From Pandoraea pulmonicola (lineage in GTDB: Bacteria; Pseudomonadota; Gammaproteobacteria; Burkholderiales; Burkholderiaceae): a stretch of 64,000 bases of DNA. The notes beneath the pieces were generated by a model, which saw nothing but the letters and a program-made list of their open reading frames with translations, did not search any database and was not told the DNA's origin. A program made the position numbers and the translations under genes. Below, one piece after another: positions 1-64,000 of this stretch (its first letter is position 1; every line of letters starts with the position of its first letter). The stretch lies in contig NZ_CP010310.2 of assembly GCF_000815105.2 (NCBI RefSeq), forward strand, positions 2,666,001-2,730,000, read 5' to 3'.

Positions 1-444
1 CGACGCATGCGCGACGCCGGCGTGCCGGTCGGGCTCGGCGTGGACGGCTCGGCATCGAACGACGCCGGTCATATGATCAACGAGACACGCCAGGCCTTGC
101 TGCTGCAGCGCGTCGGCTTCGGCCCGAGCGCCATGACGGCGCGAGAGGCGTTGGAAATCGCGACCGTGGGCGGTGCGCGCGTGCTCGGCCGCGACGACAT
201 CGGCGTGCTGGCCGCAGGCATGGCGGCCGACTTCGTGGCGTTCGATACGCGCGGCGTCGGCATGGCCGGCGGCCTGCACGATCCGGTCGCGGCGCTGGTC
301 TTCTGCAATCCCGGACAAGCCGCGTACAGCGTGGTGAACGGACGTGTGGTGGTACGCGAAGGGCGTCTGACGACGCTCGACCTGCCATCGCTCGTCACGC
401 GTCACAACGCGCTGGCGCGGCAACTGGCCGAGGCTTCCCGGTAA
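1..444 (+). CDS. 8-oxoguanine deaminase, C-terminal part (gene begins before the window)
   Basis: This is the last 147 codons of an amidohydrolase; the reading frame is open from base 1, so the true start lies outside. The segment GLGVDGSASNDAGHM carries the late metal-binding Asp of the superfamily and matches the signature of 8-oxoguanine deaminases of the Pseudomonas Pa0142 type, as opposed to guanine deaminase. The end of the protein (GVLAAGMAADFVAFD) is the usual return of the chain to the small beta domain. The expected reaction is hydrolytic deamination of 8-oxoguanine to urate in the cytoplasm. It lies beside a BMP-type nucleoside importer, which fits purine salvage or catabolism. A hydroxyatrazine-type aminohydrolase from the same family is the main alternative, because most of the active site is out of view. 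Confidence 0.8.
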   Translation, partial: RRMRDAGVPVGLGVDGSASNDAGHMINETRQALLLQRVGFGPSAMTAREALEIATVGGARVLGRDDIGVLAAGMAADFVAFDTRGVGMAGGLHDPVAALVFCNPGQAAYSVVNGRVVVREGRLTTLDLPSLVTRHNALARQLAEASR

Positions 445-643
445 AGCGTTGCCATGTCGGCCGCATATTCATGGTGTGCGGCCGAGCGTGGCAATGGGCA
501 AGCGGGAAGTCGGGGGCGGAGTTCCTGTGCATAGGGAACGCCGCCATGCGGTTCGGCGGAGCGGTGGGGGCCGCTCTGCCGGTAAAACCGGAGCGCGGCC
601 AGTTGCCGAACGACGGCACTGGCGGCGGGCGAGACCTGGGAGA

Positions 644-1582
644 TCAGGGCTGCGTACGGGCTTCGAGCAACGTGCGCGTGGCGTCGGAGATGACACTGCG
701 CAGCCAGCGCACTTCGTCCGAGTAGTGCGTACGTTCGTGCCAGAGCTGGTAGTACTGCATCGGCGGAAAGTCGATGGGCGTCTCGAGCACGGTGAGCGGC
801 AGGAATTCGGCGTAGTGATCGGCGAACAGACGCGTCGTCGTGAAGATCAGATCGGACTTGAGCAGCACGTACGGCGCGAGGTTGAAGTAAGGAATCGTGA
901 CGACCACGTTGCGCTTCAGACGCTCGCGCGCGAGATGCATGTCGATGGCACCGCGTTGCGCGACCGAGTACGGCGTGGGGGCGAGATGCGGGCTGGCGAG
1001 GTACTGATCGAGCGTGAGGCCGCGCTTGGCGTACGGGTGCGTGTTGCGCACCAGACAGACGATCTGGTCGACGAACAGGTTCGAGAGGTGAAGCTGCTCG
1101 GGCGGCTCGGGCCAGTTGCCGATGACGATGTCGACCTTGCCGTCTTCGAGCGCATGCTCGTAATCGAACGCCGGGCCGAGCGAATGCAGTTCCAGCTGTG
1201 CGTTCGGGGCCTGCTGCCGGAAGCGTTCGACGACCGTTGGCACGAAGAGGGTATTCAGATAGTCGGGCGAGCCGATCCGGAACGTGCGCACCGTGGTGGC
1301 GGGATCGAAATTCGATTGCTGGACCGTGATGCGCTCGATTTCGCGCAAGGCGTTCTGCGTCGGCTCCAGCAGCGATTGACCGTACTCGGTGGGCACCATG
1401 CCCGACTTGCCGCGCACGAGCAGCGGGTCGCCGGTGATGTCCCGCAGACGCCGCAAGGCCGCACTGATCGCCGGTTGCGACTGATTCAGCTTGACGGCCG
1501 CGCGCGTGACGCTGCGCTCGATCAGCAAGGTATGCAGGACCCGCAGCAAATAGGTATCGATCGGTTCGCGGTTTTGGCTCAT
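644..1582 (-). CDS. LysR-family transcriptional regulator
   Basis: About 312 residues, the normal LysR length. The N-terminal winged helix is clear (VLHTLLIERSVTRAAVKLN, then QPAISAALRRLRD), followed by a type-2 periplasmic-binding-like effector domain. The effector domain resembles the NodD/NahR-type group, which often senses aromatic or purine-like ligands. The ATG at 1582 is chosen because the family sequence starts there. The frame stays open upstream to 1663, and no strong ribosome binding site decides between them. The gene is divergent from the nucleoside ABC importer starting at 1806 and convergent with the 8-oxoguanine deaminase, so it is the likely regulator of this purine module. 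The inducer is not known. Confidence 0.88.
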   Translation of the reverse strand: MSQNREPIDTYLLRVLHTLLIERSVTRAAVKLNQSQPAISAALRRLRDITGDPLLVRGKSGMVPTEYGQSLLEPTQNALREIERITVQQSNFDPATTVRTFRIGSPDYLNTLFVPTVVERFRQQAPNAQLELHSLGPAFDYEHALEDGKVDIVIGNWPEPPEQLHLSNLFVDQIVCLVRNTHPYAKRGLTLDQYLASPHLAPTPYSVAQRGAIDMHLARERLKRNVVVTIPYFNLAPYVLLKSDLIFTTTRLFADHYAEFLPLTVLETPIDFPPMQYYQLWHERTHYSDEVRWLRSVISDATRTLLEARTQP

Positions 1583-1805
1583 GAGAAATATAACGATCCG
1601 AATATGTCGGACCCTATGGTGCATAAGTAAATCATTATGAAGCACAAGGGGTGCCGACTCCATAGCGGAAAGTCCCTATCACCAAATCCGAGGCTTGTCG
1701 CGGGCAACGAGTCCGGGAACGCCGTGTTTATTGACACATGCTCGACATTTGGCTGCGAATTGGGTATTTTCGTCCCGCCCAAGCCCAGGACTAAGAATTT
1801 TCCCA

Positions 1806-3356
1806 GTGACATCTCATCCCGAACCGACCCCACGCCTGGCGCTCTCCGGCATCACCAAGCGTTATCCGAGTGTGGTCGCCAACGACGACATCGCGTTGCG
1901 CGTCCTGCCTGGCGAGATCCACGCCGTGCTGGGCGAGAATGGCGCGGGCAAGAGCACCCTGATGAAGATCATCTACGGCGCGGTGCGTCCCGACGCCGGT
2001 GAAATTCGCTGGGAAGGCGAGCCGGTGCGCATCGACAGCCCGGCGGCGGCGCGCAGGCTCGGCATCGGCATGGTGTTCCAGCATTTCTCGCTGTTCGAGA
2101 CGCTGACCGTCGCCGAGAATATTTCGCTCGCGCTCGACGGCGCGGGGCGCGACCTCAAGGCGCTGGCCGCCCGCATCCGCGAGGTGTCCGCGCAGTACGG
2201 GCTCGAGGTCGATCCGGTGCGTCACGTGCACAGCCTGTCGGTCGGCGAGCGTCAGCGCGTGGAGATCGTGCGCTGCCTGCTGCAGAATCCGCGCCTGCTG
2301 ATCATGGACGAGCCCACTTCGGTGCTCACGCCGCAGGCGGTCCAGAAGCTGTTCGGGACACTGCGTCGCCTTGCCGCCGAAGGATGCAGCATTGTCTACA
2401 TCAGCCACAAGCTCGACGAAATTCGCGAGCTGTGCGATCGCGCGACCGTGTTGCGCGCCGGCCGTGTGTCGGGCCATGCGGTGCCGCGTGAAGAAACGGC
2501 CGAAACGCTGGCCCAGTTGATGATCGGGCGAGCGTTGCCGCGGATCGAGCGTCGCGCGCATCGGCCGGGCGAGGTGCTGCTCTCGCTGCGCCAGCTCACG
2601 ATGGCGAGCGACGATCCCTTCGGCACCTCGCTGCACGGCGTGAACCTCGACGTGCACGCGGGGGAGATCGTCGGCATTGCCGGGGTGTCCGGCAACGGAC
2701 AGGCGGAGTTGCTGGCCGCGCTCTCGGGCGAGGCCCGCGCGCCGCATGCCGAGGCGATCACCCTGAACGACCGCGCCGTTGGCCGCATGGGCGCCGCGAC
2801 GCGCCGCCGTCTCGGGCTGTCGTTCGTGCCCGAGGAGCGTCTCGGACGCGGCGCCGTGCCCAGCATGTCGCTGACCGACAATGCGCTGCTCGGCGCCACC
2901 GGCACGGCACACCTCGGGTTGCTGCGCGGCGGCTGGATCCGTCGCGGTGCGTTACGACGCTTTGCGTTGCAGTGCATCGAGCGTTTCACCGTGAAGGCGG
3001 GTGGCCCGGACGCCGCGGCGCAGAGCCTGTCCGGCGGCAATTTGCAGAAGTTCATCGTCGGGCGCGAAATCCTGCAGGAGCCGCGCGTACTCGTGGTGGC
3101 CCAGCCGACCTGGGGAGTGGACGTCGGCGCGGCGAGCTTTATCCGTCAACAACTGCTCGATCTGTCGGCGCGCGGCGTCGCTGTGCTGGTGCTGTCCGAG
3201 GAGCTCGACGAACTCTTCGAAATCTGCGACCGGATCACGGTGCTCGCGCAGGGGCGGCTCTCGCCCGTGCGCAAGCCCGAGCAGACCGACGCGCGCGAGA
3301 TCGGCCTGTGGATGGCGGGGATGTTCCCCGGCGGGCCGGGCGAGCGCGCGCCGTGA
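1806..3356 (+). CDS. Nucleoside/BMP-type ABC importer, double ATP-binding protein
   Basis: A 516-residue protein with two fused ABC domains, as in RbsA/NupA/YufO. Domain 1 has an intact Walker A (GENGAGKST) and DEPTS Walker B. Domain 2 has a degenerate Walker A (GVSGNGQAE) and AQPTWGVDVGA in place of DEP, which is normal for this family, so only one composite site is probably fully active. GTG at 1806 is preferred: the family homology begins right after it and an AGGAC lies about 13 bases upstream, although the frame is open from 1695. Two permeases and a lipoprotein follow on the same strand, giving a full importer. By analogy the cargo is a nucleoside or purine base, which agrees with the neighbouring deaminase. 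Confidence 0.9.
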   Translation: MTSHPEPTPRLALSGITKRYPSVVANDDIALRVLPGEIHAVLGENGAGKSTLMKIIYGAVRPDAGEIRWEGEPVRIDSPAAARRLGIGMVFQHFSLFETLTVAENISLALDGAGRDLKALAARIREVSAQYGLEVDPVRHVHSLSVGERQRVEIVRCLLQNPRLLIMDEPTSVLTPQAVQKLFGTLRRLAAEGCSIVYISHKLDEIRELCDRATVLRAGRVSGHAVPREETAETLAQLMIGRALPRIERRAHRPGEVLLSLRQLTMASDDPFGTSLHGVNLDVHAGEIVGIAGVSGNGQAELLAALSGEARAPHAEAITLNDRAVGRMGAATRRRLGLSFVPEERLGRGAVPSMSLTDNALLGATGTAHLGLLRGGWIRRGALRRFALQCIERFTVKAGGPDAAAQSLSGGNLQKFIVGREILQEPRVLVVAQPTWGVDVGAASFIRQQLLDLSARGVAVLVLSEELDELFEICDRITVLAQGRLSPVRKPEQTDAREIGLWMAGMFPGGPGERAP

Positions 3357-3493
3357 TGTGCGTGGAGTGGGTGGAGTGGGTAGTGCCGCGCGGCTAGCAA
3401 TTTTTGCCGGCAGCAAGGGCGTAGGCGATGCGAGGTCCGCGCCACCGCCGGCGCCGGAGTGTTTTCATCGGTCTTCATCGATTGCCAGACAAC

Positions 3494-4600
3494 ATGTTCG
3501 ATTTCACGCTTGAGCCTAGGCCAAGTCCCTCGCACACCATGCGGCTGGTCATGCCGTTGATGGCCACGCTCATCACGCTGGCTGGCGGTGTGCTCATCTT
3601 CGGCTTCCTCGGCAAGAATCCGGCGCAGGCCATGGCCGCTTTCTTCCTGGCGCCGATCAGCAGCCTGAACGGCTGGTCCGAGCTGTTGCTTAAGGCCTCG
3701 CCACTGTGCCTGATTGCGCTGGGGCTCGCCATCGGCTACCGGGCGAACGTCTGGAACATCGGCGCGGAAGGGCAACTGCTGCTCGGCGGCATCTTTGCCT
3801 CGGGCGTCGCGATCCATTTCGACGGTCATGGCGGCCCGTGGCTGTTGCCGCTGATGATGGCGGCGGGTGCGCTCGGCGGCATGCTGTGGGCCGCGATTCC
3901 GGCGCTGCTGCGCGTGCGGTTCAACGCCAACGAGATCCTCGTGAGCCTGATGCTCACCTACGTGGCCACGCAACTGCTGATCTATCTCGTGAGCGGGCCG
4001 TGGCAGGACCCGCACGGCATGAATTTTCCGCAGTCGATCAACTTCGGCCGCGAGGCGCTGTTCCCGCGCTTCTTCGGCGATTGGCACTGGGCGCCGTGGC
4101 GCGGTACGCGTCTGAACGCGTCGGTGCTGATGGCGCTGGTGGCCGTGCCCGCCGCCTGGTTCTTCATGCGCAAGAGCTTCGCCGGCTATCGCATGGAAGT
4201 GGGTGGTCTCGCGCCGCTCGCCGCGCGCTATGCCGGCTATTCCGAGCCTCGCGCCGTGTGGCTCGCATTGCTCATCGGCGGTGCGGCGGCGGGGTTGGCG
4301 GGCACCGGCGAAGTCGCCGGCCCGGTCGGTCAGTTGCAGGCGACGTGGGCGCCGGGCTACGGCTTTACCGCCATTATCGTGGCGTTCGTGGGGCGGCTGC
4401 ATCCGGTCGGCATCGTGCTCGCGAGCCTGCTCATGGCACTGCTGTATCTCGGCGGCGAAGCGGTGCAGACGTCGCTGCAACTGCCCAAGGCCATCAGCGG
4501 CGTCTTCCAGGGGCTGTTGCTGTTCAGCCTGCTCGGCTGCGACGTCTTCGTGAATTACCGTCTGCGTCGTCGCGTCCGTGCGCACGCGCGGCAAGCCTGA
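3494..4600 (+). CDS. Nucleoside ABC importer permease 1
   Basis: A 368-residue integral membrane protein of the BPD_transp_2 family (YufP/NupB-like). It has about nine to ten hydrophobic segments, and the family-typical stretch GYRANVWNIGAEGQLLLGG lies after the third. The start is set at the ATG encoding MFDFTLEP; the frame extends upstream to 3428 but with arginine-rich non-homologous sequence. It sits 137 bases after the ATPase and 10 bases before the second permease, so the four transporter genes form one operon. It should form the channel as a heterodimer with the next gene product. Confidence 0.9.
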   Translation: MFDFTLEPRPSPSHTMRLVMPLMATLITLAGGVLIFGFLGKNPAQAMAAFFLAPISSLNGWSELLLKASPLCLIALGLAIGYRANVWNIGAEGQLLLGGIFASGVAIHFDGHGGPWLLPLMMAAGALGGMLWAAIPALLRVRFNANEILVSLMLTYVATQLLIYLVSGPWQDPHGMNFPQSINFGREALFPRFFGDWHWAPWRGTRLNASVLMALVAVPAAWFFMRKSFAGYRMEVGGLAPLAARYAGYSEPRAVWLALLIGGAAAGLAGTGEVAGPVGQLQATWAPGYGFTAIIVAFVGRLHPVGIVLASLLMALLYLGGEAVQTSLQLPKAISGVFQGLLLFSLLGCDVFVNYRLRRRVRAHARQA

Positions 4601-4610
4601 GGAGTGCGTC

Positions 4611-5540
4611 GTGGACTGGATCAATCTGCTCACGCCGCTGGCCGCAAGTGCCGTGATCGCGGCCATCCCGCTGATGCTCGCCGCGCTCGGTGAACTCGTG
4701 ACCGAAAAGTCGGGCGTCCTCAATCTCGGTGTGGAAGGCACGATGCTCATGGGTGCGATCGGCGCCTTCGCCGTCACCGTGCAGACCGGCAGCCTCTGGC
4801 TCGGCGTGCTCGCCGGGATCGCCGCCGGAGTGGCGATGTCGGCCGTCTTCGCCTGGCTCACGCTCTCGCTCATGGCCAACCAGGTCGCCACGGGCCTTGC
4901 GTTGACCCTCTTCGGCGTCGGGCTGTCGGCGTACGTCGGCCGTCCCTACACCGACGCGACCATCCCGGTGCTGCGCGACATGCCGATCCCGGGCCTGTCG
5001 TCGATTCCCGTGCTCGGCCCGTCGGTCTTTTCCCTGAACCCGCTCGGGTATCTCGCCGTGCTGCTGCTCGTGGCGATTGCATGGTTCCTGTATCGCACGC
5101 GCTCAGGGCTGGTGCTGCGTTCGATCGGCGAGGCGCCGTCGGTGGCGCACGCCATCGGCTATCCAGTCGTGCGCATTCGCTACCTCGCCACGCTTTTTGG
5201 CGGCGCTATGTCGGGGCTCGCGGGCGCCTACTACTCGGTCGGCTACCTGCGGTTGTGGCAGGAGAACCTGACCGCGGGCCGCGGCTGGATCGCGCTCGCA
5301 CTGGTGGTGTTCGCGACGTGGCGGCCGGGGCGGACGGTGCTCGGCGCACTGCTGTTCGGCGTGGTGATGGCGCTGCAATTCCAGGCACAGGCGATGGGCA
5401 TTCGCATCCCGTCGCAAGCGTTGGCGAGCCTGCCGTATCTCGCGACGATCGTGGTGCTGGTGATCATCTCGCGCAACCGTCAGACGATCCGGCTGAATGC
5501 GCCGGCATCGCTCGGCAAGCCGTTTTTTGCAGGGTCCTGA
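4611..5540 (+). CDS. Nucleoside ABC importer permease 2
   Basis: A 309-residue inner-membrane permease of the YufQ/NupC-like type, paired with the preceding permease. It contains the conserved LTEKSGVLNLGVEG-type motif (here VTEKSGVLNLGVEGTMLMG) near residue 40 and about eight to nine membrane segments. The start is GTG at 4611, 10 bases after the previous stop, with GAGGAG at 4599-4604 as ribosome binding site. That places the binding site across the upstream stop codon and suggests translational coupling. The lipoprotein gene follows after 79 bases. Confidence 0.9.
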   Translation: MDWINLLTPLAASAVIAAIPLMLAALGELVTEKSGVLNLGVEGTMLMGAIGAFAVTVQTGSLWLGVLAGIAAGVAMSAVFAWLTLSLMANQVATGLALTLFGVGLSAYVGRPYTDATIPVLRDMPIPGLSSIPVLGPSVFSLNPLGYLAVLLLVAIAWFLYRTRSGLVLRSIGEAPSVAHAIGYPVVRIRYLATLFGGAMSGLAGAYYSVGYLRLWQENLTAGRGWIALALVVFATWRPGRTVLGALLFGVVMALQFQAQAMGIRIPSQALASLPYLATIVVLVIISRNRQTIRLNAPASLGKPFFAGS

Positions 5541-5619
5541 GCGCGCGTATCGTTGTCGTACCGCGCTTTGGGGCACCCAACGAATCAACCTGAAACAATC
5601 GATGACGAGGAGAAAATCG

Positions 5620-6771
5620 ATGCGACGTAAAGTCCTGATCACGATGGCGAGCCTGGCGGCCGCGATGCTGATGTCCGCCTGCGGCAAGCAGGAGAGCAAC
5701 ACGGCCGGCGCTCCAGGCGCGGCGTCCGACGCGCAAGCCGCTTCGGCCGCGCCGGCGGGCAAGGGCCCGATGGGCGTGGCGTTCGTCTACATCGGCAACC
5801 CGGGCGACGCAGGCTGGACTTACGCGCATGAGCAGGGTGCGAAGGCCGTCGAGGCGAAGTACGGCGACAAAGTCACCGTGACGCGCGTGGAGAACGTGCC
5901 CGAAGGCGCCGACTCGGAGCGCGTGTTCCGCGACCTGGCGAGCAAGGGCAACAAGCTGGTCTTCGGTACGTCGTTCGGCTACATGGACTCGATGGTCAAG
6001 ACGGCGGCGGATTTCCCCGATGTGACGTTCGAGCACGCCACGGGCTTCAAGACGGCTCCGAACCTCGGCACGTACGACGTCCGCACGTATGAGGGCGCGC
6101 ATCTGGCCGGCGTCGTGGGCGGTCATGTCACGAAGACGAACGTGATCGGCTACGTGGCCTCGGTGCCGATTCCCGAGGTCATCCGCAACATCGACGCGTT
6201 CACCATCGCCGCACGGGAAGTGAATCCGAAGGTCAAGGTGAAGGTCGTCTGGATCAATAGCTGGTTCGATCCGGGCAAGGAGCGCCAGGCGGCGGAATCG
6301 CTGGTCGGTCAGGGCGCGGACGTGCTGATGCAGAACGTCGACTCGGCCGTGGTGATGCAAGTGGCCGAGGAGAAGAAGATTCACGCGTTCGGCTGGAATT
6401 CGGACATGAGCAAGTTCGGCCCGAACGCCCATCTGGCGTCGGCGGCCATCGACTGGAGCCAGTACTACGTCCGCACGGTCGACGAAGTGATGCGGGGCGC
6501 ATGGAAGAACACGCCGGTCTGGGGCGGCATCAAGGAGGACGAGATCAACCTCGTCGCCATCAACGACAAGGCCGTGCCGGAAGCGGCGCGCAAGGCCGTG
6601 ACCGCTCGCCATGACGCCATCCGCGATGGCAAGTACGACCCGTTCACCGGCCCGCTCAAGGGGCAGGACGGCAAGGAAGTCGTGCCGGCCGGCAAGACGC
6701 TCAACGACGACGAGAAGCACCAGATCAACTGGTTCGTCGAGGGTGTCGAAGGTTCGCTGCCCAAGCAATAA
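5620..6771 (+). CDS. BMP-family substrate-binding lipoprotein
   Basis: A 383-residue protein with a type II signal peptide: a short basic N-terminus, a hydrophobic core and a lipobox with Cys21 (LMSAC). An Ala/Ser-rich linker leads into a basic membrane protein (PnrA/Med/TmpC) fold. [17 protein letters not shown] and the central [14 protein letters not shown] and FGTSFGYMD stretches are typical of purine-nucleoside-binding family members. It would be anchored outside the inner membrane and deliver ligand to the two permeases. The ribosome binding site GAGGAG lies at 5607-5612. It is the last gene of the importer operon, and a strong hairpin follows at 6831. Confidence 0.92.
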
Positions 6772-6830
6772 GGCCGCCAGGTCCGGGGCGGGGCGTGCGG
6801 ACACGTCCGCCCGACGGGCCAGCAGGAAGG

Positions 6831-6857
6831 AACCGCCGGCGTCCCCGGCGGTTTTTT
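6831..6857 (+). terminator. Rho-independent terminator after the nucleoside importer operon
   Basis: A perfect 9-bp stem (AACCGCCGG with CCGGCGGTT) and a 5-base loop run into six T residues. It is correctly placed 60 bases after the lipoprotein stop and separates this operon from the ABC-F gene. Confidence 0.9.
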
Positions 6858-6997
6858 ATTGCGCCGGTGATTCGTGGATTCGCGCCTTTCTTTGCGGCGC
6901 GGGGCGTCAACGGGGCATGCGACACGCATCGGTGCTAAAATGTCGGGTTTCGTGGCGCAATTTCGCGCCGCCGCACCTCATCTCCCGGATACTGCCT

Positions 6998-8593
6998 GTG
7001 CTGTCTACCGCCAATATCACGATGCAATTCGGCGCCAAGCCGCTTTTCGAGAACATCTCCGTCAAGTTCGGCGGGGGCAACCGCTATGGCCTGATCGGCG
7101 CCAACGGTTGTGGCAAGTCGACGTTCATGAAAATCCTCGGCGGCGATCTGGAACCGAGCTCGGGCAACGTCATGCTCGAGCCGAACGTGCGACTGGGCAA
7201 GCTCAAGCAGGACCAGTTCGCGTACGAAGACATGCGCGTGCTCGACGTCGTGATGATGGGGCACACCGAAATGTGGGCCGCGATGAGCGAGCGCGACGCA
7301 ATCTACGCCAATCCGGAAGCGACCGACGACGACTACATGCACGCCGCCGAACTCGAAGCGAAGTTCGCCGAGTACGACGGCTACACGGCCGAAGCGCGGG
7401 CGGGCGAGCTGCTGCTGGGCGTGGGGATTCCGACGGAACAGCATCAGGGCCCGATGAGCAACGTCGCACCGGGCTGGAAGCTGCGCGTGCTGCTTGCCCA
7501 GGCGCTGTTCTCGAATCCGGACGTGCTGCTGCTCGACGAACCGACCAATAACCTGGACATCAATACGATCCGCTGGCTGGAAGACGTGCTCAACGAGCGC
7601 AACTCCACCATGATCATCATTTCGCACGATCGCCACTTCCTGAACGCCGTGTGCACGCACATGGCCGACATGGACTACGGCACGCTCACGATCTACCCGG
7701 GCAACTACGACGACTACATGCTGGCGTCGGCACAGGCTCGCGAGCGTCAGATGGCGGCGAACACGAAGGCGAAGGAGCGCATCTCCGACCTGCAGGACTT
7801 CGTGCGTCGTTTCTCGGCGAACAAGTCGAAGGCCCGTCAGGCGACGAGCCGCCTCAAGCAGATCGACAAGATCAAGGTGGAGGACGTCAAGCCGTCGTCG
7901 CGTCAGAACCCGTTCATCCGTTTCGAATTCGAGAAGAAGCTGCATAACCTTGCGTTCGAGTTCGAGGGCGTTGCGAAGTCGTTCGACCGCCAGATCTTCA
8001 AGAACTACTCCGGCGCGGTGCGCGCCGGCGAGCGCGTGGCGATCATCGGTGAGAACGGCGCGGGCAAGACCACGCTGCTGCGCTGCCTGATGGCCGATCT
8101 GCCGGTCGATGCCGGTCATGTGAAGTGGGCCGAGAACGCCAATATCGGCTATATGCCGCAGGACACGTCGGAGGCGTTCCCGGAAGACGTGACGCTCACC
8201 GACTGGATGACGCAGTGGGGCAAGGAAGGCGACGACGATCAGGTGATCCGCGGTTCGCTGGGGCGTCTGCTGTTCGGTGGCGACGACGTGCGCAAGTCGG
8301 TGCGCGTGCTCTCCGGTGGGGAGAAAGGGCGCATGATCTGGGGCAAGTTGATGCTCGGCCGCCACAACGTGCTGATGATGGACGAGCCGACCAACCACAT
8401 GGATATGGAATCGATCGAATCGCTGCAGATCGCGCTCGACAAGTATCCGGGTACGCTGGTCTTCGTGTCGCATGACCGCGAGTTCGTGTCGGGTCTGGCC
8501 ACGCGCATCATCGAAGTGAAGAGCGACGGCACGCTGGTCGACTACCAGGGAACATACGACGAGTATCTCGCGAGCCAGGGCGTGGAAGTCTGA
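6998..8593 (+). CDS. ybiT: ABC-F family ATPase, YbiT type
   Basis: A 531-residue soluble protein with two ABC domains and no membrane segments. It tracks E. coli YbiT closely from its first residues ([20 protein letters not shown]) through to the end. Both Walker A motifs ([18 protein letters not shown]), both Walker B/DEPTN motifs and the inter-domain linker rich in basic residues are intact. ABC-F proteins bind the ribosomal E site and resolve stalled translation. The start is GTG at 6998, because similarity begins there; the longer open frame upstream is unrelated. It is a single-gene unit between two hairpins. Confidence 0.93.
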
Positions 8594-8628
8594 CGCCGCA
8601 CGGCAATCGCAGGAGACGTTTCGAGGCG

Positions 8629-8651
8629 GGGCGCTTGCATGGCAGGCGCCC
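8629..8651 (+). terminator. Probable terminator after ybiT
   Basis: A GGGCGC/GCGCCC stem with an inner TGC/GCA pairing and a three-base loop is followed by a T-rich TGTTTGCGTTT. The T tract is interrupted, so efficiency is uncertain. The position, 36 bases after the stop, fits. Confidence 0.55.
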
Positions 8652-8808
8652 TGTTTGCGTTTACGTTCAGGAATCATGTCCGGGAATTGCGTCTCGGAAT
8701 ATCGGCAGGTGCGCGTCGGAGAGGACTGATTTCATGCTCGAACACCAAAGCCGACGAGCAAGCGGACTACAATGACCGTTCGTGTCCAACGGCAGCAGGA
8801 GACATTGC

Positions 8809-10242
8809 ATGATCACGTACGACAAGTTCTATATCGACGGCAAGTGGGTCAGCCCGGTGGGGAAAGGCGAGCTCGAGGTGTTCCACTCGGCTGATGCAAC
8901 GCTCATGGGGCGGATTCCCGAAGGAGCCGTGGAGGACGCCGAGGCGGCCATCGCGGCAGCGCGCAAGGCGCGCGATGGCTGGGCGGCAACGGCGCCCGCC
9001 GAACGCGCCGGTTATCTGCGCAGGATTGCCGCGGGACTGAAAGCGCGTACCGACGAACTGGCGCAGGCGATGACCGGTGAGACGGGCATGCCGATCAAGC
9101 TCGTGCGCGCCATCCAGGTCGGCGGCCCAGTCTATCACTGGAACAAGTACGCCGAACTGGCCGAGTCGTTCGAGTTCGAGGCGCGCGTGGGCAATTCGCT
9201 CGTCGTGCGCGAGCCGGTGGGTGTCGTCGGCGCGATCACGCCGTGGAACTACCCGCTCAATCAGATCACGTTGAAGGTCGCTCCCGCACTGGCTGCCGGA
9301 TGTACGGTGGTGCTCAAGCCATCCGAAGTGGCGCCGTTCAATGCGTTCATCCTCGCCGAAGTGATCGCCGAGGCCGGGTTGCCGGCGGGCGTCTTCAATC
9401 TGGTGACGGGACTGGGGCCGGTCGTGGGCGAAGTCCTCGCGCGACACCCGGACGTCGATATGGTGTCGTTCACCGGTTCGACGCGCGCGGGCAAGCGTGT
9501 CTCCGAAGTGGCGTCGCAGACCGTCAAGCGCGTGGCGCTCGAACTGGGCGGCAAGTCGGCGTCCGTGGTGCTCGATGACGCCGATCTGGCGGCCGCCGTC
9601 AAAGGCACGCTCAACGCGTGCTATCTGAACTCCGGACAAACCTGCTCGGCGCACACGCGCATGCTCGTGCCGGCGTCGCGCTACGAGGAAGTCAAGGCGT
9701 TGGCGAAGGAGGCCGTCGCGCGTTTCACGTTGGGCGATCCACGCGAGGAGACGACGCGTCTGGGGCCGTTGGCGTCGGCTGCCCAGCGCGAGCGTGTGCG
9801 GAACTACATCCGCAAGGGACTGGCCGAAGGCGCCGAACTGATCGCAGGCGGCGACGCCGTGCCCGAGGGCTTCGAGACGGGATTCTTCGTGCAGCCGACG
9901 GTGCTCGGACGTGTGACGCCGGATGCGACGGTGGCGCAGGAAGAGATCTTCGGCCCCGTGCTCTCGATCATTACCTATCAGGACGAAGCCGACGCCGTGC
10001 GCATCGCCAACGACTCCATCTATGGTCTGGGCGGCGGCGTGTGGTCGGGCGACGAGGCACGGGCTGTGCGCGTCGCGCGTCAGATCCGCACGGGGCAGGT
10101 GGACATCAACGGTGGTGAGTTCAACGTGCAGGCCCCGTTTGGTGGTTTCAAGCAGTCAGGGCACGGACGGGAAAACGGCGTCTATGGGTTCGAGGAGTTT
10201 CTCGAATACAAGTCGCTGCAGTTCAGGGTTGCGAAGTCGTAG
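8809..10242 (+). CDS. NAD(P)-dependent aldehyde dehydrogenase
   Basis: A 477-residue member of the aldehyde dehydrogenase superfamily, full length. The nucleotide-binding segment [10 protein letters not shown] is near residue 145, the general base Glu245 lies in LELGGKS, and the catalytic Cys279 lies in NSGQTCS, all at expected spacing. The ATG at 8809 has an AGGAGA ribosome binding site at 8797-8802. It oxidises an aldehyde to an acid in the cytoplasm. The substrate cannot be deduced, since no pathway partner lies beside it. Its last 20 bases overlap the convergent DUF1289 gene. Confidence 0.92.
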
Positions 10243-10438
10243 TGCCGGTTTCGCAAAAGCGCATCGCCTTGCCTTCCCGGGTGATGCGCGCCCACACGGC
10301 CGCCTTCTCCTCTTCGGAGAAGAATACCCAGTTCGAGACTTCGTAGGCGGTACGGCCGCAACCCTTGCACACCTCGTCGAAGAGGGTCGAGCAAACACCA
10401 ATGCAGGGGCTGTCGGGGCGGTCGTGCAATTCGGACAT
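10223..10438 (-). CDS. DUF1289 small cysteine-motif protein
   Basis: A 71-residue protein of the DUF1289 family. The four cysteines in [10 protein letters not shown] and CKGCGRT have the spacing conserved in the family and resemble a small metal or Fe-S site. The conserved tail [10 protein letters not shown] is present. The function is not established; members are often found near the ends of unrelated genes. It is convergent with the aldehyde dehydrogenase and overlaps it by 20 bases, so the two genes share a 3-prime border and no separate terminator is seen. Confidence 0.85.
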
Positions 10439-10596
10439 AGGGGCGGGCGGCTGGGTGAGGCAGTGAAGCAGAAGGTGCCATTATCGCACCGATGGCGGTA
10501 CTGGCCCCGATTCCCCTACGGCCTGCGGCCGGGTATGGATTTCCGGCCGCGTTTCTGATGTCTGCCGGCAGATCGCTGCCGACGTGAAGGAGTTCT

Positions 10597-11019
10597 ATGC
10601 TGCGTAGCTGGCAACTGTTCGCGCTGGGTTCGGCATTCTTCGCCGCGCTGACAGCGATTTTCGGCAAGCTCGGGGTGGCGCACGTCAATTCGAACATGGC
10701 CACGCTGATTCGCACTGTGATCATTTTCGCTGTAACGCTGGGCATCGTCGCCATGCGAGGCGAATGGCAGCGGCCCACGAGCCTTAGTGCGAATACCTGG
10801 CTGTTCCTGGTGCTCTCGGGCGTGGCGACCGGCCTGTCGTGGCTGTGCTACTTCAGGGCGCTGCAACTTGGCCCAGTGTCGGGCGTGGCGCCGCTCGACA
10901 AGCTCAGTGTGGCGATGGCCATCCTGATTGGTTGGACCGTGCTCGGCGAACCGCTCACGCTCAAAACGGCCATCGGCGGGGCGCTGATCGTTGGCGGGGC
11001 GTTGGTGCTGGTGTTGTGA
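10597..11019 (+). CDS. Half-size EamA/DMT membrane transporter
   Basis: A 140-residue protein with about five hydrophobic helices forming a single EamA domain. Usual DMT exporters have two such domains in about 300 residues, so this one must work as a dimer. The ending (GWTVLGEPLTLKTAIGG) is the standard last-helix motif of EamA. An AAGGAG lies at about 10587-10592, in good position for the ATG at 10597. No substrate can be assigned and the neighbours give no hint. Confidence 0.85.
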   Translation: MLRSWQLFALGSAFFAALTAIFGKLGVAHVNSNMATLIRTVIIFAVTLGIVAMRGEWQRPTSLSANTWLFLVLSGVATGLSWLCYFRALQLGPVSGVAPLDKLSVAMAILIGWTVLGEPLTLKTAIGGALIVGGALVLVL

Positions 11020-11050
11020 ACTGGCGAGGTGCGCCGCCGCGCCCTCCGGA

Positions 11051-12313
11051 TCACCAGCGGAACACACTATATCCGATGCGCACCTGCGAGGGCGAGTGAC
11101 GGTTGTAGTCGAGCATGTCTTCGCCGTAACCGGTGAAGTAGCCGAGCCAGATGTAGCCGCCGGTGCCCGGAATCAGCTTGCCGAGCGGATAGGTCACCTG
11201 CACGTCCACGCTGCCGTAGTTGCGTTTCATGCCTTTGCGGAACGTGGCGCCGATCTGCCAGCCGTTGGGCTTGCCCCAGAGCACGAGCAGGTCCATGTAG
11301 CCACGGTAGTTCTGGATATCGCTGTTGTCCTTCTTCTCCAGATACGTGTACAGCTTCGGAGCGACCGTCCAGTGATAGTCGGACGGATTGCCGAAGGTGA
11401 GGATGGGTTTTACGAAAACGGTGTTGATGCTGCGCGAGTCGTCGCCCGCCTTGCCATTGGATTCGTGCTCGATACCGGCGGCGACGCCGAGCGACGTGAA
11501 CCAATTGGCTCGCATACCCGTGTCGGGAATGTAGTAAAACAGGCTCGGCCGATAGTTGGAATCGCGGAACGGCGCCGATTCCGCTTCCAGATCCCAGACC
11601 GACAACTGCGTGTAGCCGAAGTAAAGATTGTCGAGAAATGCCTTGGAGGATGGATTATCCGGCTTCAGGATGTGGAACTTGAAGCTGAGCTGGAAACGCG
11701 CGTTGGCGTTGCCGTTCTTGCCGAATCCGATGTACATCGGCTCATTGGACGAGATGCGCGCGAACTCGGTGTCGCTCGTCGGGGCAATCGTGTCGGGCGG
11801 CACGCCGGCGGTTGCGGACGATGCCGCGTTGCCGCTCGCCGCTGACGTCTGCGGGGCGGGCGCGGCGGCCACCATCGGCTCGGGCGGCGCAGTGCGATCG
11901 AGCACGATGGTCGTGGTCGAGGCGTCCCAGTCCAGCGGTTCGATATGCACGGTGCCGCGCAACTCGGGCGGGAGTGAGGCGGAATAGGCGACGCGCCGGA
12001 ATTGCCCGTCCGAGAGCGTGACCTGTGCCGGCGCGACGGCCGCGCGCTTGAGATGCAGCAGCGTTGGCTTGAAGTCGTCGTTGGAGACGCGAACGACGAT
12101 CTCGTCGGGTAGCGCAATCGTCTTTTGTCCCGGTGACTCCTGTGTCGCGAGCAGGGTCAGTTGCAGCGGAGCGCCACCGCTCAACGAGCGGGGTGGCTGC
12201 AGGAGGGACAGGTCGGCGTGTGCGGCGTGACTAAGCGCCAGACAGAGGGCTGCGGCGGCCTGGAGGGCGCGTAATGGCGATGGGGCGAATGTCGCGAGAT
12301 TCGTCTTGGGCAT
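11051..12313 (-). CDS. pldA: Outer-membrane phospholipase A
   Basis: A 420-residue protein with a signal peptide ending near Ala-His-Ala (residues 30-33). A roughly 150-residue N-terminal extension rich in Ala, Pro and Thr follows, then a PldA beta-barrel domain. His283, Ser285 (in IEHESNG) and Asn297 have exactly the 2 and 14 residue spacing of E. coli OMPLA His142-Ser144-Asn156, so the catalytic site is complete. The protein ends in Arg-Trp after aromatic strands, as outer-membrane proteins do. The start at 12313 gives the clean signal peptide; the frame is open further upstream. The family hydrolyses phospholipids that reach the outer leaflet. Confidence 0.9.
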   Translation of the reverse strand: MPKTNLATFAPSPLRALQAAAALCLALSHAAHADLSLLQPPRSLSGGAPLQLTLLATQESPGQKTIALPDEIVVRVSNDDFKPTLLHLKRAAVAPAQVTLSDGQFRRVAYSASLPPELRGTVHIEPLDWDASTTTIVLDRTAPPEPMVAAAPAPQTSAASGNAASSATAGVPPDTIAPTSDTEFARISSNEPMYIGFGKNGNANARFQLSFKFHILKPDNPSSKAFLDNLYFGYTQLSVWDLEAESAPFRDSNYRPSLFYYIPDTGMRANWFTSLGVAAGIEHESNGKAGDDSRSINTVFVKPILTFGNPSDYHWTVAPKLYTYLEKKDNSDIQNYRGYMDLLVLWGKPNGWQIGATFRKGMKRNYGSVDVQVTYPLGKLIPGTGGYIWLGYFTGYGEDMLDYNRHSPSQVRIGYSVFRW

Positions 12314-12363
12314 CAGTCCGGTCTGGGTTGACGACCCCGGGCCGGTGGTGAGCCCGAAGTCTG

Positions 12364-14037
12364 TTAAGACCCGCCCCGGGGTAGCGCCCGGAGGTCGGAT
12401 TCGCAGGCGCAGCGATTGCGTCCGCGAGATTTGGCCAGATACAACGCAGCGTCGGCGCGTTGCAGCCACGCGTTATCGTCGTCGCCTGCGTGCCACTCGG
12501 CAACGCCGGCACTGACGGTGAACTGAAGTGTTCGCGCGTCGACGGCGATGTGGGTGTTCTGAACCGCCTCGCGCAGTCGCTCGGCGGCTTCGATGGCGCG
12601 TGCTTCGTTGGCGCCACTTAAGATGATAGCGAATTCCTCGCCACCCAAACGTCCACAAATATCATCTTCACGTAACGATTCGTGACAAATCCGCACGAAT
12701 GTGGCAAGCACCGTGTCGCCAAGCGCATGGCCCCAGGTGTCGTTGATCCGCTTGAAGTGATCGAGGTCGATCAGGATGATGCTCGTTGGCACCTTGGCCG
12801 CGCCGGCCTGCACGACCTCCGCGCGCAATCGCTTCAGGAAGTGAGCGCGCGACAAGGCGCCGGTGAGGGCGTCATATTTGACTTCGTGCTCGAGCGCGGC
12901 GTTCTTCGCCAGCGTGTCGGACAACTGGAGTTTTTCCCGTCGCAGGTAGCGAACGAGCATGAACAGCGCGCCCGCGGAACTCAGTAGGACTGCGAACACC
13001 AGCACGGCGTAGCGGCGGCGCTCGACGACCAGGCTGCCCAGTGTGGGCACCTCGGTCATGGTGTAGATGATCAGTTCGCTGTCCAGCGCCGTGTCGACCT
13101 CGAGCAGATACGGCTGGTCGTCAGGCCTGACGCGTACCAGGCGTGCATCGCGAACGCCGTCTTCCGTGTCGCTGTCCGCCCTGAACCCGAGGGTGCTCGG
13201 CGACAGGTCGTAGTTCTCGATCGGAACAACGCTGAAGTCCTCCTGCTGATAGAGGCGACGCCGCTCGTCGGGGGCAAGCTTGAACACGCGTGCGCCGGGT
13301 ACGGCGAGACCGGTGAAGGTCGGGTCATTCGCCAGCACGATGACGCCGTTCTTGTCCGTGATGAACGACGAGCCCGAGTCGACCCAGTGCGAAAGCCGGC
13401 GCAGCCCGAGCTTGATCACCGTTACACCGACAAGGCGGCCCTCCCGATAGACGGGGGCGGTGAAGTAGATGCCTGGCAGTCGCGTCTTGCGCCCGATGAT
13501 GTATTGCTGCCCACTGCCCCCGAGCACGGCAATGCGGAAATACTCCCGATCGCCATAGTTCTCGCCGACGAGCGGGTTGGGGGTGTCGGCATCGCTCGAG
13601 GCGATCGTCGTCCCGTCCGGTGTGGCGAGCCAGACGAGATCGGCGCCGAAGTAAAGTTGCGTCGCGCGCAGCAGCTCGTTGACGGGCTTGAGCGTTGGAT
13701 TGGCCAGCAAGGCCGCATGGGCCTTCGCGTGCGGCAGGGCGGTGAGCGGGTGTGCTTCGATTTCCTCGGCCGCTGCCTGGATCTGCTCGATCTGCGCGAG
13801 GACCTGGGGAATGCCGCGAATGAGGATGAGATCCTGATTGACCGTGTGGACGGTGCCATGCGCCAGGCGGCTCGCCACGCTGCGCTCTTCGTAAAGCAGG
13901 CGCGCGGAGCGGTTTGCCACGAGCTGATCGGCAGCGAAGCGCGCCAGCCCCCATGCGACGAGTACGCAAAGGAGAACGACCAGTCCGGTAGCGAGAACGG
14001 GAACCGCGCGACGGCGATTGAACAGAACGTTGGTCAA
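12364..14037 (-). CDS. Membrane diguanylate cyclase with periplasmic sensor domain
   Basis: A 557-residue protein. The N-terminal helix is at about 13-33, a periplasmic dCache/PAS-like sensor at 40-330, a second helix at about 340-365, then a GGDEF domain. The active-site loop is GRLGGEEF, with an RxxD inhibitory site (REDD) just before it at the usual spacing, so it should make c-di-GMP and be product-inhibited. It starts 24 bases downstream of the EAL gene on the same strand, so the pair is probably co-transcribed. The sensed ligand is unknown; the dCache fold commonly binds small organic acids or amino acids. Confidence 0.93.
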   Translation of the reverse strand: MTNVLFNRRRAVPVLATGLVVLLCVLVAWGLARFAADQLVANRSARLLYEERSVASRLAHGTVHTVNQDLILIRGIPQVLAQIEQIQAAAEEIEAHPLTALPHAKAHAALLANPTLKPVNELLRATQLYFGADLVWLATPDGTTIASSDADTPNPLVGENYGDREYFRIAVLGGSGQQYIIGRKTRLPGIYFTAPVYREGRLVGVTVIKLGLRRLSHWVDSGSSFITDKNGVIVLANDPTFTGLAVPGARVFKLAPDERRRLYQQEDFSVVPIENYDLSPSTLGFRADSDTEDGVRDARLVRVRPDDQPYLLEVDTALDSELIIYTMTEVPTLGSLVVERRRYAVLVFAVLLSSAGALFMLVRYLRREKLQLSDTLAKNAALEHEVKYDALTGALSRAHFLKRLRAEVVQAGAAKVPTSIILIDLDHFKRINDTWGHALGDTVLATFVRICHESLREDDICGRLGGEEFAIILSGANEARAIEAAERLREAVQNTHIAVDARTLQFTVSAGVAEWHAGDDDNAWLQRADAALYLAKSRGRNRCACESDLRALPRGGS

Positions 14038-14061
14038 TGGCAGAAGCGGTTGCAGACGCGT

Positions 14062-15396
14062 TTACAGGCGCCCGTGCCAGTCACGAATGAACGTCTCGAT
14101 ATGTCCAGGCGGCAAGGGGCGGGTGCAATGATATCCCTGCCACGCATGACAGCCGAGCGAAGCGAGGGCATCGCGCTGGGCGCTCGTCTCGACGCCCTCG
14201 GCGACGGTCTCGATCTCCAGTTTGCGTGCAATGGCAATGATAGCGCGAATCAATTCGGTATCGTAGCCACCGAGCAGCACGCCGGCGACGAACTGATAGT
14301 CGATCTTGACGGTGCCGAACGGCCAGCGCTTGAGACGCACGAAACTCGAGTAACCGGTGCCGAAGTCATCGAGCGACAGACGCACGCCCATCGCCACGAG
14401 CTCGTTCATCAGCGTGGCGGCCTCGTCGAGATGCGAGATCAGCGACGACTCGGTGATCTCGATCTCGAGCTTGTCCGGTGGGACGCGATGATGGCGCAGG
14501 GCGTAGCGCACCGTCTCCAGCGTTTGCACGCGCATTTGCTGGGCCGACAGGTTGACGGCCACGCGTGGGTATTCCTCACCGTCTCTATGCCATTGATCGA
14601 GCTGACGGCAAGCTTCCTGCAGCGTCCAGTCGCCGATCGGACCGATCACGTCGCAACGCTCCGCCGCCGGGATGAACTCGCCCGGCATGATCAGCTCGTC
14701 GTCCCGCTGCCAGCGGATGAGCGCCTCCAGGCCGGTGAGCCGATGCGTACGCATGTCGATCTGCGGCTGGTAATGCAGGCGGAATTCCGAGTCGGACAGC
14801 GCGCGGCCGATGGCGCTGCGCCAATAGTGTTCGTTGCCGGCTTCATCGGGCGGATGAATGCCTTCGGTCGGCGCCGACGGCGCCTCGGTGACCAGGAAGC
14901 GCGACGCGCTTTCGCGGATGGCCTGGTCGGCGACGTCCGAGGTGTGCTCGAGCAGCGTCGCGGGCCAGACGGGCACCTGCGGCAGATGCGTTACGCCGGC
15001 CGAGAGAATCGGGTAAAGCAGTCCATTGCCGCAGGGTACCGGCGACTCGCCCGCGCGAATGAAGCGGCGGGTGACTTGCACAGCGGCTTCGCGGCTGCCG
15101 AGGTCGCGCAGCAGGATGGCGATCTGCTGATCCGAGACGCGCCCGACGAGATCGCGGCGGCGGATGCGCGAGCCGATGCGAAATGCGATGGTCGCGAGCA
15201 GATCCGCGTCGGAGATGGCGGCCTGGCTTGTCGCCGTGCGTTGACCGCGCCCGACATGCAGCACGACGAGCGCGCTATGGCTGCCCGGCGGACTCGGTGT
15301 GCGCAGTTCCAGACTCAGGGCGCGCAACAGCCGCTGGCGATCCAGCAGCAGATCGGCGAGGACGACTTGCCGGCGCAGCGCGTTTGTATCGTTCAT
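14062..15396 (-). CDS. c-di-GMP phosphodiesterase with degenerate GGDEF and intact EAL domain
   Basis: A 444-residue cytoplasmic protein. Residues 1-160 resemble a GGDEF domain in which the signature is lost (GRVSDQQIAI), so it cannot be a cyclase. Residues 190-440 are an EAL domain with all usual catalytic and metal residues: GLEALIRW, VNLSAQQ, EITES, LDDFGTG, KID, AEGVET and the late QGYHCTRPL. It should hydrolyse c-di-GMP to pGpG. It is the first gene of a two-gene unit with the cyclase downstream, a common make-and-break arrangement. No transmembrane segment is visible. Confidence 0.92.
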   Translation of the reverse strand: MNDTNALRRQVVLADLLLDRQRLLRALSLELRTPSPPGSHSALVVLHVGRGQRTATSQAAISDADLLATIAFRIGSRIRRRDLVGRVSDQQIAILLRDLGSREAAVQVTRRFIRAGESPVPCGNGLLYPILSAGVTHLPQVPVWPATLLEHTSDVADQAIRESASRFLVTEAPSAPTEGIHPPDEAGNEHYWRSAIGRALSDSEFRLHYQPQIDMRTHRLTGLEALIRWQRDDELIMPGEFIPAAERCDVIGPIGDWTLQEACRQLDQWHRDGEEYPRVAVNLSAQQMRVQTLETVRYALRHHRVPPDKLEIEITESSLISHLDEAATLMNELVAMGVRLSLDDFGTGYSSFVRLKRWPFGTVKIDYQFVAGVLLGGYDTELIRAIIAIARKLEIETVAEGVETSAQRDALASLGCHAWQGYHCTRPLPPGHIETFIRDWHGRL

Positions 15397-15711
15397 CTCG
15401 GCAGGCAGGCAAACGTCGCCCGAACGGTGGAACGGTTGTCAGTGCCGCGTGGAATACCGGAAGGCTGGGCAAGCCCGCGCGTCGAACAGGTCGTGCCGCC
15501 AGAAAACCCTTGAATCATGTTCTGCATAAGACGCGTAAATGTGTCGGCCGGCGAACGACAGGTGGGCAGCGCTCGTCTCCCGGTACGCTGTGCCTCCCGA
15601 TCGCCGGCAGACCGCGCGCAAGGCGTGGCCCGACAAGAAGCTCGTGCCCGGTCGCGAAACCGGGTCCTGTGACCTTTAACGGCACCCGTCTATGAAAATT
15701 GAGTTGGGGTT
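15397..15711. other. Intergenic region without a recognised gene
   Basis: 315 bases between the EAL gene and the sulfide:quinone oxidoreductase gene, both read leftward. It should hold the promoter of the EAL-cyclase unit and the 3-prime end of the upstream transcript. I see no convincing promoter, hairpin or small gene; short open frames here lack ribosome binding sites and coding character. Confidence 0.6.
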
Positions 15712-16977
15712 TCACCTATGGCTGGGACGGCTCGGTTGCGCCAGCCACTCGCGCCCGCGCAACATGAAATCCCAGTAAACCTTTGGCAGCACATACTTCT
15801 TGAGCACCCAGGCGAAGCGGTTTGCGCGGGTGCCGTCGATCGGGAACGTGGGCAGCAGTTTGCCGCCATAGCCGAATTCCGCGAGCACGATCTTGCCATG
15901 CTCGACCGTCAGCGGACAGGCGCCATAGCCGTCGTATTGCAGCGGCAGCGGACGACCGTCCATGGCCGCAAGCAGGTTCTCGGCAACGACCACGGCCTGC
16001 TTGCGCGCCGCCGCAGCCGTCTTGGCGTTGGGCGCCGAGATGGCGTCGCCCAGCCCGAACACGTCGGCGAAGCGTGTATGGCGCAGCGTTGCCGGGTCGA
16101 CCTCGCACCAGCCGGCGGCGTCGGCGAGGGGGCTCGCACGCAGCACGTCAGGCGCGCTTTGCGGTGGCACCACATGCAGGAAATCGAATGGCTTGTCGAC
16201 AAACTGCGATTGACCGTCGGCGTCGAAGATCTCGAAGCGGGCCACGCGGCGCTCGCCATCCACCGCGCGCAGGTGCGAGAGATGATTGAGCGAGATGTTG
16301 TAACGCTTCACATACTCCATCAACGCCGGGATGTAATCCTTCACGCCGAAGAGCGCGGGCGCCACGAGATGGAACTCGATTTTCGTCTTGTCGAGCACGC
16401 CGTTCTGGCGCCAGGTATCCGCCGACAGATACATCGCCTTCTGCGGGGCGCCGGCGCACTTGATCGGCATGGGCGGCTGGGTGAAGAGCGCGTTGCCGCC
16501 CTTGAACTGCTGCACCAGCGACCAGGTATAGGGCGCGAGATCGAAGCGATAGTTGGACGTGACGCCATTGCGACCGAGCGTATCGGTCAGGCCATCGATG
16601 GCTTCCCAGTTCAGTTGCAGGCCCGGCGCAACGATCAGGTAGCGATAAGCCAGGCGGCGGCCATCCGAGAGCAGGACTTGTTGGTGTTCCGGCGCGAAAG
16701 CCGTGACAGCCGCCTGCACCCAGTTCACGCCTTCCGGGATGACACTTGACATGGGACGCGCTGTTCGCGCCGCGTCGAACTCGCCGGCGCCGACGAGCGT
16801 CCACGCCGGTTGGTAGTAGTGGGTATCGGCCGGGTCGATGATCGTGATCGAGAGCGACGGACGACGGCGTCGCAGACTGGCGGCCACGGAAATGCCTGCC
16901 GCGCCCGCGCCCATGATGACGATGTCGGCACTGCTTTGCGTCGCAGGCGTCGGCGTTGCGGATACGTCGCTGGACAT
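15712..16977 (-). CDS. sqr: Type II sulfide:quinone oxidoreductase
   Basis: A 421-residue flavoprotein. An N-terminal Rossmann motif (IVIMGAGAAGISVAASL) binds FAD. The segment around Cys174 (PIKCAGAPQKAMYL) is almost the same as in human SQOR, and the second redox cysteine is Cys354 (YGACPL). These mark the type II group that oxidises H2S and passes sulfane sulfur to a small acceptor, with electrons going to ubiquinone at the inner membrane. The ATG at 16977 has GGAGA six bases upstream on the minus strand; the open frame before it is not homologous. No persulfide dioxygenase or rhodanese is next to it. Confidence 0.92.
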   Translation of the reverse strand: MSSDVSATPTPATQSSADIVIMGAGAAGISVAASLRRRRPSLSITIIDPADTHYYQPAWTLVGAGEFDAARTARPMSSVIPEGVNWVQAAVTAFAPEHQQVLLSDGRRLAYRYLIVAPGLQLNWEAIDGLTDTLGRNGVTSNYRFDLAPYTWSLVQQFKGGNALFTQPPMPIKCAGAPQKAMYLSADTWRQNGVLDKTKIEFHLVAPALFGVKDYIPALMEYVKRYNISLNHLSHLRAVDGERRVARFEIFDADGQSQFVDKPFDFLHVVPPQSAPDVLRASPLADAAGWCEVDPATLRHTRFADVFGLGDAISAPNAKTAAAARKQAVVVAENLLAAMDGRPLPLQYDGYGACPLTVEHGKIVLAEFGYGGKLLPTFPIDGTRANRFAWVLKKYVLPKVYWDFMLRGREWLAQPSRPSHR

Positions 16978-17322
16978 AAAGTCTCCGGCAAATAAAACGA
17001 GAATTGGGACGGATTGCGATCTATCGGTGCACATCCTGAGCGTTGCACGATGGCAGTTCGCAAATGCGAACGCGCACGGCGCGACGCGTGCGGGACATTG
17101 TATAGAAACTAAGCCGGTTTGCCCTTGTTTTCGCGGGAAAAGACGCGATTCATCACATTTGCCGCGACGTTGAGTGCGGCGTTGCAACGAAAGATGGCGA
17201 ACGAGCTGCGTTTTTCACACGGGCTCGTTGGCGTGTCGCGGCGCGCCGTTTCAGGTACGCGCCATGCGAAGAAAAATATACCTACGCACAACTACGCACG
17301 AAGTGATTCGGTGTGGTGAGGA
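16978..17322. other. Intergenic region upstream of sqr
   Basis: 345 bases between the sqr start and the end of the cadR-like gene. It must hold the sqr promoter. It is less GC-rich than its surroundings, particularly 17110-17300, which suggests regulatory DNA. I find no clear sigma-70 pair, repeat or small gene. Confidence 0.5.
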
Positions 17323-17817
17323 TCAGGCGTGCCGATGCCCGTCGTCGGGGGCATGCGTGTGGTTGTGATCGCACGCCACTTCGATCGGATCGGTGTCGTT
17401 GTGGCACGCGCACGCTTCGCCATTGGCGCCTTGCATGAGCGCACGCAGAATGCCGCAGTCGCTGGTGTCGTGACGACTCTGGCATTGCGCCTGAAGGTGC
17501 AGCAATTGCTGTTCGAGCGCCTGCAGCTCATGAATGCGGGCATGCACGCGTGCGAGGTGGGCCTCGATCAGTTGATTGGCGTCTTCGCACGTCACGCTCG
17601 TGTCGTGAGCGAGCTCGCTGAGGCGCTTGGCGTCGGCCAGCGGCATGTCGAGCGAGCGGCAGTGGCGAATGAATCGCAAGGCTTCCAGATGGTCTTCGCC
17701 GTAAGCACGGTAACCCGAATCGGTGCGCGGCGGGGCTGCCAACAGGCCGGCGCGCTCGTAGTAGCGGATCGTCTCGACGTCGGTGCCCGCCGCCTGGGCC
17801 AGTTCTCCGATTTTCAT
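17323..17817 (-). CDS. cadR: MerR-family metal regulator, CadR/PbrR type
   Basis: A 164-residue protein with a MerR winged helix (MKIGELAQAAGTDVETIRYYE), a long dimerisation helix and metal-binding cysteines Cys77, Cys112 and Cys121, matching the Cys77/112/119 arrangement of CadR. The C-terminus is a His/Asp-rich tail (DHNHTHAPDDGHRH) that could bind extra Cd or Zn. It diverges from the P-type ATPase gene, and the shared 68-base gap carries a 19-bp-spacer promoter with a dyad. It should repress and, with Cd(II), Zn(II) or Pb(II), activate that promoter by DNA distortion. Confidence 0.92.
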   Translation of the reverse strand: MKIGELAQAAGTDVETIRYYERAGLLAAPPRTDSGYRAYGEDHLEALRFIRHCRSLDMPLADAKRLSELAHDTSVTCEDANQLIEAHLARVHARIHELQALEQQLLHLQAQCQSRHDTSDCGILRALMQGANGEACACHNDTDPIEVACDHNHTHAPDDGHRHA

Positions 17818-17819
17818 GC

Positions 17820-17850
17820 TTGACTCCGTAGTCACTACAGGGTTTTGAAT
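17820..17850 (+). promoter_or_regulatory. MerR-type promoter/operator of cadA
   Basis: A -35 TTGACT (17820-17825) and a -10 TTGAAT (17845-17850) are separated by 19 bp, the over-long spacing typical of MerR-controlled promoters. The spacer holds a dyad centred on GTAGTCACTAC (17828-17838) with imperfect CTCC/AGGG flanks. The start of the divergent cadR-like gene abuts it at 17817, so the same protein probably regulates both directions. Confidence 0.85.
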
Positions 17851-17885
17851 GGAGGGTAACACGAATCGGTAAACCAGGAGTGAGC

Positions 17886-20339
<2,454 letters not shown>

Positions 20340-20427
20340 TGTGGCAACGCGGGGCGGCCTGCGTCGCATCTGCCCCGTATTGGCTCCGTATCTGCTCCAT
20401 ATCCGGATTCCCGCCCCGTATCGGGCG

Positions 20428-21468
20428 TCAGACGTTGCGCAGGCTGCGCTCGAGTGTCTGCGCATCGGGCAAATGGCACAGCACATGTGCCGCCCGGCTC
20501 GTGGCATTGACGATGAGGGTATCGAGCCGGCCGCTCAGCACGGCGCGCTGCTCGGCGGAGAGCGGCAGATCTTCGCAGAAGCGCTGGGCGACGACGGCGT
20601 CGTTGAGCTGCCCGAGCAAGGCCTGTGCGGTGCGAAGCGTGTCCTGATAGGGGCGACTCATCGATTTGCGCAGCCACGGCACCAGGATCTCGGCGCTATA
20701 TCGCGCATGCTTGATGCGCACGCGCAACGCGTGCAACTGCTCGGTGTCGAGCATCGCCAACTGCCGACAATCCGGAAATAACGCAATGTAGCGCTCCCGA
20801 ACCACGTTATGCACGTGTTTGGCGAGCGCGCGAGGGCGCTTGCCCGGGGTGCGTGACGCGCGTCGCAGGGCCTTCGCCTTGCGCACCTCGGCGCGTCCGT
20901 TTTCCGCTATCCCGAACGCCTGCCGCAGCATGGCGTGCAACGCGATCCTGCGCTCGCTCGACAGCGCCCGTGAGGCCTGCGCACGCGCGTCGCCGCGCAG
21001 CTTCGCAACGTGCGCGTCGACGGCTGGCCAGTCGATGTCGGGATGCTCGATGCGCAAGGCGGGCAGGGTCGTGGTGGCCAACACGTCGGTGTCGCGCATG
21101 GGGCCCATCTCGACGCTCAGCCAATGGAGCTCATGGCTCAGCCGCCGGCGCCAGCGGGGTTTCAGCCACGGCGAGAAGACGTCGAGCAATGCGCGCAGGC
21201 GTCGCGTCGCGATACGGAGTTGATGAACGGTTTCCGGCTCGATGGTGCCGGAGGTGTCGGTGGCGGGGTCGGCGGCCGAATCGGGTTGCGGTGGCCATTC
21301 CACAATCGCCGACGCCGCGAGCATTACCAGCAGGCGCGAGGCGGGCATGCGCCGCGCATGTGCGGCATCGGGCAGTGCGACGGCTTCCGCAGCGGCCGTG
21401 CCAGCGTGCGAAACCTTGTGGGAAGCGGTGGTGGTCGCAGTCGTCGCGCGTGTCATGTCACGCAACAT
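20428..21468 (-). CDS. CHAD-domain protein
   Basis: A 346-residue protein made of a CHAD helical domain from about residue 75 onward. The two diagnostic basic helices are VHQLRIATRRLRALLD and, later, LHALRVRIKHARYSAEI. These line a positively charged pocket; CHAD domains bind polyphosphate. No CYTH triphosphatase domain is fused or adjacent. The first 60 residues are low-complexity Ala/Thr sequence, and the start could be Met5 instead. It is convergent with cadA. A link with metal handling through polyphosphate is possible but only inferred from position. Confidence 0.88.
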   Translation of the reverse strand: MLRDMTRATTATTTASHKVSHAGTAAAEAVALPDAAHARRMPASRLLVMLAASAIVEWPPQPDSAADPATDTSGTIEPETVHQLRIATRRLRALLDVFSPWLKPRWRRRLSHELHWLSVEMGPMRDTDVLATTTLPALRIEHPDIDWPAVDAHVAKLRGDARAQASRALSSERRIALHAMLRQAFGIAENGRAEVRKAKALRRASRTPGKRPRALAKHVHNVVRERYIALFPDCRQLAMLDTEQLHALRVRIKHARYSAEILVPWLRKSMSRPYQDTLRTAQALLGQLNDAVVAQRFCEDLPLSAEQRAVLSGRLDTLIVNATSRAAHVLCHLPDAQTLERSLRNV

Positions 21469-21828
21469 AGCATAGTTGCCGCGCGGAATCCGTCGAAGAA
21501 ATTAAGATGCGGCGCCATGACGTCGGTCGCCAGTTCGTTGCCGGATCGGCAAGGCGAGCGATGCAGCGGGACAACACAATGCAGGCCGTGGAACGGGGAT
21601 GCGAGGAAGGGGGATTGAAGCGGAGAAGGGCCTTCCGCGGACTTTCGTCGCGGGCGCCCGGTTTCCGAGGAGATCGGTGTGCAGGACACCCGCGAGGCAC
21701 GCAGCGTCACATCAGTCGTGGACCTCGCGGGAGGATGACGTGACGCTTACCCATTGCCGCATGCCGCGGAACGACGATGCAGGCAAAAAGATAGGCCGGC
21801 ACGGAGGCCGGCCTGCGCGCAACTGGTT
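21469..21828. other. Intergenic region between the CHAD and HU genes
   Basis: 360 bases. It contains the HU terminator (21785-21814) and should hold the CHAD gene promoter near 21470-21560. Several open frames cross it but none has a ribosome binding site or family resemblance; I do not call a gene here. Confidence 0.6.
21785..21814 (-). terminator. Rho-independent terminator of the HU gene
   Basis: Read on the minus strand, a perfect 8-bp stem (AGGCCGGC/GCCGGCCT) with a 6-base loop is followed by ATCTTTTT. It begins 15 bases after the HU stop codon. Confidence 0.9.
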
Positions 21829-22107
21829 TTACTTCTTGTTGACGGCGTCCTTGAACGCCTTGCCAGCCGTGAACTTCACGGTCTTGGCTGCGGGGATCTT
21901 GATCGCTTCGCCGGTCTTCGGGTTGCGGCCGGTACGCGCAGCACGCTTGCCCGAACCGAACGAGCCAAAGCCGATCAACTGAACCGCATCACCCTTGGCG
22001 ACAGCCTTCTTGATGACCTCGAGCACAGCGTCGATGGTTTCGCCAGTGTTTGCTTTGGATGCGCCCGTAGCGCCGGCGACGGCGTCGATCAGTTCCTGTT
22101 TGTTCAT
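21829..22107 (-). CDS. hupB: DNA-binding protein HU
   Basis: A 92-residue nucleoid protein, the normal HU length. [11 protein letters not shown] opens the helical dimer body, GFGSF marks the turn into the beta arms, and the DNA-intercalating arm contains the conserved RNPKTGE and Pro residue. The protein ends in VNKK. ATG at 22107 has AAGGGA upstream on the minus strand. It is a single-gene unit with its own terminator. It compacts and bends DNA. It differs from IHF by lacking IHF-specific arm residues. Confidence 0.95.
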
Positions 22108-22726
22108 GTGTGTTTCCCTTGAGAGGTGGTGAATACCGGCGACAACTCTAACACTTTCGTCATTTGGCGAGTGTCGGTGTTGTATCCGCGCCATAAGGCA
22201 CGCGGCTCACGCCAGAAGTTCGCCTTCGCGAGACGCCACGCGAACGCGATCCGGAGATCCGTCCCGTCACGTATCGAGAGGGCGCCGGCACTGGCCGGGC
22301 AGCGGCATTATAGAGCCATCGGCGGGCTGTGGGCCAGTCCTGACAACGGTTTGCGGCGATTTTGTCGTGGTGTACCGCGTATTTTCTCGTTCTTGGTCGC
22401 AAAACCCCAGTATCTGCGGCCATCTCCGGTCATGCCTTCGCGCAATCCCTTGCTGGGCGGGCTTTGGGGGTTTCCCCTAGCCTCTCGGGGGCTTGCGCAG
22501 GCGGGCGACTTTTGATTGGCGTCAACCCGTACTGTGCCGGGGCCTCACCTCTTCATTCCCCTGTCATCTGGACCGGCTAGCGTGACGCCGCCCGACGTCC
22601 GTGATATCCGCCATGCCGCAGTGGTCCCCATAATCGTTTCCACACGTGTTCTAGACTCCAATCATCGCCTCGCACATGCCGCCGCTCTGCGGCATCGCGC
22701 CTCGAGCCCCTCAAGGAATTGCCTCC
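22108..22726. other. Long intergenic region upstream of hupB
   Basis: 619 bases between two divergent genes. It must contain the hupB promoter (near 22120-22200) and that of the phosphodiesterase gene (near 22600-22700). I found no tRNA, sRNA-like hairpin with a T tract, or small gene with ribosome binding site that I could support. Confidence 0.5.
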
Positions 22727-23554
22727 ATGCTGCTTTGCCAGATTACCGATCTCCATGTCACTCGTCCGAATGCGCTGGCGTGCGGGCGTGTCGATACGGC
22801 ACGTGCGCTGCGTCACGCCATCGCTGCCATTCACCGGCTGTCGCCGCGCCCGGACGCGGTCATCGCCACGGGTGATCTTGTCGATACGCCATATAGGTCG
22901 GAATACGAAGTACTTCGCGAATCCCTCGCCGACCTGTCCATTCCGCTCTATCTGGTCGTCGGCAACCACGACCATCGCGAGTGGTTGCGCGAGGCGTTCC
23001 CCGATCACGCCTATTTGCACACCGGCAGCGAGTTCGTGCAGTACCGGGTCGATCTGGGGCCGATGACGGTGCTTGTCGTCGACACGCAAAACCCGCCCAG
23101 CCCGGGCGGCCACCTGTGCGAGACCCGTCTCGCCTGGCTCGACGAACAGTTGCGCGCCTGTGCGGGCCGTCCGACCGTCGTGGCGATGCATCACCCGCCG
23201 TTCGACACGGGGATTCAATGGATGGACGGCATGGGCCTGTCCGCAGCCGGGCGCGAAGGTTTCGGCCGCGTGATGTCTCGTCATCGTCATGTCGAGCGGG
23301 TCATCTGTGGACATCTGCACCGCAGCATTCACGCAAGCGTGCAGGGCGCGCCCGGAATCATGGCGAGCACATGCGTCTCGACGGCGCATCAGATCGCGCT
23401 GGACCTCTCTGCCCACGCCGCGGAATGGATCATGCTCGAGCCGCCCGGTTTTGCGTTGCACCTGTGGCAGCCGGGCGCCGGCTTGCGCACGCACCTGGCC
23501 TATGTCGGTCCGTACGACGGGCCGTACACGTTCGAGGGTGAGTCGGTCTCCTGA
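22727..23554 (+). CDS. Class III cyclic-nucleotide/calcineurin-like phosphodiesterase
   Basis: A 275-residue cytoplasmic metallophosphoesterase of the CpdA/GpdQ group. The metal-ligand motifs appear in order: ITDLHV near residue 8, ATGDLVD near 48, VGNHDHR near 80, MHHPP near 150 and ICGHLHR near 190. The enzyme is probably a di-iron or Mn phosphodiesterase, acting on 3-prime,5-prime-cAMP or on phosphodiesters such as glycerophosphodiesters; sequence alone does not separate these. The ATG at 22727 has AAGGA about ten bases upstream and starts exactly at the family N-terminus. It precedes the pel genes by 344 bases on the same strand, but linkage to them is not shown. Confidence 0.9.
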   Translation: MLLCQITDLHVTRPNALACGRVDTARALRHAIAAIHRLSPRPDAVIATGDLVDTPYRSEYEVLRESLADLSIPLYLVVGNHDHREWLREAFPDHAYLHTGSEFVQYRVDLGPMTVLVVDTQNPPSPGGHLCETRLAWLDEQLRACAGRPTVVAMHHPPFDTGIQWMDGMGLSAAGREGFGRVMSRHRHVERVICGHLHRSIHASVQGAPGIMASTCVSTAHQIALDLSAHAAEWIMLEPPGFALHLWQPGAGLRTHLAYVGPYDGPYTFEGESVS

Positions 23555-23898
23555 CGGATTCATGCGGGTTTTCGCGTTATGAAAATGGGGACGAAAGTAG
23601 GACCGGGCGTGTGTAAAGTGCAGTCCCATCAAACATAAGAGATCAGTTCGGATCAGCAGTCGCGGGCCGTCCCGAGGGCAATGTGACGTCCGTCGCCCAC
23701 AGCGCGGGTGCACGGCACCGGGCGGGGCGCCGTCCGACGACGGGGAACCATGCATACCGCCATCGCGCAAGACCTGCGCGTGCGCCCTTGTCGCATTCGG
23801 GGCATTTCGATGGCGTGCGACGACGCGCTGCTGCCAACCTGGCACCCGGGCCAACCGGCCGCACGACCCGGCTGAACTCATTTTTCCGCGAGCGCCAC
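23555..23898 (+). other. Intergenic region upstream of pelD
   Basis: 344 bases between the phosphodiesterase stop and the chosen pelD start. The pel promoter should be here. A stretch at 23606-23640 (GTGTGTAAAGTG then CAAACATAAGAG) is the least GC-rich part and the best candidate, though no clear -35/-10 pair is seen. The pelD frame stays open back to 23683, so part of this may be coding if an upstream start is used. No pelA, pelB or pelC remnant is visible. Confidence 0.4.
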
Positions 23899-25317
23899 GT
23901 GACCACCGCCACGCCAGAAGACGCCGAACCGGCACGCAACGCGCCGTCGTCCGTCCGCGTACGCCGCTCGCAGCCGCTCGGCAATCTCGGGCGATGGGGG
24001 CGATGGATCGCCCCGGCCATGGCGCGCCCCTTCGCGCTGCTCGAAGTCGTGGGCGGCACGGCGTTGGCGGTTTTCGTCGCCTGGCGGCTTCGCCCCGACG
24101 ATCCCCTGTTGCTCACCACGCAGTTCCCATGGCTGTGGCTCGTCGCACTCGTCTGTGCGCTGCGTTACGGATCGCTCGCCGGCGTGGCGAGCGCGCTGGT
24201 GCTCGTGACCGGCTGGTACGGCCTGTGCGCGCGAGCAGGGACGCCGTTTCCCACGGTGCACTTCGCCGGCGGCACGATCGTCGCGCTGATCGCCGGCCAC
24301 TTCTGCGACATCTGGTCGAACCGGGCGCATCGTGCGCAGGGCATCAATGCGTACTACAGCGACCGACTCGTGGCCATCACGCACAACCACTACCTATTGC
24401 GCGTCTCGCACGAGCGGCTGGAGCGCGACCTGCTGGCCCGGCCGGTGACGCTGCGCGACGCGCTCACCCGCCTGCGCGATCTGACGTCGCGACGGGCAGG
24501 GGACCTCCACACGCTCGGCAGCGGCTTGCCGAATGCGCAGCCGATGCTCGAGTTCGCCGCGCTCACCTGCCAGATCGAGGTCGCTTCGCTCTTTCCGGTA
24601 CGCGCCGGACGGCTCGTGCCCACGGCCATCGCCCGCGTCGGCGAAGGCTTCGAGCCGAACCCGGACGACCCGCTCGTGCAGCATTGCCTACGTGACGGCA
24701 CACTCGCCCACGTGCGCGCAGACGACGCGGCGAGCGACACCAGCCCCTGTCTCGCCTGCGCGCCGCTGCTCGATGGCGACGGCACGCTGGTGAGCCTGCT
24801 GATCGTGCGCCGCATGCCGTTTCTGGCGCTCAATCACGACAATCTGCAACTGCTGCTCGTTTTGCTTGCGTACTATGCCGATGGCGTGGCGCATCAGCCG
24901 CTGGTGGCGAGCGTGCGCGAATTCGTGCCGCAGGCCCCCTACGACTTCGCACTCGAACTCGGCCGTCTCGCGCGACTCAAGCGCGCGAGCGGCATCGAAT
25001 CGTCGCTGGTCGCGCTGGCGTTCCCGCGCGGCGCGCGGGGCGACTCGCTGTTCGAGCAGACGGTGCGCCAGCGTCGTGCGCTCGACGCCCTGTGGACCAT
25101 CGGCACGCCGCGCCGCCAGATCGCGATCGCGCTGATGCCCATCACCGACGAGCATGGCATCGACGGCTATTTGATGCGTGTCGAGAACCTGCTGCGCCAG
25201 CAGTACGACGTCGATTTCGAGCGCGGCCACATCGCCGTTCACACGGCACACGTGGACCCCGATTCGCCCGGCGAGGGGCTGCTCAAGCTCGTGGAGCGAT
25301 GCGTCGACCATGGCTGA
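23899..25317 (+). CDS. pelD: PelD, c-di-GMP receptor of the Pel polysaccharide synthase
   Basis: A 472-residue inner-membrane protein (P. aeruginosa PelD is 455). Four transmembrane helices fall within residues 40-130, a GAF domain at about 180-325 and a degenerate GGDEF domain at 340-470 with no GGDEF signature. The c-di-GMP-binding RxxD is kept as Arg393-Ala-Leu-Asp396 within RQRRALD, as in the Pseudomonas protein. It should activate Pel polymerisation when c-di-GMP binds. Start: GTG at 23899 gives the family length; the frame is open to 23683 and no strong ribosome binding site decides. Its stop overlaps pelE by 8 bases. Confidence 0.92.
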   Translation: MTTATPEDAEPARNAPSSVRVRRSQPLGNLGRWGRWIAPAMARPFALLEVVGGTALAVFVAWRLRPDDPLLLTTQFPWLWLVALVCALRYGSLAGVASALVLVTGWYGLCARAGTPFPTVHFAGGTIVALIAGHFCDIWSNRAHRAQGINAYYSDRLVAITHNHYLLRVSHERLERDLLARPVTLRDALTRLRDLTSRRAGDLHTLGSGLPNAQPMLEFAALTCQIEVASLFPVRAGRLVPTAIARVGEGFEPNPDDPLVQHCLRDGTLAHVRADDAASDTSPCLACAPLLDGDGTLVSLLIVRRMPFLALNHDNLQLLLVLLAYYADGVAHQPLVASVREFVPQAPYDFALELGRLARLKRASGIESSLVALAFPRGARGDSLFEQTVRQRRALDALWTIGTPRRQIAIALMPITDEHGIDGYLMRVENLLRQQYDVDFERGHIAVHTAHVDPDSPGEGLLKLVERCVDHG

Positions 25318-26464
25318 GCTGCGACCCGGGAGCCCGCGCACGACCTCACGCTGGCATGCGCGCCGCAGCGGCCGCAGTGGAGTGAGGCGCGGTCTCCGTG
25401 TGCTGCGATGGCTGGCGCTGCTGGGCGTTGCCGTGCTGGCCATCGGATGCCAGGCGCATGCGTTGACACTCGTATTGACGACCGACGCGGTTGCCGGTCT
25501 GCAGGGCGCACCCTCGGCGCTCCCCGTGCCGCTCGCCTCATCCGGTTCGCTGCCGATCGTGCTGGCATGGCAGGCCGTGACGGCGTCGCTGGCCGGAATC
25601 TTCATGACGCACGTGCTGCCGCCAGACTATCGCGACCGGCGCGGCGTTTTCGTGCACGTGGCACTCATCGTCTTTTTTCTTCCGATGGCCGGGCTTGCGG
25701 TGATGTTCGGCGTGCTGCTGCTCGGCTACCTGTTCCCGCCGCCGCGCGAAGCGCGGGAAGCGCTGCACGTGAGCAAGCCCGGCTTCGTGTCGCATCTCGT
25801 GGCGCGGGTCCGGCACGGTGCAGGGATGCGGTTGCGCGCGCGCCTGCGCAACTTGCGGGGCGAGCGCGACGACCGCGTCGCGGCGCTCGTTTCCGTGCAG
25901 GCACTGCCCTCGCGCGTGACGAGCGAGATCGCGCGCGATCTGCTCGCCGATCCGGTCGAGGAGGTGCGCCTGCTCGCCTACGGCATTCTCGACGGGCTGG
26001 AAAAGCGCATCATGCAGCAGATCTTCGTCATGCGGGATCGCCACGAGGGCGCGCAGGACGACGACGAACGCGCACACGCCGCCCGGCGACTTGCGCAACT
26101 GTACTGGGAGCTGATCTACCAGAACCTGGTGCGCGGCGAAGTGCTGCGCTTCACGCTGGAGCGCGTCGAGACGTTCGCCCGCAACACGCTGGAACAGTAC
26201 GAGGACGACGCGTCGATGTGGTACCTGCTCGGTCGTTGCGCGCTCATGCGCGAGCAGTCCGATGCCGCCGAGATGTATCTGCGGCAAGCGCAGTTCCACA
26301 GTTTTCCGGCGGAGCGGCTGCTGCCATGGCTGGCGGAAGCGGCGTTCCAGAAGCGGCGCTACGACCGCGTCTCGCAACTGCTCGAGGGCATCGGCGCGAA
26401 TGCCGTGACCGGGGCCGCCGCGTCGCAGGTGGTGCAGCCCGCCGTGCGTTTCTGGACGCGGTGA
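25310..26464 (+). CDS. pelE: PelE, inner-membrane scaffold of the Pel synthase
   Basis: A 384-residue protein. An Arg-rich N-terminus is followed by transmembrane helices at about 30-55, 80-100 and 105-135, and then a cytoplasmic helical region with TPR-like repeats (residues 170-384), matching PelE. It is somewhat longer than the about 330 residues in Pseudomonas. In the known complex PelE bridges PelD and the PelF glycosyltransferase. It overlaps pelD by 8 bases and shares its stop with the pelF start (the A of TGA is the A of ATG), so the genes are translationally coupled. Confidence 0.88.
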   Translation: MAELRPGSPRTTSRWHARRSGRSGVRRGLRVLRWLALLGVAVLAIGCQAHALTLVLTTDAVAGLQGAPSALPVPLASSGSLPIVLAWQAVTASLAGIFMTHVLPPDYRDRRGVFVHVALIVFFLPMAGLAVMFGVLLLGYLFPPPREAREALHVSKPGFVSHLVARVRHGAGMRLRARLRNLRGERDDRVAALVSVQALPSRVTSEIARDLLADPVEEVRLLAYGILDGLEKRIMQQIFVMRDRHEGAQDDDERAHAARRLAQLYWELIYQNLVRGEVLRFTLERVETFARNTLEQYEDDASMWYLLGRCALMREQSDAAEMYLRQAQFHSFPAERLLPWLAEAAFQKRRYDRVSQLLEGIGANAVTGAAASQVVQPAVRFWTR

Positions 26465-28146
26465 TGGCGATGGCCGACGATTTCGCGTCCTCCTCATCCT
26501 CGGCGCCACGCGCCGACGTATCGAGCGCCTTTGTCGCCGACGTCGCACTACTGCTCGAAGGCACGTTCCCGTACGTGAGGGGTGGCGTGTCGTCCTGGGT
26601 GGACCAGCTCATCCGCGCATTCCCGGATTTGACGTTCGCGGTCGTGTTCATCGGCAGCCGCCGCGACGACTACGGCGAACCGGTCTACATCATGCCGCCG
26701 AATGTCACGCATTTCGAGGCTCATTATCTCTACGAGCCGCAGGCGGCGTCGACGGTGGGCGAACGCACCGAGCGCACGTCGCCGGGGCGTGCGGGGCCGG
26801 ACGAGCCCGCAGCCTTCGCGGATGTCGCCCGGATGCACGACCTGTTTCGACATCACCACGCGTCGCTCGCCGGCGATGGAGGCCCGAGCAACGAATCGAC
26901 GAGCGCCGGGGACGATAGTTTGCGCGGCGTGCTGTCGCGAATCCTGCCGAAATTGCAGGACGGCCAGACGCTTGCGCAAACGGCGTTCCTGCATAGCGAA
27001 AGTGCGTGGACGTTCATTACCGCGCGGTATGAGCGGTACTGCCACGATCCGTCCTTCACCGACTACTTCTGGACCGTGCGCGCAATGCACCAGCCGATCT
27101 GGCAACTGGCGCGGATCGCGCACGCCCTGCCGCCGGCGCGGATGTATCACACGGTGTCCACCGGCTATGCCGGGCTGTTCGGCGCCTTGCTGCGGATACG
27201 CACTGGCCGGCCATTGCTCGTGACCGAGCACGGCAGCTACACGAAGGAGCGCAAGCTCGATCTGCTGCAAAGCGAGTGGCTGCGCGACAACCGGGGACCG
27301 TTCGAGCGCGACATCTCGCGCGTAGGCTATTTCCAGAATCTGTGGATGCGCTTCTTCGAGGCCATCGGCCGCGTGTGCTACGACACGGCCGACGAGATCG
27401 TCGCGCTCTACGAGGGCAACCGCCGACGGCAGGTGAGCGATGGCGCGCCGGCCGGGAAGACCCGCGTCATTCCCAACGGCGTGGACATCGCGCGCTTCGC
27501 GGCGTTGCGCCTGTCATTGCCTGATCCGTCGCGCGAGACCGGCTCTCGGGCCGAGGACGCGGACATCCCCCCCGTCGTTGCCCTGGTCGGGCGTGTGGTG
27601 CCGGTCAAGGACATCAAGACGTTCCTGCGCGCGATCTTCATCGCGTATCGCGAACGTCCGGACGTACAGGGCTGGATCGTGGGTCCGGACACCGAGGACC
27701 CGGCCTACGCGCAGGAGTGCCGTGACCTCGCGGCCAGTCTCGGCATGGAGTTTCAAGTGCGTTTCATGGGCTATCGCGCCGTCGAGTCGGTGCTGCCGCA
27801 GATCGGCGTTCTGGCGCTGTCGTCCGTCTCCGAAGCCTTGCCGCTGGTCATGCTCGAGGCGGCCGCCGCGGGCGTGCCGGTCGTGGCCACGGACGTCGGC
27901 GCATGCCGGCAACTGATCGAGGGAGAGGGCGACGAGGATCGTGCGTTGGGTCGTGCGGGGCGGGTCGTGCCGATGGCCGATCCGGAGGCGCTCGCCAGGG
28001 CCATCGTCGACGTTCTGGAACCCGCCGAATGGCATGCCGCCCGTCGTGCCGGCATGGCCCGCGTCGAACGCTACTACCGGCTCGACATGATGCGCGACGC
28101 CTATCACACGTTGTATCGCCGCTGGATGGCGGGGAGCGCCGACTGA
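26464..28146 (+). CDS. pelF: PelF, Pel polysaccharide glycosyltransferase
   Basis: A 560-residue cytosolic GT-B enzyme of family GT4. The PelF N-terminal signature LLEGTFPYVRGGVSSW is at about 25-40. The nucleotide-sugar-binding residues lie in VGRVVPVKD (Arg and Lys) and the E-x7-E motif in SEALPLVMLE near residue 460. It polymerises GalNAc-rich Pel from UDP-sugars with PelD, E and G. It is longer than the usual about 507, owing to a roughly 50-residue Ser/Gly-rich insert at about 95-155 and an Ala/Ser-rich start. ATG at 26464 overlaps the pelE stop; an in-frame ATG at 26470 is an alternative. Confidence 0.93.
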   Translation: MAMADDFASSSSSAPRADVSSAFVADVALLLEGTFPYVRGGVSSWVDQLIRAFPDLTFAVVFIGSRRDDYGEPVYIMPPNVTHFEAHYLYEPQAASTVGERTERTSPGRAGPDEPAAFADVARMHDLFRHHHASLAGDGGPSNESTSAGDDSLRGVLSRILPKLQDGQTLAQTAFLHSESAWTFITARYERYCHDPSFTDYFWTVRAMHQPIWQLARIAHALPPARMYHTVSTGYAGLFGALLRIRTGRPLLVTEHGSYTKERKLDLLQSEWLRDNRGPFERDISRVGYFQNLWMRFFEAIGRVCYDTADEIVALYEGNRRRQVSDGAPAGKTRVIPNGVDIARFAALRLSLPDPSRETGSRAEDADIPPVVALVGRVVPVKDIKTFLRAIFIAYRERPDVQGWIVGPDTEDPAYAQECRDLAASLGMEFQVRFMGYRAVESVLPQIGVLALSSVSEALPLVMLEAAAAGVPVVATDVGACRQLIEGEGDEDRALGRAGRVVPMADPEALARAIVDVLEPAEWHAARRAGMARVERYYRLDMMRDAYHTLYRRWMAGSAD

Positions 28147-29522
28147 TGGCCGGTATCGGTTTCGAACTGCGGCGTCTGCTGCGCAGCGATACGCTCACGG
28201 GCGCGCTGGCCGCCTACAGCTATGCGGGCATCATCAGCGCCGGGCCGCTGGTGCTGTCGATGGTCGGTGTCGTTCTGGTCGGGCTGATGAGCCTGGCGAA
28301 CGTCCATCCGCAACAGGTGCTCACGCAATTCCAGGTCTCGGTCACGTACCTGATCGCGTCGAGCGTGATTGCCACCGGCCTCATCCAACTCGCCTTCACG
28401 CGCTATTTGAGCGACAGGCTGTTCGCGGGCGAGCCGCAGGCCGTGATGCCGTCCTTCAACGCGGTCACGCTCGTCACGACGGTCGTGCTGGGCGCCATCG
28501 GCCTAGCGCTGTCGGAGACGATCTTCGCGAACCAGCCGCTACCGTATCGCTGGCTGATGTGGATTGGCTTCGTGCTGCTGGGCAACCTGTGGATCGTGGT
28601 GCTGTTTCTCACCAGCGTGAAGCAATACCGGGCCATCCTCGGCGTATTTTGTGTGGGCTACAGCCTGTGCGTGGTCAGCGCCGTGCTGCTCGGGCGCTAC
28701 GGCCTCACGGGGTTGCTCGGCGGCTTCGTGATCGGCCATACGTGCCTGCTGCTGGGCCTCACAGCCATCGTGGTGCGTCAGTACCGTACGGTGACATGGT
28801 TGTCGTGGAAGGTCTTCGCGCCGCGCAATCTTCGGCTGTCGCTGGTCGGTGTCGGCGTGTGCTTCGGTCTTGGCGTATGGATCGACAAGCTGATCTTCTG
28901 GGCGTCGCCGGCGACCGGCATGGCGGTCATCGGCCCGCTGCGGGCGGCGCCGATCTACGATCTGCCGGTCTTTCTCTCGTACCTTTGCGTGATTCCGGGC
29001 ATGGCGGTGTTCCTGCTGCGCATCGAGACCGATTTCGCCGAAGCTTACGCGGGTTTTTTCGACGCGATCCGTCACGGCGGTACGCTGCGGCAGATCTCGG
29101 CCTCGCGCGTGCTGATGGTGCGTGCCGTACGCACGGGGCTCCACGAGATACTGAAGGTGCAGGCGGTGGTGACGCTGCTCGTCTTCGCGTTCGGCGACGA
29201 CTTGCTGCGGCTCGTCGGCATGCCGTCGGCCTGGCAGCCGCTGTTGCGTGTCGATGTCATTGCGGCGGGGCTGCAGGTGCTGCTGCTGGGCGTGCTCAAC
29301 GTGCTGTTCTATCTGGACCGGCGGCGCGACGTCCTGTTGCTCACCGGTCTGCTGGTGGTGCTGAACGCCTCGCTCACCTGGGCTACGCTGCACTACGGCC
29401 CGGCGCTGTACGGTTACGGATTCGCCCTGGCGCTGCTGTGCGTGCTGCTGCTCGGCGCCCACCGGCTGGCGCGCCGGCTCGCTGCGCTCGAATACGATAC
29501 CTATATGGGGCAGCAGGGATAA
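28146..29522 (+). CDS. pelG: PelG, Pel polysaccharide membrane transporter
   Basis: A 458-residue polytopic protein of the MOP/Wzx-like flippase superfamily with about twelve membrane helices. The start MAGIGFELRRLLR is the PelG signature, and FSV-type and IYDLPVFLSYLCVIPGMA motifs follow. It shares one base with the pelF stop (TGATG overlap). It is thought to move the growing Pel chain across the inner membrane. It is the last pel gene here; the next gene after 353 bases is a ferredoxin reductase, so no periplasmic or outer-membrane Pel component follows. Confidence 0.92.
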   Translation: MAGIGFELRRLLRSDTLTGALAAYSYAGIISAGPLVLSMVGVVLVGLMSLANVHPQQVLTQFQVSVTYLIASSVIATGLIQLAFTRYLSDRLFAGEPQAVMPSFNAVTLVTTVVLGAIGLALSETIFANQPLPYRWLMWIGFVLLGNLWIVVLFLTSVKQYRAILGVFCVGYSLCVVSAVLLGRYGLTGLLGGFVIGHTCLLLGLTAIVVRQYRTVTWLSWKVFAPRNLRLSLVGVGVCFGLGVWIDKLIFWASPATGMAVIGPLRAAPIYDLPVFLSYLCVIPGMAVFLLRIETDFAEAYAGFFDAIRHGGTLRQISASRVLMVRAVRTGLHEILKVQAVVTLLVFAFGDDLLRLVGMPSAWQPLLRVDVIAAGLQVLLLGVLNVLFYLDRRRDVLLLTGLLVVLNASLTWATLHYGPALYGYGFALALLCVLLLGAHRLARRLAALEYDTYMGQQG

Positions 29523-29875
29523 GCCGGCGCGTCCGGCCGGCGGCGTCCATGGCGGCGACATCGGCGAATCCTATGCCAATCCGGCCGGCCCGCAGGCGTG
29601 CGCGACCGGGCGCTGGCAGCATCAGAACCCTGACGGATATCAATAACCACGCCGAAAAACCCCGCGTGTCCGCAGGGGACAAATGAAAGCCATTCCCAAT
29701 TGGGGTAAAATAGTCGGGTTTTCCCGCCCTCGACCGAAAGTGAGTGCACCTGATGCACCTGGGGCCGGACATCGGGGCCATCACGGACGGCCCGCGCAGG
29801 TGCACCCCAGGCAGTTGGTACCCTTCCGGCCCGGCGCGTGCATCGCGCCGCCCTCCGTCAAACGTCAACGCGAAT
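29523..29875 (+). other. Intergenic region between pelG and fpr
   Basis: 353 bases. It probably contains the fpr promoter: a good -10 TAAAAT at 29706-29711 lies in a locally AT-richer patch, but no matching -35 is obvious at the right distance. No clear terminator for the pel unit is seen and no remnant of pelA, pelB or pelC. Confidence 0.45.
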
Positions 29876-30646
29876 ATGAGTTCACAGAATCAACAGACCG
29901 TGCTGGAAGTCCACCACTGGACTGATACGTTGTTCAGCTTCAAGACCACGCGCGATGCGTCGTTCCGCTACGTCAACGGCCAGTTCACGATGATCGGGCT
30001 GGAAGTCGAAGGCAAGCCGCTGCTGCGTGCCTACAGCATGGCGAGCGCCAATTACGAGGAAGAGCTGGAGTTCCTGAGCATCAAGGTGCAGGACGGCCCG
30101 CTGACCTCGCGTCTGCAGAACATCAAGCCGGGCGACAAGGTGATCGTGGGTCGCAAGCCGACCGGCACGCTCATCAACGACAATCTGCTGCCGGGCAAGA
30201 ACCTCTATCTGCTTTCGACCGGCACGGGCCTCGCGCCGTTCATGAGCATCATCCGCGACCCGGAAGTCTACGATCGCTACGAGCACATCATCCTCGTGCA
30301 CGGCTGCCGTTTCGCCAGCGAACTGGCGTACCGCGAACTGATCACGCAGCATCTGCCCGAGCACGAGTACCTCGGGGAGTACGTCCGCGACAAGCTGATC
30401 TACTATCCGACGGTCACGCGCGAAGAGTTCGAGAATCAGGGCCGGATCACGGAACTGGTCGAGTCGGGCAAGATCTTCACGGATATCGGCCTGCCGGAGT
30501 TCTCCCCGGAACACGATCGCGTGATGCTGTGCGGCAGCCCGGCCATGCTCAAGGACACGCGCGAGCTGCTGGAAAAGCGCGGCTTCGTCGAGGGTCACAA
30601 CCATGCGCCGGGGCACTACCTCGTCGAGCGCGCGTTCGTGGGCTGA
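29876..30646 (+). CDS. fpr: Ferredoxin/flavodoxin-NADP+ reductase
   Basis: A 256-residue flavoenzyme of the bacterial FPR class. The FAD-binding RAYSMAS is near residue 55, the NADP-binding STGTGLAPF near residue 110, and the C-terminus ends in the typical AFVG without a plant-type tyrosine. It passes electrons between NADPH and ferredoxin or flavodoxin in the cytoplasm and is often part of oxidative stress defence. ATG at 29876 is chosen from homology; there is no strong ribosome binding site, and the frame is open to 29744. A strong hairpin ends the transcript. Confidence 0.93.
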   Translation: MSSQNQQTVLEVHHWTDTLFSFKTTRDASFRYVNGQFTMIGLEVEGKPLLRAYSMASANYEEELEFLSIKVQDGPLTSRLQNIKPGDKVIVGRKPTGTLINDNLLPGKNLYLLSTGTGLAPFMSIIRDPEVYDRYEHIILVHGCRFASELAYRELITQHLPEHEYLGEYVRDKLIYYPTVTREEFENQGRITELVESGKIFTDIGLPEFSPEHDRVMLCGSPAMLKDTRELLEKRGFVEGHNHAPGHYLVERAFVG

Positions 30647-30687
30647 GCCCCGCGCCCGGGATCGTACGCCCGGTGAGGGCAACGAAG

Positions 30688-30716
30688 AAAGGCCGCTCAC
30701 ATTCTGAGCGGCCTTT
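30688..30716 (+). terminator. Bidirectional terminator between fpr and the TonB receptor gene
   Basis: A perfect 12-bp stem (AAAGGCCGCTCA/TGAGCGGCCTTT) with a 5-base loop lies between convergent genes. On the plus strand it ends in TTTTTT. On the minus strand the tail is TTTCTT, so it can also stop the receptor operon. Confidence 0.9.
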
Positions 30717-30747
30717 TTTCATGCCTTCATCCTGGTTCCCGGTTCCG

Positions 30748-32973
30748 TCAGAAGTCCATCGTCGCGCTGGCCAGGAACGTGCGGGTCGAGCCAGGCAGCA
30801 CGAAGCCGTTGTATGTCGTTGTCCAGTAGCGCTTGTCCGTCAGGTTGTTGACGGCCGCGCGCAGCACCACCGACTTGCCGGCGATACGCGTGGCGTACTT
30901 GGCCGACAGATCGATCGTGGTGTAGGCGGGCACCGAGATCGTGTTGGCGGCATCGACTTCCTGCTGGCCGGTCACCTTCACGCCGGCGGCCAGGGTCAGG
31001 CCGCGCACGAACGGCGTGTCGTACTCGACCCGGCCGGTCACGACATAGCGCGGCGTGGCGAAAATGCGCTTGCCCGAGACCACCGGATCGTCGACGTCGA
31101 CGGCCTTGGTGTTGAGCAGCAGCACGCCGCCAATGACGCGCCAGTTGCGCGCCAGGCGCACCCAGCCGCTGGCGTCGAGTCCCTGGAAGCGCTGCGTGCC
31201 GTCCTGCACGTAATAGCCCGACTGATTGGTGTAGCCGTAGCCGCGCTCCACGCGGAACAACGCAAGGTTGGCGCCCCACGTGTCCTTGTCCGCCTTCCAG
31301 CCCACTTCGTATTGCTTGCTGGTGAGCGGGCCGAACGTCTGCCGATAGTTCTTGTCCGTCACGCCGGCCGAACCGCCCGGTTCCATCGACTCCACATAGC
31401 TCACGTAGGCCGTCGAATCATTGTCGGTCTTGTACATCAGCGCGGCCGTCGGCGAGACGGGCTTGGCGCGGTAGGACGCCGTCGTCTGCGCACTGATGTC
31501 GTACACGTCGTCGTGGAACTCGGTGTAGCGCAGGCCGGCCAGCACCGAAATGCGTGAGGTAATGCCGATCGTGTCACTCGCGTAGATCGCGCGCTGCGAG
31601 ATCTTCTCGCTGCGGAACGGCTGATAGTCCAGCCCGATGTCCTGGTTCGGCAGCAGCGAGGGGTTGTAGATGTTGCTGGTACCGAGCGAGATGCCGTTGC
31701 CGCCGATGCCGTTGTCGTTGAGCTTCGTCTGGCTCTGATAGCCCACGCCGAACACCACGTCGTGCTTGAGCGGGCCGGTGCTGAACTTGCCCTGCACCAT
31801 GCCATCCCACGCCTGATAGTAGTAGGCCGTCTTCCACTTGTACTGCGTGTCGGCATAGTCGCCGGCGGCGTTGAGCACCGACAGGAAGCTGTCGCCGTTA
31901 AGGCGATTCTGGCGTGCGAAGCGATACTTGAAGTTCGCCTTCCACTGATCGTTGATGCGGTAGTCCACCGACGTGCCCGCGGAGAGCGTGTCGCCTTCGT
32001 AGTACGTGAACGGCTGGGCGAGGTTGCGCGCGACCTTGTTCGCGTCGGCCACCGCGCCGGCGCCGCTGAAATTCATGCCGAACAGTGTGCCCGTGGTCTG
32101 GCGCTTCCAGTACATCACGTCGGCGCCGATCGTCAGGTCGGGCGTGACGCGGAAATCGGTCGCGAACGAGAAGGTCTTGCGGCGCACGTGGTTGTTCGGC
32201 TCGGCGGTGTTGCCTTCCTCGTTGACGAGGTTCAGGCGGTAGCCGAAGCGGTTGTCCGGACCGAAGCGGCCGCCGAGGTCGACCTTCTGGCTCCACACGT
32301 TACTTGCTTCGTAGCCGACGGAGAACTGGCGCAGCGGTTCGTCGGTCGGGCGTTTGAGCACGTAGTTGATGATGCCGCCCGGTGCGCCGAAGCCGTACAT
32401 GAATCCCGACAGGCCTTTGAGAAGCTCGACCTGCTCGAACGGCTCGAGCGGGATGTCCGCCTGCCATGTGACGAAGTTCTGCCCGTCCACTTTCGTGCCG
32501 TCGAGCATGTCGACACGGATGCCGCGCACTGCGAAGTACGAGTTTTCATTGCGCTTGTTTTCCGAGAGCGTGGTGACGGACGGATCGTACTTGAAGGCAT
32601 CCATCGCGGTCTGCGCCATCTGGTTCTTGATCTGCTCGCTGTTCACGGCCGTCACCGAGAACGGCGTGTCGACGGCGCGGCGCGCACCGAGCGCGCCGCT
32701 CGAGACGCGCTCGACCTTGACATCGTCATCGCGCCCGGCGGACACGGTGGTGGCGGGCAGGGCGGCCGCCGGAGCGTTCGCCGCCGGCTGCGAGTCTTGC
32801 GCTTGCTGTGCGAAGGCGCTGCCGGAAGCGAGCGAGAGCGAGGCGGCACAGACGGCGAAGACGCCGGCAACGGCGCGCGTCATGGACGAAGGCGAGGGCT
32901 GACAGAGCGTCGGGGCATGCGCGGCGCGCGTGCGGGCAACGCCGCAGCCTGCGAACGGACGGTGGTGCAACAT
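30748..32973 (-). CDS. TonB-dependent siderophore receptor
   Basis: A 741-residue outer-membrane receptor. The plug domain starts around residue 85 (RAVDTPFSVTAV, then YFAVRGIRVDML), and a 22-strand barrel ends in a terminal Phe (SATMDF). There is no N-terminal STN signalling domain, so it is not a transducer-type receptor. ATG at 32973 has AAGGGAGA upstream on the minus strand. An internal Met at 32883 would give a tidier signal peptide (FAVCAASLSLASGSAFAQ) but lacks a binding site. It is the last gene of a Fur-box-associated operon with a PepSY protein. The ferric ligand is unknown; FpvA-, FhuE- and FoxA-like receptors are the closest types. Confidence 0.92.
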   Translation of the reverse strand: MLHHRPFAGCGVARTRAAHAPTLCQPSPSSMTRAVAGVFAVCAASLSLASGSAFAQQAQDSQPAANAPAAALPATTVSAGRDDDVKVERVSSGALGARRAVDTPFSVTAVNSEQIKNQMAQTAMDAFKYDPSVTTLSENKRNENSYFAVRGIRVDMLDGTKVDGQNFVTWQADIPLEPFEQVELLKGLSGFMYGFGAPGGIINYVLKRPTDEPLRQFSVGYEASNVWSQKVDLGGRFGPDNRFGYRLNLVNEEGNTAEPNNHVRRKTFSFATDFRVTPDLTIGADVMYWKRQTTGTLFGMNFSGAGAVADANKVARNLAQPFTYYEGDTLSAGTSVDYRINDQWKANFKYRFARQNRLNGDSFLSVLNAAGDYADTQYKWKTAYYYQAWDGMVQGKFSTGPLKHDVVFGVGYQSQTKLNDNGIGGNGISLGTSNIYNPSLLPNQDIGLDYQPFRSEKISQRAIYASDTIGITSRISVLAGLRYTEFHDDVYDISAQTTASYRAKPVSPTAALMYKTDNDSTAYVSYVESMEPGGSAGVTDKNYRQTFGPLTSKQYEVGWKADKDTWGANLALFRVERGYGYTNQSGYYVQDGTQRFQGLDASGWVRLARNWRVIGGVLLLNTKAVDVDDPVVSGKRIFATPRYVVTGRVEYDTPFVRGLTLAAGVKVTGQQEVDAANTISVPAYTTIDLSAKYATRIAGKSVVLRAAVNNLTDKRYWTTTYNGFVLPGSTRTFLASATMDF

Positions 32974-33090
32974 CGGTGTGAATCTCCCTTGTGTAAAACG
33001 ACGTGTGTGCGGGTCTTCCTGTGGGGGCGTAGCGGTGCGTACGGGAAGCGAACGTCGTTTATCGACGAGGTTCGCCATTCCCGCCGCTCG

Positions 33091-34698
33091 TCAGCTCTGC
33101 GCGGGGTCCGGCTGCTCGGGCAGCGCTGTCGTTTGGGTCGAGGCGCTCTGTTTCGCGGCGCGCGCAACCGCGGGGTGGGCCCAGACGCTGTTCGGATCGC
33201 CGAACCGCGCCCGTCGCCATGTGGCGCGCGCAAACAGCGCGAAGATCGCGGCGCATGCGATCGCGACCAGATCCACGCCGGCGAGCACCCAGTCGCCGCT
33301 GGCCATCGTGCGCAGCAGATTGTCCGGGGTGACGAGTGCATCGACGGTGGGAATGGCGAGGCACACGAGCGCCGTCGCGATCAGCAGGCCGGTGGCGGCC
33401 ACGGCCGGTGCGCACAGTGCCGCGAAGGCGAGCGAGACGACGAGCGTGCCGGCGAAAACGGAGATTGCCGTCATGCCTGGCGCGACGACGGCCCCCACGA
33501 ACGCGACGGCGATACCCAGGCACGTGCCGAGGAAAACGCCCGCGGTGGCCTTGGCCATCCAGCGCAGGTTGGCCGGTTGGATGGCGGCGTTTCGCTTGCG
33601 GCGCGACTCCAGCCAGAGCAGATTGCCGCTGTAGACGAGCACCGCGCCCATCAATCCGAGGACGAAGTACACCCAGCGCATGGCGTCGCCCGCGAAGTTG
33701 CCGAAGTGTGCGCCGTAGATCATGCTCAGCACGGCGTGGTTCGTGTCGCGGACGCCCGGGCTGTGCTGGCCGACGATGGCGCCATCGTTCAGGCGAACGG
33801 ACACGGCGCCGAACACGCCGAGCGAGTCGCGCGCCTCGCCGTAGACTTCGGCCACGGCGTCGGGCTTGCCGTAGCGCGTCCATGCCACTGCGGTCGTTTC
33901 CATGTCGGGCGCGGCATGTTCGGCGCGCGCGAGCACGGCGCTCAGATCGAGCGGCTTGCCGTCGACCGGCGCGATCTTCGCGGGCACCGATCCTGTGATC
34001 TGCGGGATCTGCGACATCAGCTTGCTCTCGAACGTCACCACGTTGAACGCCATCATCAGTGGCAGGCTCAGGCAGAGCAGCGCGCCCGTGAGCGCGAAGA
34101 CGATATGGAACGGCAGACTCAGCACGCCGATGGCATTGTGGGCGTCTTGCCAGAAGCGCTTGAGATTGCGCCCCGGGCGCAGTGCGAAGATGTCGCGCGT
34201 CACGCGCGGCAGATGCACGATGACGCCCGAGATCAGCGCCATGCCGTAGAACAGCGATACCACGCCCATCAGATACAGGCCGTAGTTCGGGATCGACAGC
34301 GAGTAATGCAGTGCATTGATGGTGCTCGACAGGCCAGGACGTGCGTCGCCGACCGTGAGCGACGGCCCGTCGGCGCCGGCGTTCAGATTCAGCCGCGCCT
34401 GCATCCATTCGCCGTTGGGTTCCTGCCAGTAGGCGAATGGCGTGGGGGAGTGGTTCGGCAGCACTACACCCATCTGCTCGCGGGCGGCCGGGTACTTCTC
34501 GCGCACGAGTTCGGCGAGCCGCTCGGTCTGGGCGAGCGAGAGCGGCGCGTGGCGCGTTGCCGGTTGCTCCCAGCGTTCGATCTCGTGATGAAAGACGGTC
34601 AGGGCGCCGCCAAGCATGGCAACAAACAGGGCGAAGCCGGCCACGATGCCGGCCCACGTGTGAACACTCAGATATTGACGCAGGGTTTGCGCGCGCAT
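33091..34698 (-). CDS. PepSY-associated membrane protein, probable siderophore iron reductase
   Basis: A 535-residue inner-membrane protein of the PepSY_TM family. Helix 1 is at about 12-33. A periplasmic PepSY region follows, then a helix pair around 140-165 and 190-220, a second periplasmic loop, and four to five C-terminal helices. Conserved His residues occur near helix ends (VFHHEIERW, HYSLS, QDAHNAIG). The layout matches FpvG-like proteins, which reduce ferric siderophores in the periplasm. AAGGAT precedes the ATG on the minus strand. It lies between the DUF3649 gene (10-base gap) and the receptor. Confidence 0.88.
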   Translation of the reverse strand: MRAQTLRQYLSVHTWAGIVAGFALFVAMLGGALTVFHHEIERWEQPATRHAPLSLAQTERLAELVREKYPAAREQMGVVLPNHSPTPFAYWQEPNGEWMQARLNLNAGADGPSLTVGDARPGLSSTINALHYSLSIPNYGLYLMGVVSLFYGMALISGVIVHLPRVTRDIFALRPGRNLKRFWQDAHNAIGVLSLPFHIVFALTGALLCLSLPLMMAFNVVTFESKLMSQIPQITGSVPAKIAPVDGKPLDLSAVLARAEHAAPDMETTAVAWTRYGKPDAVAEVYGEARDSLGVFGAVSVRLNDGAIVGQHSPGVRDTNHAVLSMIYGAHFGNFAGDAMRWVYFVLGLMGAVLVYSGNLLWLESRRKRNAAIQPANLRWMAKATAGVFLGTCLGIAVAFVGAVVAPGMTAISVFAGTLVVSLAFAALCAPAVAATGLLIATALVCLAIPTVDALVTPDNLLRTMASGDWVLAGVDLVAIACAAIFALFARATWRRARFGDPNSVWAHPAVARAAKQSASTQTTALPEQPDPAQS

Positions 34699-34708
34699 CG
34701 GTCGATCC

Positions 34709-34963
34709 TTACCAGACGGTACGCGCCAGCAGGAGCGCGGCCCATGCGACGAGCGTGGTGGCGCCGAGGCCGACCCACGCGCGCATGGCGGTGCGGCTCG
34801 CGTAGACCACGGCGAACAGGCCGAGCCACGCGAGCGGGAAGAGGGCGATGACGGGGATGACGGCCGTTTGCCAGCCGGCGGGCGTCAGATAGGCGATGGC
34901 GCCACACAGGGCGATCGCGGCGAAGAAACCGAGCACGAGGCCCGCGACGGTTCTACTCCACAT
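34709..34963 (-). CDS. DUF3649-type small membrane protein of siderophore operon
   Basis: An 84-residue protein with three predicted membrane helices and little else, resembling DUF3649 (iron-uptake-associated) proteins. GGAGA sits just before the ATG at 34963. It overlaps the upstream DUF3325-like gene by 11 bases. Such proteins accompany PepSY siderophore reductases in Pseudomonas and Burkholderia and probably form a complex with them. Its own activity is unknown. Confidence 0.75.
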   Translation of the reverse strand: MWSRTVAGLVLGFFAAIALCGAIAYLTPAGWQTAVIPVIALFPLAWLGLFAVVYASRTAMRAWVGLGATTLVAWAALLLARTVW

Positions 34964-35231
34964 GGGCGTCTCCGCGTAGCCAATGCCAACCGCCGGCGGC
35001 GTATGGCCAGAACAGGAGTCCGAAGCAAAGCGACGCGATCGCGGCGGCGATGCCGGCCGACGGTCCGGCCGCCAGCCACCAGCAAACGAGGCACGCGACG
35101 GCAGCGGCCAGCGACAGGGCCCGCGCAGGTTGCGCGGGCAAGCGTTGCGCGCGAAGGCGCTGGTGTTCGGAGGTGAGGTAGCAGGCACCGCCTGCCAGCC
35201 ATGCCAATGCAATGGCCGATGCAATCAACAT
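34953..35231 (-). CDS. DUF3325-type small membrane protein of siderophore operon
   Basis: A 92-residue protein with three to four hydrophobic helices. GGACYLTSEHQRLRAQRLPA is the family hallmark: an initial helix, then a basic loop. The ATG at 35231 is the simplest start; a GTG at 35273 would add 14 residues. It is the first gene of the operon and overlaps the next by 11 bases. A Fur-box-like sequence lies about 140 bases upstream. The molecular role is unknown, but association with siderophore uptake is consistent across genomes. Confidence 0.75.
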   Translation of the reverse strand: MLIASAIALAWLAGGACYLTSEHQRLRAQRLPAQPARALSLAAAVACLVCWWLAAGPSAGIAAAIASLCFGLLFWPYAAGGWHWLRGDAHVE

Positions 35232-35371
35232 GCTTGCGAATCGCTGAAAGTGAGGCCCGGCAAATGAGTGCACCGCTGTTGGGGGCGGTGCACTGCCAAG
35301 GCAAATCCATACGCGGTTTCGTTGACGCGCCTACCCTCATCCTGGTCGATGAATGAGGACGTAAACGTTAA

Positions 35372-35390
35372 CGAAAACGATTCGCATTTA
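35372..35390. promoter_or_regulatory. Probable Fur box of the siderophore operon
   Basis: On the minus strand this reads TAAATGCGAATCGTTTTCG, close to the Fur consensus core AATGAGAATCATT, with only two or three differences. It sits upstream of the DUF3325-DUF3649-PepSY-receptor operon, so expression should rise under iron limitation. Confidence 0.7.
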
Positions 35391-35571
35391 TATCATGTTT
35401 TGGGAAAAATCTGAAATAGTCGGGCGCGAGTTCGAACATGCATCGTTGTGCCATGCGTGTCTGGCGCGGTGTTGAGACAACGGCGCGCGAGGCGCCGTTG
35501 CGCGTCCGGTGGCACGGAACCGGCTGCCCCGGCTTTCCGACGACCGAGCGGATCGAACGAGGGGTGGGCGA

Positions 35572-36666
35572 TTAGCCCGGCGTGACGAGGGGGCCGAGCG
35601 TGTTGGCGCGCAGCGGGCTGCCGAACTGGCGGAAGACGGCGCGCCAGTAAGCGATTGTCGGACCGGCGCTCGGCTGGGCGGCATCGATGGCGGGGAGCAT
35701 ATGCCAGGGGGCCGTCGGGTAGAGATGGTGCACGCGATGCAGGTGCTGATTGAGCAGTAGCGCACGCCCCAGCGCCAGTGCATGGAAATTGCGCGAGCGG
35801 CCCGGCTCGTCCATTGCCACGCCGTAGTGCGGCAGGTTGTCGGCGATCGACAGCCATATGCCACGCGCGGCGAACGTGGCGACGAATACCGGCCACCAGG
35901 GACCGTATGCCCAGATGGCGAGCGCGAGGGCGACGATCAACAGCGCGAAGTCGCGCCGGATGCGCCGACGGCGGACCGGGTCCGAGGCGAACATGATCAC
36001 GCGACGGCGCACATCCTCGTCCTGCACGTCGTTGCCGAGCGCCGTCAAGGCCAGCGCTGGTAGGCGGCGTACCGGCACCCAGGCGACGAGCGGCGCGAAC
36101 AGTTCGGCCAGCCACATACCGCCCAGCAGCCGGGATTGATAGCCCGTCCATGCGCGCACGCGCGCCATCGTCGATGCGTTTTCGGGCAGCGTCGAGATGT
36201 CCGGGCGGTCGTAGGGCTGGCGGGTGAAGCGGTGATGCATCAGATGGCCAAAGCGCATGATTTCGTAGGGCAGGCCGAGCAGCACGGCAAGCATGCGGCC
36301 GGTCTGCTCGTTGGCACGCGCTTTCAGGCACAACTGGCCGTGAATCGATTCGTGAACGAGGCCCCAGTGCATCGGCGTGAGCAGCAGCACGGGCAGCAGC
36401 GACCAGGCCGCGATGTCGCCCCATTGACGCAGGGCCCAGCCCAGCCCGAACCACTGCCAGAGCCCGGTCAGTCCGGTGAGCGAGATGAGCCAGGGGTTCC
36501 AGCGCGACGGCCGGCTGTGCCGCCACAGGGCAGGCGACGGGGTGAGCGAGGCGCCGTCGGCGTCTGCACTGCCCGGCGCCGTGTGCGGCGGACGATGCGA
36601 GGAAGAGGAATCTGCGTCTGGCGTGGCGGGGTCGATCTGTGTCGGATGCGCGACGACATTCTCCAT
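35572..36666 (-). CDS. Membrane fatty acid desaturase
   Basis: A 364-residue di-iron membrane enzyme. The three histidine boxes are complete: HESIHGQ near residue 110, HLMHHR near 145 and HLHRVHH near 325. Hydrophobic spans lie between them at about 65-105 and 225-260. ATG at 36666 has GGAGA just upstream on the minus strand. It introduces a double bond into an acyl chain or hydroxylates a hydrophobic substrate. The fold is shared with beta-carotene hydroxylases and alkane hydroxylases, so the substrate is not certain. It forms a single-gene unit. Confidence 0.88.
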   Translation of the reverse strand: MENVVAHPTQIDPATPDADSSSSHRPPHTAPGSADADGASLTPSPALWRHSRPSRWNPWLISLTGLTGLWQWFGLGWALRQWGDIAAWSLLPVLLLTPMHWGLVHESIHGQLCLKARANEQTGRMLAVLLGLPYEIMRFGHLMHHRFTRQPYDRPDISTLPENASTMARVRAWTGYQSRLLGGMWLAELFAPLVAWVPVRRLPALALTALGNDVQDEDVRRRVIMFASDPVRRRRIRRDFALLIVALALAIWAYGPWWPVFVATFAARGIWLSIADNLPHYGVAMDEPGRSRNFHALALGRALLLNQHLHRVHHLYPTAPWHMLPAIDAAQPSAGPTIAYWRAVFRQFGSPLRANTLGPLVTPG

Positions 36667-36769
36667 GGGGTCTCCGGGGCGAGATGGCCGTGAGTCATCC
36701 GCCCTCCCGCACATTGGCAGGAGGGGGGCACGGCGACGACGGAAGTGTATGCCGCGACCCAGGATGGAA

Positions 36770-37156
36770 TTATGTCAGTGTCGTTGCAATGCCTTGCATC
36801 AGTCTGTCGTGTTGCGCGCGACCCGCGTCGGTCAGTCGGGCGAGACGTTGGCCGCGCCCGTCTTCGGGCGCGCTTTCCTCCGTGTTCTCCGTGTTTCGCG
36901 CCGCGTTTTCCGCCGCCACCCCCACCGCCACCCAGCCCACACCGGACAGCACGCTCAGATAGCGCAGCAGGGCGCTCATGGGTAACCCGCTGCGCTTGGC
37001 CAGACGCGCCAGCGACATGGTTTCACGTCCTTCGTGACGACGGCCTTCGGCGAGCGTGTGGAGTACGCGCGCGAGATCCTGCGTCGCCCGATCGATGCCG
37101 TCGTCGGGTGCGTGAGGTGCGTGCGGTGCGTGCGGGGCCGCATGACGCTCAACCAC
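36770..37156 (-). CDS. Small winged-helix protein overlapping the YdeP-like gene
   Basis: A 128-residue protein. After a short PHAPHAPHAP repeat (residues 8-17), residues 25-85 look like a winged helix (RVLHTLAEG, SLARLAKRSGLPMSALLRYL). A C-terminal wing and helix end it (LARLTDAGRAQHDRLM). Start GTG at 37156 has GGAG seven bases upstream. The first 8 bases overlap the end of the molybdopterin oxidoreductase gene, so the two are coupled. A regulator of that enzyme is the simple guess. A shorter version beginning at Met47 (37018) is possible. I do not recognise a named family. Confidence 0.7.
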   Translation of the reverse strand: MVERHAAPHAPHAPHAPDDGIDRATQDLARVLHTLAEGRRHEGRETMSLARLAKRSGLPMSALLRYLSVLSGVGWVAVGVAAENAARNTENTEESAPEDGRGQRLARLTDAGRAQHDRLMQGIATTLT

Positions 37157-39461
37157 CGCGCCGCTCCAGCAACACCGGCACGGACTTCGACGTGGGCGTG
37201 CCGGCGCCATCGACCGTCGCGTCGAGCGGCACCAGTCCGTTCGTCTCCGGGTAATAAGCGGCGATGCTGCCGCGCGGGATGTCGTACGCCACGAGCAGGA
37301 AGTCTTCGGCACGACGCTCGATACCGTCGTTCCAGATGCCCACGAGGTCGACACGCTCGCCGGCGCGCAGGCCGCGGGCATCGAGATCCGCAAGGTTGGC
37401 GAAGACCACGCGCCGCTGTCCGAAGACGCCGCGATAACGGTCGTTGAGCCCATAGATCGTGGTGTTGTACTGATCGTGCGAGCGAATCGTGGCCAGTTGC
37501 AGCACGTCGGCCCCGCGTGCGCCGGCCTGACGGCGTGCGGTGTCGATGGGCATTTCCCGCGGCAGCGGGTGAGTCGTGAAGTTGGCGCGTCCGTTGGCGG
37601 TGAGCCAGCGGCGTTGCGACGGCGGGACATCGAGGCGGAAGCCGCCCGGATGTCGCACGCGACGATTGAAGTTCGCGAAGTCGTCGAACGTGGCGGCGAT
37701 CCCGTCGCGAATGCGATCGTAGTCCGCAACGAACCAGTGCCAGTCGTCGTGCCCGCCCGGTGCGCGGCCCAGCGTGGCCTGTGCGATGCCGGCGACGATC
37801 GCGGGCTCCGAGCGCAGATGCTCGGACGCCGACGCATTGATGCCATACGACAGATGCACCATGCTCATCGAGTCTTCTACCGTCACGCCCTGAACGGCGC
37901 CGTCCTGCATGTCGATTTCAGTGCGCCCGAGGCAGGGCAGGATCAGCGCTTCGCGTCCGTGCACGAGATGGCTGCGATTGAGTTTCGTCGCCACGTGGAC
38001 GGTCAGATCGCAGCGGCGCAGTCCCTCCCACGTGCGCGGCGTGTCGGGCGTCGCCATCGCGAAGTTGCCGCCCATGCCGATGAAGACCTTGATGCGGCCC
38101 TCGAGCATGGCGGCGATCGTGTCGACGACACCGAGTCCTTCCTTGCGGGGCGGATTGAAATCGAACGCCTTGCCGAGGCGGTCGAGAAACGCGGCCGACG
38201 GCTTTTCATTGATGCCGACCGTGCGGTCGCCCTGGACGTTGCTATGCCCGCGTACCGGACACAGGCCCGCGCCGGGGCGGCCGATGTTGCCGCGCAGGAG
38301 CATCAGATTGACGATCATCTGGATCGTCGCCACCGCATGCTTGTGTTGCGTGATGCCCATGCCCCAGGTGGCGATGACGCGCTCGCCGCGCAGATAGACG
38401 TCGGCAATCTGGCACATCTGTGCCTGCGACACGCCCGACGCGCGCTCCAGGTCGTCCCAGCGCTCGGCGCGCACGTCGGCCGCGAATGCCTCGAAGCCGT
38501 GAGTGTGCTCGGCGATGAAGGCGTCGTCCAGCAATGCCGGCAGGCCGTCGGCGCGCGCCTGGGCGTCGCGCTCCAGCACATGCTTGATCACGCCCTTCAC
38601 GAAGGCGAAGTCGCCGCCGTTCGCGGGGGTGACGTAGTGGCCGCTGATCGACGTGCCACTCATGCTCAACATCTCGGTCGGACTTTGCGGGTCTGCGAAG
38701 CGCTCCAGGCCGCGCTCGTGCAGCAGATTGACGGAGACGATGGTCGCGCCGCGGCGCGCGGCCGCGCGCAATTCGCCGAGCATGCGCGGATGGTTGGTGC
38801 CGGGGTTCTGGCCGAACAGCAGCAGCGTGTCGGCCTGCTCGAAGTCGTCGAGCGTCACCGTGCCTTTGCCCAGCCCCACGACCGGCGGCAGGCCGACGCT
38901 GGTCGGCTCGTGGCACATGTTCGAGCAGTCGGGGAAGTTGTTCGTGCCGTACTGGCGTACGAAGAGCTGATAGAGGAACGCGGCCTCGTTGCTCGTGCGA
39001 CCGGAAGTGTAGAAGGCCGCCTGGTCGGGGTCGGGCAGCGAGCGCAGATGGTTGCCGATCAGCGCGAACGCGTCGTCCCACGCGATCGGCACGTAGTGAT
39101 CGGTGGCGGCGTCGTAGCGCATCGGATGCGTGAGGCGGCCGTAGCCTTCGAGCGTGTAATCGTCGCGGGTGAGGAGTTCGGCCACGCTGTGCGTGGCAAA
39201 GAACTCAGGGGTGACGCGCCGCTTCGTGGCCTCGGCGGCGACCGCCTTGGCGCCGTTCTCGCAAAACTCGAACGTCGACGCATGCTCCCGGTCCGGCCAG
39301 GCGCAGCCCGGGCAGTCGAAGCCGCTGGGTTGATTCGCGCTGAGCAGTGTGCGGGCGCCTTTGAGCGGAATGCCCTGCGTGACGAGTTGAATGGCGACGT
39401 TTCTGAGCGCGCCCCAACCGCCGGCGGGGCGGTCGTAAGGTGCAATTTTGGGGGCTGACAT
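37149..39461 (-). CDS. FdhF/YdeP-family molybdopterin oxidoreductase
   Basis: A 770-residue cytoplasmic enzyme of the YdeP branch of the molybdopterin superfamily. It has one N-terminal cysteine pair (DCPGCAWPD, near residue 50), fewer than the four of true formate dehydrogenases. The cofactor-binding segments GRTSNEAAF, FGQNPGTNHPRM, GRTEIDMQ and the C-terminal domain with RSHDQYNTTIYGLNDRYRG are intact. E. coli YdeP contributes to acid resistance, but its substrate is unknown. It is divergent from the fdsR-like gene and overlaps a winged-helix gene, so it may be part of formate or molybdenum control. Formate dehydrogenase activity should not be assumed. Confidence 0.88.
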   Translation of the reverse strand: MSAPKIAPYDRPAGGWGALRNVAIQLVTQGIPLKGARTLLSANQPSGFDCPGCAWPDREHASTFEFCENGAKAVAAEATKRRVTPEFFATHSVAELLTRDDYTLEGYGRLTHPMRYDAATDHYVPIAWDDAFALIGNHLRSLPDPDQAAFYTSGRTSNEAAFLYQLFVRQYGTNNFPDCSNMCHEPTSVGLPPVVGLGKGTVTLDDFEQADTLLLFGQNPGTNHPRMLGELRAAARRGATIVSVNLLHERGLERFADPQSPTEMLSMSGTSISGHYVTPANGGDFAFVKGVIKHVLERDAQARADGLPALLDDAFIAEHTHGFEAFAADVRAERWDDLERASGVSQAQMCQIADVYLRGERVIATWGMGITQHKHAVATIQMIVNLMLLRGNIGRPGAGLCPVRGHSNVQGDRTVGINEKPSAAFLDRLGKAFDFNPPRKEGLGVVDTIAAMLEGRIKVFIGMGGNFAMATPDTPRTWEGLRRCDLTVHVATKLNRSHLVHGREALILPCLGRTEIDMQDGAVQGVTVEDSMSMVHLSYGINASASEHLRSEPAIVAGIAQATLGRAPGGHDDWHWFVADYDRIRDGIAATFDDFANFNRRVRHPGGFRLDVPPSQRRWLTANGRANFTTHPLPREMPIDTARRQAGARGADVLQLATIRSHDQYNTTIYGLNDRYRGVFGQRRVVFANLADLDARGLRAGERVDLVGIWNDGIERRAEDFLLVAYDIPRGSIAAYYPETNGLVPLDATVDGAGTPTSKSVPVLLERRGG

Positions 39462-39619
39462 GAGGCGGGTTCGGACGGAAGTGGTGGCGGTGAAAAGCGT
39501 TGCTTGACATCAAATAGGCAAATTAATGCATAATTCGATGGTGTTGTAACGAGGTGTTGGCGATGATGTCCGCACAAATCACCTTGAATAATCGATGTTG
39601 TAGGCATCTTATCAGGATT

Positions 39620-39641
39620 TTGCATAGATCGATTTATGCAA
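39620..39641. promoter_or_regulatory. Inverted repeat in the fdsR / YdeP-like intergenic region
   Basis: TTGCATA-N8-TATGCAA, a perfect 7-bp dyad ending 22 bases before the fdsR-like start. It shares ATGC/GCAT elements and an 8-base spacer with the two dyads before fdsG, though the half-sites are not identical. On the plus strand a TTGACA (39504-39509) with TGCATA 17 bp further may be the fdsR promoter. Confidence 0.6.
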
Positions 39642-39663
39642 TGAATAGCATAAAGGTGAGTCC

Positions 39664-40737
39664 ATGAAGCGAATCTCCATCGCGCCGCAATTGCGTTTCC
39701 GCCACGATGGCAGCGACCTCCCGCTCGACAAGGTGCTGTCGCTGCTCGCGCAGGTGCAGGCGCACGGCAATTTGCAGGCGGCCAGCCAGGCGCTCGGACA
39801 GTCGTACCGCGGGGCCTGGGGGCATGTGAAGGAGATCGAGACGCTCATGGGCGCGCCGCTGCTCACGATGGCGCGCGGACGCGGCGCGGTGCTCACGCCG
39901 CTCGCTCAGCGCCTGCTGTGGGGACAGAAGCGTTTGCAGGCGAGGCTCGGGCCGCTCCTGGAGACGATGGCTTCGGAACTGCAGACGGAGCTAGACGACC
40001 TGCTGCTGCAGAACAGCGACCAGTTGCGGCTCTTTGCCAGTCACGGGCTCGCCGTGGCGGCGCTCGTCGAATTTGCCGGCCGCGTCGGACTGCCTGTCGA
40101 GGTGAGCTACCGTGGCAGCATGGAGGCGATTGCCGCGCTCGCGAAGCACGAATGCGAGGTGGCAAGCTTCCATGTCCCCATCGGCGCGCTGGCCGAGCCG
40201 GTGCTCGACCAGTACATGCCGCTGCTCAAGGGTAAGGCGTACCGGGTCGCCGACGTGGCGTCGCGCCGGCTCGGGCTGATTGTCGCGCGCGGCAACCCGC
40301 TCGGCATCCGAACCCTTGCCGATCTGCCGCGTACCGGCGCGCGCTTCGCGAACCGGGAGCGCGGCTCGGGAACGCGCATCATCTTCGATCTGTTGCTCGT
40401 GCGTGACGGGATCGATCCGTCGGCCATTGCGGGGGCGGAGAATATCGAGTTCACGCATGCGGCCGTGGCCGCCTATATCGCCAGCGGCCGTGCTGACGTC
40501 GGCCTCGCCATCGAAGCGGCGGCGAGCCAGTTCGGGCTCGACTTCATTCCCATCCTCACCGAGCGCTACTGCCTGATGTTCCCCGAGAGCGCCGCAGACT
40601 CGCCGCATTTGCGCGGGCTGCTGGAAATCCTGCAAAGCGGTGAGTATCGGCAAGCCGTTCACGCGATTCCCGGTTACAGCGAAGCGGAGACCGGCAGGGT
40701 GACGTCGTTGTGGGAGGCATTCCCGTCTTTGGGGTGA
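39664..40737 (+). CDS. fdsR: ModE-N/periplasmic-binding-like regulator, FdsR type
   Basis: A 357-residue regulator. Residues 20-100 are a ModE-like winged helix (QAASQALGQSYRGAWGHVKEIE). Residues 130-345 are a molybdate/tungstate-binding-protein-like domain (RFANRERGSGTRIIFDLLL, ENIEFTHAAVAAYIASGRADVGLA). Proteins of this layout sit beside fds operons in Cupriavidus and relatives, where they control formate dehydrogenase. The ligand could be formate, molybdate or a cofactor intermediate. The AAGGTGAG at 39653-39660 is a modest ribosome binding site. It is divergent from the YdeP-like gene, and its stop is 5 bases before the first dyad of the fds promoter region. Confidence 0.82.
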   Translation: MKRISIAPQLRFRHDGSDLPLDKVLSLLAQVQAHGNLQAASQALGQSYRGAWGHVKEIETLMGAPLLTMARGRGAVLTPLAQRLLWGQKRLQARLGPLLETMASELQTELDDLLLQNSDQLRLFASHGLAVAALVEFAGRVGLPVEVSYRGSMEAIAALAKHECEVASFHVPIGALAEPVLDQYMPLLKGKAYRVADVASRRLGLIVARGNPLGIRTLADLPRTGARFANRERGSGTRIIFDLLLVRDGIDPSAIAGAENIEFTHAAVAAYIASGRADVGLAIEAAASQFGLDFIPILTERYCLMFPESAADSPHLRGLLEILQSGEYRQAVHAIPGYSEAETGRVTSLWEAFPSLG

Positions 40738-40741
40738 AAAT

Positions 40742-40767
40742 TTCATATGCTTTGTGTTGCATATGAA
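40742..40767. promoter_or_regulatory. Upstream dyad (operator 1) of the fds operon
   Basis: TTCATATGC-N8-GCATATGAA, a perfect 9-bp inverted repeat right after the fdsR-like stop codon. Its length and symmetry fit a dimeric winged-helix regulator. Its centre is exactly 200 bp from that of the second dyad. Confidence 0.8.
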
Positions 40768-40942
40768 GTGCGCGTGAGAGCACACCCTTCGAAGCCCCGG
40801 CCAGCGTGGGTTGCGGCTGTCCGGCATGCTGCTGTGCAGCAATGTGAGTAGGTGAGGCGCCATCGGTATTTCCACGAGGCTTGTTGGCACGCGCCGTTTG
40901 GACTAATGTCCTAAGTGCTGAGCCCCAAAAAACGGGCCGTCA

Positions 40943-40966
40943 TCATATGCAAAGAGAAACATATGA
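40943..40966. promoter_or_regulatory. Downstream dyad (operator 2) of the fds operon
   Basis: TCATATGC-N8-ACATATGA, the same motif as operator 1 with one mismatch, 30 bases before the fdsG start. Binding here would block transcription or early elongation. Confidence 0.8.
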
Positions 40967-40995
40967 GGCGCCGTTTGCCCCAGGAGACTTTCGAG

Positions 40996-41478
40996 ATGGT
41001 GTCCACACCTCACGCGACGCTCGCGACGCTGCTGGCCCGCCACGCCGGCCGCGCACACGAGTTGTTGCCGCTGCTGCATGCATTGCAGGACAGCGAAGGC
41101 TATATCGATCCGGCGCATGTGCCGGCCATCGCTGCCGCACTGAATCTGTCTCGCGCCGAAGTTCACGGCGTCATCACGTTCTACCACCACTTCCGTAGCG
41201 CGCCACCGCCGCCGACCATCGTTCAGATGTGTCGCGCCGAGGCGTGTCGCAGCCGCGACGGGGAGGCGCTCGTCGCGCACGTCGAAGCCTGCACCGGCGC
41301 GAGGATCGATGGCGAGCCCTGTGGGGGCGTCGGCATCGAGTCGGTGTACTGCCTCGGGCAATGCGCGTTGTCGCCCGCGGTGACCATCAACGGCGAGCTG
41401 CACGCCCGCGTGAGTCCCGCACGCTTCGACGCCTTGCTGGCCGAAGCCATCGACGACAAGGAGGGTGCGCATGTCTGA
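40996..41478 (+). CDS. fdsG: NAD-dependent formate dehydrogenase gamma subunit
   Basis: A 160-residue thioredoxin-like [2Fe-2S] protein, homologous to NuoE. The four cluster cysteines are in VQMCRAEAC and VYCLGQC. An N-terminal helical part (HELLPLLHALQDSEGYI) fits the family. ATG at 40996 is chosen because CAGGAGA lies at 40981-40987; an ATG at 40963 would precede the binding site and overlap operator 2. It relays electrons within the soluble FdsABG complex. It overlaps fdsB by 8 bases. Confidence 0.94.
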   Translation: MVSTPHATLATLLARHAGRAHELLPLLHALQDSEGYIDPAHVPAIAAALNLSRAEVHGVITFYHHFRSAPPPPTIVQMCRAEACRSRDGEALVAHVEACTGARIDGEPCGGVGIESVYCLGQCALSPAVTINGELHARVSPARFDALLAEAIDDKEGAHV

Positions 41479-43111
41479 GGCTTCCGGACGCACGATTTAC
41501 CGTATCTACATTCCGCGTGATTCGGCGGCGCTCGCGGTAGGCGCCGATCGGCTGGCGGCGGCGGTTGCCGCCGAAGCGATCCGACGCGGTATCGCCGTCG
41601 ACATCGTCCGCAACGGTTCGCGGGGGTTGTTCTGGCTGGAGCCGTTGGTGGAAGTCGAGACGCCTGCCGGCCGCATCGGCTACAGCAACGTGCAGGCCGC
41701 GCAGGTGAGCGCGTTGTTCGACGGCGATTGGCCGGCCTGCGCGGCGCAGGACGCCGCGCAAGTCCCGGCTGCGCAAACCCCCGATGGAAGCTGGGGCGCC
41801 GCCATTCCCGCGTGTGTGGGCGTGGTCGATGCGATTCCCTATCTGGCGCGCCAGCAGCGTCTGACGTTTGCTCGCGTTGGCGTGACGAATCCGCTGGACG
41901 CCCCGGAGTACGAGGCACACGGCGGTCTGGCAGGTCTGCGTGCCTGTCTCGCGCTCGACGCCGAGGCCGCATGCCAGACGGTGCTCGACTCCGGCTTGCG
42001 CGGGCGCGGCGGCGCGGCCTTTCCCGCCGGGATCAAGTGGCGCACCGTAAGCCGTGTCAAGGCGCCGCGCAAGTACGTCGTCTGCAACGCCGATGAAGGC
42101 GACTCGGGTACGTTTGCCGACCGGCTCGTCATGGAGAGCGACCCGTTCGTGCTGATCGAAGGCATGATCATCGCGGCGCTGTCCGTGGGCGCTGGCGAAG
42201 GCATCATCTACGTGCGCAGCGAATATCCGCACGCCATCGCGGCGCTGGAAGCCGCCATCGCCATCGCGCGTCGCGAAGGCTGGCTCGGGGAGGACGTGCT
42301 CGGCTCGGGGCGCGCCTGCGAACTGCGCGTGGCGAAGGCGGCCGGCGCCTACATCTGCGGCGAAGAAACCGCGTTGCTCGAAAGCCTCGAAGGCAAGCGC
42401 GGGGTGGTGCGTGCGAAGCCGCCGATTCCCGCGCTCTCCGGACTGTTCGGCGCACCCACGCTCATCAACAACGTGATCACGCTCGCCAGCGTGCCGTTCA
42501 TCTTCGCGCACGGCGCACAGACCTATCGCGAGTACGGCATGGGCCGCTCGCAAGGGACGTTGCCGGTGCAACTCGCGGGCAACGTCCGTCGCGGCGGACT
42601 GGTGGAGTTGGCGTTCGGCGTGACATTGAACACCTTGCTCGACGACTTCGGCGGCGGCACGGCGAGCGGCCGTCCGGCCAAGGCGATCCAGGTGGGCGGG
42701 CCGCTGGGCGCCTATCTGCCGCGTGAGCAATGGGATGTGCCGCTCGACTACGAGGCCTATGCCGCGCTCGGGGCGGTGCTCGGGCATGGCGGCGTGGTCG
42801 TGCACGACGACACGGCCGACATGGCGGCGCTCGCGAGTTACGCGATGGCGTTCTGCGCACTGGAGTCGTGTGGCAAGTGCACGCCGTGCCGCATCGGCTC
42901 GACGCGCGGTGTCGAGGTGATCGAACGGATCCGTCGTGGCGATACCTCCGCGCGCCAGGTGCAACTGCTGCACGATCTCTGCGACACGATGGTCTCGGGG
43001 TCGCTGTGCGCCATGGGCGGCATGACGCCGTTCCCGGTGCGCTCGGCGCTCGAACATTTCCCGGCGGATTTCGGTCTGCCCGATGGCGCCGGATGCGCCG
43101 AAGCCGCCTGA
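41471..43111 (+). CDS. fdsB: NAD-dependent formate dehydrogenase beta subunit (NAD/FMN)
   Basis: A 546-residue protein homologous to NuoF, with an N-terminal thioredoxin-like extension that resembles NuoE but lacks cluster cysteines. The FMN/NAD Gly-rich loop is LRGRGGAAFPAG near residue 180 and a second nucleotide-binding stretch is AYICGEETALLES. The [4Fe-4S] cysteines are in ESCGKCTPCRIG near residue 475 plus a later Cys in LCAMGG. It transfers formate-derived electrons to NAD+. It overlaps fdsG and is followed by fdsA after 30 bases. Confidence 0.95.
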   Translation: MSEASGRTIYRIYIPRDSAALAVGADRLAAAVAAEAIRRGIAVDIVRNGSRGLFWLEPLVEVETPAGRIGYSNVQAAQVSALFDGDWPACAAQDAAQVPAAQTPDGSWGAAIPACVGVVDAIPYLARQQRLTFARVGVTNPLDAPEYEAHGGLAGLRACLALDAEAACQTVLDSGLRGRGGAAFPAGIKWRTVSRVKAPRKYVVCNADEGDSGTFADRLVMESDPFVLIEGMIIAALSVGAGEGIIYVRSEYPHAIAALEAAIAIARREGWLGEDVLGSGRACELRVAKAAGAYICGEETALLESLEGKRGVVRAKPPIPALSGLFGAPTLINNVITLASVPFIFAHGAQTYREYGMGRSQGTLPVQLAGNVRRGGLVELAFGVTLNTLLDDFGGGTASGRPAKAIQVGGPLGAYLPREQWDVPLDYEAYAALGAVLGHGGVVVHDDTADMAALASYAMAFCALESCGKCTPCRIGSTRGVEVIERIRRGDTSARQVQLLHDLCDTMVSGSLCAMGGMTPFPVRSALEHFPADFGLPDGAGCAEAA

Positions 43112-43141
43112 CGCGCAAGCGCCGGGCAGGGAGGACGACAC

Positions 43142-46027
43142 ATGATTCATCCGAACGCATACGTCACGCCGGGCCACGACCGGGACATGGGCACGCCGCC
43201 GCGCGAGAGCGAGGTGGGCGTCACGCTGGAGATCGACGGTCGGACGGTCACCGTGCCGGCTGGCACGTCGATCATGCGCGCCGCCGCGGGCGGCGACGTC
43301 AACATCCCCAAACTCTGCGCCACGGATTCGCTCGAGCCGTTCGGCTCCTGCCGGCTGTGCCTGGTCGAGATCGAGGGGCGCCGCGGCTATCCCGCGTCGT
43401 GCACCACGCCGGTGGAGTCGGGCATGAAGGTGCGCACGCAGTCGCCCAGGCTTCAGGACCTGCGCCGCAACGTAATGGAGCTCTACATCTCCGATCACCC
43501 GCTCGATTGCCTGACGTGCGCCGCCAACGGTGACTGCGAGCTGCAGGATATGGCGGGCGTGACGGGACTGCGCGAGGTGCGCTACGGCTTCGACGGCGAG
43601 AACCATCTCAACAGCGCCAAGGACGAGTCGAACCCGTATTTCACCTATGACCCGTCGAAGTGCATCGTGTGCAATCGCTGTGTGCGCGCATGCGAAGAGA
43701 CGCAGGGCACGTTTGCGCTGACGATTTCGGGGCGAGGCTTCGAGGCGCGCGTCTCGGCCGGCCAGGACCAGCCGTTCATGGACTCCGAGTGCGTCTCGTG
43801 CGGCGCGTGCGTGGCCGCGTGCCCGACGGCTACGCTGCAGGAGAAAACTGTCATCGAGATGGGCCAGCCCGAACACGCCGTCGTGACGACGTGTGCCTAT
43901 TGTGGCGTGGGCTGCGCGTTCAAGGCGGAAATGAAGGGCGGCGAGGTCGTGCGCATGACGCCGTACAAGGACGGTCGCGCCAACGAGGGCCACGCTTGCG
44001 TGAAGGGCCGCTTTGCGTGGGGCTACGCGACCCACAAGGAGCGCATCACCAAGCCGATGATCCGCAGCCGGATCACCGATCCGTGGCGCGAGGTGTCGTG
44101 GGATGAGGCGCTCGACTACGCCGCGTCGGAGTTCCGCCGCATTCAGGCGAAGTACGGGCGCGATTCCATCGGCGGCATCACGTCTTCGCGTTGCACGAAC
44201 GAGGAGACGTACCTCGTGCAGAAGCTCGTGCGCGCGGCGTTCGGCAACAACAACGTCGACACCTGCGCGCGCGTTTGCCATTCGCCGACCGGCTATGGCC
44301 TGAAGCAGACGCTCGGCGAGTCGGCCGGCACACAGACGTTCAAGTCCATCGAGCATTCGGACGTGATCCTCGTGATGGGCGCGAACCCGACCGACGGTCA
44401 CCCGGTGTTCGCCTCGCGGCTCAAGCGCCGCGTGCGCGAGGGCGCGAAGCTCATCGTGATCGATCCGCGCCGCATCGACATCGTCGACGGTCCGCACATC
44501 AAGGCGGCGTTCCATCTGCCGTTGCGCCCGGGCACCAACGTGGCCATGGTCAACGCCATCGCCCATGTGATCGTCACCGAAGGACTGCTCGACGAAGCGT
44601 TCATTGCCGAGCGTTGCGAAGATCGCGCCTTCGCGCAGTGGCGCGAGTTCGTGGCGCAACCTGAGAATTCGCCCGAGGCCGTGGCCGTCGTGACAGGGGT
44701 GGACGCCGAGCAGATTCGCGGCGCGGCGCGTCTGTATGCGACCGGTGGCAATGCCGCCATCTATTACGGCCTGGGCGTGACCGAACACGCGCAGGGCTCG
44801 ACCACGGTCATGGGCATTGCCAACCTGGCGATGGCCACGGGCAACGTGGGGCGCGAAGGCGTGGGCGTGAATCCGCTGCGCGGGCAGAACAACGTGCAGG
44901 GGTCGTGCGACATGGGCTCGTTCCCGCACGAGTTGCCCGGCTATCGGCACGTGGCCGACTCGTTGGTGCGCGGCGAATTCGAAGCGGCCTGGGGCGTCAC
45001 GCTGCAGGCCGAGCCGGGGCTGCGCATTCCGAACATGTTCGACGCGGCGATCCATGGCAGCTTCAAGGGGCTGTACTGCCAGGGCGAAGACATCGTCCAG
45101 TCCGATCCGAATACACAGCACGTGGCCGCCGCGATGGAGGCCATGGAGTGCATCGTCGTGCAGGACATCTTCCTCAACGAGACGGCCAAGTACGCCCACG
45201 TGCTGCTGCCCGGCACGACGTTCCTCGAGAAGGACGGCACGTTCACGAACGCCGAGCGCCGCATCTCGCGTGTGCGCCGCGTGATGGCGCCCGTGCCCGG
45301 CATGGCCGACTGGGAGGTGACGATCGCGCTGGCCGGGCGCCTCGGTTACGAGATGCCGTATTCGCATCCGTCGGAGATCATGGACGAGATCGCGCGTCTC
45401 ACGCCGACGTTCCGGGGCGTGAGCTATGAAAAGCTCGATCGGATGGGCAGCCTGCAGTGGCCGTGCAACGAGGACGCGCCCGACGGCACGCCGATCATGC
45501 ACGTGGACAGTTTCGTGCGCGGCAAGGGACGCTTCATCATCACGCGTTACGTCCCGACCGACGAAAAGGTCACGCCGCGCTACCCGTTGCTGCTCACCAC
45601 GGGCCGCATCCTCTCGCAATACAATGTCGGGGCGCAGACGCGCCGCACGCACAACGTCCACTGGCACGACGAAGACCGGCTCGAAATCCATCCGCACGAC
45701 GCGCAGGAGCGCGGCATCAAGGATGGCGACTGGGTCGGCATTCGCAGCCGTGCCGGCGAGACGGTGCTGCGAGCGTTGATCAGCGAGCGAATGCAGCCGG
45801 GCGTGGTGTACACGACCTTCCACTTCCCCGAGTCGGGGGCGAACGTCATCACCACCGACAACTCGGACTGGGCGACCAATTGTCCCGAGTACAAGGTCAC
45901 GGCCGTACAGGTATTGCCGGTGGTGCAGCCGTCGGCATGGCAGGCGAAGTATTCGACGTTCAACCGCACGCAGCTCGAATTGCTCGATGCGGCCCGTAAC
46001 CCGTCCGAGCCGGTTTCGGCGAAGTAG
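43142..46027 (+). CDS. fdsA: NAD-dependent formate dehydrogenase alpha subunit (Mo-bisMGD)
   Basis: A 961-residue catalytic subunit. The N-terminal 230 residues form a NuoG-like module: a [2Fe-2S] site (PFGSCRLCLVE), a His/Cys [4Fe-4S] site (HPLDCLTCAANGDC) and two [4Fe-4S] ferredoxin sites (CIVCNRCVRAC, CVSCGACVAAC). The molybdopterin part follows with a [4Fe-4S] motif CAYCGVGC. The predicted Mo ligand is the Cys in TCARVCHSPTG near residue 378, followed by the conserved His. It oxidises formate to CO2. It is full length with all residues in place. The ribosome binding site GGGAGGACGA precedes the ATG. Confidence 0.96.
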   Translation: MIHPNAYVTPGHDRDMGTPPRESEVGVTLEIDGRTVTVPAGTSIMRAAAGGDVNIPKLCATDSLEPFGSCRLCLVEIEGRRGYPASCTTPVESGMKVRTQSPRLQDLRRNVMELYISDHPLDCLTCAANGDCELQDMAGVTGLREVRYGFDGENHLNSAKDESNPYFTYDPSKCIVCNRCVRACEETQGTFALTISGRGFEARVSAGQDQPFMDSECVSCGACVAACPTATLQEKTVIEMGQPEHAVVTTCAYCGVGCAFKAEMKGGEVVRMTPYKDGRANEGHACVKGRFAWGYATHKERITKPMIRSRITDPWREVSWDEALDYAASEFRRIQAKYGRDSIGGITSSRCTNEETYLVQKLVRAAFGNNNVDTCARVCHSPTGYGLKQTLGESAGTQTFKSIEHSDVILVMGANPTDGHPVFASRLKRRVREGAKLIVIDPRRIDIVDGPHIKAAFHLPLRPGTNVAMVNAIAHVIVTEGLLDEAFIAERCEDRAFAQWREFVAQPENSPEAVAVVTGVDAEQIRGAARLYATGGNAAIYYGLGVTEHAQGSTTVMGIANLAMATGNVGREGVGVNPLRGQNNVQGSCDMGSFPHELPGYRHVADSLVRGEFEAAWGVTLQAEPGLRIPNMFDAAIHGSFKGLYCQGEDIVQSDPNTQHVAAAMEAMECIVVQDIFLNETAKYAHVLLPGTTFLEKDGTFTNAERRISRVRRVMAPVPGMADWEVTIALAGRLGYEMPYSHPSEIMDEIARLTPTFRGVSYEKLDRMGSLQWPCNEDAPDGTPIMHVDSFVRGKGRFIITRYVPTDEKVTPRYPLLLTTGRILSQYNVGAQTRRTHNVHWHDEDRLEIHPHDAQERGIKDGDWVGIRSRAGETVLRALISERMQPGVVYTTFHFPESGANVITTDNSDWATNCPEYKVTAVQVLPVVQPSAWQAKYSTFNRTQLELLDAARNPSEPVSAK

Positions 46028-46057
46028 GGCGGCGATCTCCGGAGTTCGTGTTTGACG

Positions 46058-46972
46058 ATGTCCAACCCTTTGCGCGATCGGCAGTCCGGTCGCGACGCTT
46101 TTCCCGACGGCAAGCCGGTCGGCGCCGCCTGCGACGTGGCGCCCGCCGCGCTCGATCCGGAAAATCTGACGACGCATGCGTCTTTCGACGTGCGCCGCTT
46201 CCGCCATGGCGCATGGCAACACGCTGGCGACGAACTGGCGGAAGAAGTGCCCGTGGCGCTGGAGTTCAATGGCATCTCCCACGTGGTGATGCTTGCGAGC
46301 CCCGCGGACATCGAAGACTTCGCCTTTGGCTTCGCCCTGTCCGAAGGGATTCTGAACGATCGGCGCGAGTGCTACGGCGTCGACGTCTCGGCGACGACGC
46401 AGGGCATCACCGCCCATCTTGAGGTGTCCTCGCGCGCCTTCGCCGGTCTCAAGGCGCGTCGGCGCAATTTGACGGGGCGCACCGGCTGCGGCCTGTGCGG
46501 CACGGAGAGTCTGGATCAGGTCTTGCGGCCGCTGCCGACCGCGGGCGAGCCACTGCGTGTGTCGCACGCGGCGCTCGCGGCGGCGCATGCCGGCCTCGCG
46601 GCGCATCAACGGCTCAACGCCGTGACCGGCGCGGTTCACGGCGCGGCATGGTGCTCGCCGCAAGGCGAAATCCTCTGCTTGCGCGAGGACGTGGGGCGTC
46701 ACAACGCGCTCGACAAGCTCATCGGCGCGCTCGCGCGCCAGGATCTCCGATTCGATGGCGGCTTCGTGCTCATGACGAGCCGGGCGAGCGTGGAAATCGT
46801 ACAAAAGGCCGCACAGGTCGGCATTCCGATGGTGGCTGCCGTGTCGGCGGCCACGGCGCTGGCCGTGCGCACGGCGGCGGCGGCCGGCGTCACGCTCGTG
46901 GGATTCGTGCGTGGCGAGCAGTGCGTCGTCTATACCGGTGGGGCGGCGCTCGACGGCGGCGCCCGGGCATAG
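46058..46972 (+). CDS. fdhD: Formate dehydrogenase sulfurtransferase/accessory protein
   Basis: A 304-residue FdhD family protein, also called FdsC. The redox-active CxxC is in GRTGCGLCGTESL near residue 145, and the GDP-binding part is SRASVEIVQKAAQ. It moves sulfur from IscS to the Mo cofactor and protects it before insertion into FdsA. It starts 31 bases after fdsA. An in-frame TTG at 46052 stands at a better distance from the GGAG (46041-46044), so the true start may be two codons earlier than the ATG used here. Confidence 0.93.
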   Translation: MSNPLRDRQSGRDAFPDGKPVGAACDVAPAALDPENLTTHASFDVRRFRHGAWQHAGDELAEEVPVALEFNGISHVVMLASPADIEDFAFGFALSEGILNDRRECYGVDVSATTQGITAHLEVSSRAFAGLKARRRNLTGRTGCGLCGTESLDQVLRPLPTAGEPLRVSHAALAAAHAGLAAHQRLNAVTGAVHGAAWCSPQGEILCLREDVGRHNALDKLIGALARQDLRFDGGFVLMTSRASVEIVQKAAQVGIPMVAAVSAATALAVRTAAAAGVTLVGFVRGEQCVVYTGGAALDGGARA

Positions 46973-47015
46973 GCAATCGGCATGGCAACGCAGCAACGTA
47001 GGAGCGAAACACTCG

Positions 47016-47258
47016 ATGGACGGCAATAACCTCGTGCGTATGGCCAATCGCATCGCCGACTTCTTCGAATCCCTGCCGGATCGCGAAGAAGCCATGGCCG
47101 AAGTCGCAGCGCATCTGCACAAGTTCTGGGATCCGCGCATGCGTGCCCAGATTCTGGCGCTGGCCGAGACGCCGGCAGCCAACGACATGCATGCACTCGT
47201 TCGTGAAGCGCTGTCCCGCCACCGCGAGCGCCTCACGCCCGCCACCGCCGTGTCGTGA
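47016..47258 (+). CDS. fdsD: Formate dehydrogenase delta subunit
   Basis: An 80-residue small helical protein matching the FdsD family (RMANRIADFFES, HLHKFWDPRMR). It is a minor component or assembly factor of the soluble formate dehydrogenase and is reported to support cofactor insertion with FdhD. AGGAG at 47000-47004 precedes the ATG. It is the last recognisable gene of the operon, with no clear terminator after it. Confidence 0.93.
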   Translation: MDGNNLVRMANRIADFFESLPDREEAMAEVAAHLHKFWDPRMRAQILALAETPAANDMHALVREALSRHRERLTPATAVS

Positions 47259-47361
47259 TCGCCGCACCGCGAGACGCCATGGGCCACGCGTGGGTACGCA
47301 GCTCGCGGTATAGTGTAGGGAACGGTCGCGCCCGGCGCGGCCTTCACGAGCGGAGGACTTG

Positions 47362-47607
47362 ATGAGCGATACCCGCAAGCCCAGTCCACAGCGTCCCCAT
47401 CAGGAAGACGAGGTGGAACGCGACCTCGACGAGGGACTCGAGGAAACGTTTCCGGCGAGCGATCCGGTTTCCATTGGCATCGACAAGCCGACGCGTGTGC
47501 CTGCCTCGCGCAATACCCAGGGCAAGCGCCTTGACGAAGGGTTGGAGGAAACCTTCCCTGCGAGCGACCCGGTCTCGATCGACACGGACAAGACGCCAAA
47601 GCGCTGA
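47362..47607 (+). CDS. Short acidic protein with an internal duplication
   Basis: An 81-residue cytoplasmic protein, strongly charged and probably disordered. It carries the motif LDEGLEETFPASDPVSI twice, at about residues 22-38 and 57-73, joined by a basic, proline-containing linker. Single-copy proteins with this motif occur widely in Burkholderiales and rhizobia and have no known function. The two DNA copies differ at many third codon positions, so the duplication is old and selected at protein level. A good CGGAGGA precedes the ATG. It lies downstream of fdsD by about 100 bases but need not belong to that operon. Confidence 0.75.
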   Translation: MSDTRKPSPQRPHQEDEVERDLDEGLEETFPASDPVSIGIDKPTRVPASRNTQGKRLDEGLEETFPASDPVSIDTDKTPKR

Positions 47608-47791
47608 CGATCGCGGCACAAAGGCGGCGGATCGGGTGCCATTTCGGGCAGATTTGCCGCACAGCCCCGCCGGACGGGGCCGGCGGCCAAAAAAATATTC
47701 TCCGGCCCGGCGTGGGTTTGCCGCCCGGCCGGGGCGAATTCATGGCAAAATGCCGCGCCTGACTCTCTCAGGCTGGGACTGTAGAAAATAA

Positions 47792-48148
47792 ATGGCGGCA
47801 GGTACGGTAAAAAAAGTTCGACGTTACGCGCTGGAAACCATCGACGTGATGGGGCAGAGCGGGCTGGGCGTCGTCGAGCGCCCGGACGGGCGATTCGTCA
47901 TGTATCCGGAGTACTGGACGCAGACGCAGGCGCTCAGCCAGAAAATGCGCACGTTGTACCGCCGCAATTGCCAGCTCGAGTACCAACTGGCGAAGCTCAC
48001 GCGTGAGCTGGACCGCCTGCGCAGCGTGGTCGACACGCCGCGTCCTGCCGGAAACCCGCAAGCCTCGCTGCCCGGGACCGATGTGCCTCAGCCCGAACCC
48101 CAGCCGGCCGCCGAGCTTCCGCCACGACGGCGCAAACGCGCCGCCTGA
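47792..48148 (+). CDS. Hypothetical protein with a coiled-coil segment
   Basis: A 118-residue protein that I cannot place in a family. Residues 1-45 are mixed (VRRYALETIDVMGQSGLGVVERPDGRFVM cut short here); residues 48-80 form a likely coiled coil (QKMRTLYRRNCQLEYQLAKL); residues 83-118 are Pro-rich with a basic RRRKR end. The basic ends and helix suggest a nucleic-acid or membrane-surface binder, but this is only an inference. The upstream 180 bases contain an A-rich patch (47690-47697) and are otherwise unremarkable. Confidence 0.6.
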   Translation: MAAGTVKKVRRYALETIDVMGQSGLGVVERPDGRFVMYPEYWTQTQALSQKMRTLYRRNCQLEYQLAKLTRELDRLRSVVDTPRPAGNPQASLPGTDVPQPEPQPAAELPPRRRKRAA

Positions 48149-48261
48149 GCGCGCCGCCGTGCGCCTGCCTGTGCCACGGTTTCGTCATAGCTCCCGATTT
48201 CCCTGTATCAGCGACCAAACTCCCCCCAACCAGCCGTTTATTGCTTGCTTCGCCGACCATC

Positions 48262-49023
48262 ATGGCGCTTACCGCATCGCAACTCGAGTCCTTCCGTAAC
48301 GAGGGGTATCTGATCCTTCCGCGCTATGTTGCGCAGGCCGAGTGCGAGGCGATTCTGGCCGATGCCCGCGCCCAACTGGCGGCGGCGTCGGGGCCGCTGG
48401 AGTTCGAGGCGGATGTCGGCTATGCCGGGGCGCCGAGTTCGCGTGACGCCGAAGGCGGGCAAACGGTCCGACGCCTGCTCAAGGCGTATGACCGGGGCGA
48501 TGCACTGCGCCGATGGGCGACGCGTCCGGAACTCGTCGAGTCGCTCGCACAGATCTTCGGCGAAGACGTCGTGCTTACGCTGGCGCATCACAACTGCGTG
48601 ATGACCAAGCATCTACACTTCGGCACGGCCACCGGCTGGCATCGCGACATCCGCTATTGGTCGTTCCCCCAGAACTCGCTCGTCTCGGTGTGGCTCGCGC
48701 TCGGGCCGGAAACTCGCGCGAACGGCGCGTTGCGCTTCATCCCCGGCTCGCATCGCGAACAACTCAAGCCGCATCAACTCGATTCGCTCGATTTTCTGCG
48801 CCCTGACGAACCGGATAACCAGCCGCTCGTTGCACGCGGCCAGCAGGTGCAGCTCGCGCAGGGCGACGTCGTGCTGTTCCACAGCGGGCTGTTTCATGCC
48901 GCCGGCCGCAACGAGGGCGACACCACAAAGTTTTCGGTCGTATTCGCCTATCGCGGCCAGAGCAACCCGCCGACGCCGGGCACGCGTTCCGCATCAGCCG
49001 GTGAAGTGCCGCTCGGCCACTGA
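48262..49023 (+). CDS. Phytanoyl-CoA dioxygenase family protein
   Basis: A 253-residue Fe(II)/2-oxoglutarate-dependent oxygenase. The iron ligands are His127 and Asp129 (GWHRDI) and a distal His near residue 212 (SGLFHAAG), with Arg231 a candidate for binding 2-oxoglutarate. The length suits a small-molecule hydroxylase. The substrate is not predictable; relatives act on ectoine, phytanoyl-CoA and many secondary metabolites, and no biosynthetic partner is adjacent. ATG at 48262 is chosen because the homology begins there. Confidence 0.88.
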   Translation: MALTASQLESFRNEGYLILPRYVAQAECEAILADARAQLAAASGPLEFEADVGYAGAPSSRDAEGGQTVRRLLKAYDRGDALRRWATRPELVESLAQIFGEDVVLTLAHHNCVMTKHLHFGTATGWHRDIRYWSFPQNSLVSVWLALGPETRANGALRFIPGSHREQLKPHQLDSLDFLRPDEPDNQPLVARGQQVQLAQGDVVLFHSGLFHAAGRNEGDTTKFSVVFAYRGQSNPPTPGTRSASAGEVPLGH

Positions 49024-49037
49024 GGCCGGTCCTTCCT

Positions 49038-49064
49038 CCGCCCGGTGCTTCGGCTTCCGGGCGG
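49038..49064 (+). terminator. Probable terminator after the PhyH gene
   Basis: A perfect 8-bp CCGCCCGG/CCGGGCGG stem with an 11-base loop lies 15 bases after the stop. The tail TTGCCT is poor in T. A second, weaker hairpin (CACCC/GGGTG, 49078-49094) with a CTTTCCT tail follows and may help. Confidence 0.5.
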
Positions 49065-49313
49065 TTGCCTGGTAGAACACCCTTCATTTGGGTGCTTTCC
49101 TAAAGCCTCTGCACCTTTTCCGGCGTAGACTCTTCGGCCACCCTTGTGGTGTCACGCGCTGGTGCACGCATCTTGCCCATGTCCCGCCCGTTCCTCGCAA
49201 CGTTGCGGTGTCGTACCAGTAATCTGCCTGACGCCATTCCATGACCTGTGTCGTGTCACCGCTGTGCAGACATCGTTCTGCGGCGCAGGCACGGCCGTTC
49301 CCGGAGGAAATAC

Positions 49314-50696
49314 GTGTCCCATTTGCCGATTACACCTGCTGCAACACCCGCAGCCGCGCCCGCCGCATCGAGCACGGCGCGGCGGGCCACATGGGGATCA
49401 CGAATGGGGTTCGTGCTGGCGGCGGCCGGTTCGGCCGTCGGTCTCGGTGCGGTGTGGAAGTTCCCGTACGTCGTGGGCGAGCATGGCGGCGGCGCCTTTC
49501 TCGCGGTGTACCTCGCTTGTGTCCTGACGCTTGGCGTGGCGTTGCTGCTTGCCGAGATGACCATCGGGCGCCTGACGGGCAAATCGATCACCACAGCGCT
49601 ACGTGAGCTGGGCGGACGCCGCTGGGCTTGGGTAGGGCGGATCGCCACGTTCAACGCCTTTGCCATCCTGTCGTTCTACGTCGTAGTCGGCGGCTGGACG
49701 GTGGCGTACCTCTTCCGTGCGGTCACCGGCACGGTGCTCTCGCGCGACACCGCGCATCTGGTCGGCGAGTTTTCGTCGTTCATTGCCGATCCGGTGGCGT
49801 CGCTCGCGAGCATGGGGGTGTTCCTGATGCTCACGGCGGCGATCGTCGCGGCCGGCGTGCAGAAGGGCATCGAGCGCGCCGGAAAATGGCTGATGCCCGC
49901 GTTCTTCGTGCTGATGTTGCTGGTCATCGTGCGTGCGCTCACGCTGCCAGGCGCGATTGCGGGCGTGGCGTGGTTCCTTACACCGGACTTCTCGGCCATC
50001 TCAGGCAACACGCTGCTCGAAGCGTTGGGACTGGCGTTCTTCTCGCTGTCGCTCGGTGCGGGCATGATCGTCGCGTACGGCTCCTATTTGCCGAAGGACG
50101 CGCGACTGGCGGGTTCCGCAGTCTGGGTCGCCACGCTCGCGACGCTGGCCTGCTGCCTTGCCGGGCTGATGATCCTGCCGGCGGTGTTCGCCTTCGGCGT
50201 CGCGCCCAATGCCGGCCCGGGGCTGACGTTCATCACGATGCCCGCGATCTTCGCGCAGATGCCATTCGGCCATCTCGTGGCCATCGCGTTCTTTCTGTTG
50301 CTGCTCTTCGCCGCACTCACGTCGGCCGTTTCGCTCTTCGAGCCCGTCACCGCGTTTCTCATCGACGAATACCGATGGCAGCGTGCTTCGGCCGTGCCCG
50401 CGGTGCTTGTCGCCACGTTTTCATTCGGTGCGCCAGCAGCATTGTCGTTCGGGGTGTGGTCGCACGTTCGTCTGTTCGATCGCACGATCTTCGATCTGAT
50501 GGACTTCGTGACGGTGAATCTGCTGATGCCCGCGGGCGGGCTATGCGTCGCGATCTTCGTCGGCGCACGCATCTGGCCGGCCGCGCGCACGGTGCTCGAG
50601 GGCTCGCGTGCCCAGTGGTTCACGCCGGTGTGGCGTGTGCTGCTGCTCACGCTCACGCCGGTCGCGATCTTCGGTGTCTGGTATCAGTGCCTTTGA
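49314..50696 (+). CDS. Sodium:neurotransmitter symporter (NSS/SNF) family transporter
   Basis: A 460-residue inner-membrane protein of the LeuT fold. The family motif GSAVGLGAVWKFPYVVGEHG spans the first helix and its unwound part, where sodium and substrate bind. There are about 11-12 helices. GTG at 49314 has GGAGGA at 49303-49308 as ribosome binding site; the frame is open to 49248. Bacterial members import amino acids such as Trp, Leu or Tyr with sodium. Substrate is not assignable. It stands alone. Confidence 0.9.
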   Translation: MSHLPITPAATPAAAPAASSTARRATWGSRMGFVLAAAGSAVGLGAVWKFPYVVGEHGGGAFLAVYLACVLTLGVALLLAEMTIGRLTGKSITTALRELGGRRWAWVGRIATFNAFAILSFYVVVGGWTVAYLFRAVTGTVLSRDTAHLVGEFSSFIADPVASLASMGVFLMLTAAIVAAGVQKGIERAGKWLMPAFFVLMLLVIVRALTLPGAIAGVAWFLTPDFSAISGNTLLEALGLAFFSLSLGAGMIVAYGSYLPKDARLAGSAVWVATLATLACCLAGLMILPAVFAFGVAPNAGPGLTFITMPAIFAQMPFGHLVAIAFFLLLLFAALTSAVSLFEPVTAFLIDEYRWQRASAVPAVLVATFSFGAPAALSFGVWSHVRLFDRTIFDLMDFVTVNLLMPAGGLCVAIFVGARIWPAARTVLEGSRAQWFTPVWRVLLLTLTPVAIFGVWYQCL

Positions 50697-50716
50697 CGTG
50701 CCGTGCGCTCACCTGC

Positions 50717-52078
50717 TCACGCCACCGGCGTTCGCATCGTGACCCATTCTTCGGCCGAGGTCGGATGGACGGCGAGCGTTCGGTCGAAGTCGGCCTTGGT
50801 CGCGCCCATCGACAGTGCGATGCCGAGCAACTGGACTTGCTCGCCGGCATGATCGCCAACCATGTGCGCCCCGACGATCTTGTCGGTCGCGCCGTCCACC
50901 AGTAGCTTCATCAGCGTTTTTTCCTGACGTCCCGACAACGTGGCCTTCAGCGGACGGAAGCTCGCCTTGTACACCTTGAGCTGCGCATATTGCGCCCGCG
51001 CTTCGCTCTCGGTGAGGCCGACGACACCGATTTCCGGCGTGCCGAATACCGCCGTCGGAATCAGCTTGTGATCCACGCGCGTCGGCCGCTCGCCAAAGAC
51101 GGTATCCGCGAACGCCTGGCCCTCGCGAATGGCCATCGGCGTGAGGTTCACGCGGTCGGTGACGTCGCCCACGGCGAAGATCGACGGCACATTGGTGCGC
51201 GAGAACTCGTCCACCATCACGGCACCACGTTCGTTCAGGGCGACGCGGCTCGCCGCCAAGCCGAGCCCCTGCGTGTAGGGCACGCGCCCGGCCGCGCTCA
51301 GCAGCACGTCGGCTTCGTGCGTGCTGCCGTCGGAGAGCGTCACACGCAGCCGGTCCTGCACCTTGTCCGCGCGCTCGACGGTTCGCTCGAGAAGGACCTC
51401 GATGCCACGCGCCTTGTAGTCGGTTTCGAGCGTCGTGCGCACGTCTTCGTCGAACCCGCGCAGCAGATGCGGGCCACGATGCACCAGGGTGACCTTCGCG
51501 CCCAACCCGGCGAAGACGGCGGCGAATTCGATGGCGATGTATCCGCCGCCGATGATCGTGATGCGCTCGGGCAGCGTCTCCAGATGAAACACTTCGTTCG
51601 ACGAAATCGCATGTTCGCGGCCGACGAAATGCGGCTGATCGGCCGGACGTCCGCCCGTGGCGATCAGGATGTTGCGTGCCGTGACGCGCTCGCCGGTGGC
51701 AGGCAGCACCACCGTGTGCGGGCCTTCGACGACGGCACGTGCCTCGATGAGTTGCGCGCCGGCGCGTTCGAGATTCGTGCGATAGATGCCTTCGAGCCGG
51801 GCGATTTCGCGGTCCTTGTTCGCGATGAGCGTCTTCCAGTCGAACGAAGGCGAGGGCACTTGCCAACCGAAGCCGGCGGCGTCCTCGAATTCGTCCGCGA
51901 AACGGCTCGCGTAGACGAGCAGCTTCTTCGGCACGCAGCCGCGAATGACGCACGTACCGCCCACGCGATACTCTTCCGCCACCTTCACCCGTGCGCCGTA
52001 CTGCGCCGCCACGCGCGCCGCGCGCACACCGCCGGAACCGGCGCCGATCACGAAAAGATCCACATCGAACTGGGGCAT
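50717..52078 (-). CDS. gor: Glutathione-disulfide reductase
   Basis: A 453-residue class I pyridine nucleotide-disulfide oxidoreductase. The FAD motif is at residues 7-15 (VIGAGSGG), the redox disulfide in GGTCVIRGCVPKK near residue 45, the NADP Rossmann at IIGGGYIAIEFA, and the active-site His-Glu pair in VHPTSAEEW at the end. HRG after the second Rossmann suggests NADPH rather than NADH. AAGGAG lies before ATG 52078. It recycles glutathione for peroxide and thiol balance. It is convergent with the NSS transporter, 20 bases apart. Confidence 0.93.
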   Translation of the reverse strand: MPQFDVDLFVIGAGSGGVRAARVAAQYGARVKVAEEYRVGGTCVIRGCVPKKLLVYASRFADEFEDAAGFGWQVPSPSFDWKTLIANKDREIARLEGIYRTNLERAGAQLIEARAVVEGPHTVVLPATGERVTARNILIATGGRPADQPHFVGREHAISSNEVFHLETLPERITIIGGGYIAIEFAAVFAGLGAKVTLVHRGPHLLRGFDEDVRTTLETDYKARGIEVLLERTVERADKVQDRLRVTLSDGSTHEADVLLSAAGRVPYTQGLGLAASRVALNERGAVMVDEFSRTNVPSIFAVGDVTDRVNLTPMAIREGQAFADTVFGERPTRVDHKLIPTAVFGTPEIGVVGLTESEARAQYAQLKVYKASFRPLKATLSGRQEKTLMKLLVDGATDKIVGAHMVGDHAGEQVQLLGIALSMGATKADFDRTLAVHPTSAEEWVTMRTPVA

Positions 52079-52616
52079 TGCTGACTCCTTGTTGTCTGGC
52101 GACACGCGGCGCGCGCATGCGGAAAACGTGCGTCGAACCGTGCGTGTCACGTTGAGCGATTGTGCCAGAGAGCCGCACGCCACGTCGGTGCGGCCCCATG
52201 GATTCGGAACGCTCCGATCGTGGTTCAGGAAGTCCCTCGCATGCTTTGTGGCATCTCGGCCATTTCATCCGCCAAGCGGTCCGTCAATCCGGGTTTTCGC
52301 ACGGTCGTGCACTTTCATTGACGCACATCAATGTGCCAGACGGAACACGGGACGAGAATCGAAGGCGTCGGAAGTCGATCAACGTTTCACCGGTGCGTTG
52401 GGACTGGCCCACGAGGTCGTCCATGGCGTATCGCCGCAATGCCGCCGCGGCGGATGGATGTTTCTCAAATGAAACACTTCCCGGGACACCTTTCCGACAT
52501 GACGCGAATGATGAGGTTGGAAGTGCATACGAATCAACATGTTGTCCTTAGTGGCCCGAAAGTTGCTGTGGAAGTGGCAAGACAGGCGGGATGTACCGCC
52601 GACACTCGAGGATGTC
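52079..52616. other. Intergenic region between gor and the secreted-protein gene
   Basis: 538 bases between divergent genes, holding the gor promoter near 52090-52200 and the upstream region of the next gene. Composition drops in GC near 52460-52560 (TCTCAAATGAAACACTTCC region), which is where the downstream promoter may lie. I see no hairpin, RNA gene or coding signal. Confidence 0.5.
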
Positions 52617-53129
52617 ATGACGAAGTCGTACTCTTGCCTCATGGGCGCCACGATGGCGCTGGCATTGCTGTATTGCGTCTGGCTGCCGGCGTCGGCACGC
52701 ACCGCGAATTCGCCGGACGCTCCGGGTCAATCGGAGCCTTCGGTCATCAAGTCGCACGTGGCGGCCAGCGCTGCGCACGGCGCCCGGTCGTCTCGGGGCG
52801 CGCGCGTGAAGCGTGCCACCAGGACTTCGGCCTTTGCTCCGCCGGGCTCTCCTCCGCCGGCGCTCGTCGGCGCCGCACCGACGCCGTGGCACGACGTGTT
52901 CGGGGAAGCGGGAGCATGGGCGGCCGATCCGATCGTCGTGAGCGGCAGAACATTGAACGACACGCTCGCCAATGCAGGCGTGACGCATCCCGCATCGGGT
53001 CTGATCACCGGGCCGCGTGCGGGTCTCACCGGCCTCTATCAGACGGTCTGGCATCACGCGCTCGCAAACTCGGCGTCGAAAGCGCCGTTGTTTGCCGGCG
53101 CTCCCGAGTACTTCGGGCTCCATTTCTAA
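52617..53129 (+). CDS. Secreted protein of unknown function
   Basis: A 170-residue protein with a signal peptide (basic start, hydrophobic core CLMGATMALALLYCVWL, cleavage near ASA-RT at residue 27). The mature part is Ala/Ser/Pro-rich for 70 residues, then less biased (VVSGRTLNDTLANAGVTHPA, ending EYFGLHF). There is no recognised domain and no lipobox. GAGGATGTC precedes the ATG. It forms a single gene, neighbours unrelated. It is probably lineage-restricted. Confidence 0.6.
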   Translation: MTKSYSCLMGATMALALLYCVWLPASARTANSPDAPGQSEPSVIKSHVAASAAHGARSSRGARVKRATRTSAFAPPGSPPPALVGAAPTPWHDVFGEAGAWAADPIVVSGRTLNDTLANAGVTHPASGLITGPRAGLTGLYQTVWHHALANSASKAPLFAGAPEYFGLHF

Positions 53130-53324
53130 TCGGGTTCGCCTTGCCGGATCGCGCGTCGCGCATGCGCTTGCGTGCCGTTCTTCTTGCTGTTTCCCTCGTT
53201 GTTTTGCTTCTCCCCCACGCTTGCCTCGCCAAGTTCAAAGCGGTTAGGATTAATCCGCAGTTCAAGCGTGGCATTTCCTCCAGACATGCCGACTGCCGGC
53301 ATGCCATTCCGTTTCGGAGCCCCT

Positions 53325-54815
53325 ATGAGCACGCCTGAAGTCTCTGTGCAAAGTCTCCCTCAGAAGAAAGCGGTTCCCATCGGACTGATAGCGGGTGTGA
53401 TCGTCCTGATCGCCGTGCTGTTGATCCCCATGCCCGATGATCTGCCGGTCGCCGGGCATCGCATGCTGGCGATTCTCGCGTTCGCGGTGGTAGTGTGGAT
53501 CACCGAAGCCGTTTCCTATGAAGCCAGCGCCATCATCATCACCTCGCTGATGGCGTTTCTCGTGGGCACCGCGCCCACGGTGCAGGATCCGAGTGTCGAA
53601 TATGGCACGTCGCGCGCCATCAGCATGGCGCTGGCCGGTTTCTCCAACTCGGCGCTTGCGCTGGTCGCCGGTGCGCTGTTCATTGCCGCGGCGATGACGC
53701 TCACCGGACTCGATCGTCGCATCGCGCTGGTCACCCTCTCCAGAATCGGCACCAGCACGCGACGCGTCATGGTCGGCGCCATCGCCGTGACCATCCTGCT
53801 CTCGCTCGTCGTGCCGAGCGCCACTGCGCGCAGCGCGTGCGTGGTGCCGATCATGATGGGCGTGATTGCCGCGTTCGGCGTGGACAAGCGCTCGAACATC
53901 GCGGCCGGCATCATGATCATCGTGGCGCAGGCCACCAGCATCTGGAACATCGGGATTCAGACGGCGGCCGCGCAGAACCTGCTGACGGTCGGCTTCATGG
54001 ACAAGATGCTGGGCTCGCGCATCACCTGGGCCGAATGGCTCGTCGCCGGTGCGCCGTGGGCCGTCATCATGTCGGTGATTCTCGTGGTCCTCGTGCTCCG
54101 CATGATGCCGCCCGAGGCCGACGCCATTGCCGGCGGCAAGGAAGCCGTCGAAGCGCAGCTGCGAGAAATGGGGCCGATGACGAGCGCACAGAAGCGCCTG
54201 CTTGCCGTGTCGATCGGTCTGCTTTTGTTCTGGGCGACGGAGGGCAAGCTGCACCGCTTCGATACCACGTCGGTGACCTACGTCGGCCTGGTGGCGTTGA
54301 TGCTGCCGCGCTTCGGCGTGATGACCTGGAAAGAGGTGCAATCGCGCATTCCATGGGGCACCGTGATCGTATTCGGTGTTGGCATCAGTCTCGGCACCGC
54401 GCTCCTCACCACGCAGGCGGGGCAGTGGCTCGGCAATCACGTGGTGGCGGCGACCGGTCTCGACTCGCTCCCGACGCTGTGGGTCTTCGCCATTCTGGCG
54501 GCGTTCCTGGTTCTCATCCATCTCGGCTTCGCGAGCGCCACGGCGCTGACCTCGGCCATGCTGCCGATCCTGATCTCGGTGCTGCAGACACTGCCGGGCG
54601 ATTTCAACCGGCTGGGCATGACGATGCTGCTCGGCTTCACGGTGAGCTTCGGTTTCATTTTGCCGATCAACGCGCCGCAGAACATGGTGTGCCTGGGCAC
54701 CGACACCTTCACCGCGAAGCAGTTCGCCAGGGTCGGTATCGTGGTTACGATCATCGGTTACGCGATGCTGCTGCTCTTCGGCGCGACTTACTGGCGCTGG
54801 CTCGGCTGGTTGTGA
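53325..54815 (+). CDS. DASS/SLC13-type anion symporter
   Basis: A 496-residue inner-membrane protein with about 12 helices. SNT-type substrate motifs appear as SATARSACVVPIM (about residue 165) and, in the second half, LPINAPQNMV. The family imports dicarboxylates, tricarboxylates or sulfate-like anions with sodium. GGAG lies five bases upstream of the ATG. It is followed after 67 bases by an Ldh-family dehydrogenase on the same strand, so the pair could take up and oxidise a 2-hydroxy or sulfo-acid. This is inferred from context. Confidence 0.88.
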   Translation: MSTPEVSVQSLPQKKAVPIGLIAGVIVLIAVLLIPMPDDLPVAGHRMLAILAFAVVVWITEAVSYEASAIIITSLMAFLVGTAPTVQDPSVEYGTSRAISMALAGFSNSALALVAGALFIAAAMTLTGLDRRIALVTLSRIGTSTRRVMVGAIAVTILLSLVVPSATARSACVVPIMMGVIAAFGVDKRSNIAAGIMIIVAQATSIWNIGIQTAAAQNLLTVGFMDKMLGSRITWAEWLVAGAPWAVIMSVILVVLVLRMMPPEADAIAGGKEAVEAQLREMGPMTSAQKRLLAVSIGLLLFWATEGKLHRFDTTSVTYVGLVALMLPRFGVMTWKEVQSRIPWGTVIVFGVGISLGTALLTTQAGQWLGNHVVAATGLDSLPTLWVFAILAAFLVLIHLGFASATALTSAMLPILISVLQTLPGDFNRLGMTMLLGFTVSFGFILPINAPQNMVCLGTDTFTAKQFARVGIVVTIIGYAMLLLFGATYWRWLGWL

Positions 54816-54830
54816 CGTGTGGCAGTCGAA

Positions 54831-54879
54831 AGGGAGTAAAGGGAGTAAAGGAGTAATGGAGTAATGGAGTAATGGAGTC
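54831..54879 (+). repeat. GGAGTAA tandem repeat forming a mini-ORF leader of the Ldh-like gene
   Basis: The stretch between the DASS stop and the dehydrogenase start is a run of six imperfect GGAGTAA/GGAGTAAT units. Three of them contain ATG-GAG, two of which are Met-Glu-stop with TAATG overlaps (54856-54864, 54864-54872). The third, at 54872, runs nine codons into the gene in another frame. Every unit also looks like a Shine-Dalgarno sequence. The real start is at 54883. Confidence 0.85.
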
Positions 54880-54882
54880 ATC

Positions 54883-55935
54883 ATGCGAATCCCTCTGAAA
54901 GATGCCACCGAGTTCGGCAAGCAGCTGCTGCTCGCGCAGGGCGTGCCCGACGATATCGCGCTGGACGTGGCGCAGCACCTGGTCGAGTCGGACCGCGTCG
55001 GCTATGCGAGTCACGGCCTGTCGATTCTGCCGACGTACCGCAAGGTGCTCGAAGACGGGCAGGTCAATCCGACCGGCCGACCGACGGTGCTCACCGATCA
55101 CGGCAATCTGCTGCTCTATGAAGGCAACCGCGGTTTCGGTCAGCATGTGGGCAAGTTCGTCGTCGAGCATGCGATCGCCCGCGCGTTCGACAAGGGGGTG
55201 TCGATCCTGACGCTGCGCAACAGCCATCACCTGGGCCGGATGGGGCAGTATGGCGAGATGGCCGCGCAGCAGGGGCTGGTGTTCATGGCCTTCGCGAACG
55301 TCACGAACCGCCAGCCGATGGTCGCGCCGTATGGCGGCAGCGAACCGCGTCTGACGACCAATCCGCTGTGCTTCGCCGGTCCGCTGCCGAACGATCGGCC
55401 GCCGCTCGTCGTGGACATGGCGACGAGCGCCATCGCGATCAACAAGGCGCGGGTGCTGGCCGCCGAAGGCAAGTCGGCGCCGGTCGGCTCGCTCATCGAT
55501 GGCTACGGCAATCCGTCGACCGACCCGAGCACGCTGTTCGAGGAACCTTTCGGTGCGTTGCTGCCGTTCGGCGCACACAAAGGCTATGCGCTCGGCATCG
55601 TGGCGGAGCTGCTCGCGGGTGTGCTCTCGGGCGGCGGCACGATTCAGCCGGAACACCCGCGCGCCGGCGTCGCGACGAACAACATGTTCGCCATCGTGCT
55701 CAACCCGCAGGTCGATTTCTCGGCGACGTGGCGCTCGCACGAGGTCGAGGCGTTCATCGAATATCTGACGTCGTGCCCGCCGCAACCGGGCTTCGATCGT
55801 GTGCGATACCCGGGCGAGTACGAAGCGGAAAATCGCAGGAAGCATCACGATCACATCGATCTGACGGCGCCGATCTGGGCGTCGCTCATGAAGATGGCCG
55901 CCGAGCTCGACGTGCCGCCGCCGCGTACACTGTGA
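54883..55935 (+). CDS. Ldh2-family malate/L-lactate/ureidoglycolate-type dehydrogenase
   Basis: A 350-residue NAD(P)-dependent oxidoreductase of the Ldh/MdhB family, unrelated to Rossmann LDH. The markers are SHGLSILPTYRK near residue 44, the catalytic-His-like stretch NSHHLGRMG near 115 and a DMATSAIAINKA nucleotide-binding motif. Known members act on malate, sulfolactate, ureidoglycolate or keto-gluconate and related acids; this one cannot be fixed. It is probably co-transcribed with the DASS transporter. Translation may be affected by the mini-ORF repeat just before it. Confidence 0.88.
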   Translation: MRIPLKDATEFGKQLLLAQGVPDDIALDVAQHLVESDRVGYASHGLSILPTYRKVLEDGQVNPTGRPTVLTDHGNLLLYEGNRGFGQHVGKFVVEHAIARAFDKGVSILTLRNSHHLGRMGQYGEMAAQQGLVFMAFANVTNRQPMVAPYGGSEPRLTTNPLCFAGPLPNDRPPLVVDMATSAIAINKARVLAAEGKSAPVGSLIDGYGNPSTDPSTLFEEPFGALLPFGAHKGYALGIVAELLAGVLSGGGTIQPEHPRAGVATNNMFAIVLNPQVDFSATWRSHEVEAFIEYLTSCPPQPGFDRVRYPGEYEAENRRKHHDHIDLTAPIWASLMKMAAELDVPPPRTL

Positions 55936-56074
55936 CAAGAAGACCGCTCGTCCGCCCACTCGGGGCCTCGCACGAAAAGCGCGTGTCCGACGGGGATCCG
56001 CGGGCCAGGGGAGTGGGTGAAGTCGATATTGAAATGGCGACGTCCAGGCGGCGTTGCAGGGAGAAGTGATACGA

Positions 56075-56500
56075 ATGGCATTCATCAAGGTGGACGTGGT
56101 CAGCACCGAGCGTTCGATTTTCTCGGGCGAAGCGCGCTTCGTTGAAGTGCCGGGCACGGCCGGCGAACTGGGCGTACTGCCCGGACATACGCCGTTGCTT
56201 ACCGGCATCCGTCCGGGAACCGTGCGCATCGAGGCGGCGGACGGCACGGAAACGTTTCTGTATATCGCGGGCGGCTTCGTGGAGATCCAGCCCGACCGGG
56301 TCACGGTCCTCGCCGATACGGCCATGCGCGCCGACAGTCTCGATCAGGCGCGTGCCGAGCGCGCGAGAGAGGAAGCGAAGGCGTTGCTTGAACAACAATC
56401 GGACGACATCGACTACGCCAAGGCCCAGGCAGAACTCGCGGAAGCCGTCGCCCAATTGCAGGCCATCAAGCGGATGCGCAAGCAGAAGCAGGCCGGGTAA
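56075..56500 (+). CDS. atpC: Orphan F1-ATP synthase epsilon subunit
   Basis: A 141-residue epsilon subunit of normal length. The N-terminal beta sandwich is complete ([38 protein letters not shown]), as is the C-terminal helical hairpin ([26 protein letters not shown]). No other atp gene lies within the window, and the neighbours are a dehydrogenase and a crotonase operon. It may be a second copy carrying a special regulatory role, or a displaced copy. ATG at 56075 has GGAGAA upstream. The sequence is intact, so it should be made. Confidence 0.9.
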
Positions 56501-57019
56501 TTCCGCTCCAGACCTCACACACGATCCTCACGTGACGCGCCGTATCCGCGGTGCGTTGCGCTTCTCCTGAACGTCCATCGGCAACCGACTTGCCGATCCC
56601 GCCGCACGCACTCGCACCGTATCGGTTCCCCCGTTTTCCCCTTCGCCTCGACGCGAAACGTGCCGGTGCCGAACGCCTCGGCGGCGTCTTCCCGTTGCTT
56701 TCATCCGCGCTATCCCCCACAGCCATCGTCGTCTGACCGAGGCGGATGTCTCGCGTCCGCCATCGGCCCGTTCTGCCGACGCTCGCATGAGTGCCCGGCA
56801 TGCGGCGACTGGCGTCGTCACGTCCACGCCCGTGTCTTCGTCGGGACGAGGTGCAACCCGCATGAGGTAAACCCTGAATCGAATCGGCTTGCACCATTTT
56901 TTTGAAATAACTATATTGCTTTCAGATAACAGTTATTGCACTGAAATAATTGTTTAGCGATTTGTGCGATGGTCGCATGATCGTCTTTCAATGCACGCGT
57001 TCGTGCCTTTGGAGTTCAA
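56501..57019. other. Long intergenic region before the crotonase operon
   Basis: 519 bases. The first 380 have no recognised content. The last part contains a marked AT-rich island (56894-56960) that should be the promoter of the crotonase operon. No terminator for atpC was found. No small gene is supported. Confidence 0.6.
56894..56960 (+). promoter_or_regulatory. AT-rich promoter/operator island of the crotonase-ABC-ligase operon
   Basis: About 70 percent AT in an otherwise very GC-rich chromosome. It holds TGAAATAA twice, at 56903-56910 and 56942-56949 (39 bp apart), and an inverted AATAACT (56906-56912) / AGTTATT (56931-56937). The start of the crotonase gene is 60 bases downstream. Confidence 0.6.
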
Positions 57020-57820
57020 ATGAGCGAGACAGCAAAGCAAACGGAGCAGGAAGTTCTCTTCAAGCAGGTTGGCAAGGTGGCGGTGATTACCTTGAATCGT
57101 CCGCAGGCGCTCAACGCCTGGACCATTGCCATGCGCGAACTGATCATTGCGGCGCTGCAGCGCTACAACGCCGACGAGAGCGTGGCCGCCGTGATCATGA
57201 CCGGGGCGGGGCGTGCGTTTTCCGCCGGGCAGGATCTGGCCGAGGCGAAGCACTTCGACGGCGACACGGCCATCGAATGGATCAAGGGTTGGGAGCACTA
57301 CTACGACGTGATTCGCAGCCTGAAGAAGCCGCTCGTCATGGCGCTCAACGGCACGGCCGCTGGCTCGGCGTTCCAGGTTTCGCTGCTCGGCGACATACGC
57401 GTCGGGCATCCGGGCGTGCGCATGGGGCAGCCGGAGATCAATGCCGGCATCGCGAGCACGACCGGCCCGTGGATCATGAATCACATGCTGGGTCTGTCGC
57501 GCACGATCGAGCTCACGCTCACCGGCCGTCTGATGGACGCCGAGGAGTGTCATCGTCTCGGCCTCATCCATCACCTGGTGCCGGAAGACAAGGTGTTCGA
57601 AAAGGCGCTGGAGATTGCCACGGAGCTTGCCGCCAAGCCGCCGGTGGCGATGCGTCTGGACAAGCAGCGCTTCCGCGAGATGACCGAAGGCACGTTCCAG
57701 GACGCCATCGCGGCGGGCATGCGCATTCAGCGCGAGTCGTACGAGTCGGGCGAGCCGGCGCGCATGATGGCCGAGTTCTTTGCCAAGCGCGCGGCCAGGA
57801 CCGGGGCGGCAAGCGCCTGA
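57020..57820 (+). CDS. Enoyl-CoA hydratase/isomerase (crotonase) family protein with one altered catalytic residue
   Basis: A 266-residue crotonase. The oxyanion-hole segments are intact (AFSAGQDL near 67-74, GTAAGSAF near 111-118). The position of the first catalytic Glu (Glu144 in rat hydratase) is Gln119, while the second (in QPEINAG) is kept as Glu139. Enzymes with one Glu often act as isomerases or other crotonases rather than hydratases. It is the first gene of the operon, with GGAG five bases before the ATG. The N-terminal 12 residues are an extension. Its substrate is an acyl-CoA, presumably made by the ligase at the end of the operon. Confidence 0.88.
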   Translation: MSETAKQTEQEVLFKQVGKVAVITLNRPQALNAWTIAMRELIIAALQRYNADESVAAVIMTGAGRAFSAGQDLAEAKHFDGDTAIEWIKGWEHYYDVIRSLKKPLVMALNGTAAGSAFQVSLLGDIRVGHPGVRMGQPEINAGIASTTGPWIMNHMLGLSRTIELTLTGRLMDAEECHRLGLIHHLVPEDKVFEKALEIATELAAKPPVAMRLDKQRFREMTEGTFQDAIAAGMRIQRESYESGEPARMMAEFFAKRAARTGAASA

Positions 57821-57946
57821 CGACGAAAGCCGCCGTCGAGCGGCGTCTCGCCGCGCGCGCCATGCGCCACCGAGCCGGGCGCGGCGCGGCATTCACCACT
57901 ACCGGGCATGCCTGTCGCGCCTGTCCACACGTTAGCGGAGTTACCC

Positions 57947-59029
57947 ATGTCCTATTCGCACGACCCGCAAAACCCGTCCCGCCGCCGTTTGCTGCAAGTC
58001 GCCGGCGCTACCGCGCTGGCCGGTGCGCTGCCGATGGCGGCATCGCGCATCGCGCATGCGCAGGCCAGGCAATTGATCGTTTCCGACCCGGGCGGTCCGT
58101 ACACCGTCGCCTATCGCCGTGCGTTCTACGATCCGTTCGAGAAAGCCACCGGCATCAAGGTGGTCAGTGTGGCGCGCGATTCGCAGCCGGTGGCGCAGTT
58201 CGCGGCAATGGTGCAGACGAAGAACTTCGTGTGGGACGTGACCACGCTCACACTCTCGGCCGATATCCCGTATCTCGAATCGAAGGGCTTTCTCGAGCCC
58301 GTCGGCATGAAGGCGGCCGACTTCCCGGGCATCATGCCCGAGGCCGTGACGGCCGACTGGCTGGGCGTGGACGTCTATTCGACCGTGCTGGCCTATCGCA
58401 CCGACAAGTTCTCCAAGGAAGCGCCGCAGACGTGGGCCGACTTCTGGGACGTGAAGCGCTTCCCGGGCCGTCGCTCGCTGCGTCGCAGCCCGCTCGACAC
58501 GCTCGAGCAAGCCCTCATGGCCGACGGCGTGCCCATCGACAAGCTGTACCCGCTCGATCTCGATCGCGCGTTCAAGTCGCTCGACCGCATCAAGCCGCAC
58601 ATCAATCTGTGGTGGACGTCGGGCGCGCAGGCCATGCAGGCGATCCAGAGCGGCGACGTGGACATGATGTCGACGTGGAATGGCCGCGCGCAGGCCGCCA
58701 TCGACAACAAGGCGCCGGTGAAGATCGTCTGGAACCAGGGCCTCTATTCCATCGAAGGTTGGGGGATCCCGAAGGGCACGCCGCGCGCCGAGTTCGCCCG
58801 CCAGTTCGTGCGCTTCTGCGGCGATCCGGCGCGTCAGGCACTGATCACGCAGGATCTCGCGTACGGTCCCACCAACCTCAAGGCGTTCGACGCCATTCCG
58901 AAAGATCGCGCACCGCTGCTGCCGACCGCGCCCGCCAACCTCAAGGGCATGCGTCTGCCTAGCCCGCAATGGTGGGCCGAGAATCGCACGAAGGCCACCG
59001 AGCGTTTCAACGCGTGGCTGTTGTCGTAA
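57947..59029 (+). CDS. ABC transporter periplasmic binding protein, PotD/spermidine-like
   Basis: A 360-residue secreted protein with a Tat-type twin-arginine start (SRRRLLQVAGATALAG, cleavage near residue 38). The PBP2 fold follows (LIVSDPGGPYTVAYRR, then WDVTTLTLSADIPYLE, and NLWWTSGAQAMQAIQSGD). It is closest to binding proteins for polyamine- or putrescine-like compounds and for related organic cations. A Tat route suggests folding in the cytoplasm. It is followed 34 bases later by the ATPase. The cargo is unknown; a quaternary ammonium or carnitine-like acid is a guess from the neighbouring genes. Confidence 0.9.
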   Translation: MSYSHDPQNPSRRRLLQVAGATALAGALPMAASRIAHAQARQLIVSDPGGPYTVAYRRAFYDPFEKATGIKVVSVARDSQPVAQFAAMVQTKNFVWDVTTLTLSADIPYLESKGFLEPVGMKAADFPGIMPEAVTADWLGVDVYSTVLAYRTDKFSKEAPQTWADFWDVKRFPGRRSLRRSPLDTLEQALMADGVPIDKLYPLDLDRAFKSLDRIKPHINLWWTSGAQAMQAIQSGDVDMMSTWNGRAQAAIDNKAPVKIVWNQGLYSIEGWGIPKGTPRAEFARQFVRFCGDPARQALITQDLAYGPTNLKAFDAIPKDRAPLLPTAPANLKGMRLPSPQWWAENRTKATERFNAWLLS

Positions 59030-59063
59030 GTCGTCGGGCGTCACGGAGCAGGATGAGCAGAAC

Positions 59064-60158
59064 ATGAGTACCAAACTGGAAACCATCGGTCTTGCCAAGA
59101 CTTATCGCGAGACCCCCGCGCTTCTGCCGACCGACCTGCGGGTGGCGGCGGGAGAGTTTCTTACGCTGCTCGGACCGTCCGGTTCGGGCAAGACCACGCT
59201 GTTGCAGATGATCTCGGGACTGGTCGAACCGAGCGCGGGACAACTGCTCATCGACGGGCGCGACGCCACGCACGATGCGCCCGGCAAGCGGGGCATCGGC
59301 ATGGTCTTCCAAAGCTATGCGCTCTTTCCGCACATGAGTGTCTGGGAAAACGTGGCGTACGGTCTGCGCATGCGCAAGCTGCCGCGCGCCGAGCTCGCGC
59401 CGGCAGTCGATGCGGCGCTGGCAATGGTGAAGATGCAGGCATTCGCGCAGCGCCTTCCGTCCGAGCTCTCGGGCGGCCAGCAGCAACGCATCGCGCTGGC
59501 GCGCTGCTTCGCGTTTCGTCCGTCGATCATCCTGCTCGATGAACCGCTCGGCGCGCTCGACAAGAAACTGCGCGAGCACATGCAGCTCGAGATTCGCCGG
59601 CTGCATCAGGAACTGGGCGCAACCTTCATCTACGTCACGCACGATCAGGACGAGGCGCTCACGCTCTCCGATCGCATTTGCCTGATGAACCAGGCGCGCA
59701 TCGAGCAGATCGGCACGCCGGCACAGCTGTACGACCGGCCGGCCACGCGCTTCGCCGCCGACTTCCTGGGGCATTCGAACTTGCTCGACGGCGTGGTCGA
59801 ACGATTGGCGGACGGCCGCGTTGCGCTGCGTGTCGGTGATCGGCTAGTGCCGGTCGGCCCGAGCGCCGATCTGCCGTCGGCCGGCGAGGCGAGCCTGCTG
59901 GTGCGCCCGGAGGCGGCGCGACTGACCTCGCCCGAAGACGGGGCGCTTGCCGGCACGATCCGGGAAGTGGTTTTCCTGGGTTCGGATACGCGCGCCATCG
60001 TCTCGCTCGGCCGGGACGGCGCGCATCGGACAGATGGCGCCGGCGACGGCGAGGGCGCCGCCTTCACGGTGCGTTGTCCGCGCGAGCTGACGCCGCGTGT
60101 GGGCGATCGCGTGGGGCTCGCGTGGGACCATGGACGCGCCACGTTGCTCACGCGCTGA
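59064..60158 (+). CDS. ABC importer ATP-binding protein, PotA/CysA-like
   Basis: A 364-residue ATPase with a complete ABC domain: Walker A GPSGSGKTT near residue 38, signature LSGGQQQR near 139, Walker B IILLDEPLGALDKK near 157 and the H-loop VTHDQDEAL near 193. A C-terminal TOBE-type domain occupies 250-364. It drives the fused permease that follows. The ATG lies 34 bases after the binding-protein stop. The PotA-like architecture agrees with the PotD-like receptor. Confidence 0.93.
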   Translation: MSTKLETIGLAKTYRETPALLPTDLRVAAGEFLTLLGPSGSGKTTLLQMISGLVEPSAGQLLIDGRDATHDAPGKRGIGMVFQSYALFPHMSVWENVAYGLRMRKLPRAELAPAVDAALAMVKMQAFAQRLPSELSGGQQQRIALARCFAFRPSIILLDEPLGALDKKLREHMQLEIRRLHQELGATFIYVTHDQDEALTLSDRICLMNQARIEQIGTPAQLYDRPATRFAADFLGHSNLLDGVVERLADGRVALRVGDRLVPVGPSADLPSAGEASLLVRPEAARLTSPEDGALAGTIREVVFLGSDTRAIVSLGRDGAHRTDGAGDGEGAAFTVRCPRELTPRVGDRVGLAWDHGRATLLTR

Positions 60159-60201
60159 GCTTCCAACATTCGCCAAGTCGTTAGCATCTGGAGTATTTGC
60201 C

Positions 60202-61959
60202 ATGTGGCTTGTTCAACGCCTGCCTCAGGCGGGGGCCCGTATTGCCTGGCCGAAGCATCTGGCCCGGTGGTTGCCGGCCTTGCCCGCGTTGTTGTTCCTC
60301 GCGGTGTTCTTCATCGTGCCGGTCGTCGAGATCCTGCAAGGCGGGCTGTACGACGGCGATGGCGTGCTGTCGGTCGCCCAGTTCGCCCGGATGACGCATT
60401 CGGCCGTGTATGTGAAGGTGCTTGCGTCCACCTTTTGGATTGCATTCCTGACCGCCGCGCTCAGCGTCCTGCTGGGCTATCCCGTCGCGTATTTGCTGGC
60501 GCGTCTGTCGGCGCGTTCGCGCGAGCGTTGGCTGCTGTGGATCGTGCTACCGTTCTGGACGAGCTATCTCGTCAAGACCTATGCGTGGATGCTGCTGTTG
60601 TCCAAGACCGGTCTGCTCACCCTGGTGGCGACGCACCTCGGGCTGCTCGATGGCGCGGGAACACTCGCGCCGTCGCTGACCGGTGTGCTGATCGGCATGG
60701 TCCACGCCATGCTGCCGCTCGCCGTGATGACGATGCTGCCCATCATGCGCGGCATCAACATGCAGCTCGTGCAGGCGGCGCAGACACTCGGCGCCGATCG
60801 CGCCACCGGCTTCTTCACGGTGTTCCTGCCGCTGTCCGGGCCGGGTGCGGCGGCGGCCGGGCTGCTCGTCTTCATCACGAGCCTGGGCTTTTTCATCGTG
60901 CCGGCGCTGCTTGGCTCGCCGCGTGAATCGATGGTGGCGCAGCTCGTCATTTCCTCCGTGCTGGAACTGTTCGATCTGCGCTTTGCCGGGGCGCTCTCGA
61001 CCGTCCTGCTGCTGTGTTCCATCGTCGTGTTCTTCGTGTACGACCGCGTGGTCGGCCTGTCGTCGCTCGCCGGCGAAGCGCCCGAGCGCCGCGGCGGCGG
61101 GCAGGGTGGCCGCCTGGTGCCGGTGCTGATGACGGTCGGACGTCTGGCGGGCAAGCTGTCGTTCACGCGTGGCGGAGGGGGAAGCGCACACGGCGGTTTT
61201 GGCTTGAAGGCCTACACCTGGGTGATCGTGCTGGCGCTGGTGCTGCCGATCGCCTTCGTGGTACCGCTGGCGTTCACCAAGCAATCGTTCGTGGCGTTCC
61301 CACCGGAACTGTTCACGATGAAGTGGTTCGTGGCGTTTCTCGAATCGAGCGTGTGGCAGGCCGCGTTGCTGCGCTCGCTCGGTGTGGGGTTCGCCACGGC
61401 CGCGCTTGCGCTCGTGCTCGGTTTCGGGGCGAGCCTTGCGCTTGTGCGCCTGCCGTCGCGCTGGCGCAAGCCGCTGTTCGCCGTCTTCATCGCACCGTTG
61501 ATCGTGCCGCGCATCGTGGTGGCGGTCGGATTGCTGTATCTGTTCGCCCGGTGGGAGTTGGCCGGCACCAACGCGGGGCTCGTCATCGGTCATACCGTGC
61601 TGGCGATTCCTTACGTGGTGGTCACGCTGTCCGCGAGCTTCAAGCGTTTCGACTGGCGGCTCGACGACGCGGCCAAGATGCTCGGCGCGTCGGCCTTCAC
61701 GCGGGTGCGCACCGTACTGCTGCCGTTGCTTGCGGCGAGCCTCGGGTCCGCCTTTCTGTTCGCGTTCATCGTGTCGTTCGACGACCTGACCATCGCGATC
61801 TTCGTGTCCGGCGGCATCAACACCACGCTGCCCAAGCAGATGTGGGACGACATCCAGCTTGCGGTCACCCCGACGCTTGCTGCCGTGGCGACCTCGCTTG
61901 TGTTCCTGATGGCCTTCGTCGTGTGGCTGTCTTCGATCTTCAAACGCAAGAGCTATTGA
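60202..61959 (+). CDS. Fused two-domain ABC permease (PotB-PotC-like)
   Basis: A 585-residue inner-membrane protein carrying two permease units in one chain. Each has six helices and its own EAA loop: VQAAQTLGADRATGF in the first half (near residue 190) and DDAAKMLGASAFTRVR in the second (near residue 490). A roughly 60-residue Gly-rich cytosolic linker (ERRGGGQGGR and so on) joins them. Two separate genes are the norm in polyamine importers. The ATG at 60202 has GGAG eight bases upstream. The frame starts earlier, at 60097, within the ATPase gene, but that part is not real. Confidence 0.9.
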   Translation: MWLVQRLPQAGARIAWPKHLARWLPALPALLFLAVFFIVPVVEILQGGLYDGDGVLSVAQFARMTHSAVYVKVLASTFWIAFLTAALSVLLGYPVAYLLARLSARSRERWLLWIVLPFWTSYLVKTYAWMLLLSKTGLLTLVATHLGLLDGAGTLAPSLTGVLIGMVHAMLPLAVMTMLPIMRGINMQLVQAAQTLGADRATGFFTVFLPLSGPGAAAAGLLVFITSLGFFIVPALLGSPRESMVAQLVISSVLELFDLRFAGALSTVLLLCSIVVFFVYDRVVGLSSLAGEAPERRGGGQGGRLVPVLMTVGRLAGKLSFTRGGGGSAHGGFGLKAYTWVIVLALVLPIAFVVPLAFTKQSFVAFPPELFTMKWFVAFLESSVWQAALLRSLGVGFATAALALVLGFGASLALVRLPSRWRKPLFAVFIAPLIVPRIVVAVGLLYLFARWELAGTNAGLVIGHTVLAIPYVVVTLSASFKRFDWRLDDAAKMLGASAFTRVRTVLLPLLAASLGSAFLFAFIVSFDDLTIAIFVSGGINTTLPKQMWDDIQLAVTPTLAAVATSLVFLMAFVVWLSSIFKRKSY

Positions 61960-61983
61960 TTACCGATATCCGCGGATTTCCGT

Positions 61984-63639
61984 ATGCCCATCTCCAATGT
62001 TGCCCGAGTTGCGCCGTCGAGCGCACAGTCTGCGTCGATGTTTGATGTACCGCAAACCGCTTCACATCCTTATACAAAGTACTTCCCCCAGCGGGCCGAG
62101 GGCGACCGGCTCGATGTCGTGCCGCTGCTCATGGCGGGCTTGCGCGGCGCATCGACTCATCCCGTCGTCGTATTCGAGGGCGACGCGATCGATCGCCCGC
62201 AGATGGCTGCCCGTGTGGGCGCCATGCAAGGGTGGTTGGCCGCGCAGGGCCTGGTGCCCGGTGATCGCGTGGCGGTCATGCTTGGCAACAGCGCGGCGCA
62301 GGTCGCGCTGATCTATGCCTTGATGCTCTCGGGACTCGTGTGGGTGCCGGTCAACACGCGGCTCAAAGGGGATGGCATCGAGTATCTGCTCGGGCATGCC
62401 AAGCCGAAACTGCTGATTGCCGAACCGGCGTTCGCGGAGGTGCTCGACGCCGGCGTTGCGCTGGCGGCTCGGCAGCCGGGGCATCACGGGCCGAGCGTCG
62501 TGCGCCGGATGCTCTCCGACGTCATGGCGCAGGCCGACGCCTTCGCGGGCATGGCGCCACGAGCGGCCGCACTGACGCCGGCATCCGTGCTGTGCATCAT
62601 CTACACGTCGGGAACGACCGGCGCGCCCAAGGGCGTATTGTTCACGCACCGGATGATGCGCATTGCGAGCGAGGCGGCGTTGCAAGTGGCCGATGCGCGC
62701 GACGGTGACCGCTTGTTCCTGTGGGAGCCGCTGTGCCACATCGGCGGGGCGCAAATGTTGCTGTTGCCGTTTCTGGCTGACGTCGAGATGCATATCGTGG
62801 AGCGCTTTTCCGCGAGTCGTTTCTGGGCGCAGTGCGGGGCGGCGCAGGCCACGCACCTGCATTATCTGGGTGGCATTCTGGACATTCTCATGCAGTTGCC
62901 GCGCGACGCGCAGCCGGCGCAAAACAGTCTTCGTGTGGCGTGGGGCGCCGGGGTGTCGGCGAGCGCGTGGCGAGCGACGAGCGAGCGTCTTCAATGCACG
63001 TTGCGGGAGTGTTACGGCATGACCGAATGCTCGAGTTTCGCCACACTCAACGACGCTGACGTGCCGGGTTCCATCGGCCATGCCTTACCGTGGCTGACGC
63101 TGGAGTTGCTTGACGACGACGGCAGTTCGGTGGCGGATGGGGAGCCGGGCGAGATCGTGCTGTCCAGCGAGGTGGAGGGTGTATTCCTGCCGGGGTATCT
63201 CGACAATCCCGAGGCCACGGCCAAGGCATTGCGCGATGGCAAGTTGTTTACCGGCGATAGTGCGCGGCGGGGTGCAGATGGCAGTCTGGTTTTCATCGGC
63301 CGGCGCACGGACAGTATGCGGGTGCGAGGCGAGAACGTGTCGGCGTGGGAAATCGAGCGTGTGTTTGCGCGTCATCCGGCTGTGGCGGCGTGTGCGGCCA
63401 TTGGAGTGGCGAGCGATATAGGCGAGCAGGACATCATGCTTTACGTGCAGTTTCGCGAGGGTCAGGTGCTGGAGTGGACGGTGCTGTCGCAATGGGCGGC
63501 GGACAAGCTCGCCAGCTACCAGCGACCACGATACTATCGCGAGACGGTGCGTTTCGAGACCACGCCATCGGAGCGTATTCGAAAGCACTTGCTTTCACGC
63601 GACACGGCCCCGGCATGGGACATGACCAAAGCAAAATAA
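61984..63639 (+). CDS. Acyl-CoA ligase/AMP-forming synthetase (carnitine-CoA-ligase-like) with Arg at the catalytic Lys position
   Basis: A 551-residue ANL-superfamily enzyme. The ATP motif is IIYTSGTTGAPKG near residue 207, A5-type YGMTECSS near 338, and the A8 hinge RRTDSMRVRGENVSAWEIE near 440. The A10 region reads TTPSERIRKHLL: the residue that is normally the catalytic Lys (as in TPTGK or TPTEK) is Arg531. Overall the sequence resembles crotonobetaine/carnitine-CoA ligases. It probably activates the acid brought in by the ABC importer. The change could lower adenylation, or a neighbouring Lys (534) might serve. An internal Met19 is an alternative start. Confidence 0.88.
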   Translation: MPISNVARVAPSSAQSASMFDVPQTASHPYTKYFPQRAEGDRLDVVPLLMAGLRGASTHPVVVFEGDAIDRPQMAARVGAMQGWLAAQGLVPGDRVAVMLGNSAAQVALIYALMLSGLVWVPVNTRLKGDGIEYLLGHAKPKLLIAEPAFAEVLDAGVALAARQPGHHGPSVVRRMLSDVMAQADAFAGMAPRAAALTPASVLCIIYTSGTTGAPKGVLFTHRMMRIASEAALQVADARDGDRLFLWEPLCHIGGAQMLLLPFLADVEMHIVERFSASRFWAQCGAAQATHLHYLGGILDILMQLPRDAQPAQNSLRVAWGAGVSASAWRATSERLQCTLRECYGMTECSSFATLNDADVPGSIGHALPWLTLELLDDDGSSVADGEPGEIVLSSEVEGVFLPGYLDNPEATAKALRDGKLFTGDSARRGADGSLVFIGRRTDSMRVRGENVSAWEIERVFARHPAVAACAAIGVASDIGEQDIMLYVQFREGQVLEWTVLSQWAADKLASYQRPRYYRETVRFETTPSERIRKHLLSRDTAPAWDMTKAK

Positions 63640-63683
63640 CACCAAAGGCATGTGAAGAAGACTGGGGGGCAAAGAGGTGGGGA

Positions 63684-63754
63684 GCCGGACCGGGGCCCCT
63701 TTCTGCAGCGAGTTGGGTTTATGTTTGAGAGGCGGAAAGGGGCCCCGGTCCGGC
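63684..63754. repeat. Long perfect inverted repeat after the ligase gene
   Basis: A 20-bp perfect stem (63684-63703 with 63735-63754) encloses a 31-base loop. The arms are GC-rich with four-base G and C runs. There is no T tract on the plus strand, so it is not a typical terminator. It could be a transcription roadblock, an mRNA-stabilising end or a copy of a dispersed repeat. Confidence 0.85.
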
Positions 63755-63834
63755 GGGGCGGGTGACAGTGCGAGAGAGGGGGGGCGACCTCGATCCAAGG
63801 CAGTGCGGGACGATTGGCGACCTAACTCTTATCG

Positions 63835-63854
63835 CATAAAGATAGAGCTTTATG
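63835..63854. promoter_or_regulatory. Palindrome in the promoter of the partial regulator gene
   Basis: CATAAAG-N6-CTTTATG, a perfect 7-bp dyad inside an AT-rich stretch (63825-63868). Outer arms TTATC (63829) and GATAA (63862-63866) extend the symmetry imperfectly. It lies about 46 bases before the putative start at 63900. Confidence 0.7.
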
Positions 63855-63899
63855 TTTATGAGATAATCCGAAACTGCCTGCCCCCAATCCAACATCACT

Positions 63900-64000
63900 G
63901 TGGCCACCACCAAAACACCTCGTGCCCGCGCCAAAGCGGCTGCCGTTGTCGATACGCCGATCCTGTCCGGCTCGCCGGCCGAGTCGACCCTCTACGTTCA
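63900..64000 (+). CDS. N-terminus of a probable IclR-family regulator (runs off the window)
   Basis: From GTG at 63900 the frame is open to the window end and reads as an Ala/Thr/Lys-rich leader followed by SPAESTLYV. IclR regulators of Burkholderiales often begin with such a leader and a TLYVQS segment before their winged helix. Only 33 codons are visible, there is no ribosome binding site of note, and no domain is in view, so the assignment is tentative. An AT-rich palindromic promoter precedes it. Confidence 0.4.
   Translation, partial: MATTKTPRARAKAAAVVDTPILSGSPAESTLYV

What the first reader, a model, noticed from the sequence alone, without database searches (positions are those of the whole stretch)
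23899..29522. pelDEFG without pelA, pelB or pelC: a c-di-GMP-gated exopolysaccharide synthase missing its export half
In the sequence: pelD, pelE, pelF and pelG overlap or abut by 1 to 8 bases and are all intact. The genes on both sides (phosphodiesterase at 22727, ferredoxin reductase at 29876) are unrelated, and the two flanking gaps (344 and 353 bases) hold no remnant of pelA, pelB or pelC. Known: PelDEFG form the inner-membrane synthase; PelA modifies the polymer and PelB/PelC export it. Inference: either pelABC is elsewhere in the genome, another export system is used, or the polymer stays in the periplasm. PelF also carries a roughly 50-residue insert.
Basis: partly seen in the sequence, partly recalled or inferred. 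Interest (0 to 1): 0.75.

Follow-up and report, generated by a model that had tools for sequence, protein, structure and literature searches.

The report
Pel sugar-polymer synthase without its exporter
Many species of the bacterial genus Pandoraea keep an intact machine for making a biofilm sugar polymer but lack the known parts that trim it and push it out of the cell, and the machine looks remodelled rather than decayed, so its product is probably handled in a new way.

Summary
pelD, pelE, pelF and pelG are intact at 23899-29522 in a closed 5.87 Mb Pandoraea genome, and PelA, PelB and PelC profiles find nothing in it.

It is not a local accident. Of 32 genus genomes, 22 have PelF without PelABC, 7 have all of PelA, PelB, PelC and PelF (at another locus in the six read), and 3 have no PelF over cut-off. 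None has two PelF over cut-off.

The orphan genes form one clade beside Pandoraea's own canonical genes, sit at one site and are under purifying selection. One canonical genome keeps an orphan-type pelG fossil at that site. PelG, and less so PelF, changed sharply on the orphan stem; PelD did not. PelD's c-di-GMP ligands and PelF's EX7E pair are kept.

P. nosoerga, the window's sister in the trees, has intact pelDEFG but no match to PelABC, BcsC or Wza-type proteins and none over cut-off to PgaA.

Favoured reading: a c-di-GMP-gated synthase that has become independent of PelA, delivering its polymer to the periplasm and probably leaving it there. Export by an unrecognised channel remains open; no product was observed.

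The parts
23899..25317 (+). pelD: membrane c-di-GMP receptor with degenerate GGDEF domain; ligand positions R186, R393, D396, R427 (RALD codons 25075-25086)
   Evidence: Pfam PF16963 E 3.4e-39; aligns to solved PelD structures; the four positions are invariant in 19 of 19 orphan and 11 of 11 canonical PelD; residue roles from PMC8461298, passages
25310..26464 (+). pelE: predicted membrane/TPR scaffold protein
   Evidence: No Pfam family; NCBIfam only a weak TPR match; similar by tblastn to PelE of canonical clusters
26464..28146 (+). pelF: GT4 glycosyltransferase; EX7E pair at residues 457 and 465; variable N-terminus and two insertions against canonical PelF
   Evidence: NCBIfam NF038011, 728 bits; EX7E in 19 of 19 orphan and 11 of 11 canonical PelF; insertions in the alignment
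28146..29522 (+). pelG: MOP-superfamily-like translocase, 12 long helices in the model; the orphan-specific cluster is at residues 359-363
   Evidence: Pfam PF16933 E 1.3e-138; AlphaFold2 model pLDDT 84.1, pTM 0.83; Foldseek matches to MATE, WzxE and MurJ structures; divergent sites
29554..29652 (+). 3' scar of galE (UDP-glucose 4-epimerase), lost in the window
   Evidence: tblastn to GalE residues 297-343, E 2.6e-5, frame translation; full-length galE match at this place in 15 of 20 distinct orphan loci; family named by NCBIfam
22676..23554 (+). upstream flank: calcineurin-like phosphodiesterase (context, not part of the system)
   Evidence: Pfam PF00149 E 5.8e-17
29876..30646 (+). downstream flank: ferredoxin-NADP reductase (context, not part of the system)
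   Evidence: Pfam and NCBIfam matches below the curated equivalog cut-off; found near an empty or pel-free site in the eight non-orphan genomes whose site was read

Best explanation
SHOWN: pelDEFG is an intact, old, selected four-gene unit, sister to Pandoraea's own canonical pel genes, kept at one site without pelA, pelB or pelC. INFERRED: c-di-GMP binding to PelD switches on the PelDEFG complex; PelF polymerises an amino sugar, probably GalNAc supplied by GalE-type epimerisation; PelG moves the chain across the inner membrane. In P. aeruginosa and B. cereus no Pel is detected without the PelA deacetylase, so this version must have become independent of it; the concentrated change of PelG, and less so PelF, beside an unchanged sensor fits loss of that partner. 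With no PelA-type deacetylase, no GH114 hydrolase to clear the chain and no exporter type shared by all carriers, the likeliest fate is a neutral, acetylated polymer kept in the periplasm or envelope. Retention is the weakest step.
For: PelABC absent from the genome and from all 22 orphan carriers apart from weak TPR-only PelB hits in two; PelF single; PelD ligands and PelF EX7E kept; dN/dS medians 0.105-0.183 over 18 orphans; one orphan clade beside the canonical genes whose main groups follow the flanking-gene tree; relative-rate counts for the window PelG 102 vs 21, PelF 74 vs 30, PelD 41 vs 33, with PelG and PelF excess also in two other lineages without full-length PelA; PelG sites clustered at residues 359-363 in the helix 9-10 turn, near helices that a published model puts against PelA_DA (PMC13254593, passages); P. 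nosoerga without match to BcsC or Wza-type and no PgaA over cut-off; galE next to pelG in 15 of 20 loci.
Against: No product or its place was observed. 20 of 22 orphan carriers do have a BcsC and 19 of 22 a Wza-type match, so borrowed export is possible in most. AlgE-type porins, NodB-type deacetylases and unknown channels were not searched. galE is lost in the window and other orphans and stands at the same site without pel in G245, so the substrate link is loose. The orphan-specific PelG turn is not shared by the two other lineages, and relaxed constraint at the transition could also give the rate excess. dS is near saturation.
Confidence: 0.45

Rival explanations
1. The polymer is exported through another outer-membrane channel: borrowed from cellulose (BcsC) or capsule-type (Wza) systems in most species, or of an unknown kind.
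For: BcsC in 20 of 22 and a Wza-type match in 19 of 22 orphan carriers, including this genome. Secreted polymer is the known use of PelDEFG relatives (PMC12345266 and PMC8461298, passages).
Against: No tested exporter is in all carriers; P. nosoerga (G092) has neither BcsC nor Wza-type, and PgaA is over cut-off in 0 of 32. BcsC is also in 3 of 7 canonical and 2 of 3 PelF-free genomes, so it does not follow the orphan operon.
Confidence: 0.33
2. The orphan complex makes a different glycan (other sugar, other acceptor or a short chain), and the PelF and PelG changes reflect the new product.
For: PelF and PelG stems are long while PelD's is not; PelF has variable insertions; galE is not always kept.
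Against: In the first alignment 169 of 200 canonical-invariant PelF positions are kept in all 19 orphans, including EX7E; 15 of 20 loci keep galE.
Confidence: 0.17
3. It is a decaying remnant with no function.
For: pelABC are gone, galE is lost in several, one relative (L058) has a pelE match in two frames, and the G154 copy is a fossil.
Against: All four genes are open in the window and in 17 of the other 18 orphans extracted; dN/dS medians 0.105-0.183; ligand and catalytic positions invariant.
Confidence: 0.04
4. pelABC are present but too diverged to be seen.
For: PelB and PelC are reported as fast-changing (PMC7112194, passages), and profile searches have limits.
Against: Closed genome; three independent profiles miss in G000 while finding 7 genus members strongly; GH114 absent.
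Confidence: 0.01

Closest known systems
Pel exopolysaccharide system pelABCDEFG (P. aeruginosa; also in 7 of 32 genus genomes)
   Same: PelD with c-di-GMP ligands, PelE-like protein, GT4 PelF, MOP-like PelG, in the same gene order D-E-F-G
   Different: No PelA, PelB or PelC in the genome; PelG and PelF strongly diverged. P. aeruginosa is reported to need all seven genes (PMC10269871, passages)
Gram-positive pelDEA_DAFG (Bacillus cereus, streptococci)
   Same: No PelB or PelC; galE often nearby in bacilli (PMC7112168, passages)
   Different: Those are monoderms and keep a membrane-bound deacetylase PelA_DA, needed for Pel (PMC13254593, passages); here no pelA of any kind lies in the operon and no PelA match in the genome
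g3 orphan pelDEFG (G079, G115, G152; nearest named PelF in the plasmid collection is Cupriavidus, 56%)
   Same: pelDEFG without full PelA match; PelG and PelF accelerated
   Different: Separate clade; a short PelB-like match just upstream of pelD in G115 and G152
g11 pel loci (G155, G205, G246, G267)
   Same: No match to the PelA deacetylase part; PelG accelerated in the three tested
   Different: Keep pelB, a GH114-only pelA and, where the stretch covers it, pelC
PNAG retained in the periplasm when PgaB is deleted (precedent for the mechanism)
   Same: Acetylated polymer kept inside when the deacetylase/hydrolase is missing, as told in PMC10269871 (passages)
   Different: A laboratory mutant of another polymer system, not a natural arrangement

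Membership tests
Canonical Gram-negative Pel system (pelABCDEFG) | PelF GT4 glycosyltransferase | tested here: met
   NCBIfam PelF, 728 bits, cut-off 100
Canonical Gram-negative Pel system (pelABCDEFG) | PelG translocase | tested here: met
   Pfam PelG, 463 bits
Canonical Gram-negative Pel system (pelABCDEFG) | PelD with c-di-GMP binding site | tested here: met
   Family match and four ligand positions conserved; binding itself not tested
Canonical Gram-negative Pel system (pelABCDEFG) | PelE | tested here: met
   tblastn similarity between window PelE and PelE of canonical loci and the same gene order; no family model matched
Canonical Gram-negative Pel system (pelABCDEFG) | PelA hydrolase/deacetylase | tested here: not met
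   0 matches in G000
Canonical Gram-negative Pel system (pelABCDEFG) | PelB outer-membrane porin | tested here: not met
   0 matches in G000
Canonical Gram-negative Pel system (pelABCDEFG) | PelC periplasmic lipoprotein | tested here: not met
   0 matches in G000
Canonical Gram-negative Pel system (pelABCDEFG) | Secreted, partly deacetylated GalNAc polymer | not testable with these tools
   Needs chemistry and microscopy
Gram-positive type pelDEA_DAFG | pelA_DA deacetylase inside the operon | tested here: not met
   pelE and pelF overlap by one base; no PelA match in the genome (a Gram-negative PelA profile, so a PelA_DA-type protein elsewhere is not excluded)
PelDEFG inner-membrane synthase (as a sub-complex) | All four subunits intact and under selection | tested here: met
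Orphan operon with a dedicated known exporter | One exporter type present in all carriers | tested here: not met
   BcsC 20 of 22, Wza-type 19 of 22, PgaA 0 of 22 over cut-off; AlgE-type not tested

The most novel reading that the evidence does not exclude
A Gram-negative genus turned a duplicated Pel synthase into a PelA-independent, c-di-GMP-controlled maker of a periplasmic or envelope-bound amino-sugar polymer, uncoupling Pel synthesis from deacetylation and export; and in this family, loss of the PelA deacetylase goes with remodelling of PelG and PelF in three separate lineages.
Probability: 0.4. Interest if true: 0.78.

Novelty: new variant of a known kind. Interest (0 to 1): 0.6.

Why it matters
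All seven pel genes are reported as needed for Pel in P. aeruginosa, and how a missing PelA deacetylase stops the polymer is unsettled (PMC10269871 and PMC13254593, passages). Here the synthase is conserved in 22 of 32 genus genomes with no PelA match, so natural variants exist in which PelG and PelF must have solved that dependence. If the polymer stays inside, it would be a c-di-GMP-controlled periplasmic polymer, an output not usually linked to this messenger (recalled, not searched).

Tried and rejected
Hidden pelABC: no match. Second pel copy: PelF single over cut-off. Decay: against it are open frames, low dN/dS and kept motifs, although L058 has a pelE match in two frames. Recent horizontal gain: the main groups of the orphan gene trees follow the flanking-gene tree. 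Anti-phage role: no PADLOC match for the four proteins. PelG had no sequence match in the PDB at E 0.01. Promoter and terminator scan: about as many sites as in shuffles, nothing used. A shared molecular change at PelG 359-363 in all three PelA-less lineages: looked for and not found. That the four nested canonical genomes regained their operon by transfer is not excluded; the fossil shows the orphan operon was once there, not how the canonical one came. One search used a Pfam accession recalled wrongly (another family) and says nothing. The stretches around BcsC and the Wza-type match of this genome (L083-L085) were fetched, but only searched for galE; their operons were not described. PelE was not used in trees; three g11 pelE rows ran across stops and were not used.
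Full report
WHAT IS THERE. The window is 2666001-2730000 of a closed 5,867,621-base genome whose nearest named PelF and PelG relatives are Pandoraea. pelD, pelE, pelF and pelG are open and overlap by 8, 1 and 1 bases; three are recognised by Pfam or NCBIfam, PelE by similarity to canonical PelE. The four c-di-GMP ligand positions of PelD and the EX7E pair of PelF are invariant in 19 of 19 orphan and 11 of 11 canonical sequences compared (ligand residues from PMC8461298, passages; the EX7E motif is recalled).

NO PelABC IN THE GENOME. Alignments of PelA (4 rows), PelB (5) and PelC (6) from canonical clusters were searched over the 32 held genomes of the genus, all first-look candidates being scored. 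Each finds the same 7 genomes (G031, G048, G062, G072, G154, G228, G233) strongly and nothing in G000; the only others are weak TPR-only PelB hits in G222 and G147. GH114 is absent from G000. PelF is over cut-off in 29 of 32, never as two genes in one genome: the 7 above and 22 orphan carriers. G010, G109 and G245 have none over cut-off.

FAMILY VIEW. Of 299 family genomes (drawn evenly from a larger group) 116 have PelF over cut-off and 87 of these have a PelA match beyond the hydrolase domain (contig- or frame-broken copies such as G228, G165 and G265 are counted in). In one search only the best two candidates per genome were scored for most genomes, so absences outside the genus are less firm. 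The 29 exceptions are the 22 Pandoraea, G079, G115 and G152 of genus g3, and G155, G205, G246 and G267 of g11. In g3 the region read holds pelDEFG and, in G115 and G152, a short PelB-like match upstream of pelD; in g11 it holds pelDEFG with a divergent GH114-only pelA, pelB and, where covered, pelC.

ONE SITE. In the window and the 18 other orphans read on both sides (L002, L005-L015, L057-L062) pelDEFG lies between HU/phosphodiesterase and the ferredoxin reductase. The window's scar is at 29554-29652. The site was read in eight non-orphan genomes: phosphodiesterase and reductase adjacent in G109 and G154; a partial phosphodiesterase in G031; none detected in G233 and G062; in G048 and G072 the pair is adjacent but HU is about 5 kb away; in G245 galE stands between them without pel. 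The sites of G228 and G010 were not read. The canonical operons of the six canonical genomes read are elsewhere.

ORIGIN. In trees of PelD, PelF and PelG (37 rows each, 19 of the 22 orphans) the orphans are one clade (100/99 to 100/100), sister to the canonical genes of G154, G031, G233 and G062 (node 96/91 to 99/98), with G072 and G048 outside. In a tree of flanking genes, that canonical group falls with 15 of the 19 orphans, to the exclusion of the L009 group (97/96); its exact place inside is weakly supported, the root is a midpoint, and G048 and G072 are sparse rows. The site in G154 keeps a 3' pelG fossil that matches orphan PelG (window 54.5%, residues 397-451) better than G154's own canonical PelG (36.7%). 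Duplication in an ancestor of the core genus with differential loss explains all this; regain of the canonical operon by transfer is not excluded.

SELECTION AND REMODELLING. Nei-Gojobori medians over 18 orphans (L058 left out, as its pelE match is in two frames) are dN/dS 0.105 (D), 0.183 (E), 0.163 (F) and 0.108 (G), with pS 0.50-0.57, near saturation, so rough; the six canonical genomes give 0.251, 0.210, 0.198 and 0.145. Stem lengths, orphan against canonical sister: PelD 0.25 vs 0.19, PelF 0.60 vs 0.23, PelG 0.70 vs 0.083. Relative-rate counts for the window (against L051, outgroup L050): PelG 102 vs 21, PelF 74 vs 30, PelD 41 vs 33. Over 5 orphans and 2 canonical rows the chi-square is 53-68 for PelG, 14-33 for PelF and 0.6-8.2 for PelD. 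Three g3 and three of four g11 genomes also show the PelG excess (29-44) and a PelF excess (38-52 in g3; 5.5, 24 and 38 in g11), with less in PelD (3-4 in g3; 8-11 in g11). So the excess goes with lack of the PelA deacetylase match in three lineages, including g11, which keeps PelB. In PelG, 20 of 164 outgroup-invariant positions changed in all 19 orphans against 6 in the canonical sister; in PelF 7 against 5 of 212 and in PelD 0 against 0 of 72, so for PelF the excess is not at the most conserved sites. With 12 orphan and 54 other PelG rows, 12 of 162 conserved positions changed and 4 lie within residues 359-363; 13 of 20000 random draws cluster as tightly (the window of five residues was chosen after seeing the sites). 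In the AlphaFold2 model, whose best structural matches are MOP-superfamily proteins, this is the turn between helices 9 and 10, periplasmic by my reading of the charged loop near 389-393 (inference). A published B. cereus model puts PelA_DA against PelG helices 9, 10 and 12 (PMC13254593, passages). This is suggestive only: several changes are conservative and the other two lineages do not share the turn.

EXPORT. BCSC_C is in 25 of 32 genus genomes: 20 of 22 orphan (not G222, G092), 3 of 7 canonical, 2 of 3 others. Poly_export is in 24 of 32: 19 of 22 orphan (not G168, G117, G092), 3 of 7 canonical, 2 of 3 others. PgaA is over cut-off in 0 of 32; the sub-threshold hits look like generic TPR matches. 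AlgE-type porins and unknown channels were not tested.

READING. P. aeruginosa is reported to need all seven genes and to make no detectable Pel without PelA or its deacetylase activity; the authors suggest that acetylated Pel kept in the periplasm is degraded by PelA's hydrolase, and cite PNAG kept in the periplasm without PgaB (PMC10269871, passages). In B. cereus no polymer is detected without PelA_DA (PMC13254593, passages), and galE is placed with pel and tied to its biofilm (PMC7112168, passages). The orphan genome has no match to PelA and none to GH114, so an acetylated periplasmic polymer that is not cleared is the plain prediction. That is inference; export by an unknown route or a changed product remain open.

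IN PRINT? Seven searches of the held library listed no title or abstract on a pelDEFG-only system in a Gram-negative or on Pel in Pandoraea. The operon survey PMC7112194 (passages) mentions Gram-positive clusters with only pelF and pelG and rearranged or lost pel loci; Pandoraea occurs in it once, in a cellulose passage. Its supplements and most subscription papers were not seen.

Noticed in passing
window 29554-29652: 3' scar of galE between pelG and the ferredoxin reductase; galE is full-length there in 15 of 20 distinct orphan loci.
   Followed up: yes
L075 10199-10363, minus strand (G154): Orphan-type pelG fossil at the otherwise empty site of a genome that has the canonical pel operon elsewhere.
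   Followed up: yes
L079 9503-12330 (G245): Phosphodiesterase-galE-reductase without any pel gene, so galE may have stood at this site before pelDEFG arrived.
   Followed up: partly
L058 8227-9242 (G198): The pelE match runs in two frames, so pelE may be frameshifted in this one orphan carrier.
   Followed up: no
L067, L068, L069 (genus g3): A second orphan pelDEFG clade; a short PelB-like match lies upstream of pelD in L067 and L069, an ORF with the same opening residues in L068, and by eye a response regulator and a LysM-like protein downstream.
   Followed up: partly
L070-L073 (genus g11): pel loci with a divergent GH114-only pelA and pelB (pelC where covered) beside pelDEFG and no match to the PelA deacetylase part.
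   Followed up: partly
L046 16992-17891; L050-L055: A separate GH114 gene follows pelG in canonical clusters of Paraburkholderia graminis and of the six canonical Pandoraea read.
   Followed up: no
genus g24 genomes such as G058, G113 and G144: Two PelA matches on different contigs or far apart in one genome, suggesting two pel-type clusters.
   Followed up: no
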